Assembly: GCA_946414025.1 (NCBI GenBank)
Contig: CAMKMX010000008.1
Span: 1-64,000 of the forward strand
DNA: 64,000 nucleotides
Origin: an uncultured Fibrobacter sp.
GTDB taxonomy: Bacteria > Fibrobacterota > Fibrobacteria > Fibrobacterales > Fibrobacteraceae
Direction: 5' to 3'
The position numbers and the translations under genes are program-made. The notes beneath the pieces were generated by a model. The model did no database searches and was not told the origin of the DNA. It worked only from the letters and a program-made list of their open reading frames with translations. Positions 1-64,000 of the stretch are shown one piece after another; position 1 is the first letter of the stretch; each line of letters opens with the position of its first letter.

Positions 1-1135
1 AGAACTTTTCCCGTCTTCGGTGATTCGGGATTTGCAATTCTTTATTGCCGAAAGCGCTTGCCCGAACAGTGCTGTTTTTAGGGAACGCAAGATTCCGCTG
101 GACGAAACCCGACCGGACGAAGAACTGTTTACGCTCCGCTCCATTCGCAACAAGTTGAACCGCATTCTGGATGCCCGCGCCGAAGATGCCGAAGGAAACG
201 AGCCGGAAGAAGTTCAAGTAGCCCTGCCCGACACGGTGAACAATCGCGACTTCAAGCGGTTCTTCGATGACCCGTTCCAGTTCCAGCTGGCGCGAAAGGT
301 GACATTGCCGTCGGTAGAAAACGACCCCGAAAAGGAACTTTTCGAACCAGTGTCCTTGAACAATCTCGACCGCTCTATTTTGCTCAAGGATTTTGTACAG
401 TCCGTCATGGATGCCGAAAGCATCAAGGATTCCAAGACAGAAGAGGAATGGATTTTAAAGAAGAAAATTCCGCGTGGAGTTTTTGGCGACGTCGCCCTTG
501 ACGACATCAACAAGGAATCGGAAGTTATTTACAACCTGGTTTCTGAAAGCGTTGGCTGCAGGAATGCGAAATACCAAGAACAGCTGGAAGTTTCTTTGTC
601 GGAAGGCGCACACAGCTGGACATTGCGCAGCAAGCTTGACTGGCACAATGAACTTGCAAATGGAACGCATGTGCTATTCAGCGTCAAGTCCGGCGACATT
701 TCCAATACGGATTTTACCAAGCTGTTTTTGGATGCCCTGTTGATTGCGGCAGCAGATTCAAACGATGCTGACGGAATCCCTTTTGAACTGAGGGTGTTCT
801 CGAGCAAGAATAAAGTTGCCGAAAAGAAATTCTCGATAGACCGTCACGGCGCCATGCAGCGCCTGAAAATCATATACCACCGCTGCTATGTCGAAAATTA
901 CCGCAAGTGCGTGCCCGCGAAAATGTACACCGAGGGCGACATGCAGACCTTCTCCAATTACCGCCTGAAACTGGCGGGCAAATATGGCCCGTGGTCATAT
1001 TTTGACGGAAAGAATCTATTTGACCCCGAAAAGTTCTCCGGATTTTCGCACGAGGATTTTTCGAAGGACTGGGAAATCGCCGTGATGGAACAAACCCGTT
1101 TGCTGGACCCGATTTGGAGGGATGACGATGAATAA
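1..1135 (+). CDS. recC: RecC-like exodeoxyribonuclease V gamma subunit, C-terminal part (gene starts upstream of window)
   Basis: Frame open to window edge; overlaps recB start; recC-recB-recD order. Confidence 0.8.
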   Translation, partial: ELFPSSVIRDLQFFIAESACPNSAVFRERKIPLDETRPDEELFTLRSIRNKLNRILDARAEDAEGNEPEEVQVALPDTVNNRDFKRFFDDPFQFQLARKVTLPSVENDPEKELFEPVSLNNLDRSILLKDFVQSVMDAESIKDSKTEEEWILKKKIPRGVFGDVALDDINKESEVIYNLVSESVGCRNAKYQEQLEVSLSEGAHSWTLRSKLDWHNELANGTHVLFSVKSGDISNTDFTKLFLDALLIAAADSNDADGIPFELRVFSSKNKVAEKKFSIDRHGAMQRLKIIYHRCYVENYRKCVPAKMYTEGDMQTFSNYRLKLAGKYGPWSYFDGKNLFDPEKFSGFSHEDFSKDWEIAVMEQTRLLDPIWRDDDE

Positions 1136-4100
1136 TGTTTTCGACATAGAATCGTTTACCGGTAACGAGAACCTTTTTATCGCGGCATCCGCAGGCACGG
1201 GCAAGACTTACACCATTCAGCAAGTGGTGGGTAAGCTGGTGACTCAGGGAATGAACCTGAACCAGATTCTGATTGTGACCTATACCGAGAAGGCTGCCGG
1301 CGAACTCAAGGACCGCATCCGCAAAAAAATCGAAGAAGAATTCAAGAAGGATAGCAGAAACATTTACTTGCAGCAGGCCCTGCACGATGTCCAGGGCGCC
1401 CCCATCGGCACCATCCATTCGTTCTGCCAGAAGGTGACGCAGGAATTCGCCTACGAAGCCGATGTGCCCTTGAAGCAGGAACTAATTGACGAAAGCGCCG
1501 TAGAAGAACTGATTCAAAAATCGATACGCGACGTGTGGGCGCACGAAGAACTTTTCAAGTGCTTTGTGAAATACAACGGCGACTTGGAAAGCTTTACGGA
1601 CTTGCTGAAAGGCGCCATCGCAAGCTTTATTCCCGAAACAGTGCACTTTGCAGGAAACATGGAACTTCGCCTCGGCACAAAGGACATCGACTTCGATGAT
1701 ATCGGCTGCATGGCCGAAGCGGAAGACTTTACGCACTTGAGGGAAATCCCCTGTGTAGATGCCGCCTGCGACATCCTCAAGATTCACCAGGACGAACTCA
1801 TTACAAAATCCAAGACGGCGGGCGACTTGCTTAAGGCAGTGTCATCGTGGACAAAGGGCTTCGCCCTATATAACGGCGTATCGTTCAAGTTCAATGTTGT
1901 GGGCGATGGCTCGGAACTGGATTCGGCCCTCGGCGTCATTAAGGATTTGAAGACTTTGCTCGACGAAAAATCGGGCGGTATCGAAACGCTGCTTTTGCAC
2001 AAGTGTCTTTACGAATACACGCCCAAGCTTTTCGATGCCTGGCAACTCCACAAGAATACAAGCAAGATTCAGTCCTTCAACGACATGATTCGAAACGTCT
2101 ACAAGGCGGTCCTTGATGAAGATTCTCCGCTGGTAGATTCGTTACGGCAAAAATACCTGTTCGCCATCATCGACGAATTCCAGGACACGAACTTATTACA
2201 ATGGGAAATTTTCAAGCGCGTATTCTTTGACGCTGACGACGGATTGCACCATATTCTGGTGGTGGGTGACCCCAAGCAATCAATCTACAGTTTCCAGGGG
2301 GCAAATGTCAAGGTTTATGAAAACGCCGTTGACCAGATTGCAAACGGCAAGGTGCTTTCGACAAACTGGCGTTCTTCCAAGGCGATGATTGAAGCCTGCA
2401 ACGAACTTTTCCCGCCATTCGGTTTTAAATTCAAACCATCGAAGAGCCCCGCCGATGCTAAAAAAGATGCGACCTACAAGGGAAAAACCATCAAGCCGTT
2501 CCTTGTAAGCAAACCGAATGTAGATCCGAAAGATTACGCTGAAATCGTGGTCAACAACATTGTAGACCTATGCTCTTTCAAAGGCGGCAAGACGAACCTT
2601 CAGATTCCGGATAAGGAAACGGGTGAACTTCGTAACGTCAAGTTTTCGGATTTTGCCGTCTTGGCAAGAACGCGTACCGAACTTGACAATATCGAATACG
2701 GCATGAAAAAGGCCGGCATCCCGTTCTTGCGGTACATGGATGCGAACTTGTTCCGGAGTCGTGAATGCGCCGAATGGACAGCGCTTTTCAGGGCCATCGA
2801 CGCCGAAGATTATTCCGACAGGAACCGCAGCCTGCTTTACGCGGCACTCATGACGGACTTTTTCGGCAAGGACATGGACTACATCAATGCGTTCAAGCCC
2901 GACAAAGATGGCGCGCAGTTTATTACCATCTTTTCGCGGTGGCATGCATTGGCGGAACAGCGCCGCTGGGCCGAACTGCAGGAATGTATTTACAGCGATG
3001 CGAGCAATTTTGTGTCGCTCAACGCTCCGGACCAACTCCAGAGCCTGAACAAGATTCGCCAAGTGGGCGATTACGCCATCGAATACCTGTATACCGCCAA
3101 CGCCTCGCTCGAAGAACTGATTCGGCATTTGGACGGTCTCGCTATCGGTAGCGAAGACGCTCTCGAAAATTCGAACATCGTGGCGAAAGGCACCGACCTC
3201 GACGTGGTGCAAACCATGACCATTCATGCCTCCAAGGGCCTGGAATTCCCGGTGGTGATTTCGGTCGCAAGCGAGCGCGGGCATGTAGGTTCTTCGGGGC
3301 CATACATTTTCAACAATCCATCGGGCGACCTTTCCCGCGTAATGACTTTTGAAAAAGGCGGAAAAGAGATTTGCCAGCAAGAAACCGAAGAAGAATGGCG
3401 CAGGCTTTTCTATGTCGCATTCACCAGGGCCTCGTACTTGATGATTTTGCCCTGGTTCCCGAAATTCAAGCCTGACAAGAGCGGGAAAATGCGCGCCCGC
3501 TGCAAAGCGATGGACTGGTACGTAGACATTCTTGAGGGCTTTTGCAAAAAAGCCGAGAACGCCAAGTTCTTCGATTTTGTCGAAGACAAAAAGTTTAAGG
3601 ACCGAAAGGAATCCGTACGCACGATTTTGAAGCTGATGCAGAAAGATTCCGAAACGGTTTCGGCGGCAAGTGTCGAATCGGCCGCACAAACGCTCAAGTC
3701 GCTTGATGTGTGGCGCAAGTTCCCGCATTCTACCTCGTATTCGCAAATTGCCCACGGCACGCAGGAGCAAGAAACAGACGAAGGCCGCCTGCAAAAAGAC
3801 GAAGTCGACAGCACGAAGGCCAAAACGGAAAACGCAGCGCCAACGGCCGAAGATAAATACCCTCGCGGCGCCGAACTCGGTAACGCCATCCACAAGATTT
3901 TCGAACTGGTCGATTTTGAAGAAGTCGGCAAGCTCGCGCTCGCAGAGGCCCTCGAATTCAAGCCGTTGCAGGAACTGGTTCGCAAGTCCTTCATTGACGA
4001 GAACCTGGATATCGAACACCACCCGCAGTGGCTCGCAAGAACAGTCGAGATGGTTTGGCATACCCTGAACGGCAAACTGGAAACAATCGAGGGCGCGCAA

Positions 4101-4553
4101 AAGACGGGCGAATCGTTTACCCTGAACGAAGTCTCGTTTGCAAACCGCCGCAGCGAACTTCCGTTCCACATGGCGCTGGATGGCGTAAAGGGGACGGAAC
4201 TTCTGGACCGTTACTGCAAGGGCTTTATAGACCTTCTGTTTGTCCGCGATGGCCGCTACTGCATTCTCGACTGGAAATCCGACGTGCTGGGCGACTACGG
4301 AAATGAATCGATGAAAGAGCACATGGTGTTCAGGCACTACGACGTGCAGCAGATTCTCTATTCCTACGTGCTTATTCGCTGGCTCAAGGGATTCTACCGG
4401 GATTTGACGGAACAGCAGATTTTCGAAAAGTATTTTGGCGGGATCTATTACGTATTCTTCAGGGGTTGTAGCGAAGGTGAAACCTCCGGCATCATGTCGA
4501 GCACATTCGCCTCTTACGAAGAACTGAATAACCTTTACAAAGGGATTATCTAG
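1122..4553 (+). CDS. recB: RecB-like UvrD/Rep-family helicase-nuclease
   Basis: Walker A AASAGTGKTYT, IIDEFQDTN, GDPKQSIYSFQGA, TIHASKGLEFPVV, C-terminal LDWKSD nuclease motif. Confidence 0.93.
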   Translation: MTMNNVFDIESFTGNENLFIAASAGTGKTYTIQQVVGKLVTQGMNLNQILIVTYTEKAAGELKDRIRKKIEEEFKKDSRNIYLQQALHDVQGAPIGTIHSFCQKVTQEFAYEADVPLKQELIDESAVEELIQKSIRDVWAHEELFKCFVKYNGDLESFTDLLKGAIASFIPETVHFAGNMELRLGTKDIDFDDIGCMAEAEDFTHLREIPCVDAACDILKIHQDELITKSKTAGDLLKAVSSWTKGFALYNGVSFKFNVVGDGSELDSALGVIKDLKTLLDEKSGGIETLLLHKCLYEYTPKLFDAWQLHKNTSKIQSFNDMIRNVYKAVLDEDSPLVDSLRQKYLFAIIDEFQDTNLLQWEIFKRVFFDADDGLHHILVVGDPKQSIYSFQGANVKVYENAVDQIANGKVLSTNWRSSKAMIEACNELFPPFGFKFKPSKSPADAKKDATYKGKTIKPFLVSKPNVDPKDYAEIVVNNIVDLCSFKGGKTNLQIPDKETGELRNVKFSDFAVLARTRTELDNIEYGMKKAGIPFLRYMDANLFRSRECAEWTALFRAIDAEDYSDRNRSLLYAALMTDFFGKDMDYINAFKPDKDGAQFITIFSRWHALAEQRRWAELQECIYSDASNFVSLNAPDQLQSLNKIRQVGDYAIEYLYTANASLEELIRHLDGLAIGSEDALENSNIVAKGTDLDVVQTMTIHASKGLEFPVVISVASERGHVGSSGPYIFNNPSGDLSRVMTFEKGGKEICQQETEEEWRRLFYVAFTRASYLMILPWFPKFKPDKSGKMRARCKAMDWYVDILEGFCKKAENAKFFDFVEDKKFKDRKESVRTILKLMQKDSETVSAASVESAAQTLKSLDVWRKFPHSTSYSQIAHGTQEQETDEGRLQKDEVDSTKAKTENAAPTAEDKYPRGAELGNAIHKIFELVDFEEVGKLALAEALEFKPLQELVRKSFIDENLDIEHHPQWLARTVEMVWHTLNGKLETIEGAQKTGESFTLNEVSFANRRSELPFHMALDGVKGTELLDRYCKGFIDLLFVRDGRYCILDWKSDVLGDYGNESMKEHMVFRHYDVQQILYSYVLIRWLKGFYRDLTEQQIFEKYFGGIYYVFFRGCSEGETSGIMSSTFASYEELNNLYKGII

Positions 4554-4555
4554 CC

Positions 4556-6451
4556 ATGGACAAGAGCAACGAAAACTTGATGAATGCGTTAGTCGACTGT
4601 GGCGCCGTAACCCCGCTGCAAAGGCGTCTTATGGATGCGATTCCCATCTTTTGCACCGATGCAGGCCCTGAACTGTTTGATCTGCTCGCCCTCTTGCTCT
4701 GCAGGCAGAATTTTGGCGATACGCGCATTCCGCTAGATTCTAGCAAACTAGAAGCCAGGCTTTTGAAGACACTCGAAAACTTCGCCATCCCTTGCGAGCC
4801 CAGCTATAAGGAATCCCTGCAGAAAGCGGCAAAAAAAATCAGCGACGGCGGTTACGAAGGAATTGTCGGTACAAGTGCGCACGAACATTCCTTTTTCAAG
4901 AAACCCTTTACGCTGAAGGACAATTACCTTTACCCGACCAAGTATTTCTATTCCAAGCTTAACGTCGAGCAGAAAGTCCGCGAGCTCTTTGTGGCGCACA
5001 CTCCGGTAAAAGGGGCCGCGGAAAAATGTATCGAAAGTGTCGCCTCGTTCACAAAAGACGCCAACGGAAATCCGGTACGGCTCGAGGCGGAACAGGCTGA
5101 AGCGATTACACGCGGCGTCGACGAAAACTTGATTGTCACGGGCGGCCCCGGCACAGGCAAGACGACCGTCATATTCTTCTTGCTTCGGGAACTTTACTGC
5201 AAGCAGCCGGACAGGCTTGCCTACCCGCTGTATCTGGCGGCCCCGAGCGGCAAGGCCGCCGACCGCATGAAGGAAAGTATCGTCAATTCCATGAACCTGG
5301 TCGGCTTCGAGGAGTTCGAGAACCATCTTGAAATTTACAACAAGATTGCGAATGCGGAAACGTACACCATCCACCGCCTGCTAGGTTACAAACCGAACGA
5401 AAACAAGTTCTTTCACGATGAACAGAATCCGTTTCCCGAAAATGCGGTTATTGTTATCGACGAAACGAGCATGGTGGACATCTCGCTTTTCGGGGCATTC
5501 CTGAAGGCGGTTTCCAAGAGCGTGCGGTTGTTCCTGCTGGGCGACGCGGACCAGTTGCCGCCTGTCGATGCGGGCGCCGTGCTTGGCGACCTGCTCGGCG
5601 TAAAGACGGATTCCACCGTCAAATTGACTGTTTCTAGACGCTTCGACAAGAATTCCCAAATCGGGAAACTCGCCTCGCTCGAAAATGCCGACGCCTTTTT
5701 CGGTTTCAAGGATTTGAGCTCGTGGGTTCCCGGAACCGCAGCGCAAAATACCGCACAAGATTCCTCGCAAAGTGCCGTGCAGATGCTGGGATTGCCTGCC
5801 GAAAATTACCGCAGCGAAGTCGAGAACCTGCTTACCCGCTGGTTTGAAAATTACCTTTCGGACTTTGTAGATGCGGCAAGCCGAATCAATCCGCAAAAGC
5901 AGTGCACGCCACAAGATGCAGAATATGCAAATTGCCAGAAGGTATGGGAATTCTGCACGCGGTCAAAAATTCTTTCTGCCGAAAGACAGGGTGGCATCGG
6001 TACAGACTTCATCAACCAATTCATGGAACGCCTTGTCCTCGAAAAATGCCGCAGCAAAAGAACATGCAAGATGCTCATGCTCATCAAGAACCAAAAAACC
6101 TTCCGGCTCTACAACGGCGACATGTGCATTTTCTGCTACGATAAATCGGGCGAAAGCTACCTGATGTTCAAGAAGGGGAACGACTTTGTCTTTTACCCCA
6201 CGTACCTTTTCCCGAAAGATGTATTCGAACTCGCTTACGCCTCGACCGTCCACAAGGCCCAAGGTTCCGAATACAATCATGTGCTGATGTTCTTACCTAC
6301 GCGCCAGGGCCACCCCCTGCTGAATCGCCAGATTCTCTACACCGGCATCACCCGCGCCAAAAAGACCGTGACCATCGTCGCGACACCCGAAACATTCAAG
6401 GCCGCCTGCGAGACAGTCATCGAACGCGATACAGGTATAGAAATCCAGTAG
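4556..6451 (+). CDS. recD: RecD-like exodeoxyribonuclease V alpha subunit
   Basis: VTGGPGTGKTTV, VIDETSMVD, GDADQLPPVDAG, STVHKAQGSEY, TGITRAKK; directly follows recB. Confidence 0.93.
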   Translation: MDKSNENLMNALVDCGAVTPLQRRLMDAIPIFCTDAGPELFDLLALLLCRQNFGDTRIPLDSSKLEARLLKTLENFAIPCEPSYKESLQKAAKKISDGGYEGIVGTSAHEHSFFKKPFTLKDNYLYPTKYFYSKLNVEQKVRELFVAHTPVKGAAEKCIESVASFTKDANGNPVRLEAEQAEAITRGVDENLIVTGGPGTGKTTVIFFLLRELYCKQPDRLAYPLYLAAPSGKAADRMKESIVNSMNLVGFEEFENHLEIYNKIANAETYTIHRLLGYKPNENKFFHDEQNPFPENAVIVIDETSMVDISLFGAFLKAVSKSVRLFLLGDADQLPPVDAGAVLGDLLGVKTDSTVKLTVSRRFDKNSQIGKLASLENADAFFGFKDLSSWVPGTAAQNTAQDSSQSAVQMLGLPAENYRSEVENLLTRWFENYLSDFVDAASRINPQKQCTPQDAEYANCQKVWEFCTRSKILSAERQGGIGTDFINQFMERLVLEKCRSKRTCKMLMLIKNQKTFRLYNGDMCIFCYDKSGESYLMFKKGNDFVFYPTYLFPKDVFELAYASTVHKAQGSEYNHVLMFLPTRQGHPLLNRQILYTGITRAKKTVTIVATPETFKAACETVIERDTGIEIQ

Positions 6452-6511
6452 AAATCCTTTTTTTTGCTTAATTCGTCCGTAGAAAACTTATATTAGAGGC
6501 AAGGAAGAACA

Positions 6512-7462
6512 ATGAAACCACTTTGTCGCTACATAATCTTTGCCGCGGCCCTTTTAGGCATAGCCAGTTGTGCCTCTGCGCCCCCATCCCACGACGCGGA
6601 GCGCGCCAGGGCACGGGCAGGATACAGCGCGCTAGACCCCGAAACCAGCCCTGCGGCAAGCACCCCGTCTGTAACCTCGGCCCCTACCGCCGCTTACTCC
6701 GGAGTTTCTCGCCCCATACTGATGGCACTACCCGCCGCCTCGGGTAAAGGGTCCTCCCCCATGGAGGTCGTTTCCAACAATCCCTTTGCCAAGGCCGTCA
6801 TGGAAGGTATTAACGAGTACCTTACCGAAAAGGGCTACGAGGTGCGCTCCCTGGAAGGTTCCGAAGACCTATCCAACCTAATCCAGATGCAGGGCGATAT
6901 TTCTGGCAATGGCGACGATATGTCCTACATTGCAGGACTTGCGCTCGGCGCCGATGTCTATATCAAGTTCTCCGGCTCCATCAAGAACGACATGGTGAAC
7001 GTAGAACTTTCCGCCTATGAAACCTCCACAGCCAGGCAGCTAGGCTCCAAAACCGGCATGGTCCAGAACCACGGGAACAGCAAGGACAAGCTGCGTTACC
7101 TGGTAATTTCTGCCGCCAAAAAAGCGCTCCCCGCCCTAGAAAAGACAATCCTCTCTTACTGGAACGAAGACGCCAAGAAGGGCGTCCAGTACAAGGTGGT
7201 CCTCCGGATTGGCGAACGGTTCCAGGGTTCGGGACTAGAAGACCTGCAGGACCTGAGCATATCTTCCCTGAGAAGCGCTTTCAAGTCGGTTCGAGTCAAT
7301 AACGTAACCGAAAGGACCATCGACATCATCGTCTATGCAGACCCCGAGGTTTATCCGGACGCCTACGCCGTCTATTCGGCCGTCAAAAGCGCCGTTTCCT
7401 CTTCTGCCCAGGCAAAGAAGAACAACATCGTCAACAAGCTTATCATTCTGGAACTGAACTAA
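6512..7462 (+). CDS. Predicted lipoprotein of unknown function (DUF6175-like)
   Basis: Signal peptide with lipobox-like LGIASC; full ORF. Confidence 0.6.
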   Translation: MKPLCRYIIFAAALLGIASCASAPPSHDAERARARAGYSALDPETSPAASTPSVTSAPTAAYSGVSRPILMALPAASGKGSSPMEVVSNNPFAKAVMEGINEYLTEKGYEVRSLEGSEDLSNLIQMQGDISGNGDDMSYIAGLALGADVYIKFSGSIKNDMVNVELSAYETSTARQLGSKTGMVQNHGNSKDKLRYLVISAAKKALPALEKTILSYWNEDAKKGVQYKVVLRIGERFQGSGLEDLQDLSISSLRSAFKSVRVNNVTERTIDIIVYADPEVYPDAYAVYSAVKSAVSSSAQAKKNNIVNKLIILELN

Positions 7463-7475
7463 CCCGGCATTCCGT

Positions 7476-8684
7476 ATGTTTCCGAAAGTCCTCCTCATTT
7501 TCTTCGTTTTTGCCATAGCCGTTTCGGCCAAGGTTATTTCCTGGACCGGCTATTCCGAAGAATCCCAGGAGGCGGCTACGGAGGTGGCACGTGCGGGGGT
7601 AGCCAAACAGATTTCTGTACATATTGACGCTTCCACAAGCGTAACCCACAGCGAAACAACCTCCGACAACGGCAACTCCGAAATCGAAAAGAAAATCAAA
7701 AGCCAAAATTTTTCCAGATCAGACTTGCTTCTAAACGGCATCCGCATTCAGGTTCAACCCAAGGACGGCAAGCGTTTCGGAGCCACCGCCACCCTGGATC
7801 TGGACGAGCTCGTTTCCAAATACAGGTTCAAGCTGGAAACCCTCCAGCGCACAATCAACGAAATGGAAGCCAAGGCAAGGCAGGCCCTTGCAGAACAGCG
7901 TTTTGTCGAAACGGACAGGCTGCTCGCCACAATCCCAGGAATCGTAAAATCCCAAGAGCCCATCCTGGAGGAAATGTCCTTATACACTCCTCTGGACAAC
8001 TCCATGCGGCTCAAGACGGAATCCGCTGCCATACAGCAGGCACTGACGCTAGCCCTACGGCAGCTCCAGATTTCCGTTTCGAAGGAGGGCAACCCACAAG
8101 AACTCGGCCCGAAATCGAACCTTCTCCTAACCGTAACCGTAGCGGGTCCCAAGGGGCCAATCCCCAATTTTCCACTCCTTATCGAAAACGGCGGAACCGC
8201 CCTTGCAAATGCCGCTACCGACGCCCAAGGTGCAGCCTCCTTCCAAATTCCGGCAAGCAACCTGACCCGCGGTTCCGGCGAAATCCTCATCCAACCGGCC
8301 ATTTCTGCAAACCAGCGCAACCTCGCGGGCCTTATGGCAACCAAGGTTCCCTACCAGGTTTCTTCTCCTGTATGCCCGCTAAATCTCACTTGCAACCAAG
8401 GGCCGTCGGCTTGCACCGCCGTAGCCGACCAGATTTCAAAACATTTCGGCCAGGTGGTGCAAGACAGGAGCGCCCAAACAGTCACCGTCCGTATCAAGTC
8501 GACCCCCGAACGCACTCTGAAGAACATCACCAGCTACAAGGTCAGCCTTTCCCTTTCTTCGGGAACCAGGGAATGCAAATGGAGCGGAACTGGAGCCGGC
8601 AGGACAAAGGACGAAGCCCAGACCAACGCCCTGAAAAAGATGGACCTGGGCAGCTGTATCGAAACTCTTGAGGTTTGCCAATAA
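7476..8684 (+). CDS. Predicted exported protein, LPP20-like, paired with upstream lipoprotein
   Basis: N-terminal signal peptide; co-directional, 14-bp gap. Confidence 0.55.
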   Translation: MFPKVLLIFFVFAIAVSAKVISWTGYSEESQEAATEVARAGVAKQISVHIDASTSVTHSETTSDNGNSEIEKKIKSQNFSRSDLLLNGIRIQVQPKDGKRFGATATLDLDELVSKYRFKLETLQRTINEMEAKARQALAEQRFVETDRLLATIPGIVKSQEPILEEMSLYTPLDNSMRLKTESAAIQQALTLALRQLQISVSKEGNPQELGPKSNLLLTVTVAGPKGPIPNFPLLIENGGTALANAATDAQGAASFQIPASNLTRGSGEILIQPAISANQRNLAGLMATKVPYQVSSPVCPLNLTCNQGPSACTAVADQISKHFGQVVQDRSAQTVTVRIKSTPERTLKNITSYKVSLSLSSGTRECKWSGTGAGRTKDEAQTNALKKMDLGSCIETLEVCQ

Positions 8685-8732
8685 AATCGTATCAACCTAC
8701 TCCCTTTATTCAGCAGGCGAAGAGAAAAAGTA

Positions 8733-10388
8733 TTAAGCCTCGATATACTTTTCCATAAAATCCTTCACCGGAAGCGGCTTGGAATAGTAATACCCCTGCA
8801 GGCTCTTGATCTTGAAACGGAGCAAGTAATCCCGCATTTCGGCGGTCTCGATACCTTCCGCCGTCACCGACGAGGAGAAGGAATTGGCCAGCTCCGAAAT
8901 GAACCGCACCGTGTTCTGGTCCGAAGAATCCTTTTCGATGTTTATGACAAAGCTCCGGTCAATCTTCACCGTAGATACGGGCAGTTCCCGCAAGATACCG
9001 AGGGAGCTGAACCCCGTGCCGAAATCGTCCAGAGCCACCTTGACGCCATGCTCCCGAAGGGCCGTAAATATCTCCTTCAAGAGCGAAATGTCTAGCATAC
9101 GGCAGCGTTCCGTAATTTCAAGGCAGAGATTCTGGGGCGGATACCCCGTCTCCTTGAGAATGGCCAGTACGTCTTCTACAAAATCACGAATTTCCAGCTG
9201 GGTATAGGACAGGTTCACGTTCACCACGAATCCCGGATAACGCCTGAGGAACCTCTTCGCATCTTTCAGCGCCGTGCGCAAAATCCACCGGCCAAGTTCC
9301 GGGAAAAGATTGTCCCGCTCCAGCACCTCCACGAATTCTAGCGGAGACACGATTCCATATTCGTCATTTTTCCAGCGGATCAGGGATTCTGCTCCGGTAA
9401 TCATCTCGGTTTCTGCATCTACGATAGGCTGGTAACAGAGGAAAAATCCCTCGCAGTTGTTCACGATACTATTGCGGATAACATTCAGGCGCTCAATGGC
9501 AAAACGTTTGTCTTCGCTGACGCTATTCTTGAGCACATAGAGTTCGCCCAGATGGTTAATCTTGGACTCATAATAGGCGAAACGGAGACACGAATAAACC
9601 GTTTCTACAGACACGTCAAACCGTTCCAGGTTGATGGCGCCCGCTACAAAAGAAAGCACCACATGCTGGCCGTCCACTATCAGGTCGTGAATGCAATTAT
9701 ACTGTATCCGCTTGTAAAGGTTCTTGAGGTCTTCGGAGGTGGCGTTCTTGCACACGATGGCAAACTTGGTGCCGTCCATACGGTACCACTCTCCCATATC
9801 AAAAGCTTCCACCTTGATCATCTTGGCGAATTCCTGCAGCACCCGGTTCCCGAAGGTGTAGCCGTAAATTTCATTCAGGTGCGAAAATTCCGAAAGTCCC
9901 AGCATCATAATCTGGATTTTTTCGCCCTTCCAGGTGGAAGAACGCAAATCGTCCATAAATCCGTAAAGGCTCCGGGAATTGGACACGTCGTCGAAATAGC
10001 TTAGGGCATCGTTGTTCCGGACCGAACCACCAAAGAATTCGGGTGTTCCGTTCTCGTCCCTAACGAGCACTCCCCGGCAGGTACACACGATGTAGCGGCC
10101 GTTCTTGGTCTTGATACGATACTGCTCATGGTGATTACCCGCATTCCGATCATAGACATTTTTTACACTTTCCTTGAATGCAGGCAAATCGTCCGGATGT
10201 ATATTCCTCATCCAAACAAGGAGCGCGTCCTTCATGTATTCAGAAGGCAAGCCGAAATAATCAACGGCATCCTTGGACCACCTGGTTATCCCCGATTCGA
10301 TATGGGTCACATAGGTGTAGGCACCATTGGCCAATACGGAGAAGGCGTCGAACAGGGAATCTATCCGCGCTTTTATACCATCGTTCAT
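8733..10388 (-). CDS. PAS-GGDEF(degenerate)-EAL cyclic-di-GMP phosphodiesterase-like protein
   Basis: EAL-domain motifs GAESLIRW, NVNLSYTQLE, LEITER, DDFGTGFSSL, KIDRSFV; GGDEF degenerate (YRMDGTKF). Confidence 0.88.
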   Translation of the reverse strand: MNDGIKARIDSLFDAFSVLANGAYTYVTHIESGITRWSKDAVDYFGLPSEYMKDALLVWMRNIHPDDLPAFKESVKNVYDRNAGNHHEQYRIKTKNGRYIVCTCRGVLVRDENGTPEFFGGSVRNNDALSYFDDVSNSRSLYGFMDDLRSSTWKGEKIQIMMLGLSEFSHLNEIYGYTFGNRVLQEFAKMIKVEAFDMGEWYRMDGTKFAIVCKNATSEDLKNLYKRIQYNCIHDLIVDGQHVVLSFVAGAINLERFDVSVETVYSCLRFAYYESKINHLGELYVLKNSVSEDKRFAIERLNVIRNSIVNNCEGFFLCYQPIVDAETEMITGAESLIRWKNDEYGIVSPLEFVEVLERDNLFPELGRWILRTALKDAKRFLRRYPGFVVNVNLSYTQLEIRDFVEDVLAILKETGYPPQNLCLEITERCRMLDISLLKEIFTALREHGVKVALDDFGTGFSSLGILRELPVSTVKIDRSFVINIEKDSSDQNTVRFISELANSFSSSVTAEGIETAEMRDYLLRFKIKSLQGYYYSKPLPVKDFMEKYIEA

Positions 10389-12238
10389 CTTTCGCCTCCT
10401 TGCGCATAAAACACCTGATTTCGTCCGTTTTCCTTGGCCTTGTAAAGGGCCTGGTCCACACGGACATAGGCCGAGTCGGCAGATTCGCCCTCCTGGATTT
10501 CCACCACGCCAACGCTTACGCTACGGTGACCCGCCTTTTCGAATTCCATTTCATTGAAGGCCTTGCGAACTTTTTCTGCAAAATCAAGAGCCTTTTCAAT
10601 AGGTGTCTCACGCAAAAGCACCATAAATTCTTCGCCGCCCCAACGACCAATAGGCGATTTCACCGTTAAAATCGATTCCCGCAGTCCACGGCTGGTTTCA
10701 TCAAAATCATCGTCGTCTTCCATCACCCTGTAATCCGATGAGTCTATTCCCGAAAGCCCCGTTTCATCCACCGTCTTTTTCAAGACATTGGAAATGCCGA
10801 TAATGACGTTGTCCCCCTCCTTGTGGCCGTAGGTGTCGTTAATCTTCTTGAAATTGTCAATATCCATCATCACAAGGCACGCAGGCGTTTTTTCCGCTAT
10901 GCATTCCTTGATACAGCGCTGGATTTCGCCACGATTGAACAGGTGCGAAAGGGGGTCCGTAATGGCCATCAGGGACAGCTTCGCATTTGCCTGCGCCAGT
11001 TCCTGAGTGGCCGCATCGATAAAGGTGGCAAGGCGGTTAATCATGGAAACCTGGCCCGAGAACGAATCTTCTGCCATATCAAACTTGTGACTATCGTCGC
11101 CATCGCCTTCACGCATGGCGGCAATCACCAGCGTCACGTTGTGCTGGTTTACAAAACCGTTAGTCCTCAAAAATTCGCCGGCGGTGTAAAAGCCCGATGT
11201 AGGGGCGATACTCTGGAACGGAAGGGTCTCGTTACTGATTTCTTCTTTTCCCCAAAAAGAACGACGGGCCGCACAGGAAAAGACCTTGATGATATCGGGC
11301 TTGAACTCCCCTATTTTTTTTCCGTCCTTACGAATACAGTCCAGGATTGTCCAGGGGTCGCCATAGGCAAGGCGGGCCTTGACATTCTCGTCAATGTCCG
11401 AGGTCATGACCAGAGTGCCGTCTTCGTTGCAATGGACAGGGGCCCGGAGAATATCTATGCCGTTGTGCTTGTAAAAGAATGGGAATTCCAGCGTATTGGC
11501 GAAAAAATGTTCGTCATTCAAGATTTTCAAATAGCGGTAATAAATTTCGTAAGCGGGCTTGCTGTCCAGTTCAAACAGGAGGGCATTTTGAGCCTTTGTT
11601 ACCAGGAACTCCCTGCCGAGGGGTTTCCAGCCAGCGATATGCGTGGTGTAGATATGTAAGTCTTCGCCTCCTATCAAAAGGACAAGGATTCCCCGTTCCG
11701 AATACCCCCCTACATTCGAAAAGACGCAGGCATCGTTCTTGGACAGGTCCGGGTTAAAGGCACCTCCCCCAAAAATGGCTATCGATTCATCTACATCGTG
11801 CAGTGCATCGCAAAGAGGCGACAGGGACATTCCCCGAATAGTCAGTTGCAGTTCCACCCCCTTGACCCAGGGGTTTTCCCGGACTTTCCGCTTGATATTT
11901 TCCACCACGTCCAGCGCTGTTTCGCCATTCAGGGTGTACTGCAACAGCTTCACCTTCGTAGAGGGCTTTTCCAAAATGGTACAGACTACGGATATGGTTG
12001 TAGAGGACAATCTTCCTTCTATGATGTTTCCGTTGGTGGAACAACCCATACAGATGGCGTGGGGGATGGTCCTTGTGATGACATTGCTGACCAGTTCCAT
12101 CTGCCCCCGGTCCAGGGAATCGGAATATATCTGGAAAACAACATTAGAACAGCTCTTTGACTTGTACCAAAGGCGAACCTTTTCGAGATCCCGAGTCAGG
12201 GACGTGATACTGTGGTAATCAAACTGGAACTGTTTCAT
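10385..12238 (-). CDS. FIST sensor domain plus GGDEF diguanylate cyclase
   Basis: GGEEF active-site motif (GRWGGEEFMVLLRET); FIST N/C-like N-terminus; 4-bp overlap with EAL gene. Confidence 0.85.
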   Translation of the reverse strand: MKQFQFDYHSITSLTRDLEKVRLWYKSKSCSNVVFQIYSDSLDRGQMELVSNVITRTIPHAICMGCSTNGNIIEGRLSSTTISVVCTILEKPSTKVKLLQYTLNGETALDVVENIKRKVRENPWVKGVELQLTIRGMSLSPLCDALHDVDESIAIFGGGAFNPDLSKNDACVFSNVGGYSERGILVLLIGGEDLHIYTTHIAGWKPLGREFLVTKAQNALLFELDSKPAYEIYYRYLKILNDEHFFANTLEFPFFYKHNGIDILRAPVHCNEDGTLVMTSDIDENVKARLAYGDPWTILDCIRKDGKKIGEFKPDIIKVFSCAARRSFWGKEEISNETLPFQSIAPTSGFYTAGEFLRTNGFVNQHNVTLVIAAMREGDGDDSHKFDMAEDSFSGQVSMINRLATFIDAATQELAQANAKLSLMAITDPLSHLFNRGEIQRCIKECIAEKTPACLVMMDIDNFKKINDTYGHKEGDNVIIGISNVLKKTVDETGLSGIDSSDYRVMEDDDDFDETSRGLRESILTVKSPIGRWGGEEFMVLLRETPIEKALDFAEKVRKAFNEMEFEKAGHRSVSVGVVEIQEGESADSAYVRVDQALYKAKENGRNQVFYAQGGER

Positions 12239-12415
12239 CTCGCTACCGCCGAGCAAGCTTTATATAGAAGATACCTTTAAAATCATTAGTTTACTCATAA
12301 AAAAACGGGTTCTTTGCTCCAACTTGGAATAATCTTCAAGAAAACACACAGCCATTTTTCGGTATTTTTCTGCCATTTTGGTTGTTTCTAGCGAAAAACT
12401 TGGTATATTGGAAGT

Positions 12416-13999
12416 ATGAGCAAGTTTTTTAGTCTTATTTCAGCAATCCTGCTGTTCGTCTCCCTAGCAGCGGCAGACACCACCGCAGTGGCTACCGATT
12501 CCGCCAAGACCAGCTCCACAGACACTGTGGTTCTTGATACCGACAAGGCCAATGTCCCCAGCATCCAGGAACTCAAGAAGAAACACGCCGTATGGATCAA
12601 GCTGGAAGGGGACGTGGAGCCTTCCATGTACGACTTCTGCGCCAGGGCCATCGACGATGCCCTCAAGGAAAAGCCGGACTACATCGTCTTTGAAATCAAC
12701 ACCTTCGGAGGCCGCCTGGATGCCGCCTTCGACCTGGTGGACACCATCATGGCAGTCAAGGGGCCCGAAACCATCGCCCTGGTGAAAAAGAAGGCCATCA
12801 GCGCAGGAAGCCTCATTGCTCTCGCCTGCAAGAAACTCTACATGCTTGAAGCCACCACCATCGGGGACTGCGCCCCCATTGTGCAGGGCGGCGACGGCAC
12901 ACCGCAAATCGTAGGCGAAAAAATCCAGTCGCCCCTGCGGGCAAAATTCAGGAACCTGGCCCAGCGCAACGGCTACCCGGAACTGCTGAGTTCCGCCTTC
13001 GTGACACCCGAACTCGAAGTGCTCGAGCTCACCGCCAAGCTGGACAAGGGCAAAAAGACGGAACGGGATACCACCCTCATTATCGAAGGGCAGAAGTACG
13101 CCGTGCTGGATAGTGCAAACAAGGCCTTCTGGGGCGCTCCCAAGATTCTCGTAAAAGAGGGCGAGCTCTTGACCATGACCGACCAGGAAGCCCTGGAACT
13201 GGGATTTTCCAAGGGGACTTTCAAGGACCGTAACGAATTTGAGACGAGCCTTGCCATCGAAAGCCGTAGCGAAGTAGAAACCACTCTCGGCGAAGATATC
13301 GCCTCGGCCATCGCGGCCATTGCGGGAATTCTCCTGATTCTCGGGTTCGGCGCCCTTTACATCGAATTCAAGACCCCCGGTTTCGGGCTTTTCGGAATCA
13401 TCGGGCTTATCCTTATCGGCATCGTGTTCCTGGGGCAGTTTGCGCCGCAACTGGACGGCTACATTCCCGCCATACTTCTTGTGGCCGGCGTGGTGCTGTT
13501 CCTGGTAGAAATTTTTGTGATGCCGGGAACGTTCCTCTTTGGCGTAGGCGGCATCATCTGCATGATTCTGGCCCTGGCACTGAGCTTTTCGCCAGAGGAG
13601 ATTCCGGAGTTCGTCCCCGAAACCGTGGAGACCACCTTCGACGCCACTCCCTGGCTGTTCGGGCTGTTCTATATGCTAGCCTGTGCGGCTATTGCGCTGG
13701 TGTTCCCCATCGCCGCCAGCAAGTACCTGATACCGCTCTTGCCCGAAGGCTGGACCCCCATGCTCAAGACAGACCTGGAAACCGCCGCCTCCCCCACCGA
13801 AGCTGTTCAGGAAATTGCTGTGGGAGCCGTCGGAGAGGCCAAGACATTCTTACGCCCCGTGGGCCAGGCCAGCTTTACCATGCCCGACGGCAGCACCAAA
13901 CTCTTTGACGTTCAGACCCACGGTGAAATCATCGAGGCCGGCACAAAAGTAAAGGTGGAATCTGTGCAAGAAGGGCATATTTGGGTCGGGAAGGTTTAA
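12416..13999 (+). CDS. NfeD-family membrane-bound ClpP-like serine protease
   Basis: Signal peptide, ClpP-class protease N-terminal part, several TM segments, C-terminal OB-like domain. Confidence 0.85.
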   Translation: MSKFFSLISAILLFVSLAAADTTAVATDSAKTSSTDTVVLDTDKANVPSIQELKKKHAVWIKLEGDVEPSMYDFCARAIDDALKEKPDYIVFEINTFGGRLDAAFDLVDTIMAVKGPETIALVKKKAISAGSLIALACKKLYMLEATTIGDCAPIVQGGDGTPQIVGEKIQSPLRAKFRNLAQRNGYPELLSSAFVTPELEVLELTAKLDKGKKTERDTTLIIEGQKYAVLDSANKAFWGAPKILVKEGELLTMTDQEALELGFSKGTFKDRNEFETSLAIESRSEVETTLGEDIASAIAAIAGILLILGFGALYIEFKTPGFGLFGIIGLILIGIVFLGQFAPQLDGYIPAILLVAGVVLFLVEIFVMPGTFLFGVGGIICMILALALSFSPEEIPEFVPETVETTFDATPWLFGLFYMLACAAIALVFPIAASKYLIPLLPEGWTPMLKTDLETAASPTEAVQEIAVGAVGEAKTFLRPVGQASFTMPDGSTKLFDVQTHGEIIEAGTKVKVESVQEGHIWVGKV

Positions 14000-15300
14000 T
14001 GTCATTTCCCCGTTTTCTTGAAAGTGGCCGTTTAACCCTAATCTTGGCCTGCATTCTAGTTATACTACACCTGGGGGCATTCTCGTACAGGGTTCTTGTA
14101 GGTGCAAACGAAACCGTCGACTCCGCAGAATACCTACAATGTGCCCAAAACGCATCCAACGGCCAAGGCTTCCAATCCAACAAGGATGGCGAAACCTTTA
14201 GCGAAGAGGCCGTAACCAGGCGCCCGCCCGGTTACCCGGCAATCATCTTGGCCATGGGACAATCGAAAAACGCCACCATGGGAATCCAGGTTATCCTTTC
14301 CCTAAGCACCATTGGACTTTGCATTCTTGCCCTAAGGCGTTTTACCAAAGGCTGGATGCCCATCAACTTTTTATTGACAGGGTTCATCCTCACCCCTTCC
14401 CAGGTGATTTACGCAACCTCCATCATGAGCGAAATCCCCTTCCAGTTTTTTCTGACCTTGGGAATAGTCAGCGCCATTTTCTTTTTTCAAGATTGTTCCA
14501 TCAAGTGGATCTTTATTTCGGCCTTGGCCATCAGCATTGGTTTTACTATAAAACCCGTCCTATACCCTTTGGCCATCCTTTTTTCCATTGCAGGCCTTGC
14601 CCACGCTTTTTGGAAAAAGAACTTTAGAATTGTTCCCACCATTTTGATTCCCGTCGCTTGCGTTTTCGCTTTGGCAAGTTGGAATTACGCACGAACCCAA
14701 GTATTCGAAGTTTCAAGCATCCAAACTACAAACCTGTTCGACGTCAACATGAAATTAGTCCTGTACCAAGCCCAAGGTGAAGAACGAGGTGACCAAATTA
14801 TCGATTCTTTAGAAACTGAAGCCGACAAAATCAAAGACTACGGAGCAAGACAACAATTTCGTTCCCAACAAAGCCGTAAAATTTTCTTTGAATATCCTCA
14901 TATTGCAATTTACCAATATGCAAAAGGAATCCTCCTATTCTTTGTGGACCCTGGCAGGTTTGACTTTATCACCTATGCCGGAATAGAAAACAAACAAGGA
15001 CTTATGAACGCCTTTGCCGCACAGGACTCGGGAGTCATCAAAAAAATTTTAAGTTCCATGCCCCTCTGGCTTTGGGGAGCCTTAATCATAGTCTTCCTGT
15101 TCAATATTGTCAAAATCGCATGCTTTGCAAAGTTCCTTATAATGGGTAAAGAAGGCAGGCCTATCAAAATCCTTCTTTTTTGCGGAATCGCCTATATCGC
15201 CTTGGCAAGCGGTCCCCTCGGCGTAAGCCGTTACGCCTTGCCGGTAGTCCCCTTGATTCTCATAGGAGCATCCTTGGGAAGTTCTTCACAAAAGGGCTAA
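13999..15300 (+). CDS. Polytopic membrane protein, GT39/PMT-like glycosyltransferase
   Basis: Multiple TM segments; RRPPGYPAI motif; TAATG overlap with upstream stop. Confidence 0.55.
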   Translation: MSFPRFLESGRLTLILACILVILHLGAFSYRVLVGANETVDSAEYLQCAQNASNGQGFQSNKDGETFSEEAVTRRPPGYPAIILAMGQSKNATMGIQVILSLSTIGLCILALRRFTKGWMPINFLLTGFILTPSQVIYATSIMSEIPFQFFLTLGIVSAIFFFQDCSIKWIFISALAISIGFTIKPVLYPLAILFSIAGLAHAFWKKNFRIVPTILIPVACVFALASWNYARTQVFEVSSIQTTNLFDVNMKLVLYQAQGEERGDQIIDSLETEADKIKDYGARQQFRSQQSRKIFFEYPHIAIYQYAKGILLFFVDPGRFDFITYAGIENKQGLMNAFAAQDSGVIKKILSSMPLWLWGALIIVFLFNIVKIACFAKFLIMGKEGRPIKILLFCGIAYIALASGPLGVSRYALPVVPLILIGASLGSSSQKG

Positions 15301-15367
15301 ACAGCCTATTTCATTCGCCCATAAAAAAAGTATATTAAGCATAGGATAAGTAAAACGGAGTAATACC

Positions 15368-16342
15368 ATGGAAACTCTCTTAATCATCGGAATCATCATC
15401 GCGGCCATTGCCGTTATCATCCTTCTCGCCTTTATCGGCAAATTCTTCAGTCTCTGGCTCCAGGCCTTGTTTTCCAAGGCGAACGTAAGCATTTTCCAGC
15501 TCATCGGTATGCGGCTCCGTAAGGTGCCGCCCCAGGTGATTGTGGAAGCCCGAATCCTCAGCTGCAAGGCGGGTCTCCCGGTCGATACGAACCTGCTGGA
15601 AGCCCATTACCTTAGCCGCGGTAACGTACTCCGCGTGATTCAGGCCCTCATTGCCGCCAACAAGGCAAACATCAAGCTGGACTTCAAGGAAGCCGCGGCC
15701 ATCGACCTCGCCGGCCGTAACGTGCTGGAAGCCGTGCAGATGTCCGTGAACCCGAAGGTCATCACGACCCCGAAGGTTTCCGCTGTGGCCCTCGACGGTA
15801 TCCAGCTCCACGCCATTACCCGTATTACCGTGCGTGCCAGCATCCAGAAGCTGGTGGGTGGCGCCGGCGAAGAGACGGTTATCGCCCGCGTCGGCGAAGG
15901 CATCGTTTCTTCCATCGGTTCTGCAATAAGCCACAAGGAAGTGCTGGAAAACCCGAACATGATTTCCAAGAAGGTGCTAGCCTCCGGTCTTGACGCCGGA
16001 ACCGCTTTCGAAATCCTTTCCATCGACATCGCCGACGTGGACGTGGGCCAGAACATCGGAGCCATCCTGGAAACCGACCGTGCCGAGGCAGACAAGAAGA
16101 TTGCCCAGGCCAAGGCCGAAGAACGCCGTGCCATGGCATACGCCGCCGAACAGGAAATGAAGGCCAAGGTTATGGAAATGAAGGCGAAACTGGTGGAGGC
16201 CGAAGCCCAGATCCCCATGGCCATGGCAACCGCACTCCGCGATGGCAAGCTGGGCGTGATGGACTACTACAACCTGAAGAACATCGAAGCCGACACCCAG
16301 ATGAGGAAGGAAATCGGGGCTGGCGGCGAAGCCGCCAAGTAG
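15368..16342 (+). CDS. floA: Flotillin-like protein FloA
   Basis: Whole-length FloA/YqfA similarity: [56 protein letters not shown]. Confidence 0.9.
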
Positions 16343-16403
16343 TCATGAGTCATGAGTCATGAGTCATGAGTTGTGAGTTTTGAGTTATGAGTGAAGAGTC
16401 ATG
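16341..16403. repeat. Heptanucleotide tandem array, 9 units (consensus AGTYATG)
   Basis: agtcatg x4, agttgtg, agttttg, agttatg, agtgaag, agtcatg; starts on the floA stop codon. Confidence 0.95.
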
Positions 16404-16411
16404 AGGTAAAT

Positions 16412-16774
16412 GTGCAGGATTTTCAATCTCTTGAAATTTGGAAAAAAAGTCACTCGCTGGTTTTGTCCATTTACAAAATCACCGAAAATGACTTTCCTAA
16501 AAGCGAGTTGTTCACCCTGACCACGCAAATAAGACGAGCGGCATCGTCCATTCCGACAAACATTGCAGAAGGTTGTGGAAGGCGAACAAATAAAGATTTT
16601 GCACATTTCATCCAAATGGCAATAGGCTCATCATCTGAAGTAGAATACCAGCTCATTTTGGCCAAAGATTTAAAATATATAACCGAGGAGACTTGGAAAT
16701 CACTAAGCAAGAACATCACCGAAATCAGAAAAATGATGCTTTCTTTTAACAAAAAACTCAGCACTCATAACTGA
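16412..16774 (+). CDS. Four-helix-bundle protein, 23S rRNA IVS / Avd-like family (ORF may extend to a GTG at 16391)
   Basis: QDFQSLEIWKKSHSLVLSIYKIT, LTTQIRRAASSIPTNIAEGCGR; GAGG before GTG start. Confidence 0.9.
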   Translation: MQDFQSLEIWKKSHSLVLSIYKITENDFPKSELFTLTTQIRRAASSIPTNIAEGCGRRTNKDFAHFIQMAIGSSSEVEYQLILAKDLKYITEETWKSLSKNITEIRKMMLSFNKKLSTHN

Positions 16775-16790
16775 CAACTGATAACTATTA
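16756..16790. repeat. Heptanucleotide tandem array, 5 units, opposite orientation to 16341 array
   Basis: actcagc actcata actgaca actgata actatta. Confidence 0.9.
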
Positions 16791-17593
16791 TGGAAGGACT
16801 ACTCATCCTCATAGGCATCTGGGTTCTGGATGTCGTCATCAAGAAGGTTGCAGCCAGCAGAAACAAGCGGCAACAGCAGCCTCCCCAGTACCAGCCGGAA
16901 GATGACGGCAGCGAATACGAACCGCAAGACGAAACGCAGGAGCAACACACCCCGCGTTCCCTGCAGGATTTAATCCGACAGTTCGAAGACGCCCAGAGGC
17001 AGGCGACTCAAGGCAATATCGAGCCGCCCACTCCCCCGGTGCAACGCAAGCATTCTGAGCAACTGACGCTCCGTGACATCGCAGAGGTGGTCATCGATGT
17101 CGATTTTGTCAACCTGGAATTTTTAATGGATTCCTTTGACGTTGACGAAAACACCGCCGCCGAAATGCTGATGGACCTGCAGGCCCACCACATCGTGGGT
17201 CACGACATGGGCGAAGGAGATTGCGACGTTCTGGTGCATGACATCGAAGAACTGGACAACTTACTCAACCGAGAACAACGCACCGCCCAGGAACAGGAAG
17301 ACGCCCGAAAGAACGAAATCGATGCCGAGCACGAAGAAGCCCGTCGTCAGGAACTTGAACGCCAGCAGAAACTGAACGCCCTTGAAGAACGGGCCAAGTC
17401 TGCCCGAGAATCTGCCGCCGCATTTGCAGGCGAAGGCTATGCGGACTCCACGGGCGATAGCGAAACCGCCCAAATGCTCCGCAAGCCCGCCGTATCCACA
17501 AAGAACATCGCCGATGTGCGCAAGGGATTCATCTGGGCTAAAGTCCTGGACGAGCCCCGCTTCAAGCGCCGCTGGAGCGCACAATATAGGTAA
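16790..17593 (+). CDS. Hypothetical protein with N-terminal TM and charged coiled-coil
   Basis: Long ORF, hydrophobic N-terminus, Q/E-rich middle. Confidence 0.6.
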   Translation: MEGLLILIGIWVLDVVIKKVAASRNKRQQQPPQYQPEDDGSEYEPQDETQEQHTPRSLQDLIRQFEDAQRQATQGNIEPPTPPVQRKHSEQLTLRDIAEVVIDVDFVNLEFLMDSFDVDENTAAEMLMDLQAHHIVGHDMGEGDCDVLVHDIEELDNLLNREQRTAQEQEDARKNEIDAEHEEARRQELERQQKLNALEERAKSARESAAAFAGEGYADSTGDSETAQMLRKPAVSTKNIADVRKGFIWAKVLDEPRFKRRWSAQYR

Positions 17594-17613
17594 CCGTTCG
17601 CGCTAAAAACATC

Positions 17614-17642
17614 AAAAGCCGCGCCCTTGGCACGGCTTTTTC
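17614..17642. terminator. Convergent rho-independent terminator
   Basis: AAAAGCCG..CGGCTTTTT hairpin between convergent genes. Confidence 0.75.
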
Positions 17643-17658
17643 GTTTCTACGCTACAAC

Positions 17659-18690
17659 CTACCGCATGTCCGCAACGCAGCGCACGTACAGTCCCTTGCG
17701 GACACTCTCGTCGGTGCGGTTGATGCTCCGGGCCTCGCGCCTAAATTCCCAGGAACGGCCCGTATTGCGCTTGATGGAAGTGGCAGACCAGTAGTGTCCG
17801 GTATTGGTCCCGTCGCAATACTGGTCCCAATCCTTACAGCCGCCCACACCCATGCTGTTCCAGTCCCACTGGGAACGCTCTTTCTGAAAATCCCGCCACT
17901 CGCCGTCGTCGGGCAGGTGCCAGCCCTTGGGACAGGCCTTCTTCGCCTCGCCATGGGTGTAGAACCGTCCGTATTTCTTGCAAAGTTCCATATCTTCGAG
18001 CAAGCACTGGGTTTTGGCATCCGTCAGCCCGTAGCGGATATTCTGCACCATCCAAATCTTGTCGCCCACAATTTTCACCTTGTACTGTCTTTCGTCGCGG
18101 GTATCCGTCATGAGCATGTCGTCTTTGGAGATGTTCTTTTCGGCAAGCAGGTCCCGCTCCCCAACGCAGCGCACGGCCACCACGGATTCCTTGGGCAGGT
18201 TCACCTTCTGGAAACTCCCGCGTTTCAGGTCCAGCATCAGCGCCTGTATGCCCAACTTTCCGGCATCCCCCGCTATGGCGAAGTAGGCCGCATCTTTCCC
18301 CTGGACCTTCGGGTTCTTCTTGGACATGTCGTAATAGCCACGGGTATTTCCTGCAAAAGCCTTGGCATTCTGTTTTTTACGGGACCCCATGAACTTGTCT
18401 TCGGCAAGGTCATTCCATTCCTTCAAATCCGGGAGATGAGTCCCTGCGGGGCAAAGCCCGGACCAGGATTCCTTCTTGTAGAAACTGACCTTCGCCCGGT
18501 CCTTGAAATCGGGCTTGCCGTCTAAAGAAACATTGCTCGTAAACCAGTTGAGCTTTCCGGAGGGCATCACCTTGTAGGTGCGTCCGTCGCGGCTGTCCTT
18601 GACCGAGGCGGCACAGGCAAATGCAAAAGACAGTGCCACGACCACGGTCAAGCGACCCCAAATTTTCATCATATAAAACCTCAATTTCAC
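17659..18690 (-). CDS. FISUMP / TIGR02145 family protein
   Basis: MVQNIRYG, GRFYTHGEAKKACPKGWHLPDDGEWRDF, YWSATS, VRCVAD. Confidence 0.85.
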   Translation of the reverse strand: MKLRFYMMKIWGRLTVVVALSFAFACAASVKDSRDGRTYKVMPSGKLNWFTSNVSLDGKPDFKDRAKVSFYKKESWSGLCPAGTHLPDLKEWNDLAEDKFMGSRKKQNAKAFAGNTRGYYDMSKKNPKVQGKDAAYFAIAGDAGKLGIQALMLDLKRGSFQKVNLPKESVVAVRCVGERDLLAEKNISKDDMLMTDTRDERQYKVKIVGDKIWMVQNIRYGLTDAKTQCLLEDMELCKKYGRFYTHGEAKKACPKGWHLPDDGEWRDFQKERSQWDWNSMGVGGCKDWDQYCDGTNTGHYWSATSIKRNTGRSWEFRREARSINRTDESVRKGLYVRCVADMR

Positions 18691-18737
18691 CTACAAATAT
18701 ATATCACAAAATAAAAAACGAAACTTACAATAAAATG

Positions 18738-19577
18738 TTATATGCGGATTGTAAGGCCTGCCGCACCAGGATACACCCAAAGGGAGAACCTTTCGTCCCG
18801 CTTTTTATGGATTTCGATTACCGCAAGGCTCACGCCCGAGCCCACCAGGGCCCCCACCACCACGTCCGTGAGGTAGTGTTTGCCCGCCGCTATCCGCAAA
18901 ACTCCTTCCAGGGCCGCTGCCGATAGCGCCCCCGCCCACACCACGCCCCTGAAGGGCGACTGGGGGTACATTTCGCTGAACCACTCCCCGGTAAACACCG
19001 CCACCGTAAAGGCCGCCGAAGCGTGCCCACTAAAAAAACTCCCGTAGGCCTCGGCATCTGCCTTTTCGGCCCGTTCCCCCGCCTTGCGGTTGGAGCCGTA
19101 ACCGTCCTTGGCATAGACATAGGGCCTGGGCCAGAATTCCATGGAACGGACCATCAGGTTTATACCCGACTGGAGGGCAAGCGCCTGGGCAAACATCAGG
19201 GTAAAACCGGCTGCATCGAGCCCGGAGGCATCCCCCACTCCATAAGAATAACCCGCGAGAGCCAGCGGCGCCACCCCCAAAGCAGCCGCCCACTTGCTCG
19301 CCTTGTCTGCAGATTCGCTGTACCGCCCCGCCAGGGGTCTGTCCCAGGGAAGCAGCTCCGAAACCGAACGGTAATCCCCAGGTTCGGGCTTTTCCATCTG
19401 GGTGTAGCGGTAATTGCCAAAGAAGGCCGTGAACGCAGACAAGAATGTGACCGGCATGTCCTTGGACCAGGAGACATCGTAGTGAGACACTTCCGGCGCA
19501 GGCGTTTCCGCCGCCCACACCATCAGGGGCAAGGCCACCAGACTCAAAAAAAACTTTTTCCACCGCAAAGCGTTCAC
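18738..19577 (-). CDS. PAP2-family membrane phosphatase
   Basis: SFFSGHAS and AAGKHYLTDVVVG motifs. Confidence 0.8.
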   Translation of the reverse strand: MNALRWKKFFLSLVALPLMVWAAETPAPEVSHYDVSWSKDMPVTFLSAFTAFFGNYRYTQMEKPEPGDYRSVSELLPWDRPLAGRYSESADKASKWAAALGVAPLALAGYSYGVGDASGLDAAGFTLMFAQALALQSGINLMVRSMEFWPRPYVYAKDGYGSNRKAGERAEKADAEAYGSFFSGHASAAFTVAVFTGEWFSEMYPQSPFRGVVWAGALSAAALEGVLRIAAGKHYLTDVVVGALVGSGVSLAVIEIHKKRDERFSLWVYPGAAGLTIRI

Positions 19578-19607
19578 ACCCCCAAACTAAAAAATTATAT
19601 TGGAGGT

Positions 19608-20555
19608 ATGCCGAGCAAGAACATTACCCGCGAGCCCATTACGCCCTCCATTGAGCTGTTCAACGCCATTTCCGACGAGATGCGCCTGAAAATCCTGATG
19701 CTCCTGGACCAGGCCGAATTTACCGTCAACGAAATCAAGGATATCCTGGATATCCACCAGAGCAACGCCAGCCGACACCTTTCCAAGCTTTCGGCCTGCA
19801 AGCTCCTGAAAGACCGCCGCGACGGCATCAAGGCCTACTACGGGCTCAGCGAAGAACTCCTGCTTTCGAGCCGTGTCCTTTCGGTCATCCGGGAGGCCTA
19901 CGAAGACCTGCAAGACAAGGACATCATCCAATGCCGCGCCGAGCAGGTGCTGCAAGACCGTACCGACAAGACCAAGGGCCAGATTCACAAGCTGGACCAG
20001 GCCGGCGGCAGCCTCAAGGCCCAAATCAGCCTGTTCAGCAAGCTCATGATGCCCTTCGAAAAGGCGGTAGATATCGGCTGCGGCGAAGGGGGCGACCTTT
20101 CGCTGATGCTTGCGAACCGCTGCCAGAACGTCTTCTCCCTGGATTACGACCCCAAGGTCATCAGCGGACTCCAGAGAATCCTCAAGAAAAAGGGCATCGC
20201 AAATGTCACCCCGAAGGTGGCGGACATGCTCTCTACCGGGCTTCCGGACAACTTCGCCGACCTGGTGCTCATGAGCCAGGTGCTCCACCACGCCCAGGAC
20301 CCGCGCCTTGCCCTCAAGGAAGCCATCCGTATTCTGAAACCTGGCGGAACACTCGCCCTCCTGGACCTGGCCCAGCACAAAGAAGAATCCTTCCGTGAAA
20401 CCCACGGCCACATCTGGCTTGGTTTCGACCGCGCCCAGCTGGAATTTTTCGTGAAGGAATTCAACTGCAAGATTGTCGAAAGCGAAATTATCCCCAGCGA
20501 GAACCAGGTAGACAAGAAACTCCCCGTCATCTGCATGATCCTCTCGAAGGAATAA
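19608..20555 (+). CDS. ArsR-type HTH fused to SAM-dependent methyltransferase
   Basis: HTH (EIKDILDIHQSNASRHLSKL), SAM motif AVDIGCGEGGDLSLML; GGAGG before ATG at 19608. Confidence 0.85.
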   Translation: MPSKNITREPITPSIELFNAISDEMRLKILMLLDQAEFTVNEIKDILDIHQSNASRHLSKLSACKLLKDRRDGIKAYYGLSEELLLSSRVLSVIREAYEDLQDKDIIQCRAEQVLQDRTDKTKGQIHKLDQAGGSLKAQISLFSKLMMPFEKAVDIGCGEGGDLSLMLANRCQNVFSLDYDPKVISGLQRILKKKGIANVTPKVADMLSTGLPDNFADLVLMSQVLHHAQDPRLALKEAIRILKPGGTLALLDLAQHKEESFRETHGHIWLGFDRAQLEFFVKEFNCKIVESEIIPSENQVDKKLPVICMILSKE

Positions 20556-20578
20556 ACGAAATATCATTGACAAAAAAA

Positions 20579-20650
20579 GGGGGAAGCCTCCCCCTCGTCC
20601 GAGCCGCGCTCGGCCTACCCCCACCCCTAGGGGGCTCGCCCCCTAAAACT
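20579..20650 (+). repeat. GC-rich palindromic intergenic repeat (GGGGGAAGCCTCCCCC family)
   Basis: GGGGGAAGCCTCCCCC head and CCTACCCCCACCCCTAGGGGGCTCGCCCCCTAAAAC tail. Confidence 0.8.
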
Positions 20651-20660
20651 CTCCCTACAC

Positions 20661-20885
20661 GTTGTATTCGCTTCAATCGCAAGGTTAAAAACGCTGGATC
20701 ACGAATACAACCGTGGGCGCTCTCGATGAAAGCACTACTTAGCATTGTCGTCACTTCATGACGACAAGCTCCCCGCCTCGGTCACTGGAGCAAGTTACTT
20801 TGATGCCTTCGGCATCCTCCCGCTACGGTTCAGGGATGACGAAAACCCTGTTTTCTCATCCCTGCCCCTCGCAGGCACTTGCTCC
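20661..20885. repeat. Cluster of nested inverted repeats in tex 3' intergenic region
   Basis: GTTGTATTCG/CGAATACAAC, GTCGTCA/TGACGAC, GGAGCAAGT/ACTTGCTCC, CAGGGATGA/TCATCCCTG. Confidence 0.75.
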
Positions 20886-20898
20886 TATGACGCTCGGC

Positions 20899-23304
20899 TT
20901 ATTTCGCTTTCTTCATAATCTGCTTGAGCATGGAGTTGAGCTTGCCGATCTGGACGGGGGCGGCGGGCTTTTTCGGCTGCTGGCCCGGGCGTTCCTTACC
21001 GGCAATCTTGTTCTTCAGGTCGGCGATGGTAGCGTGGCCCTGGATGCCCCCCTGGGGGCGTCCGCCGCGGTTATCGCGGCCGCGGCCACCGAAACCGCCC
21101 TTGGGTCCGCCGACACGCTGGCCGCGAGGGCCACTCACGCCCGCACCGGCAACACCGTCGGTAGATTCCTGCTTCATGGAGAGGCTGATGCGCTTCTGGT
21201 TTGCGTCCACCGCCACCACACGGACCTTCACGATGTCACCCACCGTCAAGGCCTCCTTGGCGTCGGCAATGAACTTGTCGCTGATTTCGGACACGTGCAC
21301 CAGGCCGTCCTGATGGACACCGATATCCACGAAGGCACCGAAGTTCGCCACGTTGGTCACCACGCCTTCCATCCAGCTGCCCGTCACCAGGTCGTTGATG
21401 GTCTTGATGCGGTCGTCGAACTTGGCGTAACGGAATTCCTTACGGGGGTCGCGGCTGGGTTTCTGGAGTTCTTTCAGAATGTCGTCCAGGGTAGCCTTAC
21501 CCACCTCGTCGGAGAGGAACTCTTCCAGGTTGATGGCCTTCACCGCCTCGGCGTTGCCCACCATGTCCTTCACGGAGACTCCGGCCTTTTCGGCCATCTT
21601 CTCCACCAGGGCGTAGTTTTCGGGGTGCACGGCGGAATCGTCCAGCGGGTTTTCCGCGCCGGGGATACGCATAAAGCCTGCGGCCTGTTCAAAAGCCTTG
21701 GGGCCAAAGCCCTTCACGTTCTTCAGGGCTTCGCGGCTGGCGTAAGCGCCGTTTTCTTCGCGATACTTCACAATGGCTTCGGAAAGGGTGCTGCTCAGGC
21801 CCGCCACGTGGGAAAGGAGCGGTGCGGAGGCGCTGTTCACATCTACACCCACCATGTTCACGCAGCTTTCCACCACTTCGTCCAGGCGCTTTTTCAGTTC
21901 ACGCTGGTTCACGTCGTGCTGGTACTGGCCCACGCCGATAGACTGGGGGTCCACCTTCACCAGTTCGGCAAGGGGGTCCTGTAGACGGCGACCGATGGAA
22001 ATGGCTCCACGGGTGGTCACGTCTTCTTTCGGGAATTCCTGGATGGCAATCATGCTGGCACTATAGACAGAAGCACCCGCCTCGCTCACAATAACGCGGG
22101 GCGGAACCTTGCCCTTGAACTTCAGGGCCATCTCGCCACAGAAGGCGTCGGTCTCGCGACTTGCAGTCCCGTTACCGATGGCAATCAGGTCAATCTTGTA
22201 CTTGTCGATAAGCTGCATCAGGTAGACGCAGGCGCCAGCCTTGTCGTTCTTGGGTTCGTGGGGGTAAATCACGCCATGGTCCATGAACTTGCCGTTCTCG
22301 TCCAGAACGGCCACCTTGCAGCCGGTACGGAAACCGGGGTCCAGGGCAAGTACGGCCTTGTGGCCAGCGGGAGCGGCCAGCAAAACGTCTTGCAGGTTCT
22401 TGCTGAACACCTTGAAGGCCTCCTCTTCGGCGGCGTCCTTCAAAAGCAGGCGCACTTCGCTTTCCATGCTGGGCTGCAGCAGGCGTTCCCAGGCGTCCTG
22501 GCACATGTCTTCCAGGTAGGGTTTCCATACGGAATCCTTCTTGATGACCTGGGACTTCAGGTAGCCCACCAATTCTTCGGTAGGCACTTCGATAGAAAGA
22601 CGGAGCACCTTTTCCTTTTCGCCACGGCGGAGCGCCAGCATGCGGTGGCTCGGAATCTTGGAAACGGGTTCACTGAAGTCGTAGTAGTCCTTGAACTTGG
22701 TCTCCTGCTTTTCGAAATCCTTCTTGACCTTGCTGACCATGACGCCCTTCTTTTCCATCTGGGCGCGGAGGTACTGGCGGAATTCCGTATTGTCGGCCAC
22801 TTCTTCGGCCAAGATGTCGGCTGCACCCTTGAGGGCGGCCTTCGGGTCGGCCAGGCCCTTTTCTTCGGAGAGGTAAATGCGGGCGATTTCTTCGGCGGTA
22901 TTGCTGGTGTCTTCCTGTTCCCACATCAGGCGGGCGAGCGGCTCCAGGCCAAGTTCCTTGGCGATGGTGGCGCGGGTACGCTTCTTGGGCTTGTAGGGAG
23001 CGTAAATATCTTCAAGCAGGGTCTTGTCCTTGCAGGCCTCGATCTGGGCCTTCAGTTCGGGGGTAAGCTTGCCCTGTTCCTCGATGCTCTTGAGGATGGT
23101 TTCCTTGCGGTCGGTCAGTTCCTGCAGGTAGTCGCGACGGTGGCTGATGTCGCGGAGTTCAATTTCGTTCAGGGTTCCCGTCTGGTCCTTGCGGTAACGG
23201 GCGATAAAGGGGATAGTGCCCCCCTGGTCCATGAGTTCCAGGGCCTTGGCCACGCGCCAAGTTTCAAGTTTCAGCTCTTCAGCAATAATGGCAGAAAAAT
23301 CCAT
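20899..23304 (-). CDS. tex: Tex family S1 RNA-binding protein
   Basis: GTIPFIARYRKDQTG, LALDPGFRTGCK, ASVYSAS, C-terminal S1 domain. Confidence 0.95.
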   Translation of the reverse strand: MDFSAIIAEELKLETWRVAKALELMDQGGTIPFIARYRKDQTGTLNEIELRDISHRRDYLQELTDRKETILKSIEEQGKLTPELKAQIEACKDKTLLEDIYAPYKPKKRTRATIAKELGLEPLARLMWEQEDTSNTAEEIARIYLSEEKGLADPKAALKGAADILAEEVADNTEFRQYLRAQMEKKGVMVSKVKKDFEKQETKFKDYYDFSEPVSKIPSHRMLALRRGEKEKVLRLSIEVPTEELVGYLKSQVIKKDSVWKPYLEDMCQDAWERLLQPSMESEVRLLLKDAAEEEAFKVFSKNLQDVLLAAPAGHKAVLALDPGFRTGCKVAVLDENGKFMDHGVIYPHEPKNDKAGACVYLMQLIDKYKIDLIAIGNGTASRETDAFCGEMALKFKGKVPPRVIVSEAGASVYSASMIAIQEFPKEDVTTRGAISIGRRLQDPLAELVKVDPQSIGVGQYQHDVNQRELKKRLDEVVESCVNMVGVDVNSASAPLLSHVAGLSSTLSEAIVKYREENGAYASREALKNVKGFGPKAFEQAAGFMRIPGAENPLDDSAVHPENYALVEKMAEKAGVSVKDMVGNAEAVKAINLEEFLSDEVGKATLDDILKELQKPSRDPRKEFRYAKFDDRIKTINDLVTGSWMEGVVTNVANFGAFVDIGVHQDGLVHVSEISDKFIADAKEALTVGDIVKVRVVAVDANQKRISLSMKQESTDGVAGAGVSGPRGQRVGGPKGGFGGRGRDNRGGRPQGGIQGHATIADLKNKIAGKERPGQQPKKPAAPVQIGKLNSMLKQIMKKAK

Positions 23305-23442
23305 AATTCATTTTCCGATTGGAGGGTCCTAGTCTTCCGAAAAGGCCCTAAGTTAAACAACCCGGCGGCGTCTGCCGCAGGGCACCCTCGCGGGTCTGTT
23401 GAATATAGTAAAAGGTCACCTCAAAAAGGGAATTTTTAGGCT

Positions 23443-24588
23443 CTAATGGCGGCCAGAAGGTCTCGGTTTCGGGGCCGAAGAAGTCCTGGACCTGTGGGCC
23501 GGCTGGCTGATGGAGCCGCCCTGGTTCCTGGAATCGTAACGACGGTTGTCGTAGCGTCTGGAATCGTCGTCGCTGTCCACGTAACGGGTCGGGAGCCTTT
23601 CCGGTTCGATACCGCCCGGGCCTGGAGCTGGCCGCCTTGCCGCAGGGGCCGAAGCAGGGCTAGCCGCAGGATAAGACTGGGGAGCAGGCGCCGTCATCAC
23701 CCGGGTGGCAGGTGCAGGTACTGTACGTGTAGCCGGTGCAGGTGCCGTCGACATTCTGGCTCCAGAGGGAGCAGGCGCCACACGCACAGCAGGAGCGGGA
23801 GCCACACGGCTGGCGGGCGCCGGAGCGGGCCTTCTCGGAGGCGGGCTGTTAAAGTGGTGGGGCGGACGGTAGCGCCTCGGGTGCCGGGGAATCGGCCGAT
23901 GGGCATACCAGCGGGTATCCCGCACGTAGATAACGCGGGGGCCCCAGTCTATCCAGCAGGAACCCCAACCCCATTCGCCGAACCAGGTGCCCAGCCACAC
24001 GCCGGAACCGTAATAGACACGGCTATAGCCGTCGTAACGCACGTAATAGACCACGCGGGGGTTATAGACCGGCACGTAAACGTATTCCTTCTGCACCGGG
24101 TATATAGTGATGTTGTCGCCGGCCTCCACCTTCACCTGTTCATTTGTCTTCAAGTGTCCGTAGTCGTAGGCCTTCTGGCGCATGCGCTGCACCGCCTCCA
24201 TCACGTCTTCTTTCTGGTTAGTGACGGCATCGCCCAGCTGGTCGGTCCAGGTGCGGTACTTGCTCATCATGGAAAGCACCGACGGGAACGGCAAAAGCGC
24301 CTGCACGCTGGGGTCGTATGGCAGGTTCGCCTCCTCGATGGCGTTGGCGAGGGTCTCCCCCTTCAGGTTCTTGTGGGATTCCGCCCACAGGGCGGCGGGG
24401 GCAATCTGGTTTCCATAGGTGGAAGCGTCCAGTACCTGCACCAAAAGCGGGTCAGGGTAAAGGGCGATGTTTGCCACCAGGGTGTCCAGCTCCGAAGTAG
24501 AGTAATTGGCCTGGGCAAAGCCCGAAGCACCAAGGCAAAGGACCAGCGCGGCCATCACATTCAGCAATCTCGAAAACAACCTGTCCAC
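23443..24588 (-). CDS. DUF3300-like exported protein, GTG start
   Basis: Signal peptide, LVANIALYPDPLLVQVLDASTYGNQI; AAAGGAGG before GTG. Confidence 0.75.
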   Translation of the reverse strand: MDRLFSRLLNVMAALVLCLGASGFAQANYSTSELDTLVANIALYPDPLLVQVLDASTYGNQIAPAALWAESHKNLKGETLANAIEEANLPYDPSVQALLPFPSVLSMMSKYRTWTDQLGDAVTNQKEDVMEAVQRMRQKAYDYGHLKTNEQVKVEAGDNITIYPVQKEYVYVPVYNPRVVYYVRYDGYSRVYYGSGVWLGTWFGEWGWGSCWIDWGPRVIYVRDTRWYAHRPIPRHPRRYRPPHHFNSPPPRRPAPAPASRVAPAPAVRVAPAPSGARMSTAPAPATRTVPAPATRVMTAPAPQSYPAASPASAPAARRPAPGPGGIEPERLPTRYVDSDDDSRRYDNRRYDSRNQGGSISQPAHRSRTSSAPKPRPSGRH

Positions 24589-24674
24589 GGGAACCTCCTT
24601 TGCAGTTCTCGTTAAATATACAAATTTACACAGCTTTGAATGTCCATTTTTCTCTACCAAGCTGGTAGAGAATA

Positions 24675-24860
24675 TCACAATCGGAACAAATCAATTTCTT
24701 CCCGAGTCAGTTCGCACATCGGCTTTCCGACTCTTTCCGCATAGCGGGACAATTCCAAAAGGTTGACATGCATCGACGGAGCATCCTTGTACGGATCGGG
24801 AACAGCCTTGTAGGCCTCCATCGATTCCGCCAAGATGACGGGTCCTTTAGTTCCATTCAT
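24675..24860 (-). CDS. Small (61 aa) protein, candidate partner of upstream GNAT-like protein
   Basis: ATG overlaps the upstream gene end out of frame (14 bp). Confidence 0.55.
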   Translation of the reverse strand: MNGTKGPVILAESMEAYKAVPDPYKDAPSMHVNLLELSRYAERVGKPMCELTREEIDLFRL

Positions 24861-25401
24861 AGGTGTATGTCTCCAAAAGATGTTTTGCCGCCTTTTCATT
24901 CACGAAAAAATGGTATTCATGCAATGAACCTAGGAATATGGCTCCTAATACGCCAATATAGTGATTTAGCAGTTCTTTGTTAAGGGCAAAACCATGAATC
25001 GCCCCTTGATATCCCCACTGAATTGACTTGTCGGCAGCAATGGCGAACAAATGTCCGCCAACCCCAACGTATTTTTGCGAACCGTTCAAATGCTTATTAT
25101 TGCGAGGTGCCGTACATGCCCAATGAATAAAAGACGCCACAGAATTTTTGTCGTTTTTCACCCCTACAAGCCCCTGTATTTCGTTATTTTCCTTTAGTGC
25201 AAGGGCAAAAATCTCGACATTGTCCGGAACTTCAATCCAGTTAATTCCCCAACCATTTTTTTCGTTGAATTTTTTCAGGAACGAGCGACTTTCTATCCTG
25301 AACACAACCGTTTCCTTGATTTCGCCAGTTTCCGTATCCTTAAGGCATGGGACAATTTCGTCAAGCCAGATACCGACACCACTAGTTTTCGCATCATTCA
25401 T
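24847..25401 (-). CDS. GNAT acetyltransferase-like protein
   Basis: VGVGGHLFAIAADKSIQWGYQGAIHGFA resembles GNAT motif A region. Confidence 0.5.
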   Translation of the reverse strand: MNDAKTSGVGIWLDEIVPCLKDTETGEIKETVVFRIESRSFLKKFNEKNGWGINWIEVPDNVEIFALALKENNEIQGLVGVKNDKNSVASFIHWACTAPRNNKHLNGSQKYVGVGGHLFAIAADKSIQWGYQGAIHGFALNKELLNHYIGVLGAIFLGSLHEYHFFVNEKAAKHLLETYTYEWN

Positions 25402-26001
25402 CTTCTACTCCTCCCCCGCAGACATGCTGAAACAGCGGGGCTTTATTCTTTGTCATCGCGAGCTAATTCTACTCACTTGTGCACTAAATATAGGTTGTCA
25501 GAAAGCCATTGTCAAGAGGTTTCTACAATTTTTTTCTGGGCGTTACCCCTACAGAGGCTGGCTATATTCTCTTCGCTCACGGAGCCTTGCAAGCAGGTCT
25601 CCGCCCCAGGGGGTCACGCTTCGCAGGCTCGCTATCCCTAACGCTTTATTCTTCGTCTTTGACGCAACGATTGATTTTTCGTCAGTTCTACTCGGAATTC
25701 AAGTGTTTGGCTCGCCCCGTTCTTGAATTTACAGCCACCGAATTCGGGGCAAACGCGCCGTTGGCAAGCGATTTGGGCGATAATTTGGCAACCTTGCCCC
25801 CAACGGAAACATATTTGGCAAACGGTGTTTGCCAAATTAGGCAAGCAGTGATTGCCCAATCTGAAAAATGAATCTGCACACCGAAGATGAATTGACCAAC
25901 TGGCTCAAGAACGAAGTCAGCAACAAAAGTGACGCCCACTACCGCAAAAAAGGACTACAGAATAAGACCTTTACTATATTCTGTGAAAAAAAGGCTTTCT
26001 T

Positions 26002-26466
26002 ATGGAAAACTTTCTCGCTTTATTATCCATAGCATTCCAATTATCCGGCGCCATACTGTTGATGGTCAAGTTTTGGGGTAAACGTAAAAACGAAATTTTA
26101 CAGCAATACTTCAATTCATCGGAAAGTATTTGTAGAGACGACGGAGAAGAAGTTGTCCTGCACAAAGAGAAACTTCGGAAAATTTTCAAGGAAATCTACC
26201 TTACACGATTTTCATTCATATATATCGTATTAGGTTACGCTTTAAGTGTTCTTGACATATCAACTTCAAAATGCTCTGCAATTTTGATAATCATGTCTAT
26301 GTCCGTGCTCCTAATCTTACTTGCACACTTTGTTAGCATTCTCATTTGTAGAATCAAGTATTCCAAAGACCTAAAGATTCCCTATAACGAAGCCGTAGAA
26401 AAAGGGAACGCAATTCAAGAAATGTCACAGAAGGAAATTGACGAAATAATGAACTCGCTGCAGTAA
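26002..26466 (+). CDS. Small membrane protein of unknown function
   Basis: Two or three predicted TM segments; clear ORF. Confidence 0.5.
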   Translation: MENFLALLSIAFQLSGAILLMVKFWGKRKNEILQQYFNSSESICRDDGEEVVLHKEKLRKIFKEIYLTRFSFIYIVLGYALSVLDISTSKCSAILIIMSMSVLLILLAHFVSILICRIKYSKDLKIPYNEAVEKGNAIQEMSQKEIDEIMNSLQ

Positions 26467-26534
26467 GGAAATGATTGCAAAATGGCATTTTTTTTACGAA
26501 TGAAAAAAAAGACTTTTTCCTCTAAAAAACTTAT

Positions 26535-29261
26535 TTAGTGAATATCTTCATCTCTAACACAACGGACAGAGAGCCCAATATTATTTTTCCCATAAGCATC
26601 GTATCTAAATTCATTATTAAATCTCAAACTGGCAAAATATGCACCACAATAAGCATAATTTCCTTCATCACAATTTTCATCATGATATTCTGTAGAACTC
26701 CAGAACATCGCATATTCATAATTAAGATTATCTGTATGACCGGCAGGAAGAGCAGAGAAGCCAAAAACATCAGATCCGTTGCTTTCTCCAAACCATCCAG
26801 TAGATGATCTTAACGCCGAGCAAGTTTTTGTCGTTTTTCCAACAACATCAACAACTCCATCAAACAAAACATTCCATTCATTTCTTGTTGGTAAATGCCA
26901 GCCAATTGGGCAAATTCCTTGCACTCTTTCCGGCAAATTACAGGAACCTCCGTAAGCACATGTCTCGCTTTGATTTGACCAATAGGCATAATCAATCGCA
27001 GCATTCCAAGTATATAGACGGCCATATTTTGCACAACTATCTACGTCACTGTTATGGCACCAATTTTCATTTACCATACTAGGGTAATTTTGTTCATCTG
27101 CATAGTTCAGATTTTCTGCCATCCACATTTGGGTTTTTACGCCAATAGTCTTATAAACATGTCCATCACGTTCATCCGTCATTGTGCCCTGATTTAATCT
27201 TTCCGTTGTAAACAGCCACCCATCTGTTTCACACTTGTAATACGAGTATTGTCCACTCAAAATTCTATACTCGCCACGCGTATAACTTGTGCAACCCAGA
27301 TTCGCACGAAGATCATTTTCCGTAGCAGCCCTAAATACACCATCATCACACACATACTTATTTGTCAAGATTACATTTCCATCAACAATCGAGCCATCTG
27401 TCAAACATTGTTTTTTGTATGTATCTTTTTCTATTGTGGTGGCGTTGCGCCAAGCATTATCATCTGCTTCATAAATATAGTAAGTAGTAGTGTTGATTTG
27501 CCCTGCACGAACTTCACCATCAAAGTCTCCGGAGCCCCATGTCGCCGTATCTTTTTCTATATCTGTTGCCGTGCGCCAAGTTTGCGAATCGCAAATATAC
27601 CAGACCTTGTCACCGCCTTTACCTACAGTATCCTGCCTTAACGCAGTACATCCACGCAACCCTAGCGAACAGTCCTTTGCGTCACCGTTTCGCCAAACAC
27701 TATTTTCGTAGACATAGCAATTATTCGCATTCACGGAGCCGGGTTTGCTGTCACCGTCCTTCCCGGCAGCCCAACGGTACGTATCGTATTCGATAGCGGA
27801 AGCTTCGACCCAGTTGTTAGACTTGCAGATGTAATAGGTCGAGCCGACCTTTCCGATTGAATCCGCAATCGCACTGACACACCCTCCAAGTTTTGCCTCA
27901 ACATTACTTGTCGCACGCCAAGCCGTCCTGTCGAACACATAGATCGTGTCTGTCACGTTGCCTTTCTTGATTGCTCCGTCTGTAGAATCCTTCCAGCCGA
28001 AAGTGTCTTTCTCGTATGTGGTCGCGTTGCGCCAATTCTTTGTATCGCAAATATACCACACCTTGTCGCTGCCTTTGCCTACGGTATCCTGTCTTAGCGT
28101 CGTACATCCTCGAAGGCCAAGCGAACAATCTGTGTCATTTCCGCTACGCCAACTACCATCTTCAAATATATAGCAGTTTGTCTTGACAACATCGCCGGGT
28201 TTTATGTCGGCATCATCACCATCTTCCCACTTATATGTATCCTTCTCTAAATCGGTTGCCATACGCCAGGCATTGTTATCGCAAATAAAATGAATTCCAT
28301 TATTTACACTTAACGCATTGCTGTTTGTTATCTCTTCACTCTGGCGTTCCTTGTTGCAGGTTCCGAGACCATAGTTCTGCCACCAGAAATTATCTACATA
28401 CTTTTCAAAGGCAGGAATATCTGAAGACAATTCCCATTTTACAATATTTCCACGTATATTCGCTATTTTCCCATTTAAACTGATCGAACTAGCCCAATCA
28501 GCAATCGCCGTCGCTGTTTTTTTATCATCCCACTTGCCATCCTTTTCTATATCAAACGCATAATCATTGAGCCTTTCAGTAAAATCAGCTTCACTCAAAT
28601 CACCTTGCATTAACACACTTATGGCAAGAAGTGCTGCAGCGCCATCATCTGTACCGAATATATTCAGGTCTTCTGAATTTTTAAAATCACCTTCAATCTC
28701 AAAAGAAGTCAAAACTTCCTTTTCAGCCCGTTTCTTGGCTTCAGAAACCACTACGGAATCATCTGCAGCAAGATACAGGGAGCGTTCATACTCTAAATGC
28801 GTTAGCAAATTCACGTTGACTTCATCACGATTACTGAGATCAGAGAGCGCAAAAAGTTCCACTGGGGCTTTGGAATTTACACCTGTATTTTCATTACGAT
28901 AAAATCCGCTCGCTTTCAATACCACATAGGGAGAAACCAAACTTTCAATGTTCACGGAGAATTCTCCTTGATCATTTATCTTTCCTTGATAACTACGTCC
29001 CGTCTGTGCCAGGGTTTCGCCATTGAGTGCCTGTATAGTAACACTGGATCCATTCACGAAAGGTCCCTTCTGGGAAACTCCGGACACGGTCTTGTTTTCG
29101 ATGGCGATAATGCCGGCGTCTTCTTCGGTGCCGCCCACCTTAGGGTCGTCGCCACAGGCGGCGAGAAGAACGACCACTGCAGCAAGGGGCAGGACCTTCC
29201 AAATTGACAGGAGATTCCCGGTCAAGCCGGGAATGACAACATGACTATCCGTGTATTTCAT
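26535..29261 (-). CDS. FISUMP/TIGR02145 lipoprotein with internal repeats
   Basis: Lipobox VVLLAACGDD; repeated WRxATxxEKDT units; C-terminal TIGR02145 domain. Confidence 0.85.
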   Translation of the reverse strand: MKYTDSHVVIPGLTGNLLSIWKVLPLAAVVVLLAACGDDPKVGGTEEDAGIIAIENKTVSGVSQKGPFVNGSSVTIQALNGETLAQTGRSYQGKINDQGEFSVNIESLVSPYVVLKASGFYRNENTGVNSKAPVELFALSDLSNRDEVNVNLLTHLEYERSLYLAADDSVVVSEAKKRAEKEVLTSFEIEGDFKNSEDLNIFGTDDGAAALLAISVLMQGDLSEADFTERLNDYAFDIEKDGKWDDKKTATAIADWASSISLNGKIANIRGNIVKWELSSDIPAFEKYVDNFWWQNYGLGTCNKERQSEEITNSNALSVNNGIHFICDNNAWRMATDLEKDTYKWEDGDDADIKPGDVVKTNCYIFEDGSWRSGNDTDCSLGLRGCTTLRQDTVGKGSDKVWYICDTKNWRNATTYEKDTFGWKDSTDGAIKKGNVTDTIYVFDRTAWRATSNVEAKLGGCVSAIADSIGKVGSTYYICKSNNWVEASAIEYDTYRWAAGKDGDSKPGSVNANNCYVYENSVWRNGDAKDCSLGLRGCTALRQDTVGKGGDKVWYICDSQTWRTATDIEKDTATWGSGDFDGEVRAGQINTTTYYIYEADDNAWRNATTIEKDTYKKQCLTDGSIVDGNVILTNKYVCDDGVFRAATENDLRANLGCTSYTRGEYRILSGQYSYYKCETDGWLFTTERLNQGTMTDERDGHVYKTIGVKTQMWMAENLNYADEQNYPSMVNENWCHNSDVDSCAKYGRLYTWNAAIDYAYWSNQSETCAYGGSCNLPERVQGICPIGWHLPTRNEWNVLFDGVVDVVGKTTKTCSALRSSTGWFGESNGSDVFGFSALPAGHTDNLNYEYAMFWSSTEYHDENCDEGNYAYCGAYFASLRFNNEFRYDAYGKNNIGLSVRCVRDEDIH
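29213..29237 (+). repeat. REP-like palindrome GATTCCCGGTCAAGCCGGGAATGAC
   Basis: Near-perfect palindrome; related copies at 29310, 30320, 37130. Confidence 0.85.
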
Positions 29262-30178
29262 TTTTCCTCCTTTGGGGAGAAGGGTGTTTTTTTGCTTAAA
29301 CTGCTCAAAGATCCCCGCCTGCGCGGGGATGACGAAGAAGGTCGCGGGGATGACATTCTCTCATCTAACCTTTCCGCCATAGGGAACAGTTGCATGTTCA
29401 GACGGTACACTTTTTCGACTACGGAATCGCTTTGTACCAACGCTACAATCCGGCGGCGACATTCTGCAAGTTCCTTGACAACCTCAGCGTAGCACCTTTC
29501 GGACATCCCGAGGGTAAGGCCTGTCATATCCCTTTCCGCCTTCGGGTAGTCCAGGGCGGCAAGGGCAAGTTCACCCATCTGGCGCTGGAGTTCTGTGGCG
29601 GCCAGAGACTTCGCCGTAGAATTATCCATCTTCACAGACTTGGAACATTGCCTGTAATTGCCGTTCTTGTCTCTCGTCAATAAACCGCTTTTCACCAGGA
29701 ACTTGAGGGCGTCGGAAACTTCGGCGGCAGAGAGTTCCGGCCTGCAGGCCTTGGCCATGTCCATGGGGCGGGCGTTGGGCATGGCGGGTGCCAGTTCCCG
29801 CAGCAACACGTTCTTGTAGGAGTCAAAAAACTTGAAGGACTCCGCCCCCACCACCTCCACCTTGTTCTCTTCGGCGATGGCCACCATTTTCGCGAAGTTC
29901 TCGTGACGGGCGGATTCGGTCTTTGCGTGGGCGTAGGCGACCATGGCGCCAAAGTAATCCACCTCGTAGCCCACCAAGTTCATGGCGGCGGCCACGCGGG
30001 CAACGGCAGATTCACTCAGGTTGAACTTGCCCTCGGCCACCTGTTTCAGGTACACGGGAGAACCGAATCCGGCAAGTGTCGCAAATTCACGCCAGGTAAA
30101 GGCCGAGGTACGCTTCTTGTAGGCGTAATAGTCAGCGATGTAGGCGCGATAGTCCTGGTATTCGGTAATGGGCCGCAT
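29258..30178 (-). CDS. TIGR02147 family protein
   Basis: YQDYRAYIADYYAYKKRTSAFTWREFATLAGFGSPVYLKQVAEGKFNLS; 4-bp overlap with FISUMP lipoprotein. Confidence 0.85.
   Translation of the reverse strand: MRPITEYQDYRAYIADYYAYKKRTSAFTWREFATLAGFGSPVYLKQVAEGKFNLSESAVARVAAAMNLVGYEVDYFGAMVAYAHAKTESARHENFAKMVAIAEENKVEVVGAESFKFFDSYKNVLLRELAPAMPNARPMDMAKACRPELSAAEVSDALKFLVKSGLLTRDKNGNYRQCSKSVKMDNSTAKSLAATELQRQMGELALAALDYPKAERDMTGLTLGMSERCYAEVVKELAECRRRIVALVQSDSVVEKVYRLNMQLFPMAERLDERMSSPRPSSSSPRRRGSLSSLSKKTPFSPKEEK
29310..29333 (+). repeat. REP-like palindrome GATCCCCGCCTGCGCGGGGATGAC
   Basis: Palindrome, same family layout GAT...ATGAC. Confidence 0.85.
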
Positions 30179-30319
30179 ACCTGGGAATATATGTTATTTT
30201 TTAAAGAAATGCAATATTTAACAATACAAAAATGCCGTTTTTTTTATAATTTTCTTTTTTTTTGAATAAAAATTAAGAAAATAGACAATACAATTTAAAG
30301 AATTTCCAAATAAAAAGGT

Positions 30320-30344
30320 GATGCCGGGACAAGCCCGGCATGAC
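30320..30344 (+). repeat. REP-like palindrome GATGCCGGGACAAGCCCGGCATGAC
   Basis: Palindrome, same family layout. Confidence 0.85.
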
Positions 30345-30360
30345 AGGTGGGTGTGGGGTG

Positions 30361-30508
30361 TTACAGAAACCCTTGCAGCTCGGTAAAACCATTTCGTGCG
30401 AGCACGATTGTTTTTACGCTCGCCTTACGGGGTTTTACAGAAACCCCCGCGGCTCAACCACGCCAACTCGCACAAGTGCGATTGGCACGGCATTCGCCTT
30501 ACGGGGTT
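30361..30508. repeat. Two tandem 74-bp hairpin units
   Basis: Both TTACAGAAACCC....CGCCTTACGGGGTT, central hairpins TCGTGC-GA-GCACGA and TCGCAC-AA-GTGCGA at offset 33. Confidence 0.85.
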
Positions 30509-30628
30509 TTAGGGGCGGAGCCCCTAGGAGAGGGGGTAGGCAAAGACTTGCCCTAGATTCTTCGACTCCACTTCGTTTCGCTCAGAATGACACGGAGCAA
30601 GGCTTTGCCGAGGGGGAGGCTTCCCCCT
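30509..30628 (-). repeat. GC-rich palindromic intergenic repeat, insertion-bearing copy
   Basis: Minus strand GGGGGAAGCCTCCCCC ... CCTACCCCCTCTCCTAGGGGCTCCGCCCCTAAAAC. Confidence 0.75.
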
Positions 30629-31061
30629 ACGCCCCTTCTACGTACAACTTCTTCATCTCGTCGGAAATGGCCATAGGGCGGCCGCGGTTCAGGTCCACCA
30701 GCACCCACTGGGTCTCGGATTCGAAAATCACCTTGCCGTCGGACACCCGCTCGAACTTGCACTTTCGAATGGTGGCCACCTTGCCGTAAGCCGCCACCCA
30801 GGTGGTGCCCCTGATTTCGTCGCCCAGGAACGCCTGGTTCTTGTATTCGATGTGCTGCACGTGGATCATCCAGCCGGCGCCAAGGCTTTTCATGAGGGCG
30901 GTGCCGCCCACCGATTCGGAGTGGGCGATGGCGATGTCCTGGATCCACTGCACGGACCACACGTTGTTGAAATGGTGGTTGTCGTCAATCATTTCCGGCG
31001 TCACCTTGAACACCTGGGTAAACTGCATGGGGTTCACCGTCTCTTCCATCGCAATAGCCAT
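30627..31061 (-). CDS. Acyl-CoA thioesterase, 4HBT/YbgC-like hotdog fold
   Basis: MIDDNHHFNNVWSVQWIQDIAIAHSESVG, EYKNQAFLGDEI. Confidence 0.8.
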   Translation of the reverse strand: MAIAMEETVNPMQFTQVFKVTPEMIDDNHHFNNVWSVQWIQDIAIAHSESVGGTALMKSLGAGWMIHVQHIEYKNQAFLGDEIRGTTWVAAYGKVATIRKCKFERVSDGKVIFESETQWVLVDLNRGRPMAISDEMKKLYVEGA

Positions 31062-31094
31062 AACGCCTCCGTTTTTTGGCAGTAAAGATAAAAA

Positions 31095-31122
31095 GGTTCG
31101 GGGCACGGGGTTTCGGGTTCGA
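31095..31122. repeat. Heptanucleotide array, 4 degenerate units
   Basis: ggttcgg ggcacgg ggtttcg ggttcga. Confidence 0.7.
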
Positions 31123-31241
31123 AGCTAAAAAGAACCCTCACCGGATTACTCGTTTAGTTCGGAATGACGCCACTCGGCCGACACATTTATACCTGTTTTT
31201 TCCCGTTAATGTTATATTTACAATGAATAAAAGGAGTTTTT

Positions 31242-33458
31242 ATGGATTGGAACGATTTTACCACGCTGACCCGCGACCAGATGCTGCCCATTTGGGATTT
31301 TTACTGCAGTGACCCCTTCTCGGTGCTGGGCATCCACCCGCTGGAAACCGACAAGGGCATCAAGACGGTCATCCGCACCTACCAGCCCCAGGCGTCTTTT
31401 GTCCGGGGCGAGTCCTGCGACGGCGAGGTGGAATTCGACTTCGTCAAGCTGGGCGACACCGGTTTTTACGAAGCCATCCTTGACATGGAATTCGAGCCCT
31501 TCTTCTACAACCTGATTATCAAGCAGGCCGACGGCAACGAATACACCCTCACCGACCCCTACGCCTTCCAGCCCGTGCTCTCCGAATTCGACCGGCACCT
31601 GATTTCGACCGGCACACACTACGAACTCTACCGCAAGCTGGGCGCAAACCTGGTGGAACACCAAGGTTTCAAGGGCGTGCAGTTCGCCGTCTGGGCCCCC
31701 AACGCCCGCGCCGTCTCCGTGGTAGGCAGTTTCAACAGCTGGGACGGACGCCGCCACCAGATGCGCATGCTGGGCAGCTCCGGCATCTGGGAAATCTTCA
31801 TCCCGAACATCGGCGAAAACGAACTCTACCGCTTCGAAATCCACGGCGCCGACGGCAACCTCCACGTGAAGGTGGACCCGCTGGCAAAACTTTCCGAAGT
31901 GCGCCCGGCCACAGCCTCCATCACCACCCACCTGGACGGCTACGAATGGGGCGACGAACTCTACATGAAGACCCACTGGGCCACCAAGGTCTTCGGAAGC
32001 CCCATGAACATCTACGAGGTGCATGCCGGCTCCTGGAGGCGCGACCCGGCGAACCCCGACCGCTTCCTCAACTGGGACGAACTTTCCGAACGCCTCATCC
32101 CCTACCTCAAAGAGATGGGCTACACCCACGTGGAATTCTTGCCGCTGGCGGAACACCCGCTGGACGAATCCTGGGGCTACCAGGTGACGGGCTACTACTC
32201 TCCCACCAGCCGCTACGGCACGCCCGACCAGTTCCGCCACTTTGTGGACCTGTGCCACCAGAACGAAATCGGCGTGATTCTCGACTGGGTTCCGGCACAT
32301 TTCCCGAAAGACGCTCACGCCCTTGGCCGCTTTGACGGCACCGCCTGCTACGAGCACGCCGACCCCCGCCAAGGCGAACACCCCCACTGGGGCACCTACA
32401 TCTTCAACCTGGGCCGCAACGAGGTCAAGAACTTCCTCATTGCAAACGCCATGTACTGGCTCAAGGAATTCCACTGCGACGGCCTCCGCGTAGATGCAGT
32501 GGCCTCCATGCTCTACCTGGACTACGGCAAGGGCCCCGGCGAATGGGTGCCCAACAAGGACGGCGGCAACATCAACTACGACACCATCGAGTTCCTGAAG
32601 CACCTGAACAGCATCATGGGCCGCTTGACTCCCCACGCCATCCTCATCGCCGAAGAATCCACCAGCTTCCCCAGCATCACCCGCCCGCCAGAGCAGGGCG
32701 GTCTCGGCTTCCACTACAAGTGGAACATGGGCTGGATGAACGACTTCCTGAGTTACATCCAGCACGAGCCCATCCACCGCAAGTACCACCACAACCAACT
32801 CACCTTCAGCATGGTTTACGCCTACAGCGAAAACTTCATCCAGGTGTTCAGCCACGACGAGGTGGTCCACGGCAAGGGCTCCATGCTTGGCAAGATGCCC
32901 GGCGACAACTGGCAGAAGTTCGCGAACCTCCGCCTCACCTACGCCTTCCAGTACGCCCACCCGGGCAAGGTGCTGAACTTCATGGGCAACGAGTTCGGGC
33001 AGTTCCGGGAATGGAACGAGAAGCAGTCCCTGGACTGGCACCTGATTACCTGGGACAGCCACGGAAAGCTGCTGCAGATGGTGAAGGTCCTGAACCACCT
33101 GTACAAGGAAAACTCGCCCTTCTGGGAAATCGACCACTACCACACCGGATTCGAATGGATCTGGTGCGACGACGCCGACAACTCCATCGTTTCCTTTGTC
33201 CGCAAGGACGACCACGGCAACCAGATTCTCTGCGTGTTCAACTTCACGCCGGTGGTCCGCAACGACTACCGCCTGGGCGCCCCCACCCGCGGAGCCTGGA
33301 AAGAGATCTTCAACACCGACGCCGACATGTTCGGCGGCTCCAACGTAGGGAACCTGGGCGAAGTCTGGACCCAGGACATCCCGTGGCAGAACAGGCAGTG
33401 GAGCCTCAACATCAAGCTCCCGCCCCTGGCCGCGGTGTTCTTTAGGCTGGAAAGGTAA
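31242..33458 (+). CDS. glgB: 1,4-alpha-glucan branching enzyme
   Basis: FNSWDGRRHQMR, YEVHAGSW, HVEFLPLAEHP, GLRVDAVASMLYLDY, FSHDEVVHGK. Confidence 0.96.
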   Translation: MDWNDFTTLTRDQMLPIWDFYCSDPFSVLGIHPLETDKGIKTVIRTYQPQASFVRGESCDGEVEFDFVKLGDTGFYEAILDMEFEPFFYNLIIKQADGNEYTLTDPYAFQPVLSEFDRHLISTGTHYELYRKLGANLVEHQGFKGVQFAVWAPNARAVSVVGSFNSWDGRRHQMRMLGSSGIWEIFIPNIGENELYRFEIHGADGNLHVKVDPLAKLSEVRPATASITTHLDGYEWGDELYMKTHWATKVFGSPMNIYEVHAGSWRRDPANPDRFLNWDELSERLIPYLKEMGYTHVEFLPLAEHPLDESWGYQVTGYYSPTSRYGTPDQFRHFVDLCHQNEIGVILDWVPAHFPKDAHALGRFDGTACYEHADPRQGEHPHWGTYIFNLGRNEVKNFLIANAMYWLKEFHCDGLRVDAVASMLYLDYGKGPGEWVPNKDGGNINYDTIEFLKHLNSIMGRLTPHAILIAEESTSFPSITRPPEQGGLGFHYKWNMGWMNDFLSYIQHEPIHRKYHHNQLTFSMVYAYSENFIQVFSHDEVVHGKGSMLGKMPGDNWQKFANLRLTYAFQYAHPGKVLNFMGNEFGQFREWNEKQSLDWHLITWDSHGKLLQMVKVLNHLYKENSPFWEIDHYHTGFEWIWCDDADNSIVSFVRKDDHGNQILCVFNFTPVVRNDYRLGAPTRGAWKEIFNTDADMFGGSNVGNLGEVWTQDIPWQNRQWSLNIKLPPLAAVFFRLER

Positions 33459-33533
33459 TTCGGAATTCGGAGTTCGAAATTGTTTTTTAGAATACAACTC
33501 TGAAATCCGAATTCAAAAATCTGAAATAAAAAG
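33458..33533. repeat. Two mutually inverted heptanucleotide arrays after glgB
   Basis: attcgga attcgga gttcgaa attgttt, then tctgaaa tccgaat tcaaaaa tctgaaa taaaaag. Confidence 0.7.
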
Positions 33534-33592
33534 GGGAAAGCCTTCCCCTGGTTCGCACTTCGTTGCTCTCCACCCCTTCGTTCGTCGGGGGC
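33533..33592 (+). repeat. GC-rich palindromic intergenic repeat
   Basis: GGGGAAAGCCTTCCCC followed by CTGGTTCGCACTTCGTTGCTCTCCACCCC. Confidence 0.7.
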
Positions 33593-33601
33593 AGCCCATC
33601 T

Positions 33602-34525
33602 TTACCGATGTAGAATCGTATCCTGGATGGAACCGTACTTCACCTGAACGCAATCCCACAGGATGGCGTTCTTGATGGAGCAGTTCTTCAGCACGCAGCC
33701 ATCGCCTACGGCCACGTTGGGCCCGATCTTGCAGTTCTCGATGACCACGTCTTTTCCGATATGGCAAGGACCTTCGATTGTGGTTCCCGGGAAAGAGGCA
33801 TCCTTGGAGTTGTCATTCCGGTTCAAAACGTCGGCGTTAGTAGCGAGCAAGGTTTCAATCAGGCCGCAGTCCAGCCACTTCTTGACCGGAGCCGTATGGA
33901 ACTTGCAGCCCTTCTGGAGCATCATCTCCAGAGCGTCGGTCAGCTGGAACTCGTCCTTGGTACGGACGTTGTTGTCCATCAGGTACTTCAGGGATTCCTT
34001 CAGGACCTTCACGTCCTTGATAAAGTAAATGCCCACAATGGCCTCGTCGGAGACGAACTCCCGAGGCTTTTCCACCAGTTTCTGGATAGAACCGGTTCCG
34101 TCGGTCACGGCCACGCCAAAGCGGGAGGGGTCCTTCACCTTGAAGGTGTACAGCACGTTTTCCTGTTCGTTCTTCAAGATGGACAGGTCCGCCTCGAACA
34201 GCGTATCGCCCAAGATGATCAGCATGGGCTCGTCGTCGTTCACGAAAGGCAGCGCCAGGGAGATAGCCTCGCCCAGGCCCTGGGGGTTCTCCTGACGGAC
34301 GGTGCGGGTCTTGCCCCAGCATTCCCGGTCCTTGAGGAAGGCATCCATCTGGTCGGCCTTGTAGCCCGTAATAAAAATTGTCTCGGAGGGCTCCAGCGGG
34401 AGGGAGTCCTCTACAATCCAGTCTATAATCGTCTTGCCCGCGACGGGCAGCAAACACTTGGGGCGGTCTTCGGTATACGGACGGAGCCTCACTCCGCTAC
34501 CGGCAACCGGCAGTACAATCTTCAT
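33602..34525 (-). CDS. Sugar-phosphate nucleotidyltransferase
   Basis: LPVAGSGVRLRPYTEDRPKCLLPVAGKTIIDW; left-handed beta-helix-like C-terminus. Confidence 0.88.
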   Translation of the reverse strand: MKIVLPVAGSGVRLRPYTEDRPKCLLPVAGKTIIDWIVEDSLPLEPSETIFITGYKADQMDAFLKDRECWGKTRTVRQENPQGLGEAISLALPFVNDDEPMLIILGDTLFEADLSILKNEQENVLYTFKVKDPSRFGVAVTDGTGSIQKLVEKPREFVSDEAIVGIYFIKDVKVLKESLKYLMDNNVRTKDEFQLTDALEMMLQKGCKFHTAPVKKWLDCGLIETLLATNADVLNRNDNSKDASFPGTTIEGPCHIGKDVVIENCKIGPNVAVGDGCVLKNCSIKNAILWDCVQVKYGSIQDTILHR

Positions 34526-34701
34526 AAAAAATCCTTGACACAAAACTTTGCCGCGGTCAGCGGCAAAGGTGCATATAAGAAAAATATACATAAAAAAGGA
34601 GAAATAGACCTCACCCCAAAGCCATTTCGCAAGGAAATGCGATTAAGCGCACATCAATTCACCTGGAAGGTCGATTTTGTGGAATAAGTCCGCCTCAAAT
34701 A

Positions 34702-34738
34702 CAAAAAAAATGCCGAAATTTCGCGAATTTCGGCATTT
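34702..34738 (-). terminator. Rho-independent terminator of tRNA-Lys
   Basis: ATGCCGAAATTcgCGAAATTTCGGCAT then T8 on minus strand. Confidence 0.85.
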
Positions 34739-34740
34739 CG

Positions 34741-34813
<73 letters not shown>

Positions 34814-34893
34814 ATTGTCGCTTGGACGGGGTCAATTATAGAAAAGGGCGGTGCCGCTGTCAAGGGCTGAAAAAGCATTTTTTCAAAAAAAAT

Positions 34894-34921
34894 TCTTTCG
34901 TCTTTCGTCTTTCGTCTTTCG
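34894..34921. repeat. Perfect heptanucleotide array TCTTTCG x4
   Basis: tctttcg tctttcg tctttcg tctttcg tctaatt, 13 bp before the recombinase start. Confidence 0.95.
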
Positions 34922-34934
34922 TCTAATTTATATT

Positions 34935-35843
34935 ATGGCCATGAGCCTCAACACGAACCGTATGGACGCCTACCTGGCCTTCTTGGGAGTGGAACGGAAC
35001 CTTTCACCCAAGACCATCCAGAGCTACCAGGAAGACCTGCGGCATTTTGTCGCCTGGCTAGACGAGGGCGGCATCGACCTGAAAGAACTCACCACCCAGA
35101 AACTGGACGAATTCCTGACTCTTACCGCAAGCCGTGCGGAATACTCCCCCACCTCCGTAGCGAGGCATTTTTCTAGCCTGCGGGGGTTCCTCAAGTACAT
35201 GCAAAATCAGGGCGAGTACAACTTCAGCACGGAATCAATGCTGGAGCGTCCGAAACTCGGGCACTACCTGCCGGAATACCTTACCCGCGAAGAAGTGGAC
35301 AGCGTTTTCGAAAGTGCGGCCAACGGCAAGAACCCGCTGAGGGACACCGCCCTCTTCGAACTCATGTACAGTGCGGGGCTACGCATCTCGGAAGCGCTGG
35401 GCATCAAACTTTCGCAGCTGGACCTGGACAACGAGTGGCTCACGCCTATCGGCAAGGGCAACAAGCAGCGCCTGATTCCCCTGGGCAGCAAGGCAAAAGA
35501 AAATTTGAGGGCGTGGATCGAAGATGGCCGACCCCTCACCCACCCGACTACAGACAACATAATTCTAAATAAAAACGGCAAGCCCATGAGCCGCATGGGA
35601 GCCTGGAAAATTGTGCAACAGCACACGGCCCACCTGACCAAGCAGGTGTCACCCCACACCTTCCGTCACAGCTTTGCCACCCACTGCCTGGAGGCAGGCA
35701 TGGACCTGCGCGTGCTGCAGGAACTGCTAGGCCATGCCGACATCAGTACCACGCAAATTTATACGCACATCGATAAGGAATTTATCAAGCAGGAACACCG
35801 GCAGTTCCACCCGAGAGAAATTCAAGACCGCACTGGGAAATAG
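34935..35843 (+). CDS. Tyrosine recombinase XerC/XerD type
   Basis: GLRISEALGIKLSQL, SPHTFRHSFATHCLEAGMDLRVLQELLGHADISTTQIYTH. Confidence 0.93.
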   Translation: MAMSLNTNRMDAYLAFLGVERNLSPKTIQSYQEDLRHFVAWLDEGGIDLKELTTQKLDEFLTLTASRAEYSPTSVARHFSSLRGFLKYMQNQGEYNFSTESMLERPKLGHYLPEYLTREEVDSVFESAANGKNPLRDTALFELMYSAGLRISEALGIKLSQLDLDNEWLTPIGKGNKQRLIPLGSKAKENLRAWIEDGRPLTHPTTDNIILNKNGKPMSRMGAWKIVQQHTAHLTKQVSPHTFRHSFATHCLEAGMDLRVLQELLGHADISTTQIYTHIDKEFIKQEHRQFHPREIQDRTGK

Positions 35844-35908
35844 TGCGGCTCGACCATGTCAAATCAATAAATTGTTTTGCCGCGACTCCCGCCTTTTACT
35901 AAATTTGA

Positions 35909-37030
<1,122 letters not shown>

Positions 37031-37051
37031 TGCTAAGCCGCTTCTACGGTT

Positions 37052-37119
37052 AGCCAAAGCTCTCGCAACCGCCCCTGGTTAATACCAGGGGCTTTGTTGC
37101 TCACGGATTAAGGCTTTGG
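37052..37119. repeat. Nested-hairpin element copy A
   Basis: CTCTCGCAACCGCCCCTGGTTAATACCAGGGGCTTTGTTGCTCACGG inside AGCCAAAGC/GCTTTGGCT. Confidence 0.85.
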
Positions 37120-37129
37120 CTTAAAAGGC

Positions 37130-37154
37130 GATTCCCGGCCAAGCCGGGAATGAC
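37130..37154 (+). repeat. REP-like palindrome GATTCCCGGCCAAGCCGGGAATGAC
   Basis: Matches 29213 copy except one base. Confidence 0.9.
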
Positions 37155-37166
37155 ATTATAAGAGAA

Positions 37167-37198
37167 AAGGCTTCCCGGTATCGGGGAAGCCTTCTTTC
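37167..37198. terminator. Terminator between convergent leuB and SDR gene
   Basis: AAGGCTTCCCGGTATCGGGGAAGCCTTCTTTCTT. Confidence 0.7.
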
Positions 37199-37223
37199 TT
37201 CAAGGAGAATCTGTAGGAGAAAC

Positions 37224-37961
37224 TTATGCTTCGACGGTCTTGCCCTTTTCGACAGCGTCGGCCAGGGTCATGCCCGTAAATTCCTGGGCGCTGAACCAAC
37301 GGCCACTTTTCTTGTCGTCCAGCATCACGGAGACCATGGAGCCGGGAATCACGCTTTCGGGAGCGTTGGGGGCGTTGGGGCCACCCAGGTCCGTGCGGAG
37401 CCAACCCGGGTCCATCACATTCATCATCACATCGGTGCCGTTCAGCTTGCAGGCGAAATCCTTCACGAACTTGGTGAGGGCGGCCTTGGCGCAGGCGTAA
37501 CCCATCAGTTCGGGTTCGTTGGCGATACCGCTGGTGGTGAGCTGCATGCGGCCAAAACCACGCTTGATCATGCCCGGCAAAAAGTGATAGGCAATCTTGA
37601 TGGGCGCAAAGAAGTTCACCGCCATGGCATGGTGAAAATCGTCCATGGTGTTGGTAAGGTAGTCGGTAAAGTAGTGGCTCATGAGACCCGCGTTGTTGAA
37701 CACCAGGTCCACCTGCACGCCCCAGCTGTCAATTTCAGCAAGGGCGGCATCGATTTCGGCCTCGTTTTCCAGGTTGCAGCCCACGGCACGGCCTTCCACG
37801 CCGAGCTTCTTGATTTCGGCCAGCACCGGTTCGGCATGAGCCTTGTCGCGACCCTGCAAGATGATATTTGCACCCAATTTCGCCATCTCGATGGCAGTCA
37901 GGCGACCGACCCCGCGGCAACCGCCGGTAATCAGGCACCATTTTCCCTTTACGTCAATCAT
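37224..37961 (-). CDS. Short-chain dehydrogenase/reductase
   Basis: LITGGCRGVGRLTA, NNAG, YACAKAALTKF. Confidence 0.9.
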   Translation of the reverse strand: MIDVKGKWCLITGGCRGVGRLTAIEMAKLGANIILQGRDKAHAEPVLAEIKKLGVEGRAVGCNLENEAEIDAALAEIDSWGVQVDLVFNNAGLMSHYFTDYLTNTMDDFHHAMAVNFFAPIKIAYHFLPGMIKRGFGRMQLTTSGIANEPELMGYACAKAALTKFVKDFACKLNGTDVMMNVMDPGWLRTDLGGPNAPNAPESVIPGSMVSVMLDDKKSGRWFSAQEFTGMTLADAVEKGKTVEA

Positions 37962-38310
37962 GTTTTATCCTTTGCGGCACAGGCCGCGAATCGGTTACAA
38001 GAGAAAAATAGCCTTTTAAACCGGGATTTGTCTCCGTCAAGGCCATAAAAATGTTTACAGGCGTAAAAAAGGACGAAAATATATTGCGAACAGGGGTCAC
38101 GCCCACAAGTGGGCGATTCCTAATGCAAATGTGGAAATAAATATTGAAGCAAAATTTTTCTTACAGCCTTTTACGCCGTTAGTATAATCCTGATAATATT
38201 CTAGAAGATGTTATACATGACTGTTTGGGCAATCAAGCACCGCACTTTTGTAAACAATTTTGCCTATGAAACTGCGGAAATAAACATTGAAGTAAAACAT
38301 CTTCAATATT

Positions 38311-39189
38311 CTAATTATCGTTATACCCAAAATCTTTACTGCACAAAACCTTTTTCCAATGTGATTCACGATTTATAATATCTTCATCAGCAACATCATC
38401 TGTAAAAGTTTCCAAAATGGAATATTGAAAATTCCTTTTTATATAGCTTAATCCTTTTCTTTCTACCAACTCCTGAAATTCTTTATTTGGATATATTCCA
38501 TTCTCTTTTCCGTTTCGGTCGCAACCACTTTCTAAATAAGTCCTCCATCTTCCAAGTATGCCGTCTTTTTCGCCATACGCTGATCCGACATATAATTTCC
38601 CATTACTTTTATCTGTTATCAAATATATTCCTTTTCTTGATCTTAAAGCAGTGCACCATTCTTCGGAAAACTCAATTTTTTTCTTCAATTCATCATAGCC
38701 TATGCAAACATTTTTGAAACCAGGAAATTTTTTGTCTTCAAGTTTTTTTTCTGGATTCCAAATTTCAACCACATCAAGTTCATCCATAAGTTTGTTTGCC
38801 GTGAAAATGCCACCTTGCGTTTTTTTGTGATACTTGACAACTAATCTGAAATTAAATTGTTCATTATTATCGTAATATTCTGCATCAGCAGGTTTTCCCC
38901 TACCATTGTCTTTCTTCACTTTTACAATACCAGTCATTAGCCAATGGTCTTTATTTTCCGGAAGCCGAATAAACCCTATGGCAATATTGCCTCTTTTAAA
39001 AGAAAGTCCTGCGTTTGGACGATTATGGATAAGATTCTCTTTATTTAGTTTATCTCTTTTTCTCTCGTCTTTTGCAATTGCAACAGGGTCAAAAACGCCA
39101 TCATTGGCACGAACCATAAGTCGTATTTTCGTTTTATTTATGTCTTTTGGACTTAAATTAAGGATATCATTCAATTTGATAGGTTTCAT
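38311..39189 (-). CDS. GIY-YIG nuclease-domain protein with uncharacterised N-terminal domain
   Basis: KGIYLITDKSNGKLYVGSAYGEKDGILGRWRTYLESG plus C-terminal E motif region. Confidence 0.8.
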   Translation of the reverse strand: MKPIKLNDILNLSPKDINKTKIRLMVRANDGVFDPVAIAKDERKRDKLNKENLIHNRPNAGLSFKRGNIAIGFIRLPENKDHWLMTGIVKVKKDNGRGKPADAEYYDNNEQFNFRLVVKYHKKTQGGIFTANKLMDELDVVEIWNPEKKLEDKKFPGFKNVCIGYDELKKKIEFSEEWCTALRSRKGIYLITDKSNGKLYVGSAYGEKDGILGRWRTYLESGCDRNGKENGIYPNKEFQELVERKGLSYIKRNFQYSILETFTDDVADEDIINRESHWKKVLCSKDFGYNDN

Positions 39190-39270
39190 ATAACTTCTCC
39201 TTGCTTATATGGTTAAAAGATAATGCTTTATACGACCGTTTATGCGGTAACAGACAAAATCTATTACCAT

Positions 39271-39633
39271 TTATGTCTCTATTTCGTAAGCAAACATATT
39301 GTAATTATATGTAGCAATAAACCTTCCTACGCCTTCAGCATCTTCATAAACATTCATTCTGCGATTAAATATTTTATCACCTATTTCAAATACGCAATTT
39401 GCAACGGCATCAAAAAAAATTACATCATATTCATTTTTCTCAACATTTGTTGTACAACGTTTGGATACAACCTTCTCATTCTTCGAATCAGCCTGTTCTG
39501 CGACAAAAATTCTTTTATGCAATTTTCTGGTCGCCGCATTGTAGATATTGATACCACAGTCATCTGCGGCCAATATATTAACAGCCAATAGGAAAAGTAA
39601 ACCAAGAATATGCTTAATTATTATTCTCTTCAT
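39271..39633 (-). CDS. Small secreted protein of unknown function
   Basis: Signal peptide; 4-bp overlap with protease gene stop. Confidence 0.55.
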   Translation of the reverse strand: MKRIIIKHILGLLFLLAVNILAADDCGINIYNAATRKLHKRIFVAEQADSKNEKVVSKRCTTNVEKNEYDVIFFDAVANCVFEIGDKIFNRRMNVYEDAEGVGRFIATYNYNMFAYEIET

Positions 39634-40673
39634 TCCATCAAATCTTTTTTATCTAAAGAGATAATCGTATAAGTGCAGTCCTTAGGCTTCGCCTTTCCCG
39701 TATTTTGAATGTTCAACACATCGAGAATCGCTCCTAGAAAATTACTTTTTATGGCGTAATTGACATTTTGAGATCCTTCAACAGCTAATCGTGATACAAC
39801 AACGCCAATAATTTTCTCTCCTTTTGATAATGGCCCTCCTGAATTTCCTGGTTGAACAGCCGCGTCAATCTGATAAGTTTTTGCATCATCGAGATAGCCC
39901 ATTCTAGAGGATATGATTCCCTTCGTCGCCTTTAGACTATTGCCTTGATAATCCGGTTGCGGATAACCATAAGCAATCACTTCTTCTCCGATGTCATAAA
40001 TCTTTCTATCTATGGAACAGCCTTTTAAATTCATTTTTGATTTAAGAATTGCCAAATCAAGAGCAGCGTCTTCGTAAACAACATCTAATTCTATATATTG
40101 AGAGTCAAGACCATCTTTGGTAGCGAATAAGGCACTATTGCCATTGACCACGTGTTCGTTGGTAACAACGATATTTGAATTCACTGCAAATCCACTCCCT
40201 GTTCCAGAATAACTTGGTGCATACAGTCCATCAAAATCAAAGAACAGTTTATTATAATATTGCCTTGTTAATGTTGCATATTTTTGCCCTAGTTTAAAGT
40301 AAATAGAAGTTTGTGTAGTATCATCCACAAAATGTCCTTCATAAGCGGACAATTTATTTCCCTTAGAATCGGCCTCCACATATTGTTTGGTTACCGCAAT
40401 AGATAAAGTTCGTGGATTACTTTCGCCCTCGTATAAAACTTCCATATCAACACGCTTATCCGAAATACGAATTTCAAGACTACCCGATAGATTCAGAAAG
40501 CCTCCATCGGTATAACCAAGATTACGAGCTGAATAGAAACGATTTGCAACATCCTTAAAGTGTATGGTTCGTTTCTGAACGTCGCTTGTATTTGCTGTCT
40601 TTGTTGTTGTGGGTGCGGCACACAAGCATGATGTGCACATCAGCCAGAGTAAGATTGTTACAGCCTTTTTCAT
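39630..40673 (-). CDS. Secreted trypsin-like serine protease
   Basis: VVTNEHVV, DLAILK, VQPGNSGGPL triad motifs; signal peptide MKKAVTILLWLMCTSCLCA. Confidence 0.85.
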   Translation of the reverse strand: MKKAVTILLWLMCTSCLCAAPTTTKTANTSDVQKRTIHFKDVANRFYSARNLGYTDGGFLNLSGSLEIRISDKRVDMEVLYEGESNPRTLSIAVTKQYVEADSKGNKLSAYEGHFVDDTTQTSIYFKLGQKYATLTRQYYNKLFFDFDGLYAPSYSGTGSGFAVNSNIVVTNEHVVNGNSALFATKDGLDSQYIELDVVYEDAALDLAILKSKMNLKGCSIDRKIYDIGEEVIAYGYPQPDYQGNSLKATKGIISSRMGYLDDAKTYQIDAAVQPGNSGGPLSKGEKIIGVVVSRLAVEGSQNVNYAIKSNFLGAILDVLNIQNTGKAKPKDCTYTIISLDKKDLME

Positions 40674-40695
40674 TTTGTTTCTCCTTTCCTTCGGT

Positions 40696-41229
40696 TTAAT
40701 GATTTGGGAAAAAATCAATTTCATATTCTATTAAAGATTCTTTTTCATTCACTATCATATTATCGGTATATATTTGGCATCTAAAAGGGATAAAACACCC
40801 CGAAACATCTTCTACGAAACCAATCTGCTGTTGAGAGCGAACTCGCATTGGCTCCATACGCAAATAACCATATCGTTCATGCCAGCCCTCGTAATCAGAA
40901 GGTTCTATATTCATATATCCAAGTCGTCGCGAACGTATTTGTCGGATATGCGAATAGTTTGATAGGGTATCCCAATATGTTGAATCTTTTTTTTCTTTTG
41001 ATAGTTCCTCTAATGATTTAGGAACCCCTGCACGAGAGAACCTGTAATAGTAGTCTTCTGTCGCTCTTTCGAATCCTTTATGATAGTATTTCCCGACTTT
41101 TGCTCCATTTCCTGCACTTTTAGCAAATTTTTCAATTAAACGAACTGGATTTGGAGCAGCATAAGCATTTGTCGATAGCATACTCATGCAACATAACATT
41201 ACCACAAGAAACAGCCTTTCGCTTTGCAT
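40696..41229 (-). CDS. Small secreted protein of unknown function
   Basis: Signal peptide MQSERLFLVVMLCCMSMLSTNAYAA. Confidence 0.55.
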   Translation of the reverse strand: MQSERLFLVVMLCCMSMLSTNAYAAPNPVRLIEKFAKSAGNGAKVGKYYHKGFERATEDYYYRFSRAGVPKSLEELSKEKKDSTYWDTLSNYSHIRQIRSRRLGYMNIEPSDYEGWHERYGYLRMEPMRVRSQQQIGFVEDVSGCFIPFRCQIYTDNMIVNEKESLIEYEIDFFPNH

Positions 41230-41644
41230 ATTGCCTTTCCTTTCCATCAAAGATGGTTTGCGAGTGGCAATCTTGCGTGATAAGCCGTTGAACGAGTAAA
41301 ACCTTCGGGAATACAAAAAAGGCATGGTGTCGCTCGGCTCATTGTCTGGAGGCTCTGGTAAACCCGCTATCGATAAGCACGACGATTTATTCGGCAAAAA
41401 GCCAAATCTAATCGTGGGTATACACCCAACGACCCACACCCGATCGGTGTGAGTGTTCGTCTTATTCCCCGATAGCCGGGAGCATATCCCGAGAAAATTT
41501 ACCAGATTTTCCAGACCGGGAACAAGAGTACTACTCTAATTCTATGTCATCTGAAATATATATAGTTTTGAAGGAAAAAGTATATCAAATTTCTTTAAAT
41601 GACCTTGAAGCACTTTTTTTTGTAAAAAAGGCCTCTTTCTTCCC

Positions 41645-41757
41645 GCTGAGGCGGGCGGGTGGGGTAAGCGGGGCGTTGCGGGGCGGCGTTTGAGCCCCGC
41701 AGAGGGGGTGTGCGGGAGACACGGTACGAGGCTCCCGCCAGGGGGAGCCTTCCCCCT
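41645..41757 (-). repeat. GC-rich palindromic intergenic repeat
   Basis: Minus strand AGGGGGAAGGCTCCCCCTGGCGGGAGCC...CACCCCCTCTGCGGGGCTC. Confidence 0.65.
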
Positions 41758-41843
41758 CTTTTTGTAAAAAACGCAGGTAAATAAATTTTTTCGGCACATT
41801 TTGGGGTGTATCTCCGTCTATATAGGTAGGAGGTTTTATAACC

Positions 41844-42965
41844 ATGAAGAAGAAAAGTGATATCGTCGCCAACGTACCCGAATTCCCGCTAATTGACGAA
41901 AAACTGTTAAAAACGCGGATTTACACGATCCGCGGGGTCAAAGTGATGCTCGACTCCGACTTGGCGGAGATTTACGGGTATTCGACCAAGGCTTTCAATC
42001 AGCAGGTCAAAAACAACATCGAGAAATTCGCCGAGGATTTCCGGTTTCAGCTGAATAAAGACGAATTGGCTGAAGTATCAAGGTCAAAAAATTTGACCTT
42101 GGAGCAGGAGAAAAGCCCCAAAATGAGCGAATTTGGGCAAATTGATGTTTTGCGGTCAAAAAATTTGACCGCAAACTTGAGCTCGAAAAGCAGAAGTTTT
42201 CCTTACGCATTTACCGAACAGGGCATTTATATGCTTATGACGGTGCTTAAAGGTGAACAGGCTACAGCACAAAGCATTGCCCTTATCCGTCTTTTCAAGC
42301 AGATGAAGGACTATCTCGTCATCGAGAACCAACAGTTGCTCGGCAATTCGGGCATTGCGGAATTTGCTGTGCAGACGGTTCAAAACACTCGCGACATCGC
42401 AACGATTTCTGCCGGTGTACGCGAACTCTCCGGAGAAGTCCACAATATAGATGAACGCCTTGGAAAAGTCGGTTTGGACATTCAGAAGGTCATGGAGAAC
42501 TTCATCGACCCAACAACTTACAAACACTTTCTAATTCTTGATGGACAAAAATTGGAATCTGATGTCGCATTCACCAAAATATACGGGATGGCGAAAAATT
42601 CCATCATAATCATAGACAACTACGTGGGCGTAAAGACGCTGGACTTGCTAAGGGGTGTCGCCCCAAATGTCCAGGTGGCAATTTACAGCGAGCCTTGGGG
42701 CGATGAGGGAATAACGCCTGCGATAAAGGCAGACTTCGAAAAAGCTAGACCCGATGTATCCTTGAAAATCGACCGCCCGAACCGCAAATTCCACGACCGC
42801 TATGTATTCTTGGATTACGGCACCCGCAGCGAGAAACTATTCCATTGCGGAGCATCTTCAAAAGACGGAGGCAAGAAGATTACAACCATCATGCAAATCG
42901 AATGCCCAGAGATGTACCACCCGATAGTAGATAAATTGAAGAAACCGTCAGCGACGGGGTTTTAG
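41844..42965 (+). CDS. ORF6N domain protein with C-terminal PLD-like/HDR domain
   Basis: TRIYTIRGVKVMLDSDLAEIYGYSTKAFNQQVKNN, PYAFTEQGIYML; C-term NRKFHDRYVFLDYGT. Confidence 0.88.
   Translation: MKKKSDIVANVPEFPLIDEKLLKTRIYTIRGVKVMLDSDLAEIYGYSTKAFNQQVKNNIEKFAEDFRFQLNKDELAEVSRSKNLTLEQEKSPKMSEFGQIDVLRSKNLTANLSSKSRSFPYAFTEQGIYMLMTVLKGEQATAQSIALIRLFKQMKDYLVIENQQLLGNSGIAEFAVQTVQNTRDIATISAGVRELSGEVHNIDERLGKVGLDIQKVMENFIDPTTYKHFLILDGQKLESDVAFTKIYGMAKNSIIIIDNYVGVKTLDLLRGVAPNVQVAIYSEPWGDEGITPAIKADFEKARPDVSLKIDRPNRKFHDRYVFLDYGTRSEKLFHCGASSKDGGKKITTIMQIECPEMYHPIVDKLKKPSATGF
42079..42175. repeat. Twin perfect inverted repeats inside ORF6N gene
   Basis: CAAGGTCAAA-AAA-TTTGACCTTG and TTTGCGGTCAAA-AAA-TTTGACCGCAAA, 72 bp apart. 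Confidence 0.95.
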
Positions 42966-42972
42966 AGTCGGC

Positions 42973-44301
42973 CTAGCAGCTTACCGACAGGGACTGTACG
43001 GCCAAGGCTGGCACCTTGGTGCTGGAAAAGTCGTCGTAGTAGGCGTTTCCGCAGGCCACCACTTCTTGGATGATGTCGAAATAGTTCCCGCTCAGGGTCA
43101 CGCTATCTACGGGGTGGACAATCTGGCCGTTTTCGCACCAGAAACCGTGGGCGCCAATGCTCAGTTCCCCGCTCACAGAATTGCAGCCGGAATTTCCTTC
43201 CAGCCGGACCACCAGCAGGCAGCTGGGGAAAAGTTTCAGCAGTTCTTCCGTAGATTTTTCGCCACAGGGAACATACATGTTGTAGAAGGACGTGGACATC
43301 TTTGTGCCCAAGTCGCGGACGCCGTTTCCGGTGGACTTGCAGCCCGCCTTGGCGGCGGTTTCCAGGTTGTAGAGGCCCTGGCCAAAGACGCCCCCGTCGA
43401 TGACCTTCACCAGCTGGGTGGGCACCCCTTCGGAATCGTAGGGGAAATGATGGCTGAACAGGTCTCCGGAACCCACGCTCCACAAGGAAAGGCAATCCGA
43501 CGCAATCTTCGAGCCTTCCTTGCCCGAAAGCCTGGAAAGGCCTTTCTGCATGGAATCCGCCAGGTAGGGCTGACTGTACATCCGCATGAACCGACCGGAT
43601 ATGCGCTCCGACAGGACCACGGGAATCTTGCCGCCCTCGATCTTCTTTGCGCCGAACAGTTCCGTAGAGTATCCCGCCGCACGGGTGGCGATTCCATCTA
43701 CGTCGATTTCGTTCCAGTTGCGGGTGGACTTGGTAAAACTGCCCAACTTCTTGACGCCGTCACGACATGCAACCGCCCCTACCCCGACAGAAACGGAATT
43801 GGAGCGGGTCCTGTAGAAAACGCCCTTGCTGTTTGCCACGTAGTCTTCGCTGTTGGAAAGGTCCGCCCCTAAGTAAGGGATGTTCTCGATTTCCTTGGAC
43901 CTGGCGAAGGTTGCCTTTTCCAAATCGATGCAGACGTCCTTCATTTCGGACAGGCCGATTTTTTCCAGGGCCGGATTGTAGTCCTCGTCTGGCTGCGGCA
44001 AGACACCCGGTCCAGGCAAGTCCACGTTGATTTCATCGGTCCATTGGGTATGGCAAAGGGCATCTTTCAGGGTCTGCTCCAGGGCGTCTGCCGTAAGGCG
44101 CTCCGTATGGGCGTAACCCGGACGGCCATTCTTGATGACTCGGATTCCCACACCTACGGAGTCGGAAATTTCCGTATTCTGGACCTGCCCCTGGAAAAGG
44201 GAAAGGCCTTCGGAATGGGACCTGGAGGCAAGCACGTCGAACTGTTCCGCCTGGCCCTTGGCCTTGTCGCTGATGTAAGAAATGGCATCTTCGAGAGTCA
44301 T
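42973..44301 (-). CDS. pmbA: TldD/PmbA family metallopeptidase subunit
   Basis: SHSEGLSLFQGQVQNTEISDSVGVGIRVIKNGRPGYAHTERL; GELSIGAHGFWCENG. Confidence 0.88.
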   Translation of the reverse strand: MTLEDAISYISDKAKGQAEQFDVLASRSHSEGLSLFQGQVQNTEISDSVGVGIRVIKNGRPGYAHTERLTADALEQTLKDALCHTQWTDEINVDLPGPGVLPQPDEDYNPALEKIGLSEMKDVCIDLEKATFARSKEIENIPYLGADLSNSEDYVANSKGVFYRTRSNSVSVGVGAVACRDGVKKLGSFTKSTRNWNEIDVDGIATRAAGYSTELFGAKKIEGGKIPVVLSERISGRFMRMYSQPYLADSMQKGLSRLSGKEGSKIASDCLSLWSVGSGDLFSHHFPYDSEGVPTQLVKVIDGGVFGQGLYNLETAAKAGCKSTGNGVRDLGTKMSTSFYNMYVPCGEKSTEELLKLFPSCLLVVRLEGNSGCNSVSGELSIGAHGFWCENGQIVHPVDSVTLSGNYFDIIQEVVACGNAYYDDFSSTKVPALAVQSLSVSC

Positions 44302-44310
44302 AGTTTTGGA

Positions 44311-44345
44311 AGTTACTAGTTAATAGTTATTAGATGATAGTTCGC
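44311..44345. repeat. Heptanucleotide array, 5 units (AGTTANT-like)
   Basis: agttact agttaat agttatt agatgat agttcgc. Confidence 0.8.
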
Positions 44346-44346
44346 C

Positions 44347-44583
44347 CTACGGATTAGAAGCTTTCCTTGCCAGCATTTTCCAGTAGGCGGCAGGGCTCCC
44401 GGTCACCGACTCCAAAGAAGAAGCCAGTTCTGCCGTAATGGGCGCCTCCCCCGCAATCAATTTTTCCAGCAGCTCTTCCGAAATGCCAAGCCGGCGGGCA
44501 AATTCCGCCTTGTCCATCTTGAGCCATTCCATGCCCTCGATAATCGCCTGCCCCGGAGTGGGAACGCCATGTCTTGAGCCCAT
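44347..44583 (-). CDS. HigA-like XRE-family HTH protein without an adjacent toxin
   Basis: PGQAIIEGMEWLKMDKAEFARRLGISEELLEKLIAGEAPITAELASSLESVTG. Confidence 0.8.
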   Translation of the reverse strand: MGSRHGVPTPGQAIIEGMEWLKMDKAEFARRLGISEELLEKLIAGEAPITAELASSLESVTGSPAAYWKMLARKASNP

Positions 44584-44649
44584 ATTCTCTTAGCCTCAGA
44601 AATCTTTTCTAGAAATCAATATAAAAAATGGCGTGACCAGAAATAAACG

Positions 44650-45921
44650 TCAAGAACAAATCCGGCGGAGTCCTTCCGCAAAAACGGACGGTTCCTGCAG
44701 CAGGCTAATCACAATCCAGCCGTCTTCGTCAAAATCGAAGAAGAATCCCGGCTGCACCAGCACGTGCTTTTCCTTGAGCAGGCGGAGCGTCTGTTCTTCG
44801 TCGTCGCCACCCAGGCGGATAACCGCATACCAGCCGCCAAGAATTTCAGGGCAATATTTGGAGGGGAACTTTTCCCGCAAGGCCGCAAGATTTTGCCGCA
44901 GGCGTTCGCTGATTTGAGCCCCGTAGGCGACAGACTGTTTCAGCATGGGGGCCGCCAACGCCTGTGCCGGTGCAGAAACGCTCAGGTAGGCATCCGCCAC
45001 ATATTCCAGAGTTTCGTGGATAATTTCCCGCATGGCTTCGGGAGCATAGACCGCCATCCAGCCCAGCTTCACCTGGGGGCTCCCGCAAATCTTGCTGAGG
45101 CCGTTCAGCCAGACGATGGGACAGCGGGGGCCACAACCATCGTCACCCTGGAGCATCGCAGATGCGATAGGGTCCATGGATTCTGGCCTGGATTCTTCGT
45201 CGCAATGCTCCTCAGGATGACAAGAAACATACTCCCACGACCGGCGCACATTTTCAGAAAAACGATAGTCCCCGAAAACTTCGTCCACCACCAGGACCAG
45301 ATTCCGCTCTTCGCAAAAGCGGACCACCTCTTTCCATTCGGGCAAACTGACGGAATGCCCCGTGGGGTTGTGGGGGCAGACCAGCAGCAAGATTTTCGCA
45401 TTGGCCGGAGCGCTCAAAAGGCTGTCGGTATCCAGCACAAAACGGAAATCGCCGCACCGTTCCTTTCCCGCTTTTTCCCGTCTCAACTTCAAGAAATACG
45501 GATAGCACTCCAGGTTTTCCAGCTCCGCCAGCGTGTCCAGCAAGGGGTAGCCCGGGACCGGCGTCAGTATAGCGTCGCCGGGATTGCAGAAGGCCTTGAA
45601 CAGTATGGAGTAGGCTTCGCTGGTGCTTGCCGTCAAAAGGATCTGCTCAGGCGTAAAATTCCCGCCACGGCTGCGGTAATACTCCGACACCGCCTCTCGG
45701 GCCCTGAACGTTCCCGCCGGATTCACGTCCCACAGGTTGAACTCCTGTTTCACGGCATCTACCGCAGGCGTCACGTCAAAAGGGAGTCCCACACGCAAGG
45801 GACTGCTTACCGTCATGTCGATAAAGGCCAGGCCACCTGTGGCAGCATCTTTCTGAACTTCGGACTTCGCACGCTCCAGTTCCGCAAAGAAGGGCGTGGG
45901 GGTCAGGTCCTTCTGTTTCAT
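44650..45921 (-). CDS. PLP-dependent class I/II aminotransferase
   Basis: LLVCPHNPTGHSVS, VVDEVFGDYRF, WLNGLSKICGSPQVKLGW. Confidence 0.88.
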   Translation of the reverse strand: MKQKDLTPTPFFAELERAKSEVQKDAATGGLAFIDMTVSSPLRVGLPFDVTPAVDAVKQEFNLWDVNPAGTFRAREAVSEYYRSRGGNFTPEQILLTASTSEAYSILFKAFCNPGDAILTPVPGYPLLDTLAELENLECYPYFLKLRREKAGKERCGDFRFVLDTDSLLSAPANAKILLLVCPHNPTGHSVSLPEWKEVVRFCEERNLVLVVDEVFGDYRFSENVRRSWEYVSCHPEEHCDEESRPESMDPIASAMLQGDDGCGPRCPIVWLNGLSKICGSPQVKLGWMAVYAPEAMREIIHETLEYVADAYLSVSAPAQALAAPMLKQSVAYGAQISERLRQNLAALREKFPSKYCPEILGGWYAVIRLGGDDEEQTLRLLKEKHVLVQPGFFFDFDEDGWIVISLLQEPSVFAEGLRRICS

Positions 45922-46265
45922 TTTTGACGGCTCTTGATAAGGCCCGCCACAAAGACGGCGATGATGATACCTGCAGGCAGGCACACGGCGATGGTCAAGA
46001 GCATCAGCTTCTGGAAAGGCGACAGGCCCTTGATCTTTTTGCGGAAGCCGTTCAACTTGGCACGGACGCCTTCGCTGCGGACACCCTTTTCGGAGAGCTT
46101 TTTCATGCCCTCGTCCTTGAGCTTTTCGGTGGAACGGACCACGGACTGAACCCGCTCCGATTTCCAGAGCTTGTTCACCGATTCCTTGGAATCGTCCACG
46201 AACTTTTCAAGGCGTTCCCGCTTGATCTTGAAGGGCCGAGCCACGTCGGACAGAGCTTTCCACAT
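45918..46265 (-). CDS. Small membrane protein, unknown
   Basis: C-terminal TM; 4-bp overlap with aminotransferase. Confidence 0.5.
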   Translation of the reverse strand: MWKALSDVARPFKIKRERLEKFVDDSKESVNKLWKSERVQSVVRSTEKLKDEGMKKLSEKGVRSEGVRAKLNGFRKKIKGLSPFQKLMLLTIAVCLPAGIIIAVFVAGLIKSRQK

Positions 46266-46271
46266 AACAGC

Positions 46272-47843
46272 CTACTTGTACAAAAGGTTCACGCCGCTGA
46301 ACAGGGCCCGCATGTTGGCCTTCAGGGTATCGCTGGAGACGCCTCGGCCCTCTTCTTCCTTGCCGTTAGCGCGCAAGAGAATCCGGCTCAAGCCGCGACC
46401 CGCCCACAGCTTGTCCTTTTCGGGAACCACCACCTGGCGGTACTTCACCAGTTCCACCGGCATGTTGATTTCACGCATCAAGATAAGCCCGGCCTCGATG
46501 GGGCCTTCGGCGGTCACGGACCGGCGAATGGCCTCGCCATCCTTCTTGAAATGGAATATAAAGCGGTTCTCGTCGGGAATCACTTCCACGTTGTTGAACA
46601 CCAGGCGGGCGTTCACGTTCACGCGCTCTTCGCGGAACACGTCCAGCACCCGCTCGGCGCTGAGTTCCCCTTCCTTTTCGCTCAGTTCCTTGAGCACGGG
46701 CTGCAGTTCCGCCGCCTCGGCCAGGGAGAGCCTGTAGCCGAACTTGGTGATAATCTCGTAAACCGCGGTACGGCCGCTCTGGCTGGTAAAGGAAATGGAA
46801 TCGTTCTGGTGGCGACCGATGATGGAGTAGTCGATGGGGCGGTAGGCGCCCTTCTTCATGTCCTTGGTCTTGGAGGCACCATCCTGGTGGATACCGCTAC
46901 GGTGCACAATGGCCTCGGCACCGATCAGCGGGGCACGGCTGTAAATGCTCACGCCGGACCACTGGGAAATCAGGATAGCCGTCTCGTAAATGCGTTCCAG
47001 GTGCAGGCCGGTATTCACGCCGGAGTTGTGGAGCGCCACGGCCACCTCGTAGAAATTGGTGTTGCCGCAGCGTTCGCCCAGGCCGTTCAGGGCCACTTCC
47101 AGCTGGGTGGCCCCCACAAAGAAGCTTTCCACCGTAGCGGCCGTAGCCATGCCCAAGTCGTTGTGGCAATGGACCGAGATGGCAATGTCCTTGGGCAAGG
47201 CTTCATAAACCTGCTTAATCTGGTTCACGTACAAGAAGGGCCTATACCGCTCCACCGTATTGGGCAGGTTTATGGTGGTGGCTCCCGCCTCCACCACGGC
47301 CTTCAGCACATCAATCACAAAATCCATGTTGTCCAGGCAGTCCCCAAAGTGTTCGGCGCTGAACTCCACGTCGCCCTTGTCCCCTACCAGGGACTTGGCC
47401 AGTTTCACGCACTTGACGGCCTTTTCCTTCACCTGTTCCGGAGTCAGGTGCAGCACATGTTCCATGGAGAGCTTGCTGGTAGCGAGGAAGGTGTGGATAC
47501 GGGGGTGTGGGGCATACTGTACCGCCTCCCAGCAGCGCTGGATATCGCTTTCCACGCAGCGGGCAAGACCAGAGACCACCACCTTCTGGGCAACCTCATC
47601 CCCTTCTTCCGCCATCTTGGCGGTGAGCTGGGCAAGTTCCTTGCAAGACTCAAAATCCATCTCACTAGAGGCGGGGAACCCCACCTCGGCGCCGTGCACG
47701 CCCAGTTTCAAAAGTTGCAGGTACACGTCCTTTTTCTGGGCGTTGTTCCAGGGCTTGGGCAGCGCCTGGTTGCCGTCACGCAGCGTGACATCATAAAAGA
47801 ACGGTTGTCTCTTCGCCATTTCGGCAGCATTCATTTCACTCAT
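46272..47843 (-). CDS. leuA: 2-isopropylmalate synthase-like protein with regulatory domain
   Basis: YDVTLRDGNQALPKPW, SVHCHNDLGMATA, C-terminal allosteric-like domain; GGAG before ATG. Confidence 0.78.
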   Translation of the reverse strand: MSEMNAAEMAKRQPFFYDVTLRDGNQALPKPWNNAQKKDVYLQLLKLGVHGAEVGFPASSEMDFESCKELAQLTAKMAEEGDEVAQKVVVSGLARCVESDIQRCWEAVQYAPHPRIHTFLATSKLSMEHVLHLTPEQVKEKAVKCVKLAKSLVGDKGDVEFSAEHFGDCLDNMDFVIDVLKAVVEAGATTINLPNTVERYRPFLYVNQIKQVYEALPKDIAISVHCHNDLGMATAATVESFFVGATQLEVALNGLGERCGNTNFYEVAVALHNSGVNTGLHLERIYETAILISQWSGVSIYSRAPLIGAEAIVHRSGIHQDGASKTKDMKKGAYRPIDYSIIGRHQNDSISFTSQSGRTAVYEIITKFGYRLSLAEAAELQPVLKELSEKEGELSAERVLDVFREERVNVNARLVFNNVEVIPDENRFIFHFKKDGEAIRRSVTAEGPIEAGLILMREINMPVELVKYRQVVVPEKDKLWAGRGLSRILLRANGKEEEGRGVSSDTLKANMRALFSGVNLLYK

Positions 47844-48104
47844 CTTATCTCCTCGCCCACGCAACATGGCCGCAAGATTCATTTTTCGGTTTCAAAGATA
47901 GAAATTGACCCCAAAAAGGAAAACCCGCTGCCATATTGGAGCGGGCTCATTTAGGTTAATTCTGTTCAAAATCCTTGAAAACGGCCTAAAACCTCGCTCC
48001 ACAAGCAAGTCGCAATAGAAGTAGCAGGTTCAAGGTCTTTTTCATATTGGGTAATATACAAAAAAACAGATCGTTGGGCAAGTGGTTTTACGGCTATTTA
48101 CCAA

Positions 48105-49628
48105 CTATCGAGTCACTCGCACCTTTGTCAGTTGGTTGCCCTGCTTGACCAGATAGACGCCAGACCTGCGGAACTTGGCAAAGAGGATCTCCTCGAGAGA
48201 CGCTCCTGCGGCAACGCTTACGCGTCCCAGGTTACGGCCCTGCATATCGAAGACCTGCAATTCCATACCAAACTGCGAAATGCGAATATTCCCGATAGCT
48301 TCAGGCTCCTGGTTATCTTCAGAGCCGTTGCTTGTCGGAGTGATGCTGCCAGAAGATGCAGGAACGGAGGCGCTGCTGGTAGGCGGGGTGTTCTGGGAAT
48401 TTCCGTCCACAGCAAACTTGATATTGTCCACATTTACGTAGCCATCATTAAAGAGCACACGCAACGTGTGTACGCCGCTCGGAATAGAAGTCGAGGTTGT
48501 ACCACCGAAGGCTTTGTAATGCAAATCATTCCATGACGTATCAGTCAGGACAGAAACCGATCCAACCGTCACACCATCAACAAGCAGGGAGATTTGGCTT
48601 TTACGTTCTTGATCGTCAGCCCTTGCCGCAAGAACTTCAAAGTTGTAAATTCCAGTATTGGCAACATCCACGGTCCACTCCAAATAGGCGTTCGGCTTTA
48701 CTTCGCCAACTACATCGCCATAGATAGTGACTTCGTCTCCGCCGTTGGTTTCAAAGCTTTCCATTTGAATTGTGCCAGGAAGATTTGCCGTTGCTTGCTT
48801 ATTTGAGGCAGAACTTGTGGGGGTAGAAGCGGAGCTTGTGGGGTTCGTGGAGGTGCTGGACTTAGGAGTTCCGCTATTGTCAACATACACCTTGGCGTAG
48901 TTGAAATCAAATTTTCCCGTCGCATTAGGCCCATCATTATTACCGGCTTCACCCAAAATCTTTGCCTCATACATTTTTCCAAGTTGCAAACCCTTGCTGG
49001 CCCACGCATCAAAATGAGCCGTAATGTCAATTGTTCCACAGTTTCTTTGATTCACACGGATGCTGAAAAATTGATCAAAATCCTTATCATCACCATCAAT
49101 GGAAAACGCCCTACGATGATTCTTGTAAACATCGTATTCCGCTCCGTCAATAGTCATACGACCAATTTTTTGTTCACCAACCCAATCGCCTGGGCGATAC
49201 TGGCTTCCCCATGAATCAACAATATACCATTCAATCAATGGGTCACGAGTCCAGCCGTATATTCCAATGTATGAATAGTTGATATTGCTTGTTCCTGAAA
49301 TCTTTACACTGAAATCAGCGTACAAATGCCCCAACTGATCATAAGTTTGCGTACAATCGTAGGACATCCCCGAACGACACAAATAGTCCTTGTTTCCATT
49401 GAATTCACAATACATCGATCCGTCGGAATAGAATGTAGCCGACTGGTCGCCCTGTTCACCCCAAAGCTCGTATCCAACATTTCCAATGGTACCCGTTTTA
49501 TTGACGGTTTCCTTCACGCTGGTTCCCGAATGGGTGGCATTACAGAAATCCTGCGCCAGAGCTTGTGAGGTGAAAAGACCAAGGGATAGCAGCACAGCTG
49601 CCCCAACCGAAAAATATCCCTTCTTCAT
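48105..49628 (-). CDS. GH11 endo-1,4-beta-xylanase with CBM6-like module and C-terminal secretion/anchoring-like domain
   Basis: YIGIYGWTRDPLIEWYIVDSWGSQYRPG, FSIRVNQRNCGTIDITAHFDAWASKGLQLG; Ser/Thr linkers. Confidence 0.88.
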   Translation of the reverse strand: MKKGYFSVGAAVLLSLGLFTSQALAQDFCNATHSGTSVKETVNKTGTIGNVGYELWGEQGDQSATFYSDGSMYCEFNGNKDYLCRSGMSYDCTQTYDQLGHLYADFSVKISGTSNINYSYIGIYGWTRDPLIEWYIVDSWGSQYRPGDWVGEQKIGRMTIDGAEYDVYKNHRRAFSIDGDDKDFDQFFSIRVNQRNCGTIDITAHFDAWASKGLQLGKMYEAKILGEAGNNDGPNATGKFDFNYAKVYVDNSGTPKSSTSTNPTSSASTPTSSASNKQATANLPGTIQMESFETNGGDEVTIYGDVVGEVKPNAYLEWTVDVANTGIYNFEVLAARADDQERKSQISLLVDGVTVGSVSVLTDTSWNDLHYKAFGGTTSTSIPSGVHTLRVLFNDGYVNVDNIKFAVDGNSQNTPPTSSASVPASSGSITPTSNGSEDNQEPEAIGNIRISQFGMELQVFDMQGRNLGRVSVAAGASLEEILFAKFRRSGVYLVKQGNQLTKVRVTR

Positions 49629-49753
49629 AATTGAACTCCTTTGTGAGAGCCAAATCCAATATAAAACTATACAAAAAGTTCCCGATTGTCACCGGGAACT
49701 TTGTATAAAAAGCGTAACCAAAAGCGATTTTCGCGCTTTTTTTTTGTAAAAAT

Positions 49754-52405
49754 CTATTCCTCCGAAGAGTCGTCCTCCACCTGAACGCCTTCCACGTGGT
49801 CGAAGGTCTCCTTGGCGATGGCGCTGTCCTGCTCGATGTCTTCCACGCTGGGGAGAGCGGTAGCGTCCTGCACCACATCGCCTTCGCGGAGGCTGATGGC
49901 CTTCACGCCCTGGGCGTTACGGCCCGTGAGGCGGATGTCGGCAGCCTTGATGCGAATCACCTGGCCTTCGCGGCTGGTGATAATCAGGTCGTAGTCGTCA
50001 GCGACGCTTTCTACGAACACGGCAGGACCGATCTTGTCGGTGACCTTCAGGTTGATAACGCCCTTGCCGCCACGACGGGTAATGCGGTAAGTGCCGGGCT
50101 CGCTGCGCTTGCCGAAACCGTTTTCGGTAATGGTCAGCACCTTGTTACCCGCCTTGAGCCACAGGAGCGAAATCACCTCGTCGCCTTCGGCAAGCTTGAT
50201 ACCGCGCACGCCGTGGGTTCCACGGCCCATGGGGCGGAAGCAGGTAATGGGGAACGTCAGGGCCTGGCCGTTCCGGGTGGCAAGCATCAGCAGGTCCTTC
50301 GGGATCGGGCGGCCTTCAACATCTTCGGAACCGTCCTCCCCTTCGGCCACTTCAGCTTCGACGGCCTCGGCGGCCTGTTCAACGGCATCGTCAGCGTCGT
50401 TTGCATTCAGCGAAGCCTTGTATTCCTCTTCGGTCATGCCCACCAGCTGCACCTTCACCAGTTCGTCATCTTCGTCCAGGCGGATGGCGTTCACGCCGGC
50501 CTTGCGGGGGCGGCTGAACAGGGTCAGGTCCATCTTGTTGATGATACCCTTCTTGGTGGCAAACACCAGGCAGAAGAACCCGCCGAACTTGCGCACCGGC
50601 ACAATGGCCTGTACCTTTTCGCCTTCGGTAAGTCCCACGAAGTTGATGATGGGGCGGCCCTTGCCGTTGCGGGTGCCTTCGGGCAGGCGGTAAACCTTGG
50701 TCCAGTAGGCACGGCCCTTGTTGGTGAACACCAGCAGGTAGCTGTGGGTCGATGCCGTGAAAATCTGGTCCACGTTATCCTCGTCCTTGAGGGTCGCACC
50801 GATAATTCCCTTGCCACCGCGGTTCTGGGCCTTGAAGGTATCAATGGGCAGGCGCTTGATGTAGCCTTCCTTGCTCAAGGTAATCACCTGTTCCTCTTCG
50901 GCAATCAGGTCTTCGTAGTCCAGGTCATCTACAGAATCTTCGATGCTGGTGCGGCGTTCGTCGCCGAACTTGGCCACCACGGCATCCAGCTTTTCAAGCA
51001 CGATGGCGATACGGCGTTCCCGCTTGGCGAGAATGTCCTTCAGGTCGGCCACGGTGGCGATAAGCTCGTTGTATTCCGCTTCCAACTTTTCCAAGTTCAG
51101 GCCGGTGAGCTGGGCAAGACGCATATCCACAATGGCCTGGGACTGGATGTCGTCCAGGTTGAAGCGGGCCTGCAGGTTCTGCTTCGCCAACTCCGTAGTC
51201 TTGCTGTTCTTGATAATCTGCACCACCTCGTCGATATTCTGGGTGGCAATACGCAGACCCTCGATAATGTGGAGGCGAGCTTCCGCCTTCTTCAAGTCGA
51301 ACTGGGTGGCGCGGGTAATCACGTCCATACGGTGGTCCACGTACACCTGAATCAGCTCCTTGAGGGTCAAAAGCTTGGGCAGGTTGTTCACCAGGGCCAG
51401 GTTGTAGATGCTGAAGGTGGTCTGCAACTGGGTGTTCTTGTACAGGTTGTTCAGCACCACTTCGGCAACGGCGTCACGACGCAGTTCAATCACAATCCGC
51501 ATGCCTTCGCGGTTGGATTCGTCGCGGATGTCGGTAATGCCGTCCACGCGCTTCTCGCGGACCAGTTCCGCAATCTTCTTGCAGAGTTCCGCCTTGTTCA
51601 CCATGTAAGGGATCTCGGTCACCAGAATGCGGGGCTTGCCCTTGCTGTCGGTTTCCACCTCGGTACGGGCGCGCACACGCACACGGCCGTGCCCTGTCAG
51701 GTAGGCGTCACGGATACCCGCACGTCCACAAATCACCGCCCCCGTAGGGAAGTCCGGGCCCGTCACCAGCTGCAGCAGGTCCTCGTCGGGAATTTCGGGA
51801 TTTTCAGCCACCGCGTGGATGGCGTTTGCAATTTCGCGCAGGTTGTGGGGAGCCATGGAAGTGGCCATACCCACGGCGATACCCGTAGTGCCGTTCACCA
51901 GCATGTTGGGGAGCGCAGACGGAAGCACCAGCGGCTCTTCCAGGGACTCGTCGTAGTTGGGGCCCATGTCTACGGTGTCCTTTTCCAGATCCTCCAGCAT
52001 CAGAGCGCCCAGGTTGTTCATCTTCGCTTCGGTGTAACGCATGGCGGCGGCACCGTCACCGTCGATAGAGCCGAAGTTACCCTGACCGAACACCAACGGG
52101 TAGCGCAGGGAGAAGTCCTGGGCCATGCGGACCAGGGTCTCATAAACAGCGGAGTCTCCATGAGGGTGGTACTTACCGATAACGTCACCCACGATACGGG
52201 CGCTCTTGACCGTCGGCTTGTTGGGGACCACGCCCAGCTTATGCATACTGAACATGACGCGGCGGTGCACCGGCTTGAACCCGTCTCGGGCATCGGGCAA
52301 GGCACGGGCCACAATCACGCTCATAGAGTAGCGCAAGTAGCAATCCTGCATGTCCTTCTCAATCAGGCTCTTGAACTGCGTTCCTGGTACCAATTCTTCT
52401 GACAT
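49754..52405 (-). CDS. gyrA: DNA gyrase subunit A
   Basis: DARDGFKPVHRRVMF, HGDSAVYETLVRMAQ, QNRGGKGI GyrA-box. Confidence 0.95.
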   Translation of the reverse strand: MSEELVPGTQFKSLIEKDMQDCYLRYSMSVIVARALPDARDGFKPVHRRVMFSMHKLGVVPNKPTVKSARIVGDVIGKYHPHGDSAVYETLVRMAQDFSLRYPLVFGQGNFGSIDGDGAAAMRYTEAKMNNLGALMLEDLEKDTVDMGPNYDESLEEPLVLPSALPNMLVNGTTGIAVGMATSMAPHNLREIANAIHAVAENPEIPDEDLLQLVTGPDFPTGAVICGRAGIRDAYLTGHGRVRVRARTEVETDSKGKPRILVTEIPYMVNKAELCKKIAELVREKRVDGITDIRDESNREGMRIVIELRRDAVAEVVLNNLYKNTQLQTTFSIYNLALVNNLPKLLTLKELIQVYVDHRMDVITRATQFDLKKAEARLHIIEGLRIATQNIDEVVQIIKNSKTTELAKQNLQARFNLDDIQSQAIVDMRLAQLTGLNLEKLEAEYNELIATVADLKDILAKRERRIAIVLEKLDAVVAKFGDERRTSIEDSVDDLDYEDLIAEEEQVITLSKEGYIKRLPIDTFKAQNRGGKGIIGATLKDEDNVDQIFTASTHSYLLVFTNKGRAYWTKVYRLPEGTRNGKGRPIINFVGLTEGEKVQAIVPVRKFGGFFCLVFATKKGIINKMDLTLFSRPRKAGVNAIRLDEDDELVKVQLVGMTEEEYKASLNANDADDAVEQAAEAVEAEVAEGEDGSEDVEGRPIPKDLLMLATRNGQALTFPITCFRPMGRGTHGVRGIKLAEGDEVISLLWLKAGNKVLTITENGFGKRSEPGTYRITRRGGKGVINLKVTDKIGPAVFVESVADDYDLIITSREGQVIRIKAADIRLTGRNAQGVKAISLREGDVVQDATALPSVEDIEQDSAIAKETFDHVEGVQVEDDSSEE

Positions 52406-52417
52406 TCGATCTTCCTC

Positions 52418-53239
52418 TTAGTGGTTGGTGGTTTCCACCAACATCTCGTTTATTACTTTCAAACTTTCTTCGTCCGTCTGGTCTATGCGGTGAGGCGTGA
52501 CGGTGGCATAGCCCTGTTCCAGCAGGTAGTCGTCGCTATCCGCGGGCTGCTCGTTCCACAACTTTTCACCGTCCAGCTGCCACAGGCCATTCTCGTGACC
52601 GTAGTGGTCCGTAAACATTCCAACGGCCATCTTCGCTGCCCTAAATCCCTTGAAGGTTTCGACGGTAGCCTTTGGAAAATTCACGTTCCAGAAAACGCCC
52701 TTGGGAATTGCCCCGTAAAGACGCTCCTTCACCACCTTCGCGGCAAAATCCGCCGCCGTCTGCAACAATTCCGCACCTGTCCCCCGGAGTGAAAGGGCAA
52801 TACCCGGCACCCCCCAGAGAGCAGATTCGCGGGCTCCGGCCACGGTCCCCGAATAGAGGGACGACACCCCGGAATTCTCGCCCACGTTCACTCCCGAAAA
52901 ACACACGTCAAAGGCCCCTGCCAAAGGCCCTAGACCGGCCCCCTCGGTAGATAGCCCGTAAAGGGCGAAATGCCCCAGGGCAAACTTCACGCAGTCAGCC
53001 GGCGTCCCGTCCATGGAATAGGCCCTGGCAGAACCAGCCGCCTCCCCTAGGTCCACCACCTTCAGCGAAAGCCCGCGACGCACCGTAAAGGCGTGAGAAA
53101 CCCCGCTCTGCTCATGTTCCGGAGCAAAGACGAACACCTCCCCGTAGGGGGAAAGGGCGCGGGCCAAAGCGCAAATATTCTCGCTCTGAACACCGTCGTC
53201 GTTGGTGATCAGAATACGGGGTTTCGGGGTATCTTGCAT
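52418..53239 (-). CDS. surE: 5'/3'-nucleotidase SurE
   Basis: RILITNDDGVQSENICALARAL, APEHEQSGVSHAFT, SGVNVGENSG. Confidence 0.93.
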   Translation of the reverse strand: MQDTPKPRILITNDDGVQSENICALARALSPYGEVFVFAPEHEQSGVSHAFTVRRGLSLKVVDLGEAAGSARAYSMDGTPADCVKFALGHFALYGLSTEGAGLGPLAGAFDVCFSGVNVGENSGVSSLYSGTVAGARESALWGVPGIALSLRGTGAELLQTAADFAAKVVKERLYGAIPKGVFWNVNFPKATVETFKGFRAAKMAVGMFTDHYGHENGLWQLDGEKLWNEQPADSDDYLLEQGYATVTPHRIDQTDEESLKVINEMLVETTNH

Positions 53240-53269
53240 GCGCCCTAAAAGATAGCAAAAAACTATCTT

Positions 53270-54025
53270 TTGGACATGTACACGGAACCGAAATTTTTGG
53301 CCATGAAGGACAAGTCCAAGGCCAAGCGGATGGCCGAACTCCTGCGGGTCATCATCTTGCAATTGGGCGACGACGTGCCCCGCGCCAGGCGGGAATTCGA
53401 GACCTACGCCGGCTGGATGAAACTGCCCGAAGGAGAACGCCTAGTAGGCAAGAACCAGGCCCAGATGATTGACCTGTACAAGACGTTTCGCACGCGGGCG
53501 GGCCTCGGGTTCGAACGGGATGTTTACCTGGAGCAGGAACCGGGGGACCGCGAAACACCAAACGAGAAGCCCATCCCCTTCGCCGTGCTGGTGCACAACC
53601 TGCGGAGCGCCTTCAACGTAGGCGCCATCATCAGGAGCACGGACTGCTTCGGTCTCGAAGGAGTCCACCTGAGCGGCTACAGCTGCGGCCCCGACCACGT
53701 GACGGTAAAAAGTGCTGCCCGAGGCTGCCAGGAATGGATTCCCATCAAGCGCTGGGAAAGCCCCATGGATTGCATCAAGTGGCACAGGGAAAACGGCTAC
53801 GAAATCATCGCACTTGAAACCGGCGAAGACATTCCAAGCATTACCGAAGTGAAATGGCCCGAAAAGGGGCTCATCATCCTCGGGAACGAGGAACTGGGAA
53901 TCGCCCCCGAACTCATGGAACAGGCCACCCTGAAGGTGACCATCCCCATGGCAGGGCGCAAGGCCAGCATGAACGTGGCAGGAGCATTCGCCATCATGGC
54001 GTTCTGCTTGAGGAACAGAAATTGA
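53270..54025 (+). CDS. TrmH/SpoU-family RNA methyltransferase
   Basis: VLVHNLRSAFNVGAIIRSTDCFG, LGNEELGIAPELME, IPMAGRKASMNVAGAFAIM. Confidence 0.93.
   Translation: MDMYTEPKFLAMKDKSKAKRMAELLRVIILQLGDDVPRARREFETYAGWMKLPEGERLVGKNQAQMIDLYKTFRTRAGLGFERDVYLEQEPGDRETPNEKPIPFAVLVHNLRSAFNVGAIIRSTDCFGLEGVHLSGYSCGPDHVTVKSAARGCQEWIPIKRWESPMDCIKWHRENGYEIIALETGEDIPSITEVKWPEKGLIILGNEELGIAPELMEQATLKVTIPMAGRKASMNVAGAFAIMAFCLRNRN
53978..54025. repeat. 48-bp direct repeat, copy 1 (3' end of trmH-family gene)
   Basis: GCAGGAGCATTCGCCATCATGGCGTTCTGCTTGAGGAACAGAAATTGA. Confidence 0.98.
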
Positions 54026-54087
54026 TTTCTCGGTGGAAACTCTTTTTTTAATGCACTGTTCTTGTAGTCATCGGCAGAAAAAATCCA

Positions 54088-54873
54088 TTATAGCCAATTT
54101 TCTACAAATTCCCTGAACTGCAGGATTTTTTCGCTAGAGTGGACATTGAACAGCAGATGTTCGAAATCCCGCTTTTTCATGTTTAGGTCAACACTGTCTG
54201 CCACCTTCAAAAGTTCGCATTTCAAGTGAGCGCTGTCCTTGATGCCATTGCTCTTTTGCAGGAAATCGATGTTGGGTTCTGTTTGCGGCAAAAGGAACAT
54301 AGTGTCATAAAAATCCCGTCCCTTGCCACGGGACAAAAGCGCAGAAATTTTCATTGAACAAAGAATGTCATCAGGAGGGACCTGCAACGGGAAAAAGAAT
54401 CCACATCCGCTCACGTTTACCATCTGAGGCTTGTATCCAACGCCCTGATCTTCGGCTTCAATCTTCACCAGCAAACGTTCTTCCCTATGGCCACTCAGTT
54501 TCAGCGTAAAAAGCAGTTCTGGGAAATAGATGCTTCGCCGGAAAGCCGTTATCCTTTCGCTTTCCTTCTGTTTGACAACCGCATTCAATCCATTCCCTTG
54601 CAGGTAACGAATAATGTTGTCTGTAAGCAAAATAAAATCTCCCCTAGTAAGATCTTTGCAGTCAAAATCCAGGTCTTCGGAAAAACGGTCAATTTTCTTG
54701 ATTAGTCGAAGATTCGTACCTCCGATAAATGACAAGCGGCGTACATACTCCGAACTGGAGATGTAGTCCAGAATCATAAGCAGCAAATACTCCTTGAGCA
54801 TCTGCTTTGCAAACAAAGAATTACTCGCAATCTGCGGCGGGAAGAAATTTTTGATATAGTCCAAATCAACCAT
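54088..54873 (-). CDS. AbiEii-like nucleotidyltransferase toxin
   Basis: LSFIGGTNLRLIKKIDRFSEDLDFD motif; paired with AbiEi-like gene. Confidence 0.88.
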   Translation of the reverse strand: MVDLDYIKNFFPPQIASNSLFAKQMLKEYLLLMILDYISSSEYVRRLSFIGGTNLRLIKKIDRFSEDLDFDCKDLTRGDFILLTDNIIRYLQGNGLNAVVKQKESERITAFRRSIYFPELLFTLKLSGHREERLLVKIEAEDQGVGYKPQMVNVSGCGFFFPLQVPPDDILCSMKISALLSRGKGRDFYDTMFLLPQTEPNIDFLQKSNGIKDSAHLKCELLKVADSVDLNMKKRDFEHLLFNVHSSEKILQFREFVENWL

Positions 54874-55492
54874 ACAGCCTCAACAAATCTTTAACGCGCC
54901 TATTCAGCGCCTTGCTTGCAAACTTTTCCAGATAGCCTCCCAACCTTTCACGGTCAAGCGAATCCGTCATGAAATCTTCATCGAGACGAAGTGACTCAAA
55001 GTCTTCTTGCGTCTTATAAAACGGGTTCAAATACAAAAAATCCAGCAGAGCCTTTTCGGGTGTCGCCATCAAGAAATACTGACCGTTTGCCGACGGATGC
55101 TCTATAGGGTACGGCGCATAGCCAAAAAACAATGACGGCTTCAGGTTCTGGTAAACGAACTGCCCCCAGCCATTTTCGAACGAGGCTGTCTTCAGCGATG
55201 TCACGCAAGTTAGCTGCACCACGGTCTCAGGAATCATCCCGTAGAACGCAAGGGCATACTGGAGCGAGATGTAAGAAGGCTTGTAAATCTTGTTGGCAGA
55301 AAGCCTCACAAAATCAGGATTTTTCCCGAACTCCGGAAAAGAAAACCACCCCCGACGAAGCCGTACAATGTACCCTTGTCTCAGCCACCGAGTCAGGTTC
55401 ATCTGACTGAAATCAGGATACTCCGCAAGTACCTGGTTTGTCGTAAAGCACACCAACGGGGAAAAAGTCTCTTTAAACCGCAGATAATTCAT
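54866..55492 (-). CDS. AbiEi-like antitoxin
   Basis: Winged-helix-like N-terminus (LTRWLRQGYIVRLRRGWF), ATPEKALLDFLYL; 8-bp overlap with toxin. Confidence 0.82.
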   Translation of the reverse strand: MNYLRFKETFSPLVCFTTNQVLAEYPDFSQMNLTRWLRQGYIVRLRRGWFSFPEFGKNPDFVRLSANKIYKPSYISLQYALAFYGMIPETVVQLTCVTSLKTASFENGWGQFVYQNLKPSLFFGYAPYPIEHPSANGQYFLMATPEKALLDFLYLNPFYKTQEDFESLRLDEDFMTDSLDRERLGGYLEKFASKALNRRVKDLLRLYG

Positions 55493-55585
55493 TTTATTTC
55501 TTTTGTTATACAAATATATATAATTTTGGAAACAAAAGCAACATTTTTCTCGTAAAAAAGCAGTCTGAACCTCGTCAAAACGATT

Positions 55586-55633
55586 GCAGGAGCATTCGCC
55601 ATCATGGCGTTCTGCTTGAGGAACAGAAATTGA
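55586..55633. repeat. 48-bp direct repeat, copy 2
   Basis: Identical over 48 bp to 53978-54025. Confidence 0.98.
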
Positions 55634-55774
55634 CAGCAAAGACAGCTCCAACCGAGAAGCAATCGGATTTCCGTCCGTTTAGAACAAAGAAGCACCTGCA
55701 TCCCCCTCTTTGTCACTTCGGCTCCGGGTCGGGGTGATATGAGTTTGAGGCGAGGATGACAACGAAAAAAAAAA

Positions 55775-57187
55775 TCAAACATTCATCAAGTGACGACGCC
55801 ACTTGCCGCCAACCCAACGGCGCCAGAAAATAATGGGCGCGGTACTGTAGACCGCCACCACCGCAATCCAGGCGTAATGGGCCGGCAGTTGGAACACATA
55901 AGCGGAAAGGTAAAGCGCTCCCGCCACGCACCAGTTCATGATGGCGCTGGCGAACATGACCCACAAAGTATCCCCCGCCCCACGCAAGGCCCCCGCATAG
56001 ATGACTAACAGCACCTCCACAAAAATATACAGGGAGGCAAACCGGAGCATAAAAATACTCATGGGGCGCGCCGCATCAAAAATGGCCACAGCTTCCGCCG
56101 AAGCCTCCGCTATGTCGGGCCTGAAAATGTCGGTCAGCACGCCCGGCAAGAACACGAACAGCACTCCGGTAATCAAGGAATAGCCCCACCCTAGGCGCAA
56201 CCCCGAGTAAGTAGATCGCGTAGCGGCAGCGACATTCTTCGCCCCCACATAACGGCCCACAAGGCTTGTGGACGCGACCTCCAACCCCATCAGGGGAACG
56301 TAGGCCACCATGTCCCAGTTGAACATGACCGACGACGCCGTGGCGGGTTCGGGTCCAAGAGCGTGGAACATGAGAATCAACAGCTGGAACGCCGACATGT
56401 TCAAGAACATCTCCACTCCCGACGGAATCCCCCGCTGCAAGAGTTCTCGGGTCAAGGGCCAGCTAAAAGCAAAAGAGGAACGGGTACCAAAACGGCTGTT
56501 GTAGGACTTGCCGAAAAACTTTGCAAACAAAATAATGGTTGAAACCGCGTTCCCGATAAGGGTTCCATAGGCCGCCCCCGCCACACCCAAAGCGGGAACC
56601 GGACCGAGACCATATATCAACACAAAGTTGCAGGCCACATTCACAATCATGCCCACAAAGGCAGCCTTCATCACGATTTTCGTCTCGCCGATACCGCTAA
56701 AGAAACAGGGCGCCACGTTCCGCACCAGGTTGATGATACCGCCGAACATCAAAATATCGAAGTAGGTCTTCTGGTATTCCAGCTGGTCTGCAGCCAGATT
56801 TTCCATGCCGAAAATAAAATGCCCAAGAGGGATGGTCAGGTACAAAATGGGTACGCATACCAGCGACACGTACAGGGCCTGCATAAAGACCTTGGCACAT
56901 TCCCCATGGCGTTTTGCCCCCAGACGCTGGGCCACCATGGCAGTGGTGTAACTGATGGCCCCCGTAAAGAACATGGTGAGCGCCAGTTGCACCGCGCCAG
57001 CTCCCAGGGCCGCGTTCATCTCGGCAGGACCCAGCTTGGAGAGGAACAGGCGGTCGATAAAGGTCATGAAGGTGTCAAAGGACATGGACAGGAGCATGGG
57101 GAGTGCCACCACCAGCACATCCTTCACGTCGCCATTTTTCTTGAATTTTGAAGGCCTATAGAACTTATTGAGTATCGCACCGACCAT
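55775..57187 (-). CDS. MATE-family efflux transporter
   Basis: 12-TM pattern; ALPMLLSMSFDTFMTFIDRLFLSKLG. Confidence 0.88.
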   Translation of the reverse strand: MVGAILNKFYRPSKFKKNGDVKDVLVVALPMLLSMSFDTFMTFIDRLFLSKLGPAEMNAALGAGAVQLALTMFFTGAISYTTAMVAQRLGAKRHGECAKVFMQALYVSLVCVPILYLTIPLGHFIFGMENLAADQLEYQKTYFDILMFGGIINLVRNVAPCFFSGIGETKIVMKAAFVGMIVNVACNFVLIYGLGPVPALGVAGAAYGTLIGNAVSTIILFAKFFGKSYNSRFGTRSSFAFSWPLTRELLQRGIPSGVEMFLNMSAFQLLILMFHALGPEPATASSVMFNWDMVAYVPLMGLEVASTSLVGRYVGAKNVAAATRSTYSGLRLGWGYSLITGVLFVFLPGVLTDIFRPDIAEASAEAVAIFDAARPMSIFMLRFASLYIFVEVLLVIYAGALRGAGDTLWVMFASAIMNWCVAGALYLSAYVFQLPAHYAWIAVVAVYSTAPIIFWRRWVGGKWRRHLMNV

Positions 57188-57229
57188 ATTGGGCGACAAA
57201 TATAGTTTTTTTTCTATCTTTGTGCTACT

Positions 57230-58585
57230 ATGTTTTCACAGCTGACTGACTCTCTAGAATCTACTCTCAAGAACCTGCGCGGGCAGGGCAAGCTCACCGA
57301 AGAAAACGTCGCCGAATCGCTGCGCGAAGTGCGCCGCGCATTCCTCGAAGCCGACGTGAACTTCAACGTGACCCGCGACTTCGTTAAGGCCGTCAAGGAA
57401 AAGGCCATGGGCTCCGAAGTGCTTTCCTCGGTGACTCCCGGTCAGCAGATTGTGAAAATCATCCACGACGAACTTGTGGCCGTGATGGGTGGCGAAACCA
57501 AGGAAATCAACCTTTCCGCTCCGGCTCCGGTCGGCATCATGATGGTTGGCCTGCAGGGTTCCGGTAAGACAACCTTCGCCGGCAAAATCGCCCTCTGGAT
57601 GCGCAGCAAGAAGAAGCGCAAGCCGCTCTTGGTTGCCGCCGACGTTTACCGCCCCGCCGCTATCAAGCAGTTGCAGGTGCTCGGCAAGTCCATCGGCATT
57701 CCCGTTTACGACGAAGGCCAGGGCAATCCGGTCGAAATCATCAAGCACGGTTACCAGTACGCCAAGGACAACGGCTTTGACTTAGTGATTTACGATACCG
57801 CAGGCCGCTTGCAGATCGACGAAGAGTTGATGCAGGAACTGGAAAAGGCCCGAGACGCCGTTCACCCCGACGAAATCCTGTTCGTGGCCGACGCCATGAT
57901 CGGTCAGGAAGCGGTGAACGTGGCTGAAACCTTCTGGAACCGCCTGAACTTTACGGGCGTTTGCCTTTCGAAGATGGACGGTGACACCCGCGGCGGTGCA
58001 GCACTCAGCATCAAGAAAATGACGGGGGTACCCATCTGCTTTATCGGTGTCGGCGAAAAGCTCCCCGAAATTGAACTGTTCCACCCCGACCGTATGGCCA
58101 GCCGAATCCTCGGCATGGGCGACGTGGTGAGCCTCGTGGAAAAAGCCCAGCAGGTCATCGACGAAAAAGACGCGAAGGACCTGAAGAAGAAGATTCTCAA
58201 CAACACCTTCGACCTGAACGATTTCTTGAACCAGCTGCGCACCATCAAGAAGCTGGGCCGCATCAAGGACATTCTGAGCCTGATTCCGGGCCTGAACAAG
58301 CTCCCCATCGACCAGATTGACGAAAAGGAACTGGTTTACGTGGAAGCCGTGCTCAGCTCCATGACCCCGAAGGAACGCAAGAAACCGCAGATCCTGGACG
58401 GTAGCCGCAAGGCTCGCGTGGCCAAGGGTTCCGGTACCGAAATCGGTCGCGTGAACGCGGTGCTCAAGCAGTACGAGACCATGAAGGAAATGTTCAAGAA
58501 GGTGGGCGATTTTGCCCGCAAGCAGAACAACGGCGGACAAGTGGGGAGCAACTATACCCCGCCCAAGCAAAAGAAAAAGAAGTAA
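57230..58585 (+). CDS. ffh: Signal recognition particle protein Ffh
   Basis: GLQGSGKTTFAGKIA, DTAGRLQIDEELM, DGDTRGGAALSI. Confidence 0.97.
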   Translation: MFSQLTDSLESTLKNLRGQGKLTEENVAESLREVRRAFLEADVNFNVTRDFVKAVKEKAMGSEVLSSVTPGQQIVKIIHDELVAVMGGETKEINLSAPAPVGIMMVGLQGSGKTTFAGKIALWMRSKKKRKPLLVAADVYRPAAIKQLQVLGKSIGIPVYDEGQGNPVEIIKHGYQYAKDNGFDLVIYDTAGRLQIDEELMQELEKARDAVHPDEILFVADAMIGQEAVNVAETFWNRLNFTGVCLSKMDGDTRGGAALSIKKMTGVPICFIGVGEKLPEIELFHPDRMASRILGMGDVVSLVEKAQQVIDEKDAKDLKKKILNNTFDLNDFLNQLRTIKKLGRIKDILSLIPGLNKLPIDQIDEKELVYVEAVLSSMTPKERKKPQILDGSRKARVAKGSGTEIGRVNAVLKQYETMKEMFKKVGDFARKQNNGGQVGSNYTPPKQKKKK

Positions 58586-58629
58586 TAATGACTAGGGAGG
58601 GCGCAGCCCTCATCCACAAAAAAAATGTA

Positions 58630-58656
58630 AAAAGACCCCTAACGGGTCTTTTTTTT
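58630..58656 (+). terminator. ffh terminator
   Basis: AAAGACCCctaacGGGTCTTTTTTTT. Confidence 0.85.
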
Positions 58657-58808
58657 ATGGCTGAAACGGGCATTTTTTGGCAAAATTACAAAATCTGTAA
58701 TTTTTCGTTACTTGATGATACTTTTTGCGAAATAAAATGATAAATTAGGAAAATCAACAACAAAAACTATTTACAATTTTTGAATAAAATCAACAAAAAG
58801 GAAGATCA

Positions 58809-60308
58809 ATGGCTACAATCGACATGTCCGCAAACGCCCTCGTCACGGCCCTCAAGAAACCCCGTGACAAATTCACCAAGGAAGATATCAAGAAGTTCAT
58901 CCGTGCAAACGACATCCGCCACGTGAACTTTATGTACGCCGGCGGTGACGGCCGCCTCAAGACTCTCAACTTTGTGGTGAACGACGCCGACTACCTGGAC
59001 GAAATCCTCAGCTGCGGCGAACGCGTGGACGGCTCCTCGCTGTTCAGCTACATCGAAGCCTCCTCCTCCGACCTGTACGTAGTGCCCCGCTTCTCCACGG
59101 CATTCATGGACCCGTTTGCCACCCTCCCCACCCTCTGCCTGCTCTGCAGTTTCTTCAACAAGGATGGGCAGCCGCTGGAATCTTCTCCGGAATACACCCT
59201 CCACAAGGCCTGCGAGGCCTTCAAGAAGGAGACCGGCATGGAATTTCAGGCCATGGGCGAACTGGAATACTACGTGATTGCCGACGACACGGGCGAGTTC
59301 CCTGCCGTTGACCAGAAGGGCTACCACGAATCCGCCCCGTTTGCTAAGTTCAACGAGTTCCGCCAAAAATGCATGCTCTACATCGCCCAGGCCGGCGGTC
59401 AGATCAAGTACGGCCACAGCGAAGTGGGCAACTTCACCCAAGACGGCAAGCTCTACGAGCAGAACGAAATCGAGTTCCTCCCCTGCCCCGCCGAAGACGC
59501 GGCCAACCAGCTCACCATCGCCAAATGGATGATCCGTAACCTGGGTGCAGAATTCGGCCTAGACGTGACGTTTGCCCCGAAGATTACCGTGGGCAAGGCC
59601 GGTTCGGGCCTGCACATCCACATGCGCATCATGAAGGACGGCAACAACCAGATGCTCAAGAACGGAGTCATCAGCGATACCGCCCGCCGCGCCATCGCCG
59701 GTATGATGAAGCTCGCCCCGTCCATCACCGCGTTTGGCAACCAGAACCCCACCTCTTACCTGCGCCTGGTGCCCCATCAGGAAGCCCCCACCAACGTGTG
59801 CTGGGGCGACCGCAACCGCTCCGTGCTGGTACGCGTACCGCTGGGCTGGGCTTCCAAGACCGACCTCTGCAAGATTGCGAACCCGAACGAAAAGGGCACA
59901 AGCTACGACACCCACCAGAAGCAGACCGTGGAAATGCGTTCCCCGGACGCCAGTGCCAACGTGTACCTGCTCATGGCAGGCCTCTGCGTCGCTTGCCGCC
60001 ACGGCCTTAGCCTCAAGGACGGCCTGAAGGTGGCCGAACAGACCTACGTGAACGTGAACATCCACAAGAAGGAAAACGCGAAGCTGTTGAGCAAGCTGGA
60101 CACCCTGCCCGACAGCTGCTGGGCCAGCGCCGACTGCCTTGCCAAGCAGCGCAAGGTCTACGAGGAATTCGGCGTGTTCAGCCCCGCCATGATCGACGGT
60201 ATCATCGACCAGCTGAAGGCCTTCAAGGACAAGACGCTCCGCGCCCAGGTCACCAAGTCCAAGACCGCCATGCAGAAGCTGGTGAAGACCTACTTCTACT
60301 GCGGGTAA
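58809..60308 (+). CDS. glnA: Glutamine synthetase (GSI-like)
   Basis: MEFQAMGELEYYV, GSGLHIHMRI, NPTSYLRLVPHQEAPTNVCWGDRNRS. Confidence 0.92.
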   Translation: MATIDMSANALVTALKKPRDKFTKEDIKKFIRANDIRHVNFMYAGGDGRLKTLNFVVNDADYLDEILSCGERVDGSSLFSYIEASSSDLYVVPRFSTAFMDPFATLPTLCLLCSFFNKDGQPLESSPEYTLHKACEAFKKETGMEFQAMGELEYYVIADDTGEFPAVDQKGYHESAPFAKFNEFRQKCMLYIAQAGGQIKYGHSEVGNFTQDGKLYEQNEIEFLPCPAEDAANQLTIAKWMIRNLGAEFGLDVTFAPKITVGKAGSGLHIHMRIMKDGNNQMLKNGVISDTARRAIAGMMKLAPSITAFGNQNPTSYLRLVPHQEAPTNVCWGDRNRSVLVRVPLGWASKTDLCKIANPNEKGTSYDTHQKQTVEMRSPDASANVYLLMAGLCVACRHGLSLKDGLKVAEQTYVNVNIHKKENAKLLSKLDTLPDSCWASADCLAKQRKVYEEFGVFSPAMIDGIIDQLKAFKDKTLRAQVTKSKTAMQKLVKTYFYCG

Positions 60309-60356
60309 GTGCAAAAACCGGCATTTTTGCCAGAAGATTCACTAAATTATATATCA

Positions 60357-60384
60357 AGGCTCCGGTTTTTCCGGAGTCTTTTTT
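60357..60384 (+). terminator. glnA terminator
   Basis: GGCTCCGGtttttCCGGAGTCTTTTTT. Confidence 0.8.
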
Positions 60385-60406
60385 ACATTTTGCCGCAGAG
60401 GTTCCT

Positions 60407-61057
60407 ATGACCGAAGAAATTGTAAAGCAAGACAAGAAAGAGACCCTGAAAAAGATATCGGAAAAGGCATCCACCCTCCTTTTCGAGCTGATTACGGATA
60501 TTCCCGGCTCCCTTTACAGCCCTATCCAGAACCCCGACGAAAAGGCGAGGCTCCTGAGTCAGAGGGCCGCCTGGAAATCGGCTACGGTCAGCACCTCCCT
60601 TTCTATACCCGCAGGCATCACGGGTATCCTTACCGCCATCCCGGACATTGCCGCCATCTGGAAAATACAGGCCCAGCTGGTAGCGGACATTGCCGCAAGC
60701 TATGGCAAGTTGGCCCTCCTGAGCAGGGAAGCCATGATCTGGTGCCTGTTTCGGCACAGTGCCGCCCAGCTCCTGCGGGACATTGCCGTCCGCACGGGCA
60801 GCAGGATTATCGTGCAGAAGCTTTCCGCTACCGCCATCAAGGCCATTCTTGCAAAAATCGGGGCCAGCATCTCCTCTAAACTGCTGGGCAAGACCCTTCT
60901 GCGGGCAATTCCGGCCATCGGGGCCCTCGGGAACGGGGCCTACGCCTTCTATGACACCTTAGAAGTCGGAAAGACGGCCGCCGCCTATTTCAGGGCTCTT
61001 TCTGACCAGGATGGGAAAAACAGCGACGAGCAGCATTCCGACGAACCTACCGCATAA
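60407..61057 (+). CDS. EcsC-family-like protein
   Basis: TAIPDIAAIWKIQAQLVADIAASYG; hydrophobic Ala-rich C-terminus. Confidence 0.6.
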   Translation: MTEEIVKQDKKETLKKISEKASTLLFELITDIPGSLYSPIQNPDEKARLLSQRAAWKSATVSTSLSIPAGITGILTAIPDIAAIWKIQAQLVADIAASYGKLALLSREAMIWCLFRHSAAQLLRDIAVRTGSRIIVQKLSATAIKAILAKIGASISSKLLGKTLLRAIPAIGALGNGAYAFYDTLEVGKTAAAYFRALSDQDGKNSDEQHSDEPTA

Positions 61058-61086
61058 AAGCCTTTCTTTTCCGAATTTTCGGGGTG

Positions 61087-61198
61087 GTGAGCAACGACGT
61101 GCGAGCCAGGGGGCTAGGGCCGGAGTTTATTACCTACAGTAGCCCCCTTATAAAGACCGCAAACGCCCCTGTTTAATAACTGGGGCTTTTTTGCTCAC
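61087..61198. repeat. Composite hairpin element incl. nested-hairpin copy C
   Basis: GTGAGCAA/TTGCTCAC enclosing AGGGGGCTA/TAGCCCCCT and GCAAACGCCCCTGTTTAATAACTGGGGCTTTTTTGC. Confidence 0.8.
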
Positions 61199-61298
61199 TA
61201 TAGGCACCTGTGGATGACAAGCCCTTGAGAACGGGGGCTTTTTTTTCTACATTTGGGCGCAACTCAAACAAACATCAACTCCATTTGTGGAATAAAAA

Positions 61299-63428
61299 AT
61301 GAAAAACATCGAAAAACACAGAAACATCGGTATTTCTGCCCACATCGACTCGGGTAAGACTACCCTTACCGAACGCATCCTCTACTTCACAAAGCGTATC
61401 CACGCTATCCACGAAGTTCGTGGTAAAGACGGCGTCGGTGCCACGATGGACTCCATGGAACTTGAACGCGAACGCGGCATCACGATTCAGTCTGCCGCTA
61501 CGTTTGCTAACTGGACCCACACCAAGAGCGGTGAACAGGACTCCATCAACATCATCGATACCCCGGGGCACGTGGACTTCACGATCGAAGTGGAACGTTC
61601 TCTCCGCGTGTTGGACGGTGCAATCCTCGTTCTCACCGGCGTCGAAGGCGTCCAGTCCCAGTCTATTACCGTTGACCGCCAGATGAAGCGCTACCATGTG
61701 CCGCGCGTCGTGTTCGTCAACAAGTGCGACCGCTCCGGTGCAAACCCGCTCCGCGTTGCCGAAATGCTCAAGGAAAAGCTCAACCACAAGCCCTGCGTGA
61801 TGCAGATTCCTATCGGTCTCGAAGACCAACTGAAGGGCGTGGTCGACCTCGTCGAAATGAAGGCCTACTACTTCGAAGGCGCCAACGGCGACGACATGAT
61901 CGAAAAGGATATCCCCGCCGAACTGGTGGATCAGGCCAACGAATACCGCACCAAGCTCATCGACTGCTGCGCTGACTACAGCGACGAAATTATGGAAAAG
62001 GCCATGGAAGGCCAGTACGGTGTGGACGAAATCGACAAGGCCCTCATCAAGAAGACCATCCGCGAAGCCACCATCCGTCTGGACATCACTCCCGTGTTCA
62101 TGGGTTCTGCCCACAAGAACATCGGCGTTCAGAAGCTTTTGGACGGCGTTATCGACTACCTCCCCTGCCCGACCGACGTTGAAAACAAGGCCCTCGACCT
62201 GGACAACAACGAAGCCGAAGTTGTCCTGAAGTCCGAAGACAACGCTCCTCTCGTCTGCTACGCGTTCAAGCTGGTGAATGACCGCTACGGCCAGCTCACC
62301 TACATCCGCGTGTACCAGGGCACCCTCAAGAAGGGCGACATGATTACCAACATGGCCACCGGAAAGAAGGTGTCCGTGGGTCGCTTGGTGCGTATGCACG
62401 CCGACGAAATGGTGGACATCACCGAAGCCGGTGCAGGCGATATCGTTGCCCTGTTCGGTATCGACTGCGCCTCCGGTACGACCTTTACCGACGGCAAGAA
62501 CCACTACAACATGACTTCTATGCACGTGCCGAACCCCGTGATCGAACTCGTGATTGAAGCCAAGAACCGCGACGACCTGGACAACATGTCCAAGGCCCTG
62601 AACCGCTTCACCAAGGAAGACCCCACTTTCCAGGTGGAAGTGAACAAGGAATCCGGCGAAACCATCATCAAGGGTATGGGCGAACTTCACCTGGACGTGT
62701 ACATCGAACGTATGCGCCGTGAATACAAGGTGGACGTGCAGACCGGTGCCCCGCAGGTGGCCTACCGCGAAACCATCACCCGCGAAGCCAAGTTCGAATA
62801 CACCCACAAGAAGCAGACCGGTGGTTCGGGTCAGTTCGCTAAGATGTCCGGCGTGATGCGCCCGATGCCTGTGGAAGGCGACTCCGACAAGGTTTACAAC
62901 TTCGTGAACTCCGTCGTGGGCGGCCGTATTCCTAAGGAATACATCCCGTCTTGCGACAAGGGTTTCCAGAGCTGCATGGAAGCCGGTTCCCTCATCGGGT
63001 TCCCGGTGGTGGGTATCGAGATGGAAGTCCAGGACGGTGCGTTCCACCCGGTGGACTCCTCTGACATGGCGTTCCAGATCTGCGCCCGCATGGCTTTCCG
63101 CGAAGCTTTCGCCAAGGCCGGCGCCCAGATTCTCGAACCGATCATGAAGGTCGAAATTGCCACTCCGACGGAATTCCAGGGTAACGTCGTGGGTAACGTG
63201 TCCCAGCGCCGTGGTTCCATCACCGGAACCAGCGAAGAAATGGGTACCACCACAATTACCGCCGAAGTCCCGCTTTCTGAAATGTTCGGTTATGCTACCG
63301 ACCTGCGTTCCATGACCCAGGGTAAGGCCGAATTCACCATGGAATTCGCCAAGTATGCTCCGGTGCCGAAGAACATCCAGGAAGAACTCATCAAGAAGTA
63401 CGGCGACAAGGCCAAGGCTAGAGCATAA
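61299..63428 (+). CDS. fusA: Elongation factor G
   Basis: [41 protein letters not shown]. Confidence 0.97.
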
Positions 63429-63442
63429 GCAAAAAAGACCGT

Positions 63443-63530
63443 TTGCGCTAGAAGCGGAATTACAAGTTCCGGGCTGGCGCAAACTCTCGCAACCACGCCT
63501 CGTTAATACGAGGCGTTTGTTGCTCACGGC
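63443..63530. repeat. Nested-hairpin element copy B
   Basis: CTCTCGCAACCACGCCTCGTTAATACGAGGCGTTTGTTGCTCACGG, preceded by TTTGCGC/GCGCAAA stem. Confidence 0.85.
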
Positions 63531-63566
63531 ACTCGCCTAGAAGCGCTCAGTTTCAAGACAACATAA

Positions 63567-63598
63567 AACGCAGGCCCATGAGGCCTGCGTTTTTTTCT
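63567..63598 (+). terminator. Rho-independent terminator downstream of fusA
   Basis: CGCAGGCCcatgaGGCCTGCGTTTTTTT. Confidence 0.85.
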
Positions 63599-63644
63599 TG
63601 CCTTGCGGCAAGGTTTCCCAACACTCGAAAACTCAAAAAAGAGA

Positions 63645-63717
63645 GTGCTTCCGGTAGGTCCTACCCCGCGGTTCGATCCGGCATCCCTTCTCCAGAACCA
63701 GGACTTACTGGAAGCAC
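63645..63717 (-). ncRNA. Candidate structured small RNA of unknown family
   Basis: 18-bp terminal helix with two G.U-compatible positions, internal GGUUC/GAACC, U-run (CUCUCUUUUUU) and upstream TATATT on minus strand. Confidence 0.4.
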
Positions 63718-63796
63718 ATCCATAATATAACCCCAAAATAAAAGCCCGGACAAAAAAATCTGCCCGGACCATAATCTACATTGGAATGTTCTTGTT

Positions 63797-63838
63797 TAGG
63801 TGATAGGTGGTAGGGGTTAGGTATTAGGGCTGCAGGGG
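63797..63838. repeat. Heptanucleotide array, 5-6 units
   Basis: taggtga taggtgg taggggt taggtat tagggct gcagggg. Confidence 0.85.
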
Positions 63839-63896
63839 ACAAGATGTGTCGCGCGGGTTACACTCAACCTCACGGCCAAAAATGGCATTGCTGAAA

Positions 63897-63931
63897 ACTG
63901 ACAACTCACAACTCATCACTGACAACTGCCT
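63897..63931. repeat. Heptanucleotide array, 4-5 units
   Basis: actgaca actcaca actcatc actgaca actgcct. Confidence 0.85.
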
Positions 63932-64000
63932 TCGCCTGTTTCCACATCTGCTGCAGGCCTTCCAGGCCCACCTCGGGCATTTCCTTGCCCATCTCCTTGC
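63906..64000 (-). CDS. C-terminal fragment of a gene running off the window, possibly MazG-like pyrophosphohydrolase
   Basis: Frame ...KEMGKEMPEVGLEGLQQMWKQAKAVVSDEL*. Confidence 0.4.
   Translation of the reverse strand, partial: KEMGKEMPEVGLEGLQQMWKQAKAVVSDEL

Follow-up and report, generated by a model that had tools for sequence, protein, structure and literature searches.

Cis-mobilizable elements (CIMEs) have lost their integration and transfer genes and have kept attL and attR (PMC5704250). SCC/ECC cassettes sit at the 3′ end of rlmH with direct repeats of ∼50 bp (PMC6222049). For restriction-modification (R-M) systems, insertion with a long target duplication goes back to Nobusato et al. 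(2000), as cited in PMC3031569 ("long and variable target duplications") and PMC4978471. How solitary toxin-antitoxin (TA) pairs travel without a transposase or an integrase is an old open question. Here, we describe a predicted AbiE TA pair set between two copies of a gene end in a 64,000-nucleotide stretch of DNA from an uncultured Fibrobacter sp. (contig CAMKMX010000008.1, positions 1 to 64,000; referred to as the window). Our literature search found no description of such islets for Fibrobacter. The locus offers a filled and an empty site, a second cargo, and defined 48-bp junctions, so that excision and re-integration become directly testable, and it suggests where an attachment site may lie in Fibrobacter genomes.

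The repeated gene end and the enclosed AbiE pair

The gene at 53276 to 54025 (+ strand; the ORF is also open from a TTG at 53270, giving 53270 to 54025) encodes a predicted SpoU/TrmH-family RNA 2′-O-methyltransferase (PF00588; E value, 4e-32). Its product falls below every NCBIfam equivalog cutoff for TrmH and RlmB, which allows a family-level name only; "trmH-family" is the right label (hereafter, trmH). The 3′ end of the gene is the putative target site. Its final 48 nt, TGA included, occur twice on the + strand: as the functional gene end at 53978 to 54025 (copy 1, attL-like) and as a displaced tail at 55586 to 55633 (copy 2, attR-like), the latter abutting the sequence found directly behind trmH in a relative with an empty site. 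A repeat search returned a single family with two copies of 48 nt that are 100% identical, at a spacing of 1608. The bases outside the 48 bp differ on both sides (left, ...GTG/GCAGG versus ...ATT/GCAGG; right, TGA/TTTC versus TGA/CAGC, with the slash at the repeat boundary), and a longer segmental duplication of which the second copy would be part, a possibility raised in the first-pass annotation, was rejected on these grounds. The repeat also contains the dyad CGCCATCATGGCG, which was flagged as a hairpin; the dyad results from the codons for Ala-Ile-Met-Ala, and we make no claim of a binding site. Behind copy 2, native intergenic sequence (55634 to 55774), continuous with trmH in the empty relative, leads to a MatE gene at 55775 to 57199 (− strand).

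The islet between the copies measures 1560 bp (54026 to 55585) and holds only abiEii and abiEi, both on the − strand and overlapping by 8 bp. The former (54088 to 54873) encodes an intact, 261-aa nucleotidyltransferase-like toxin, confirmed by Pfam PF08843 (9.3e-15) and PADLOC PDLC02313 (1.7e-106). The latter (54866 to 55492) encodes an intact, 208-aa winged-helix antitoxin/repressor that is confirmed by PADLOC PDLC02241 (2.7e-79); its matches to Pfam AbiEi_4 and NCBIfam models fall below the cutoff. With a toxin and an adjacent, co-oriented, upstream winged-helix antitoxin present, the two genes form a predicted TA pair of AbiE type IV. The remainder of the islet comprises a left flank reaching from copy 1 to the AbiEii stop codon (54026 to 54087), the upstream (promoter) region of abiEi (55493 to 55549, − strand), and a right flank reaching from there to copy 2 (55550 to 55585). 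Among the ORFs between the repeats, no recombinase, integrase, or conjugation gene was found. The first-pass annotation thus stands on its basic observations, namely, that the last 48 bp of the gene, with the TGA, recur identically at 55586, that nothing but an AbiEi/AbiEii pair and flanks (∼1.56 kb) lies between the copies, and that the islet has neither an integrase nor a transposase.

A second AbiE pair was found in another Fibrobacter genome (G032; L112:8071-9475 on G032:C4), where an MlaD-like gene and the gene following it enclose the pair, ∼57 kb from the trmH gene of that genome. The two pairs are 86% identical in DNA and 92% identical in AbiEii protein, and they have only 54093 to 55549 in common: the left flank is absent from the G032 copy (BLAST homology starts at 54093), and the conserved abiEi upstream region marks the right limit of the shared two-gene unit. 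Between these copies, dN is far below dS for both abiEii (0.055 versus 0.818) and abiEi (0.057 versus 0.726), which shows that both proteins are selected for; the AbiE pair is intact and evolves under purifying selection. Two further genomes (G069 and G088) have the same place as the G032 insertion without AbiE, and no direct repeat was found at the G032 junctions. Because the G032 pair entered another place and has no repeats around it, the trmH site is not a requirement for the cassette. AbiE therefore moves as a unit of two genes, and it has more than one way of doing so. A decayed AbiEii remnant occupies a third genomic position in G091 (L157:1500-1840, G091:C4).

Known phages and plasmids were considered as vehicles for the islet and rejected, as there was no phage record and one distant plasmid match (32%, Runella). 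Separately, a viral contig (L117; IMGVR_UViG_3300006226_001595) encodes an AbiEii relative (54%) and bears microvirus-like capsid and replication proteins, with the ORFs judged by eye.

Empty, filled, and differently filled loci in Fibrobacter

An exact empty site is present in Fibrobacter sp. UBA4375 (L032), which is ∼97% identical to the window across trmH. Here, one repeat copy is joined to CAGCAAAGACAGC..., the sequence that follows position 55633 of the window, and the same MatE gene comes next. Such a precise empty site could also be explained as loss by crossing over between the repeats. The same islet, with 97.6% nucleotide identity over 1560 bp, occurs with a different repeat allele in RUG831 (L033, the same locus as G021). 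Position 3 of the repeat is A/A in the window genome (G000), G/G in L033, and A in L032, and the two L033 copies differ from each other at one further position (GGCATTC versus GGCGTTC). Within the body of trmH, the local relationships shift: over the first part of the gene, L033 is mostly the partner of L032, but near the 3′ end (sites 528 to 603) the empty L032 and G000 cluster together, to the exclusion of the filled L033. From this grouping it follows that loss, re-gain, or local exchange has happened. Between G000 and L033, dS is 0.083 to 0.084 for the islet and 0.194 for the trmH body. Together, the shifting trmH relationships and the low islet dS suggest that the islet was gained, lost, or exchanged after the lineages split.

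The ∼140 bp at 55634 to 55774, shared by G000, L032, and L033, begins exactly after the stop codon; at L034 and L038, a small ORF of the 68-aa type takes its place. The stretch may be a scar that some earlier event left at this position.

A different cargo is found at the same gene end in another species, Fibrobacter RGIG6669 (L046, from genome G034), in which the trmH tail at 6709 to 6763 recurs at 10346 to 10400 (spacing, 3637). The 3.6-kb cargo (6904 to 10275, on G034:C68) encodes a 946-aa Fib_succ_major lipoprotein-like protein (PF09603) and a 104-aa HipB-like helix-turn-helix (HTH) protein (PF13560). The gene after the second copy, which has PD40 repeats, sits close behind trmH in related genomes, L047, L061, and L073 among them. 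The L046 repeat begins at the same codon (GCNGG) as the window repeat and ends 4 nt past the stop codon, with weaker, gapped similarity reaching ∼17 nt further upstream. Its two tails differ at 5/55 nt; every difference is synonymous and falls in the first 31 nt, and the probability that five random changes would all be synonymous is ∼7e-4. Because the differences are synonymous only, both tails were in working genes until recently, which is what the arrival of DNA with a tail of its own would produce; the same pattern points to one copy having come from a diverged functional tail, rather than to target duplication followed by drift.

Both an empty trmH locus, with a single copy joined to the sequence after 55633, and other cargo between the same kind of repeats had been predicted in the first-pass annotation. 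The first is realized in L032 and the second in L046, where Fib_succ_major and HTH genes come with their own trmH tail. The opposite expectation, that all relatives would carry AbiE with no empty site and no other cargo, is contradicted by the same two loci.

Many relatives of the L046 HTH gene elsewhere in the genus directly precede a long HipA-like ORF (assessed by reading frames only); this frame is missing behind the L046 gene, which therefore looks orphan. One contig of G067 (L123 and L137; G067:C77:13049-15974) holds a full and a truncated HipB-like HTH gene, ∼2.5 kb apart. The window and L046 islets also have similar ends, with TTTCT..GGAAA behind the stop codon and ACGATT before copy 2, an observation (n = 2) on which no claim is made.

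The tail motif was detected in 75 of the 80 Fibrobacter genomes, and only 4 of these 75 have it more than once. Two copies on one contig were found in 3/80 genomes (G000, G021, and G034), and the independent cases of duplicated-tail cargo number only two. G066 was rejected as a further case: its two copies lie on different contigs, one of which starts inside trmH, and are followed by dissimilar sequence, so that the genome looks like a mixed or split assembly. A repeat scan of ∼60 trmH loci retrieved no other gene-end duplication bracketing cargo, a comparison of gene ends that is limited by the selection of these loci around trmH. When placed on the gene-body tree, the tail types require 9 changes for all labels (minimum, 3). 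Among close pairs, identity drops from 0.87 at repeat nt 1 to 21 to 0.70 at nt 22 to 36, and synteny is 0.385 downstream of trmH versus 0.655 upstream. Fib_succ_major-like genes lie between trmH and MatE in L035, L036, L037, and L080, with no repeat detectable around them. Taken as sequence patterns, these features fit a hot spot behind trmH; variable C termini and gene order have other causes too, and variable C-terminal tails can arise without insertions.

Recombinase search and competing explanations

Candidate recombinases were sought outside the islet as well. A BLAST search with the two tyrosine recombinases found in the G000 assembly gave no match within 59 trmH loci. One non-Xer tyrosine recombinase (G000:C14:57938-58831) has close relatives in 44/80 Fibrobacter genomes; as a helper it was rejected, because no close relative was found in G021 or G034 (both incomplete metagenome-assembled genomes [MAGs]) and no link to the islet emerged. 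The integrase-like gene of the window (34935 to 35843) was likewise rejected as the islet integrase: its high-scoring relatives throughout the genus mark it as an apparent Xer recombinase. No integrase-bearing element with the same repeats was found in the 80 Fibrobacter genomes (the MAGs among them being incomplete) or in IMG/VR, and the tail motif had no match among IMG/VR viral contigs. The interpretation as a mobile TA islet that the first-pass annotation had proposed thus gained an empty site and an alternative cargo, whereas an integrase-bearing relative with the same repeats did not turn up. Insertion with a long target duplication, or recombination between the repeats, would produce an identical picture.

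We give a probability of roughly one-half to the reading that the locus is a non-autonomous, CIME-like integrative islet, with the trmH-family 3′ end as its attachment site and a recombinase that acts in trans or has been lost. The 1560-bp AbiEi/AbiEii cassette would have been inserted at the 3′ end of the trmH-family gene, with the two 48-bp tail copies as the junctions attL and attR. Incoming DNA would have carried or recreated the gene tail, leaving the host gene intact and the displaced tail on the far side, and in a second Fibrobacter species a different cassette would, on a separate occasion, have taken this position. Because the islet encodes no recombinase, integration would have been effected in trans, or the islet would be a CIME-like remnant, all that is left of some larger element; it could then be excised or exchanged by homologous recombination through the two tails. 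The duplication, the exact empty site, the second cargo, the intact and selected TA genes, and the lack of a recombinase in the islet are observed, whereas the site-specific enzyme, its action in trans, and excision are elements that we infer. In favor of this reading are the repeat that ends exactly at the stop codon, the empty site, the islet shared with L033, the second cargo with its synonymous-only tail differences, the repeated switching of tail types, the drop in conservation within and behind the tail, the lack of other bracketed gene ends in the repeat scan, and the low dN of AbiE. The absent integrase-bearing element, the lack of close C14 relatives in G021 and G034, the existence of only two cases, the repeat-free G032 insertion, and the other possible origins of variable C-terminal tails count against it.

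The main rival is insertion with a long target duplication, in which a repair or illegitimate event that is not site specific duplicated the 48 bp; neither an attachment site nor a dedicated enzyme would be involved. Such a process has been proposed for genes of the TA and R-M cassette type (PMC3031569 and PMC4978471), and in G032 the two AbiE genes do occur on their own at a locus unrelated to trmH. The single repeat copy at the empty site of L032 is in keeping with it, and the agreement of both copies at repeat position 3 in G000 and in L033 is as it predicts, the copies being identical in G000 and 1 nt different in L033. However, target duplications are expected to vary in length and place, and here two cargos in two species share the same gene end, their repeats beginning at the same codon and closing with the stop codon or a few nucleotides beyond it; moreover, the L046 copies differ only synonymously (5 sites). 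We regard target duplication as a serious but minority possibility. Under homologous recombination alone, the resident trmH tail would have recombined with a piece of DNA, linear or circular, that held the islet plus one tail, or the islet would have spread between strains along with the trmH flanks; the repeats would be junctions homogenized by gene conversion, and L032 would have lost the islet by crossing over between them. This mechanism explains the allele pattern well (the grouping of G000 with L032 at the gene end, an islet dS below that of trmH, and the local allele at position 3 in both copies) but not the origin of the arrangement, as it gives no account of how a tail first bordered each cargo or of two unrelated cargos at one site. 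A further point against it is the length of the repeat, since RecA recombination has its lower limit not far below 48 bp, and we consider this explanation unlikely.

An assembly artifact or a chance repeat is very improbable. The compared relatives are MAGs, and the window genome is a draft of 56 contigs that is 82% complete; against this, the same islet with both repeats was assembled independently in RUG831/G021. Chance was rejected because only ∼3e-20 exact 48-mer pairs are expected in 64 kb. Returning to the integrative islet, a broader version is conceivable but doubtful: the trmH-family 3′ end might be a genus-wide Fibrobacter integration site at which an undescribed recombinase, acting in trans on the ∼50-bp tail, brings about the insertion, exchange, and loss of small recombinase-less cassettes (TA pairs and lipoprotein genes), in a manner resembling SCC at rlmH.

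Comparison with known systems

The genes of the islet are in themselves ordinary and share with AbiE type IV TA systems the same AbiEi antitoxin, the AbiEii nucleotidyltransferase, the gene overlap, and the PADLOC matches; their setting is the finding. With cargo between direct repeats at a gene 3′ end and with neither an integrase nor transfer genes, the islet resembles a CIME. In contrast, no related integrase-bearing ICE or IME with the same attachment site was found, and the islet spans only 1.6 kb with a single TA pair. We therefore call it CIME-like and do not file it as a CIME, although its repeats and missing genes would fit. R-M insertions provide a likeness of another kind, that is, a toxin-antidote-like pair alone, without a transposase, between target repeats and with an empty site in a relative. 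Here, however, the repeated sequence is exactly the 3′ end of a gene, and in another species a second cargo uses that same end.

The first-pass annotation had drawn an analogy to SGI1 in mnmE. Unlike the islet described here, SGI1 elements are of large size and come with mobilization functions and an integrase of their own. SGI1-type islands are located at the 3′ end of trmE/mnmE, likewise a tRNA-modification gene (PMC8409611). The analogy is a fair one, but SCC/ECC at the rlmH 3′ end is closer, given its ∼50-bp repeats and RNA-methyltransferase gene. SCC/ECC cassettes have in common with the Fibrobacter islet the 3′ end of such a gene, the repeat length, and variable cargo, and remnants with attL and attR exist (PMC6222049). 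They carry ccr genes for serine recombinases, whereas the Fibrobacter islet is without a recombinase gene, and their size is far greater, an ECC of 32 kb being one example (PMC6222049). Furthermore, SCC/ECC target rlmH, whereas the gene used here is a PF00588 SpoU/TrmH-family gene in another phylum. By analogy, the two would be similar in their working and not members of the same family.
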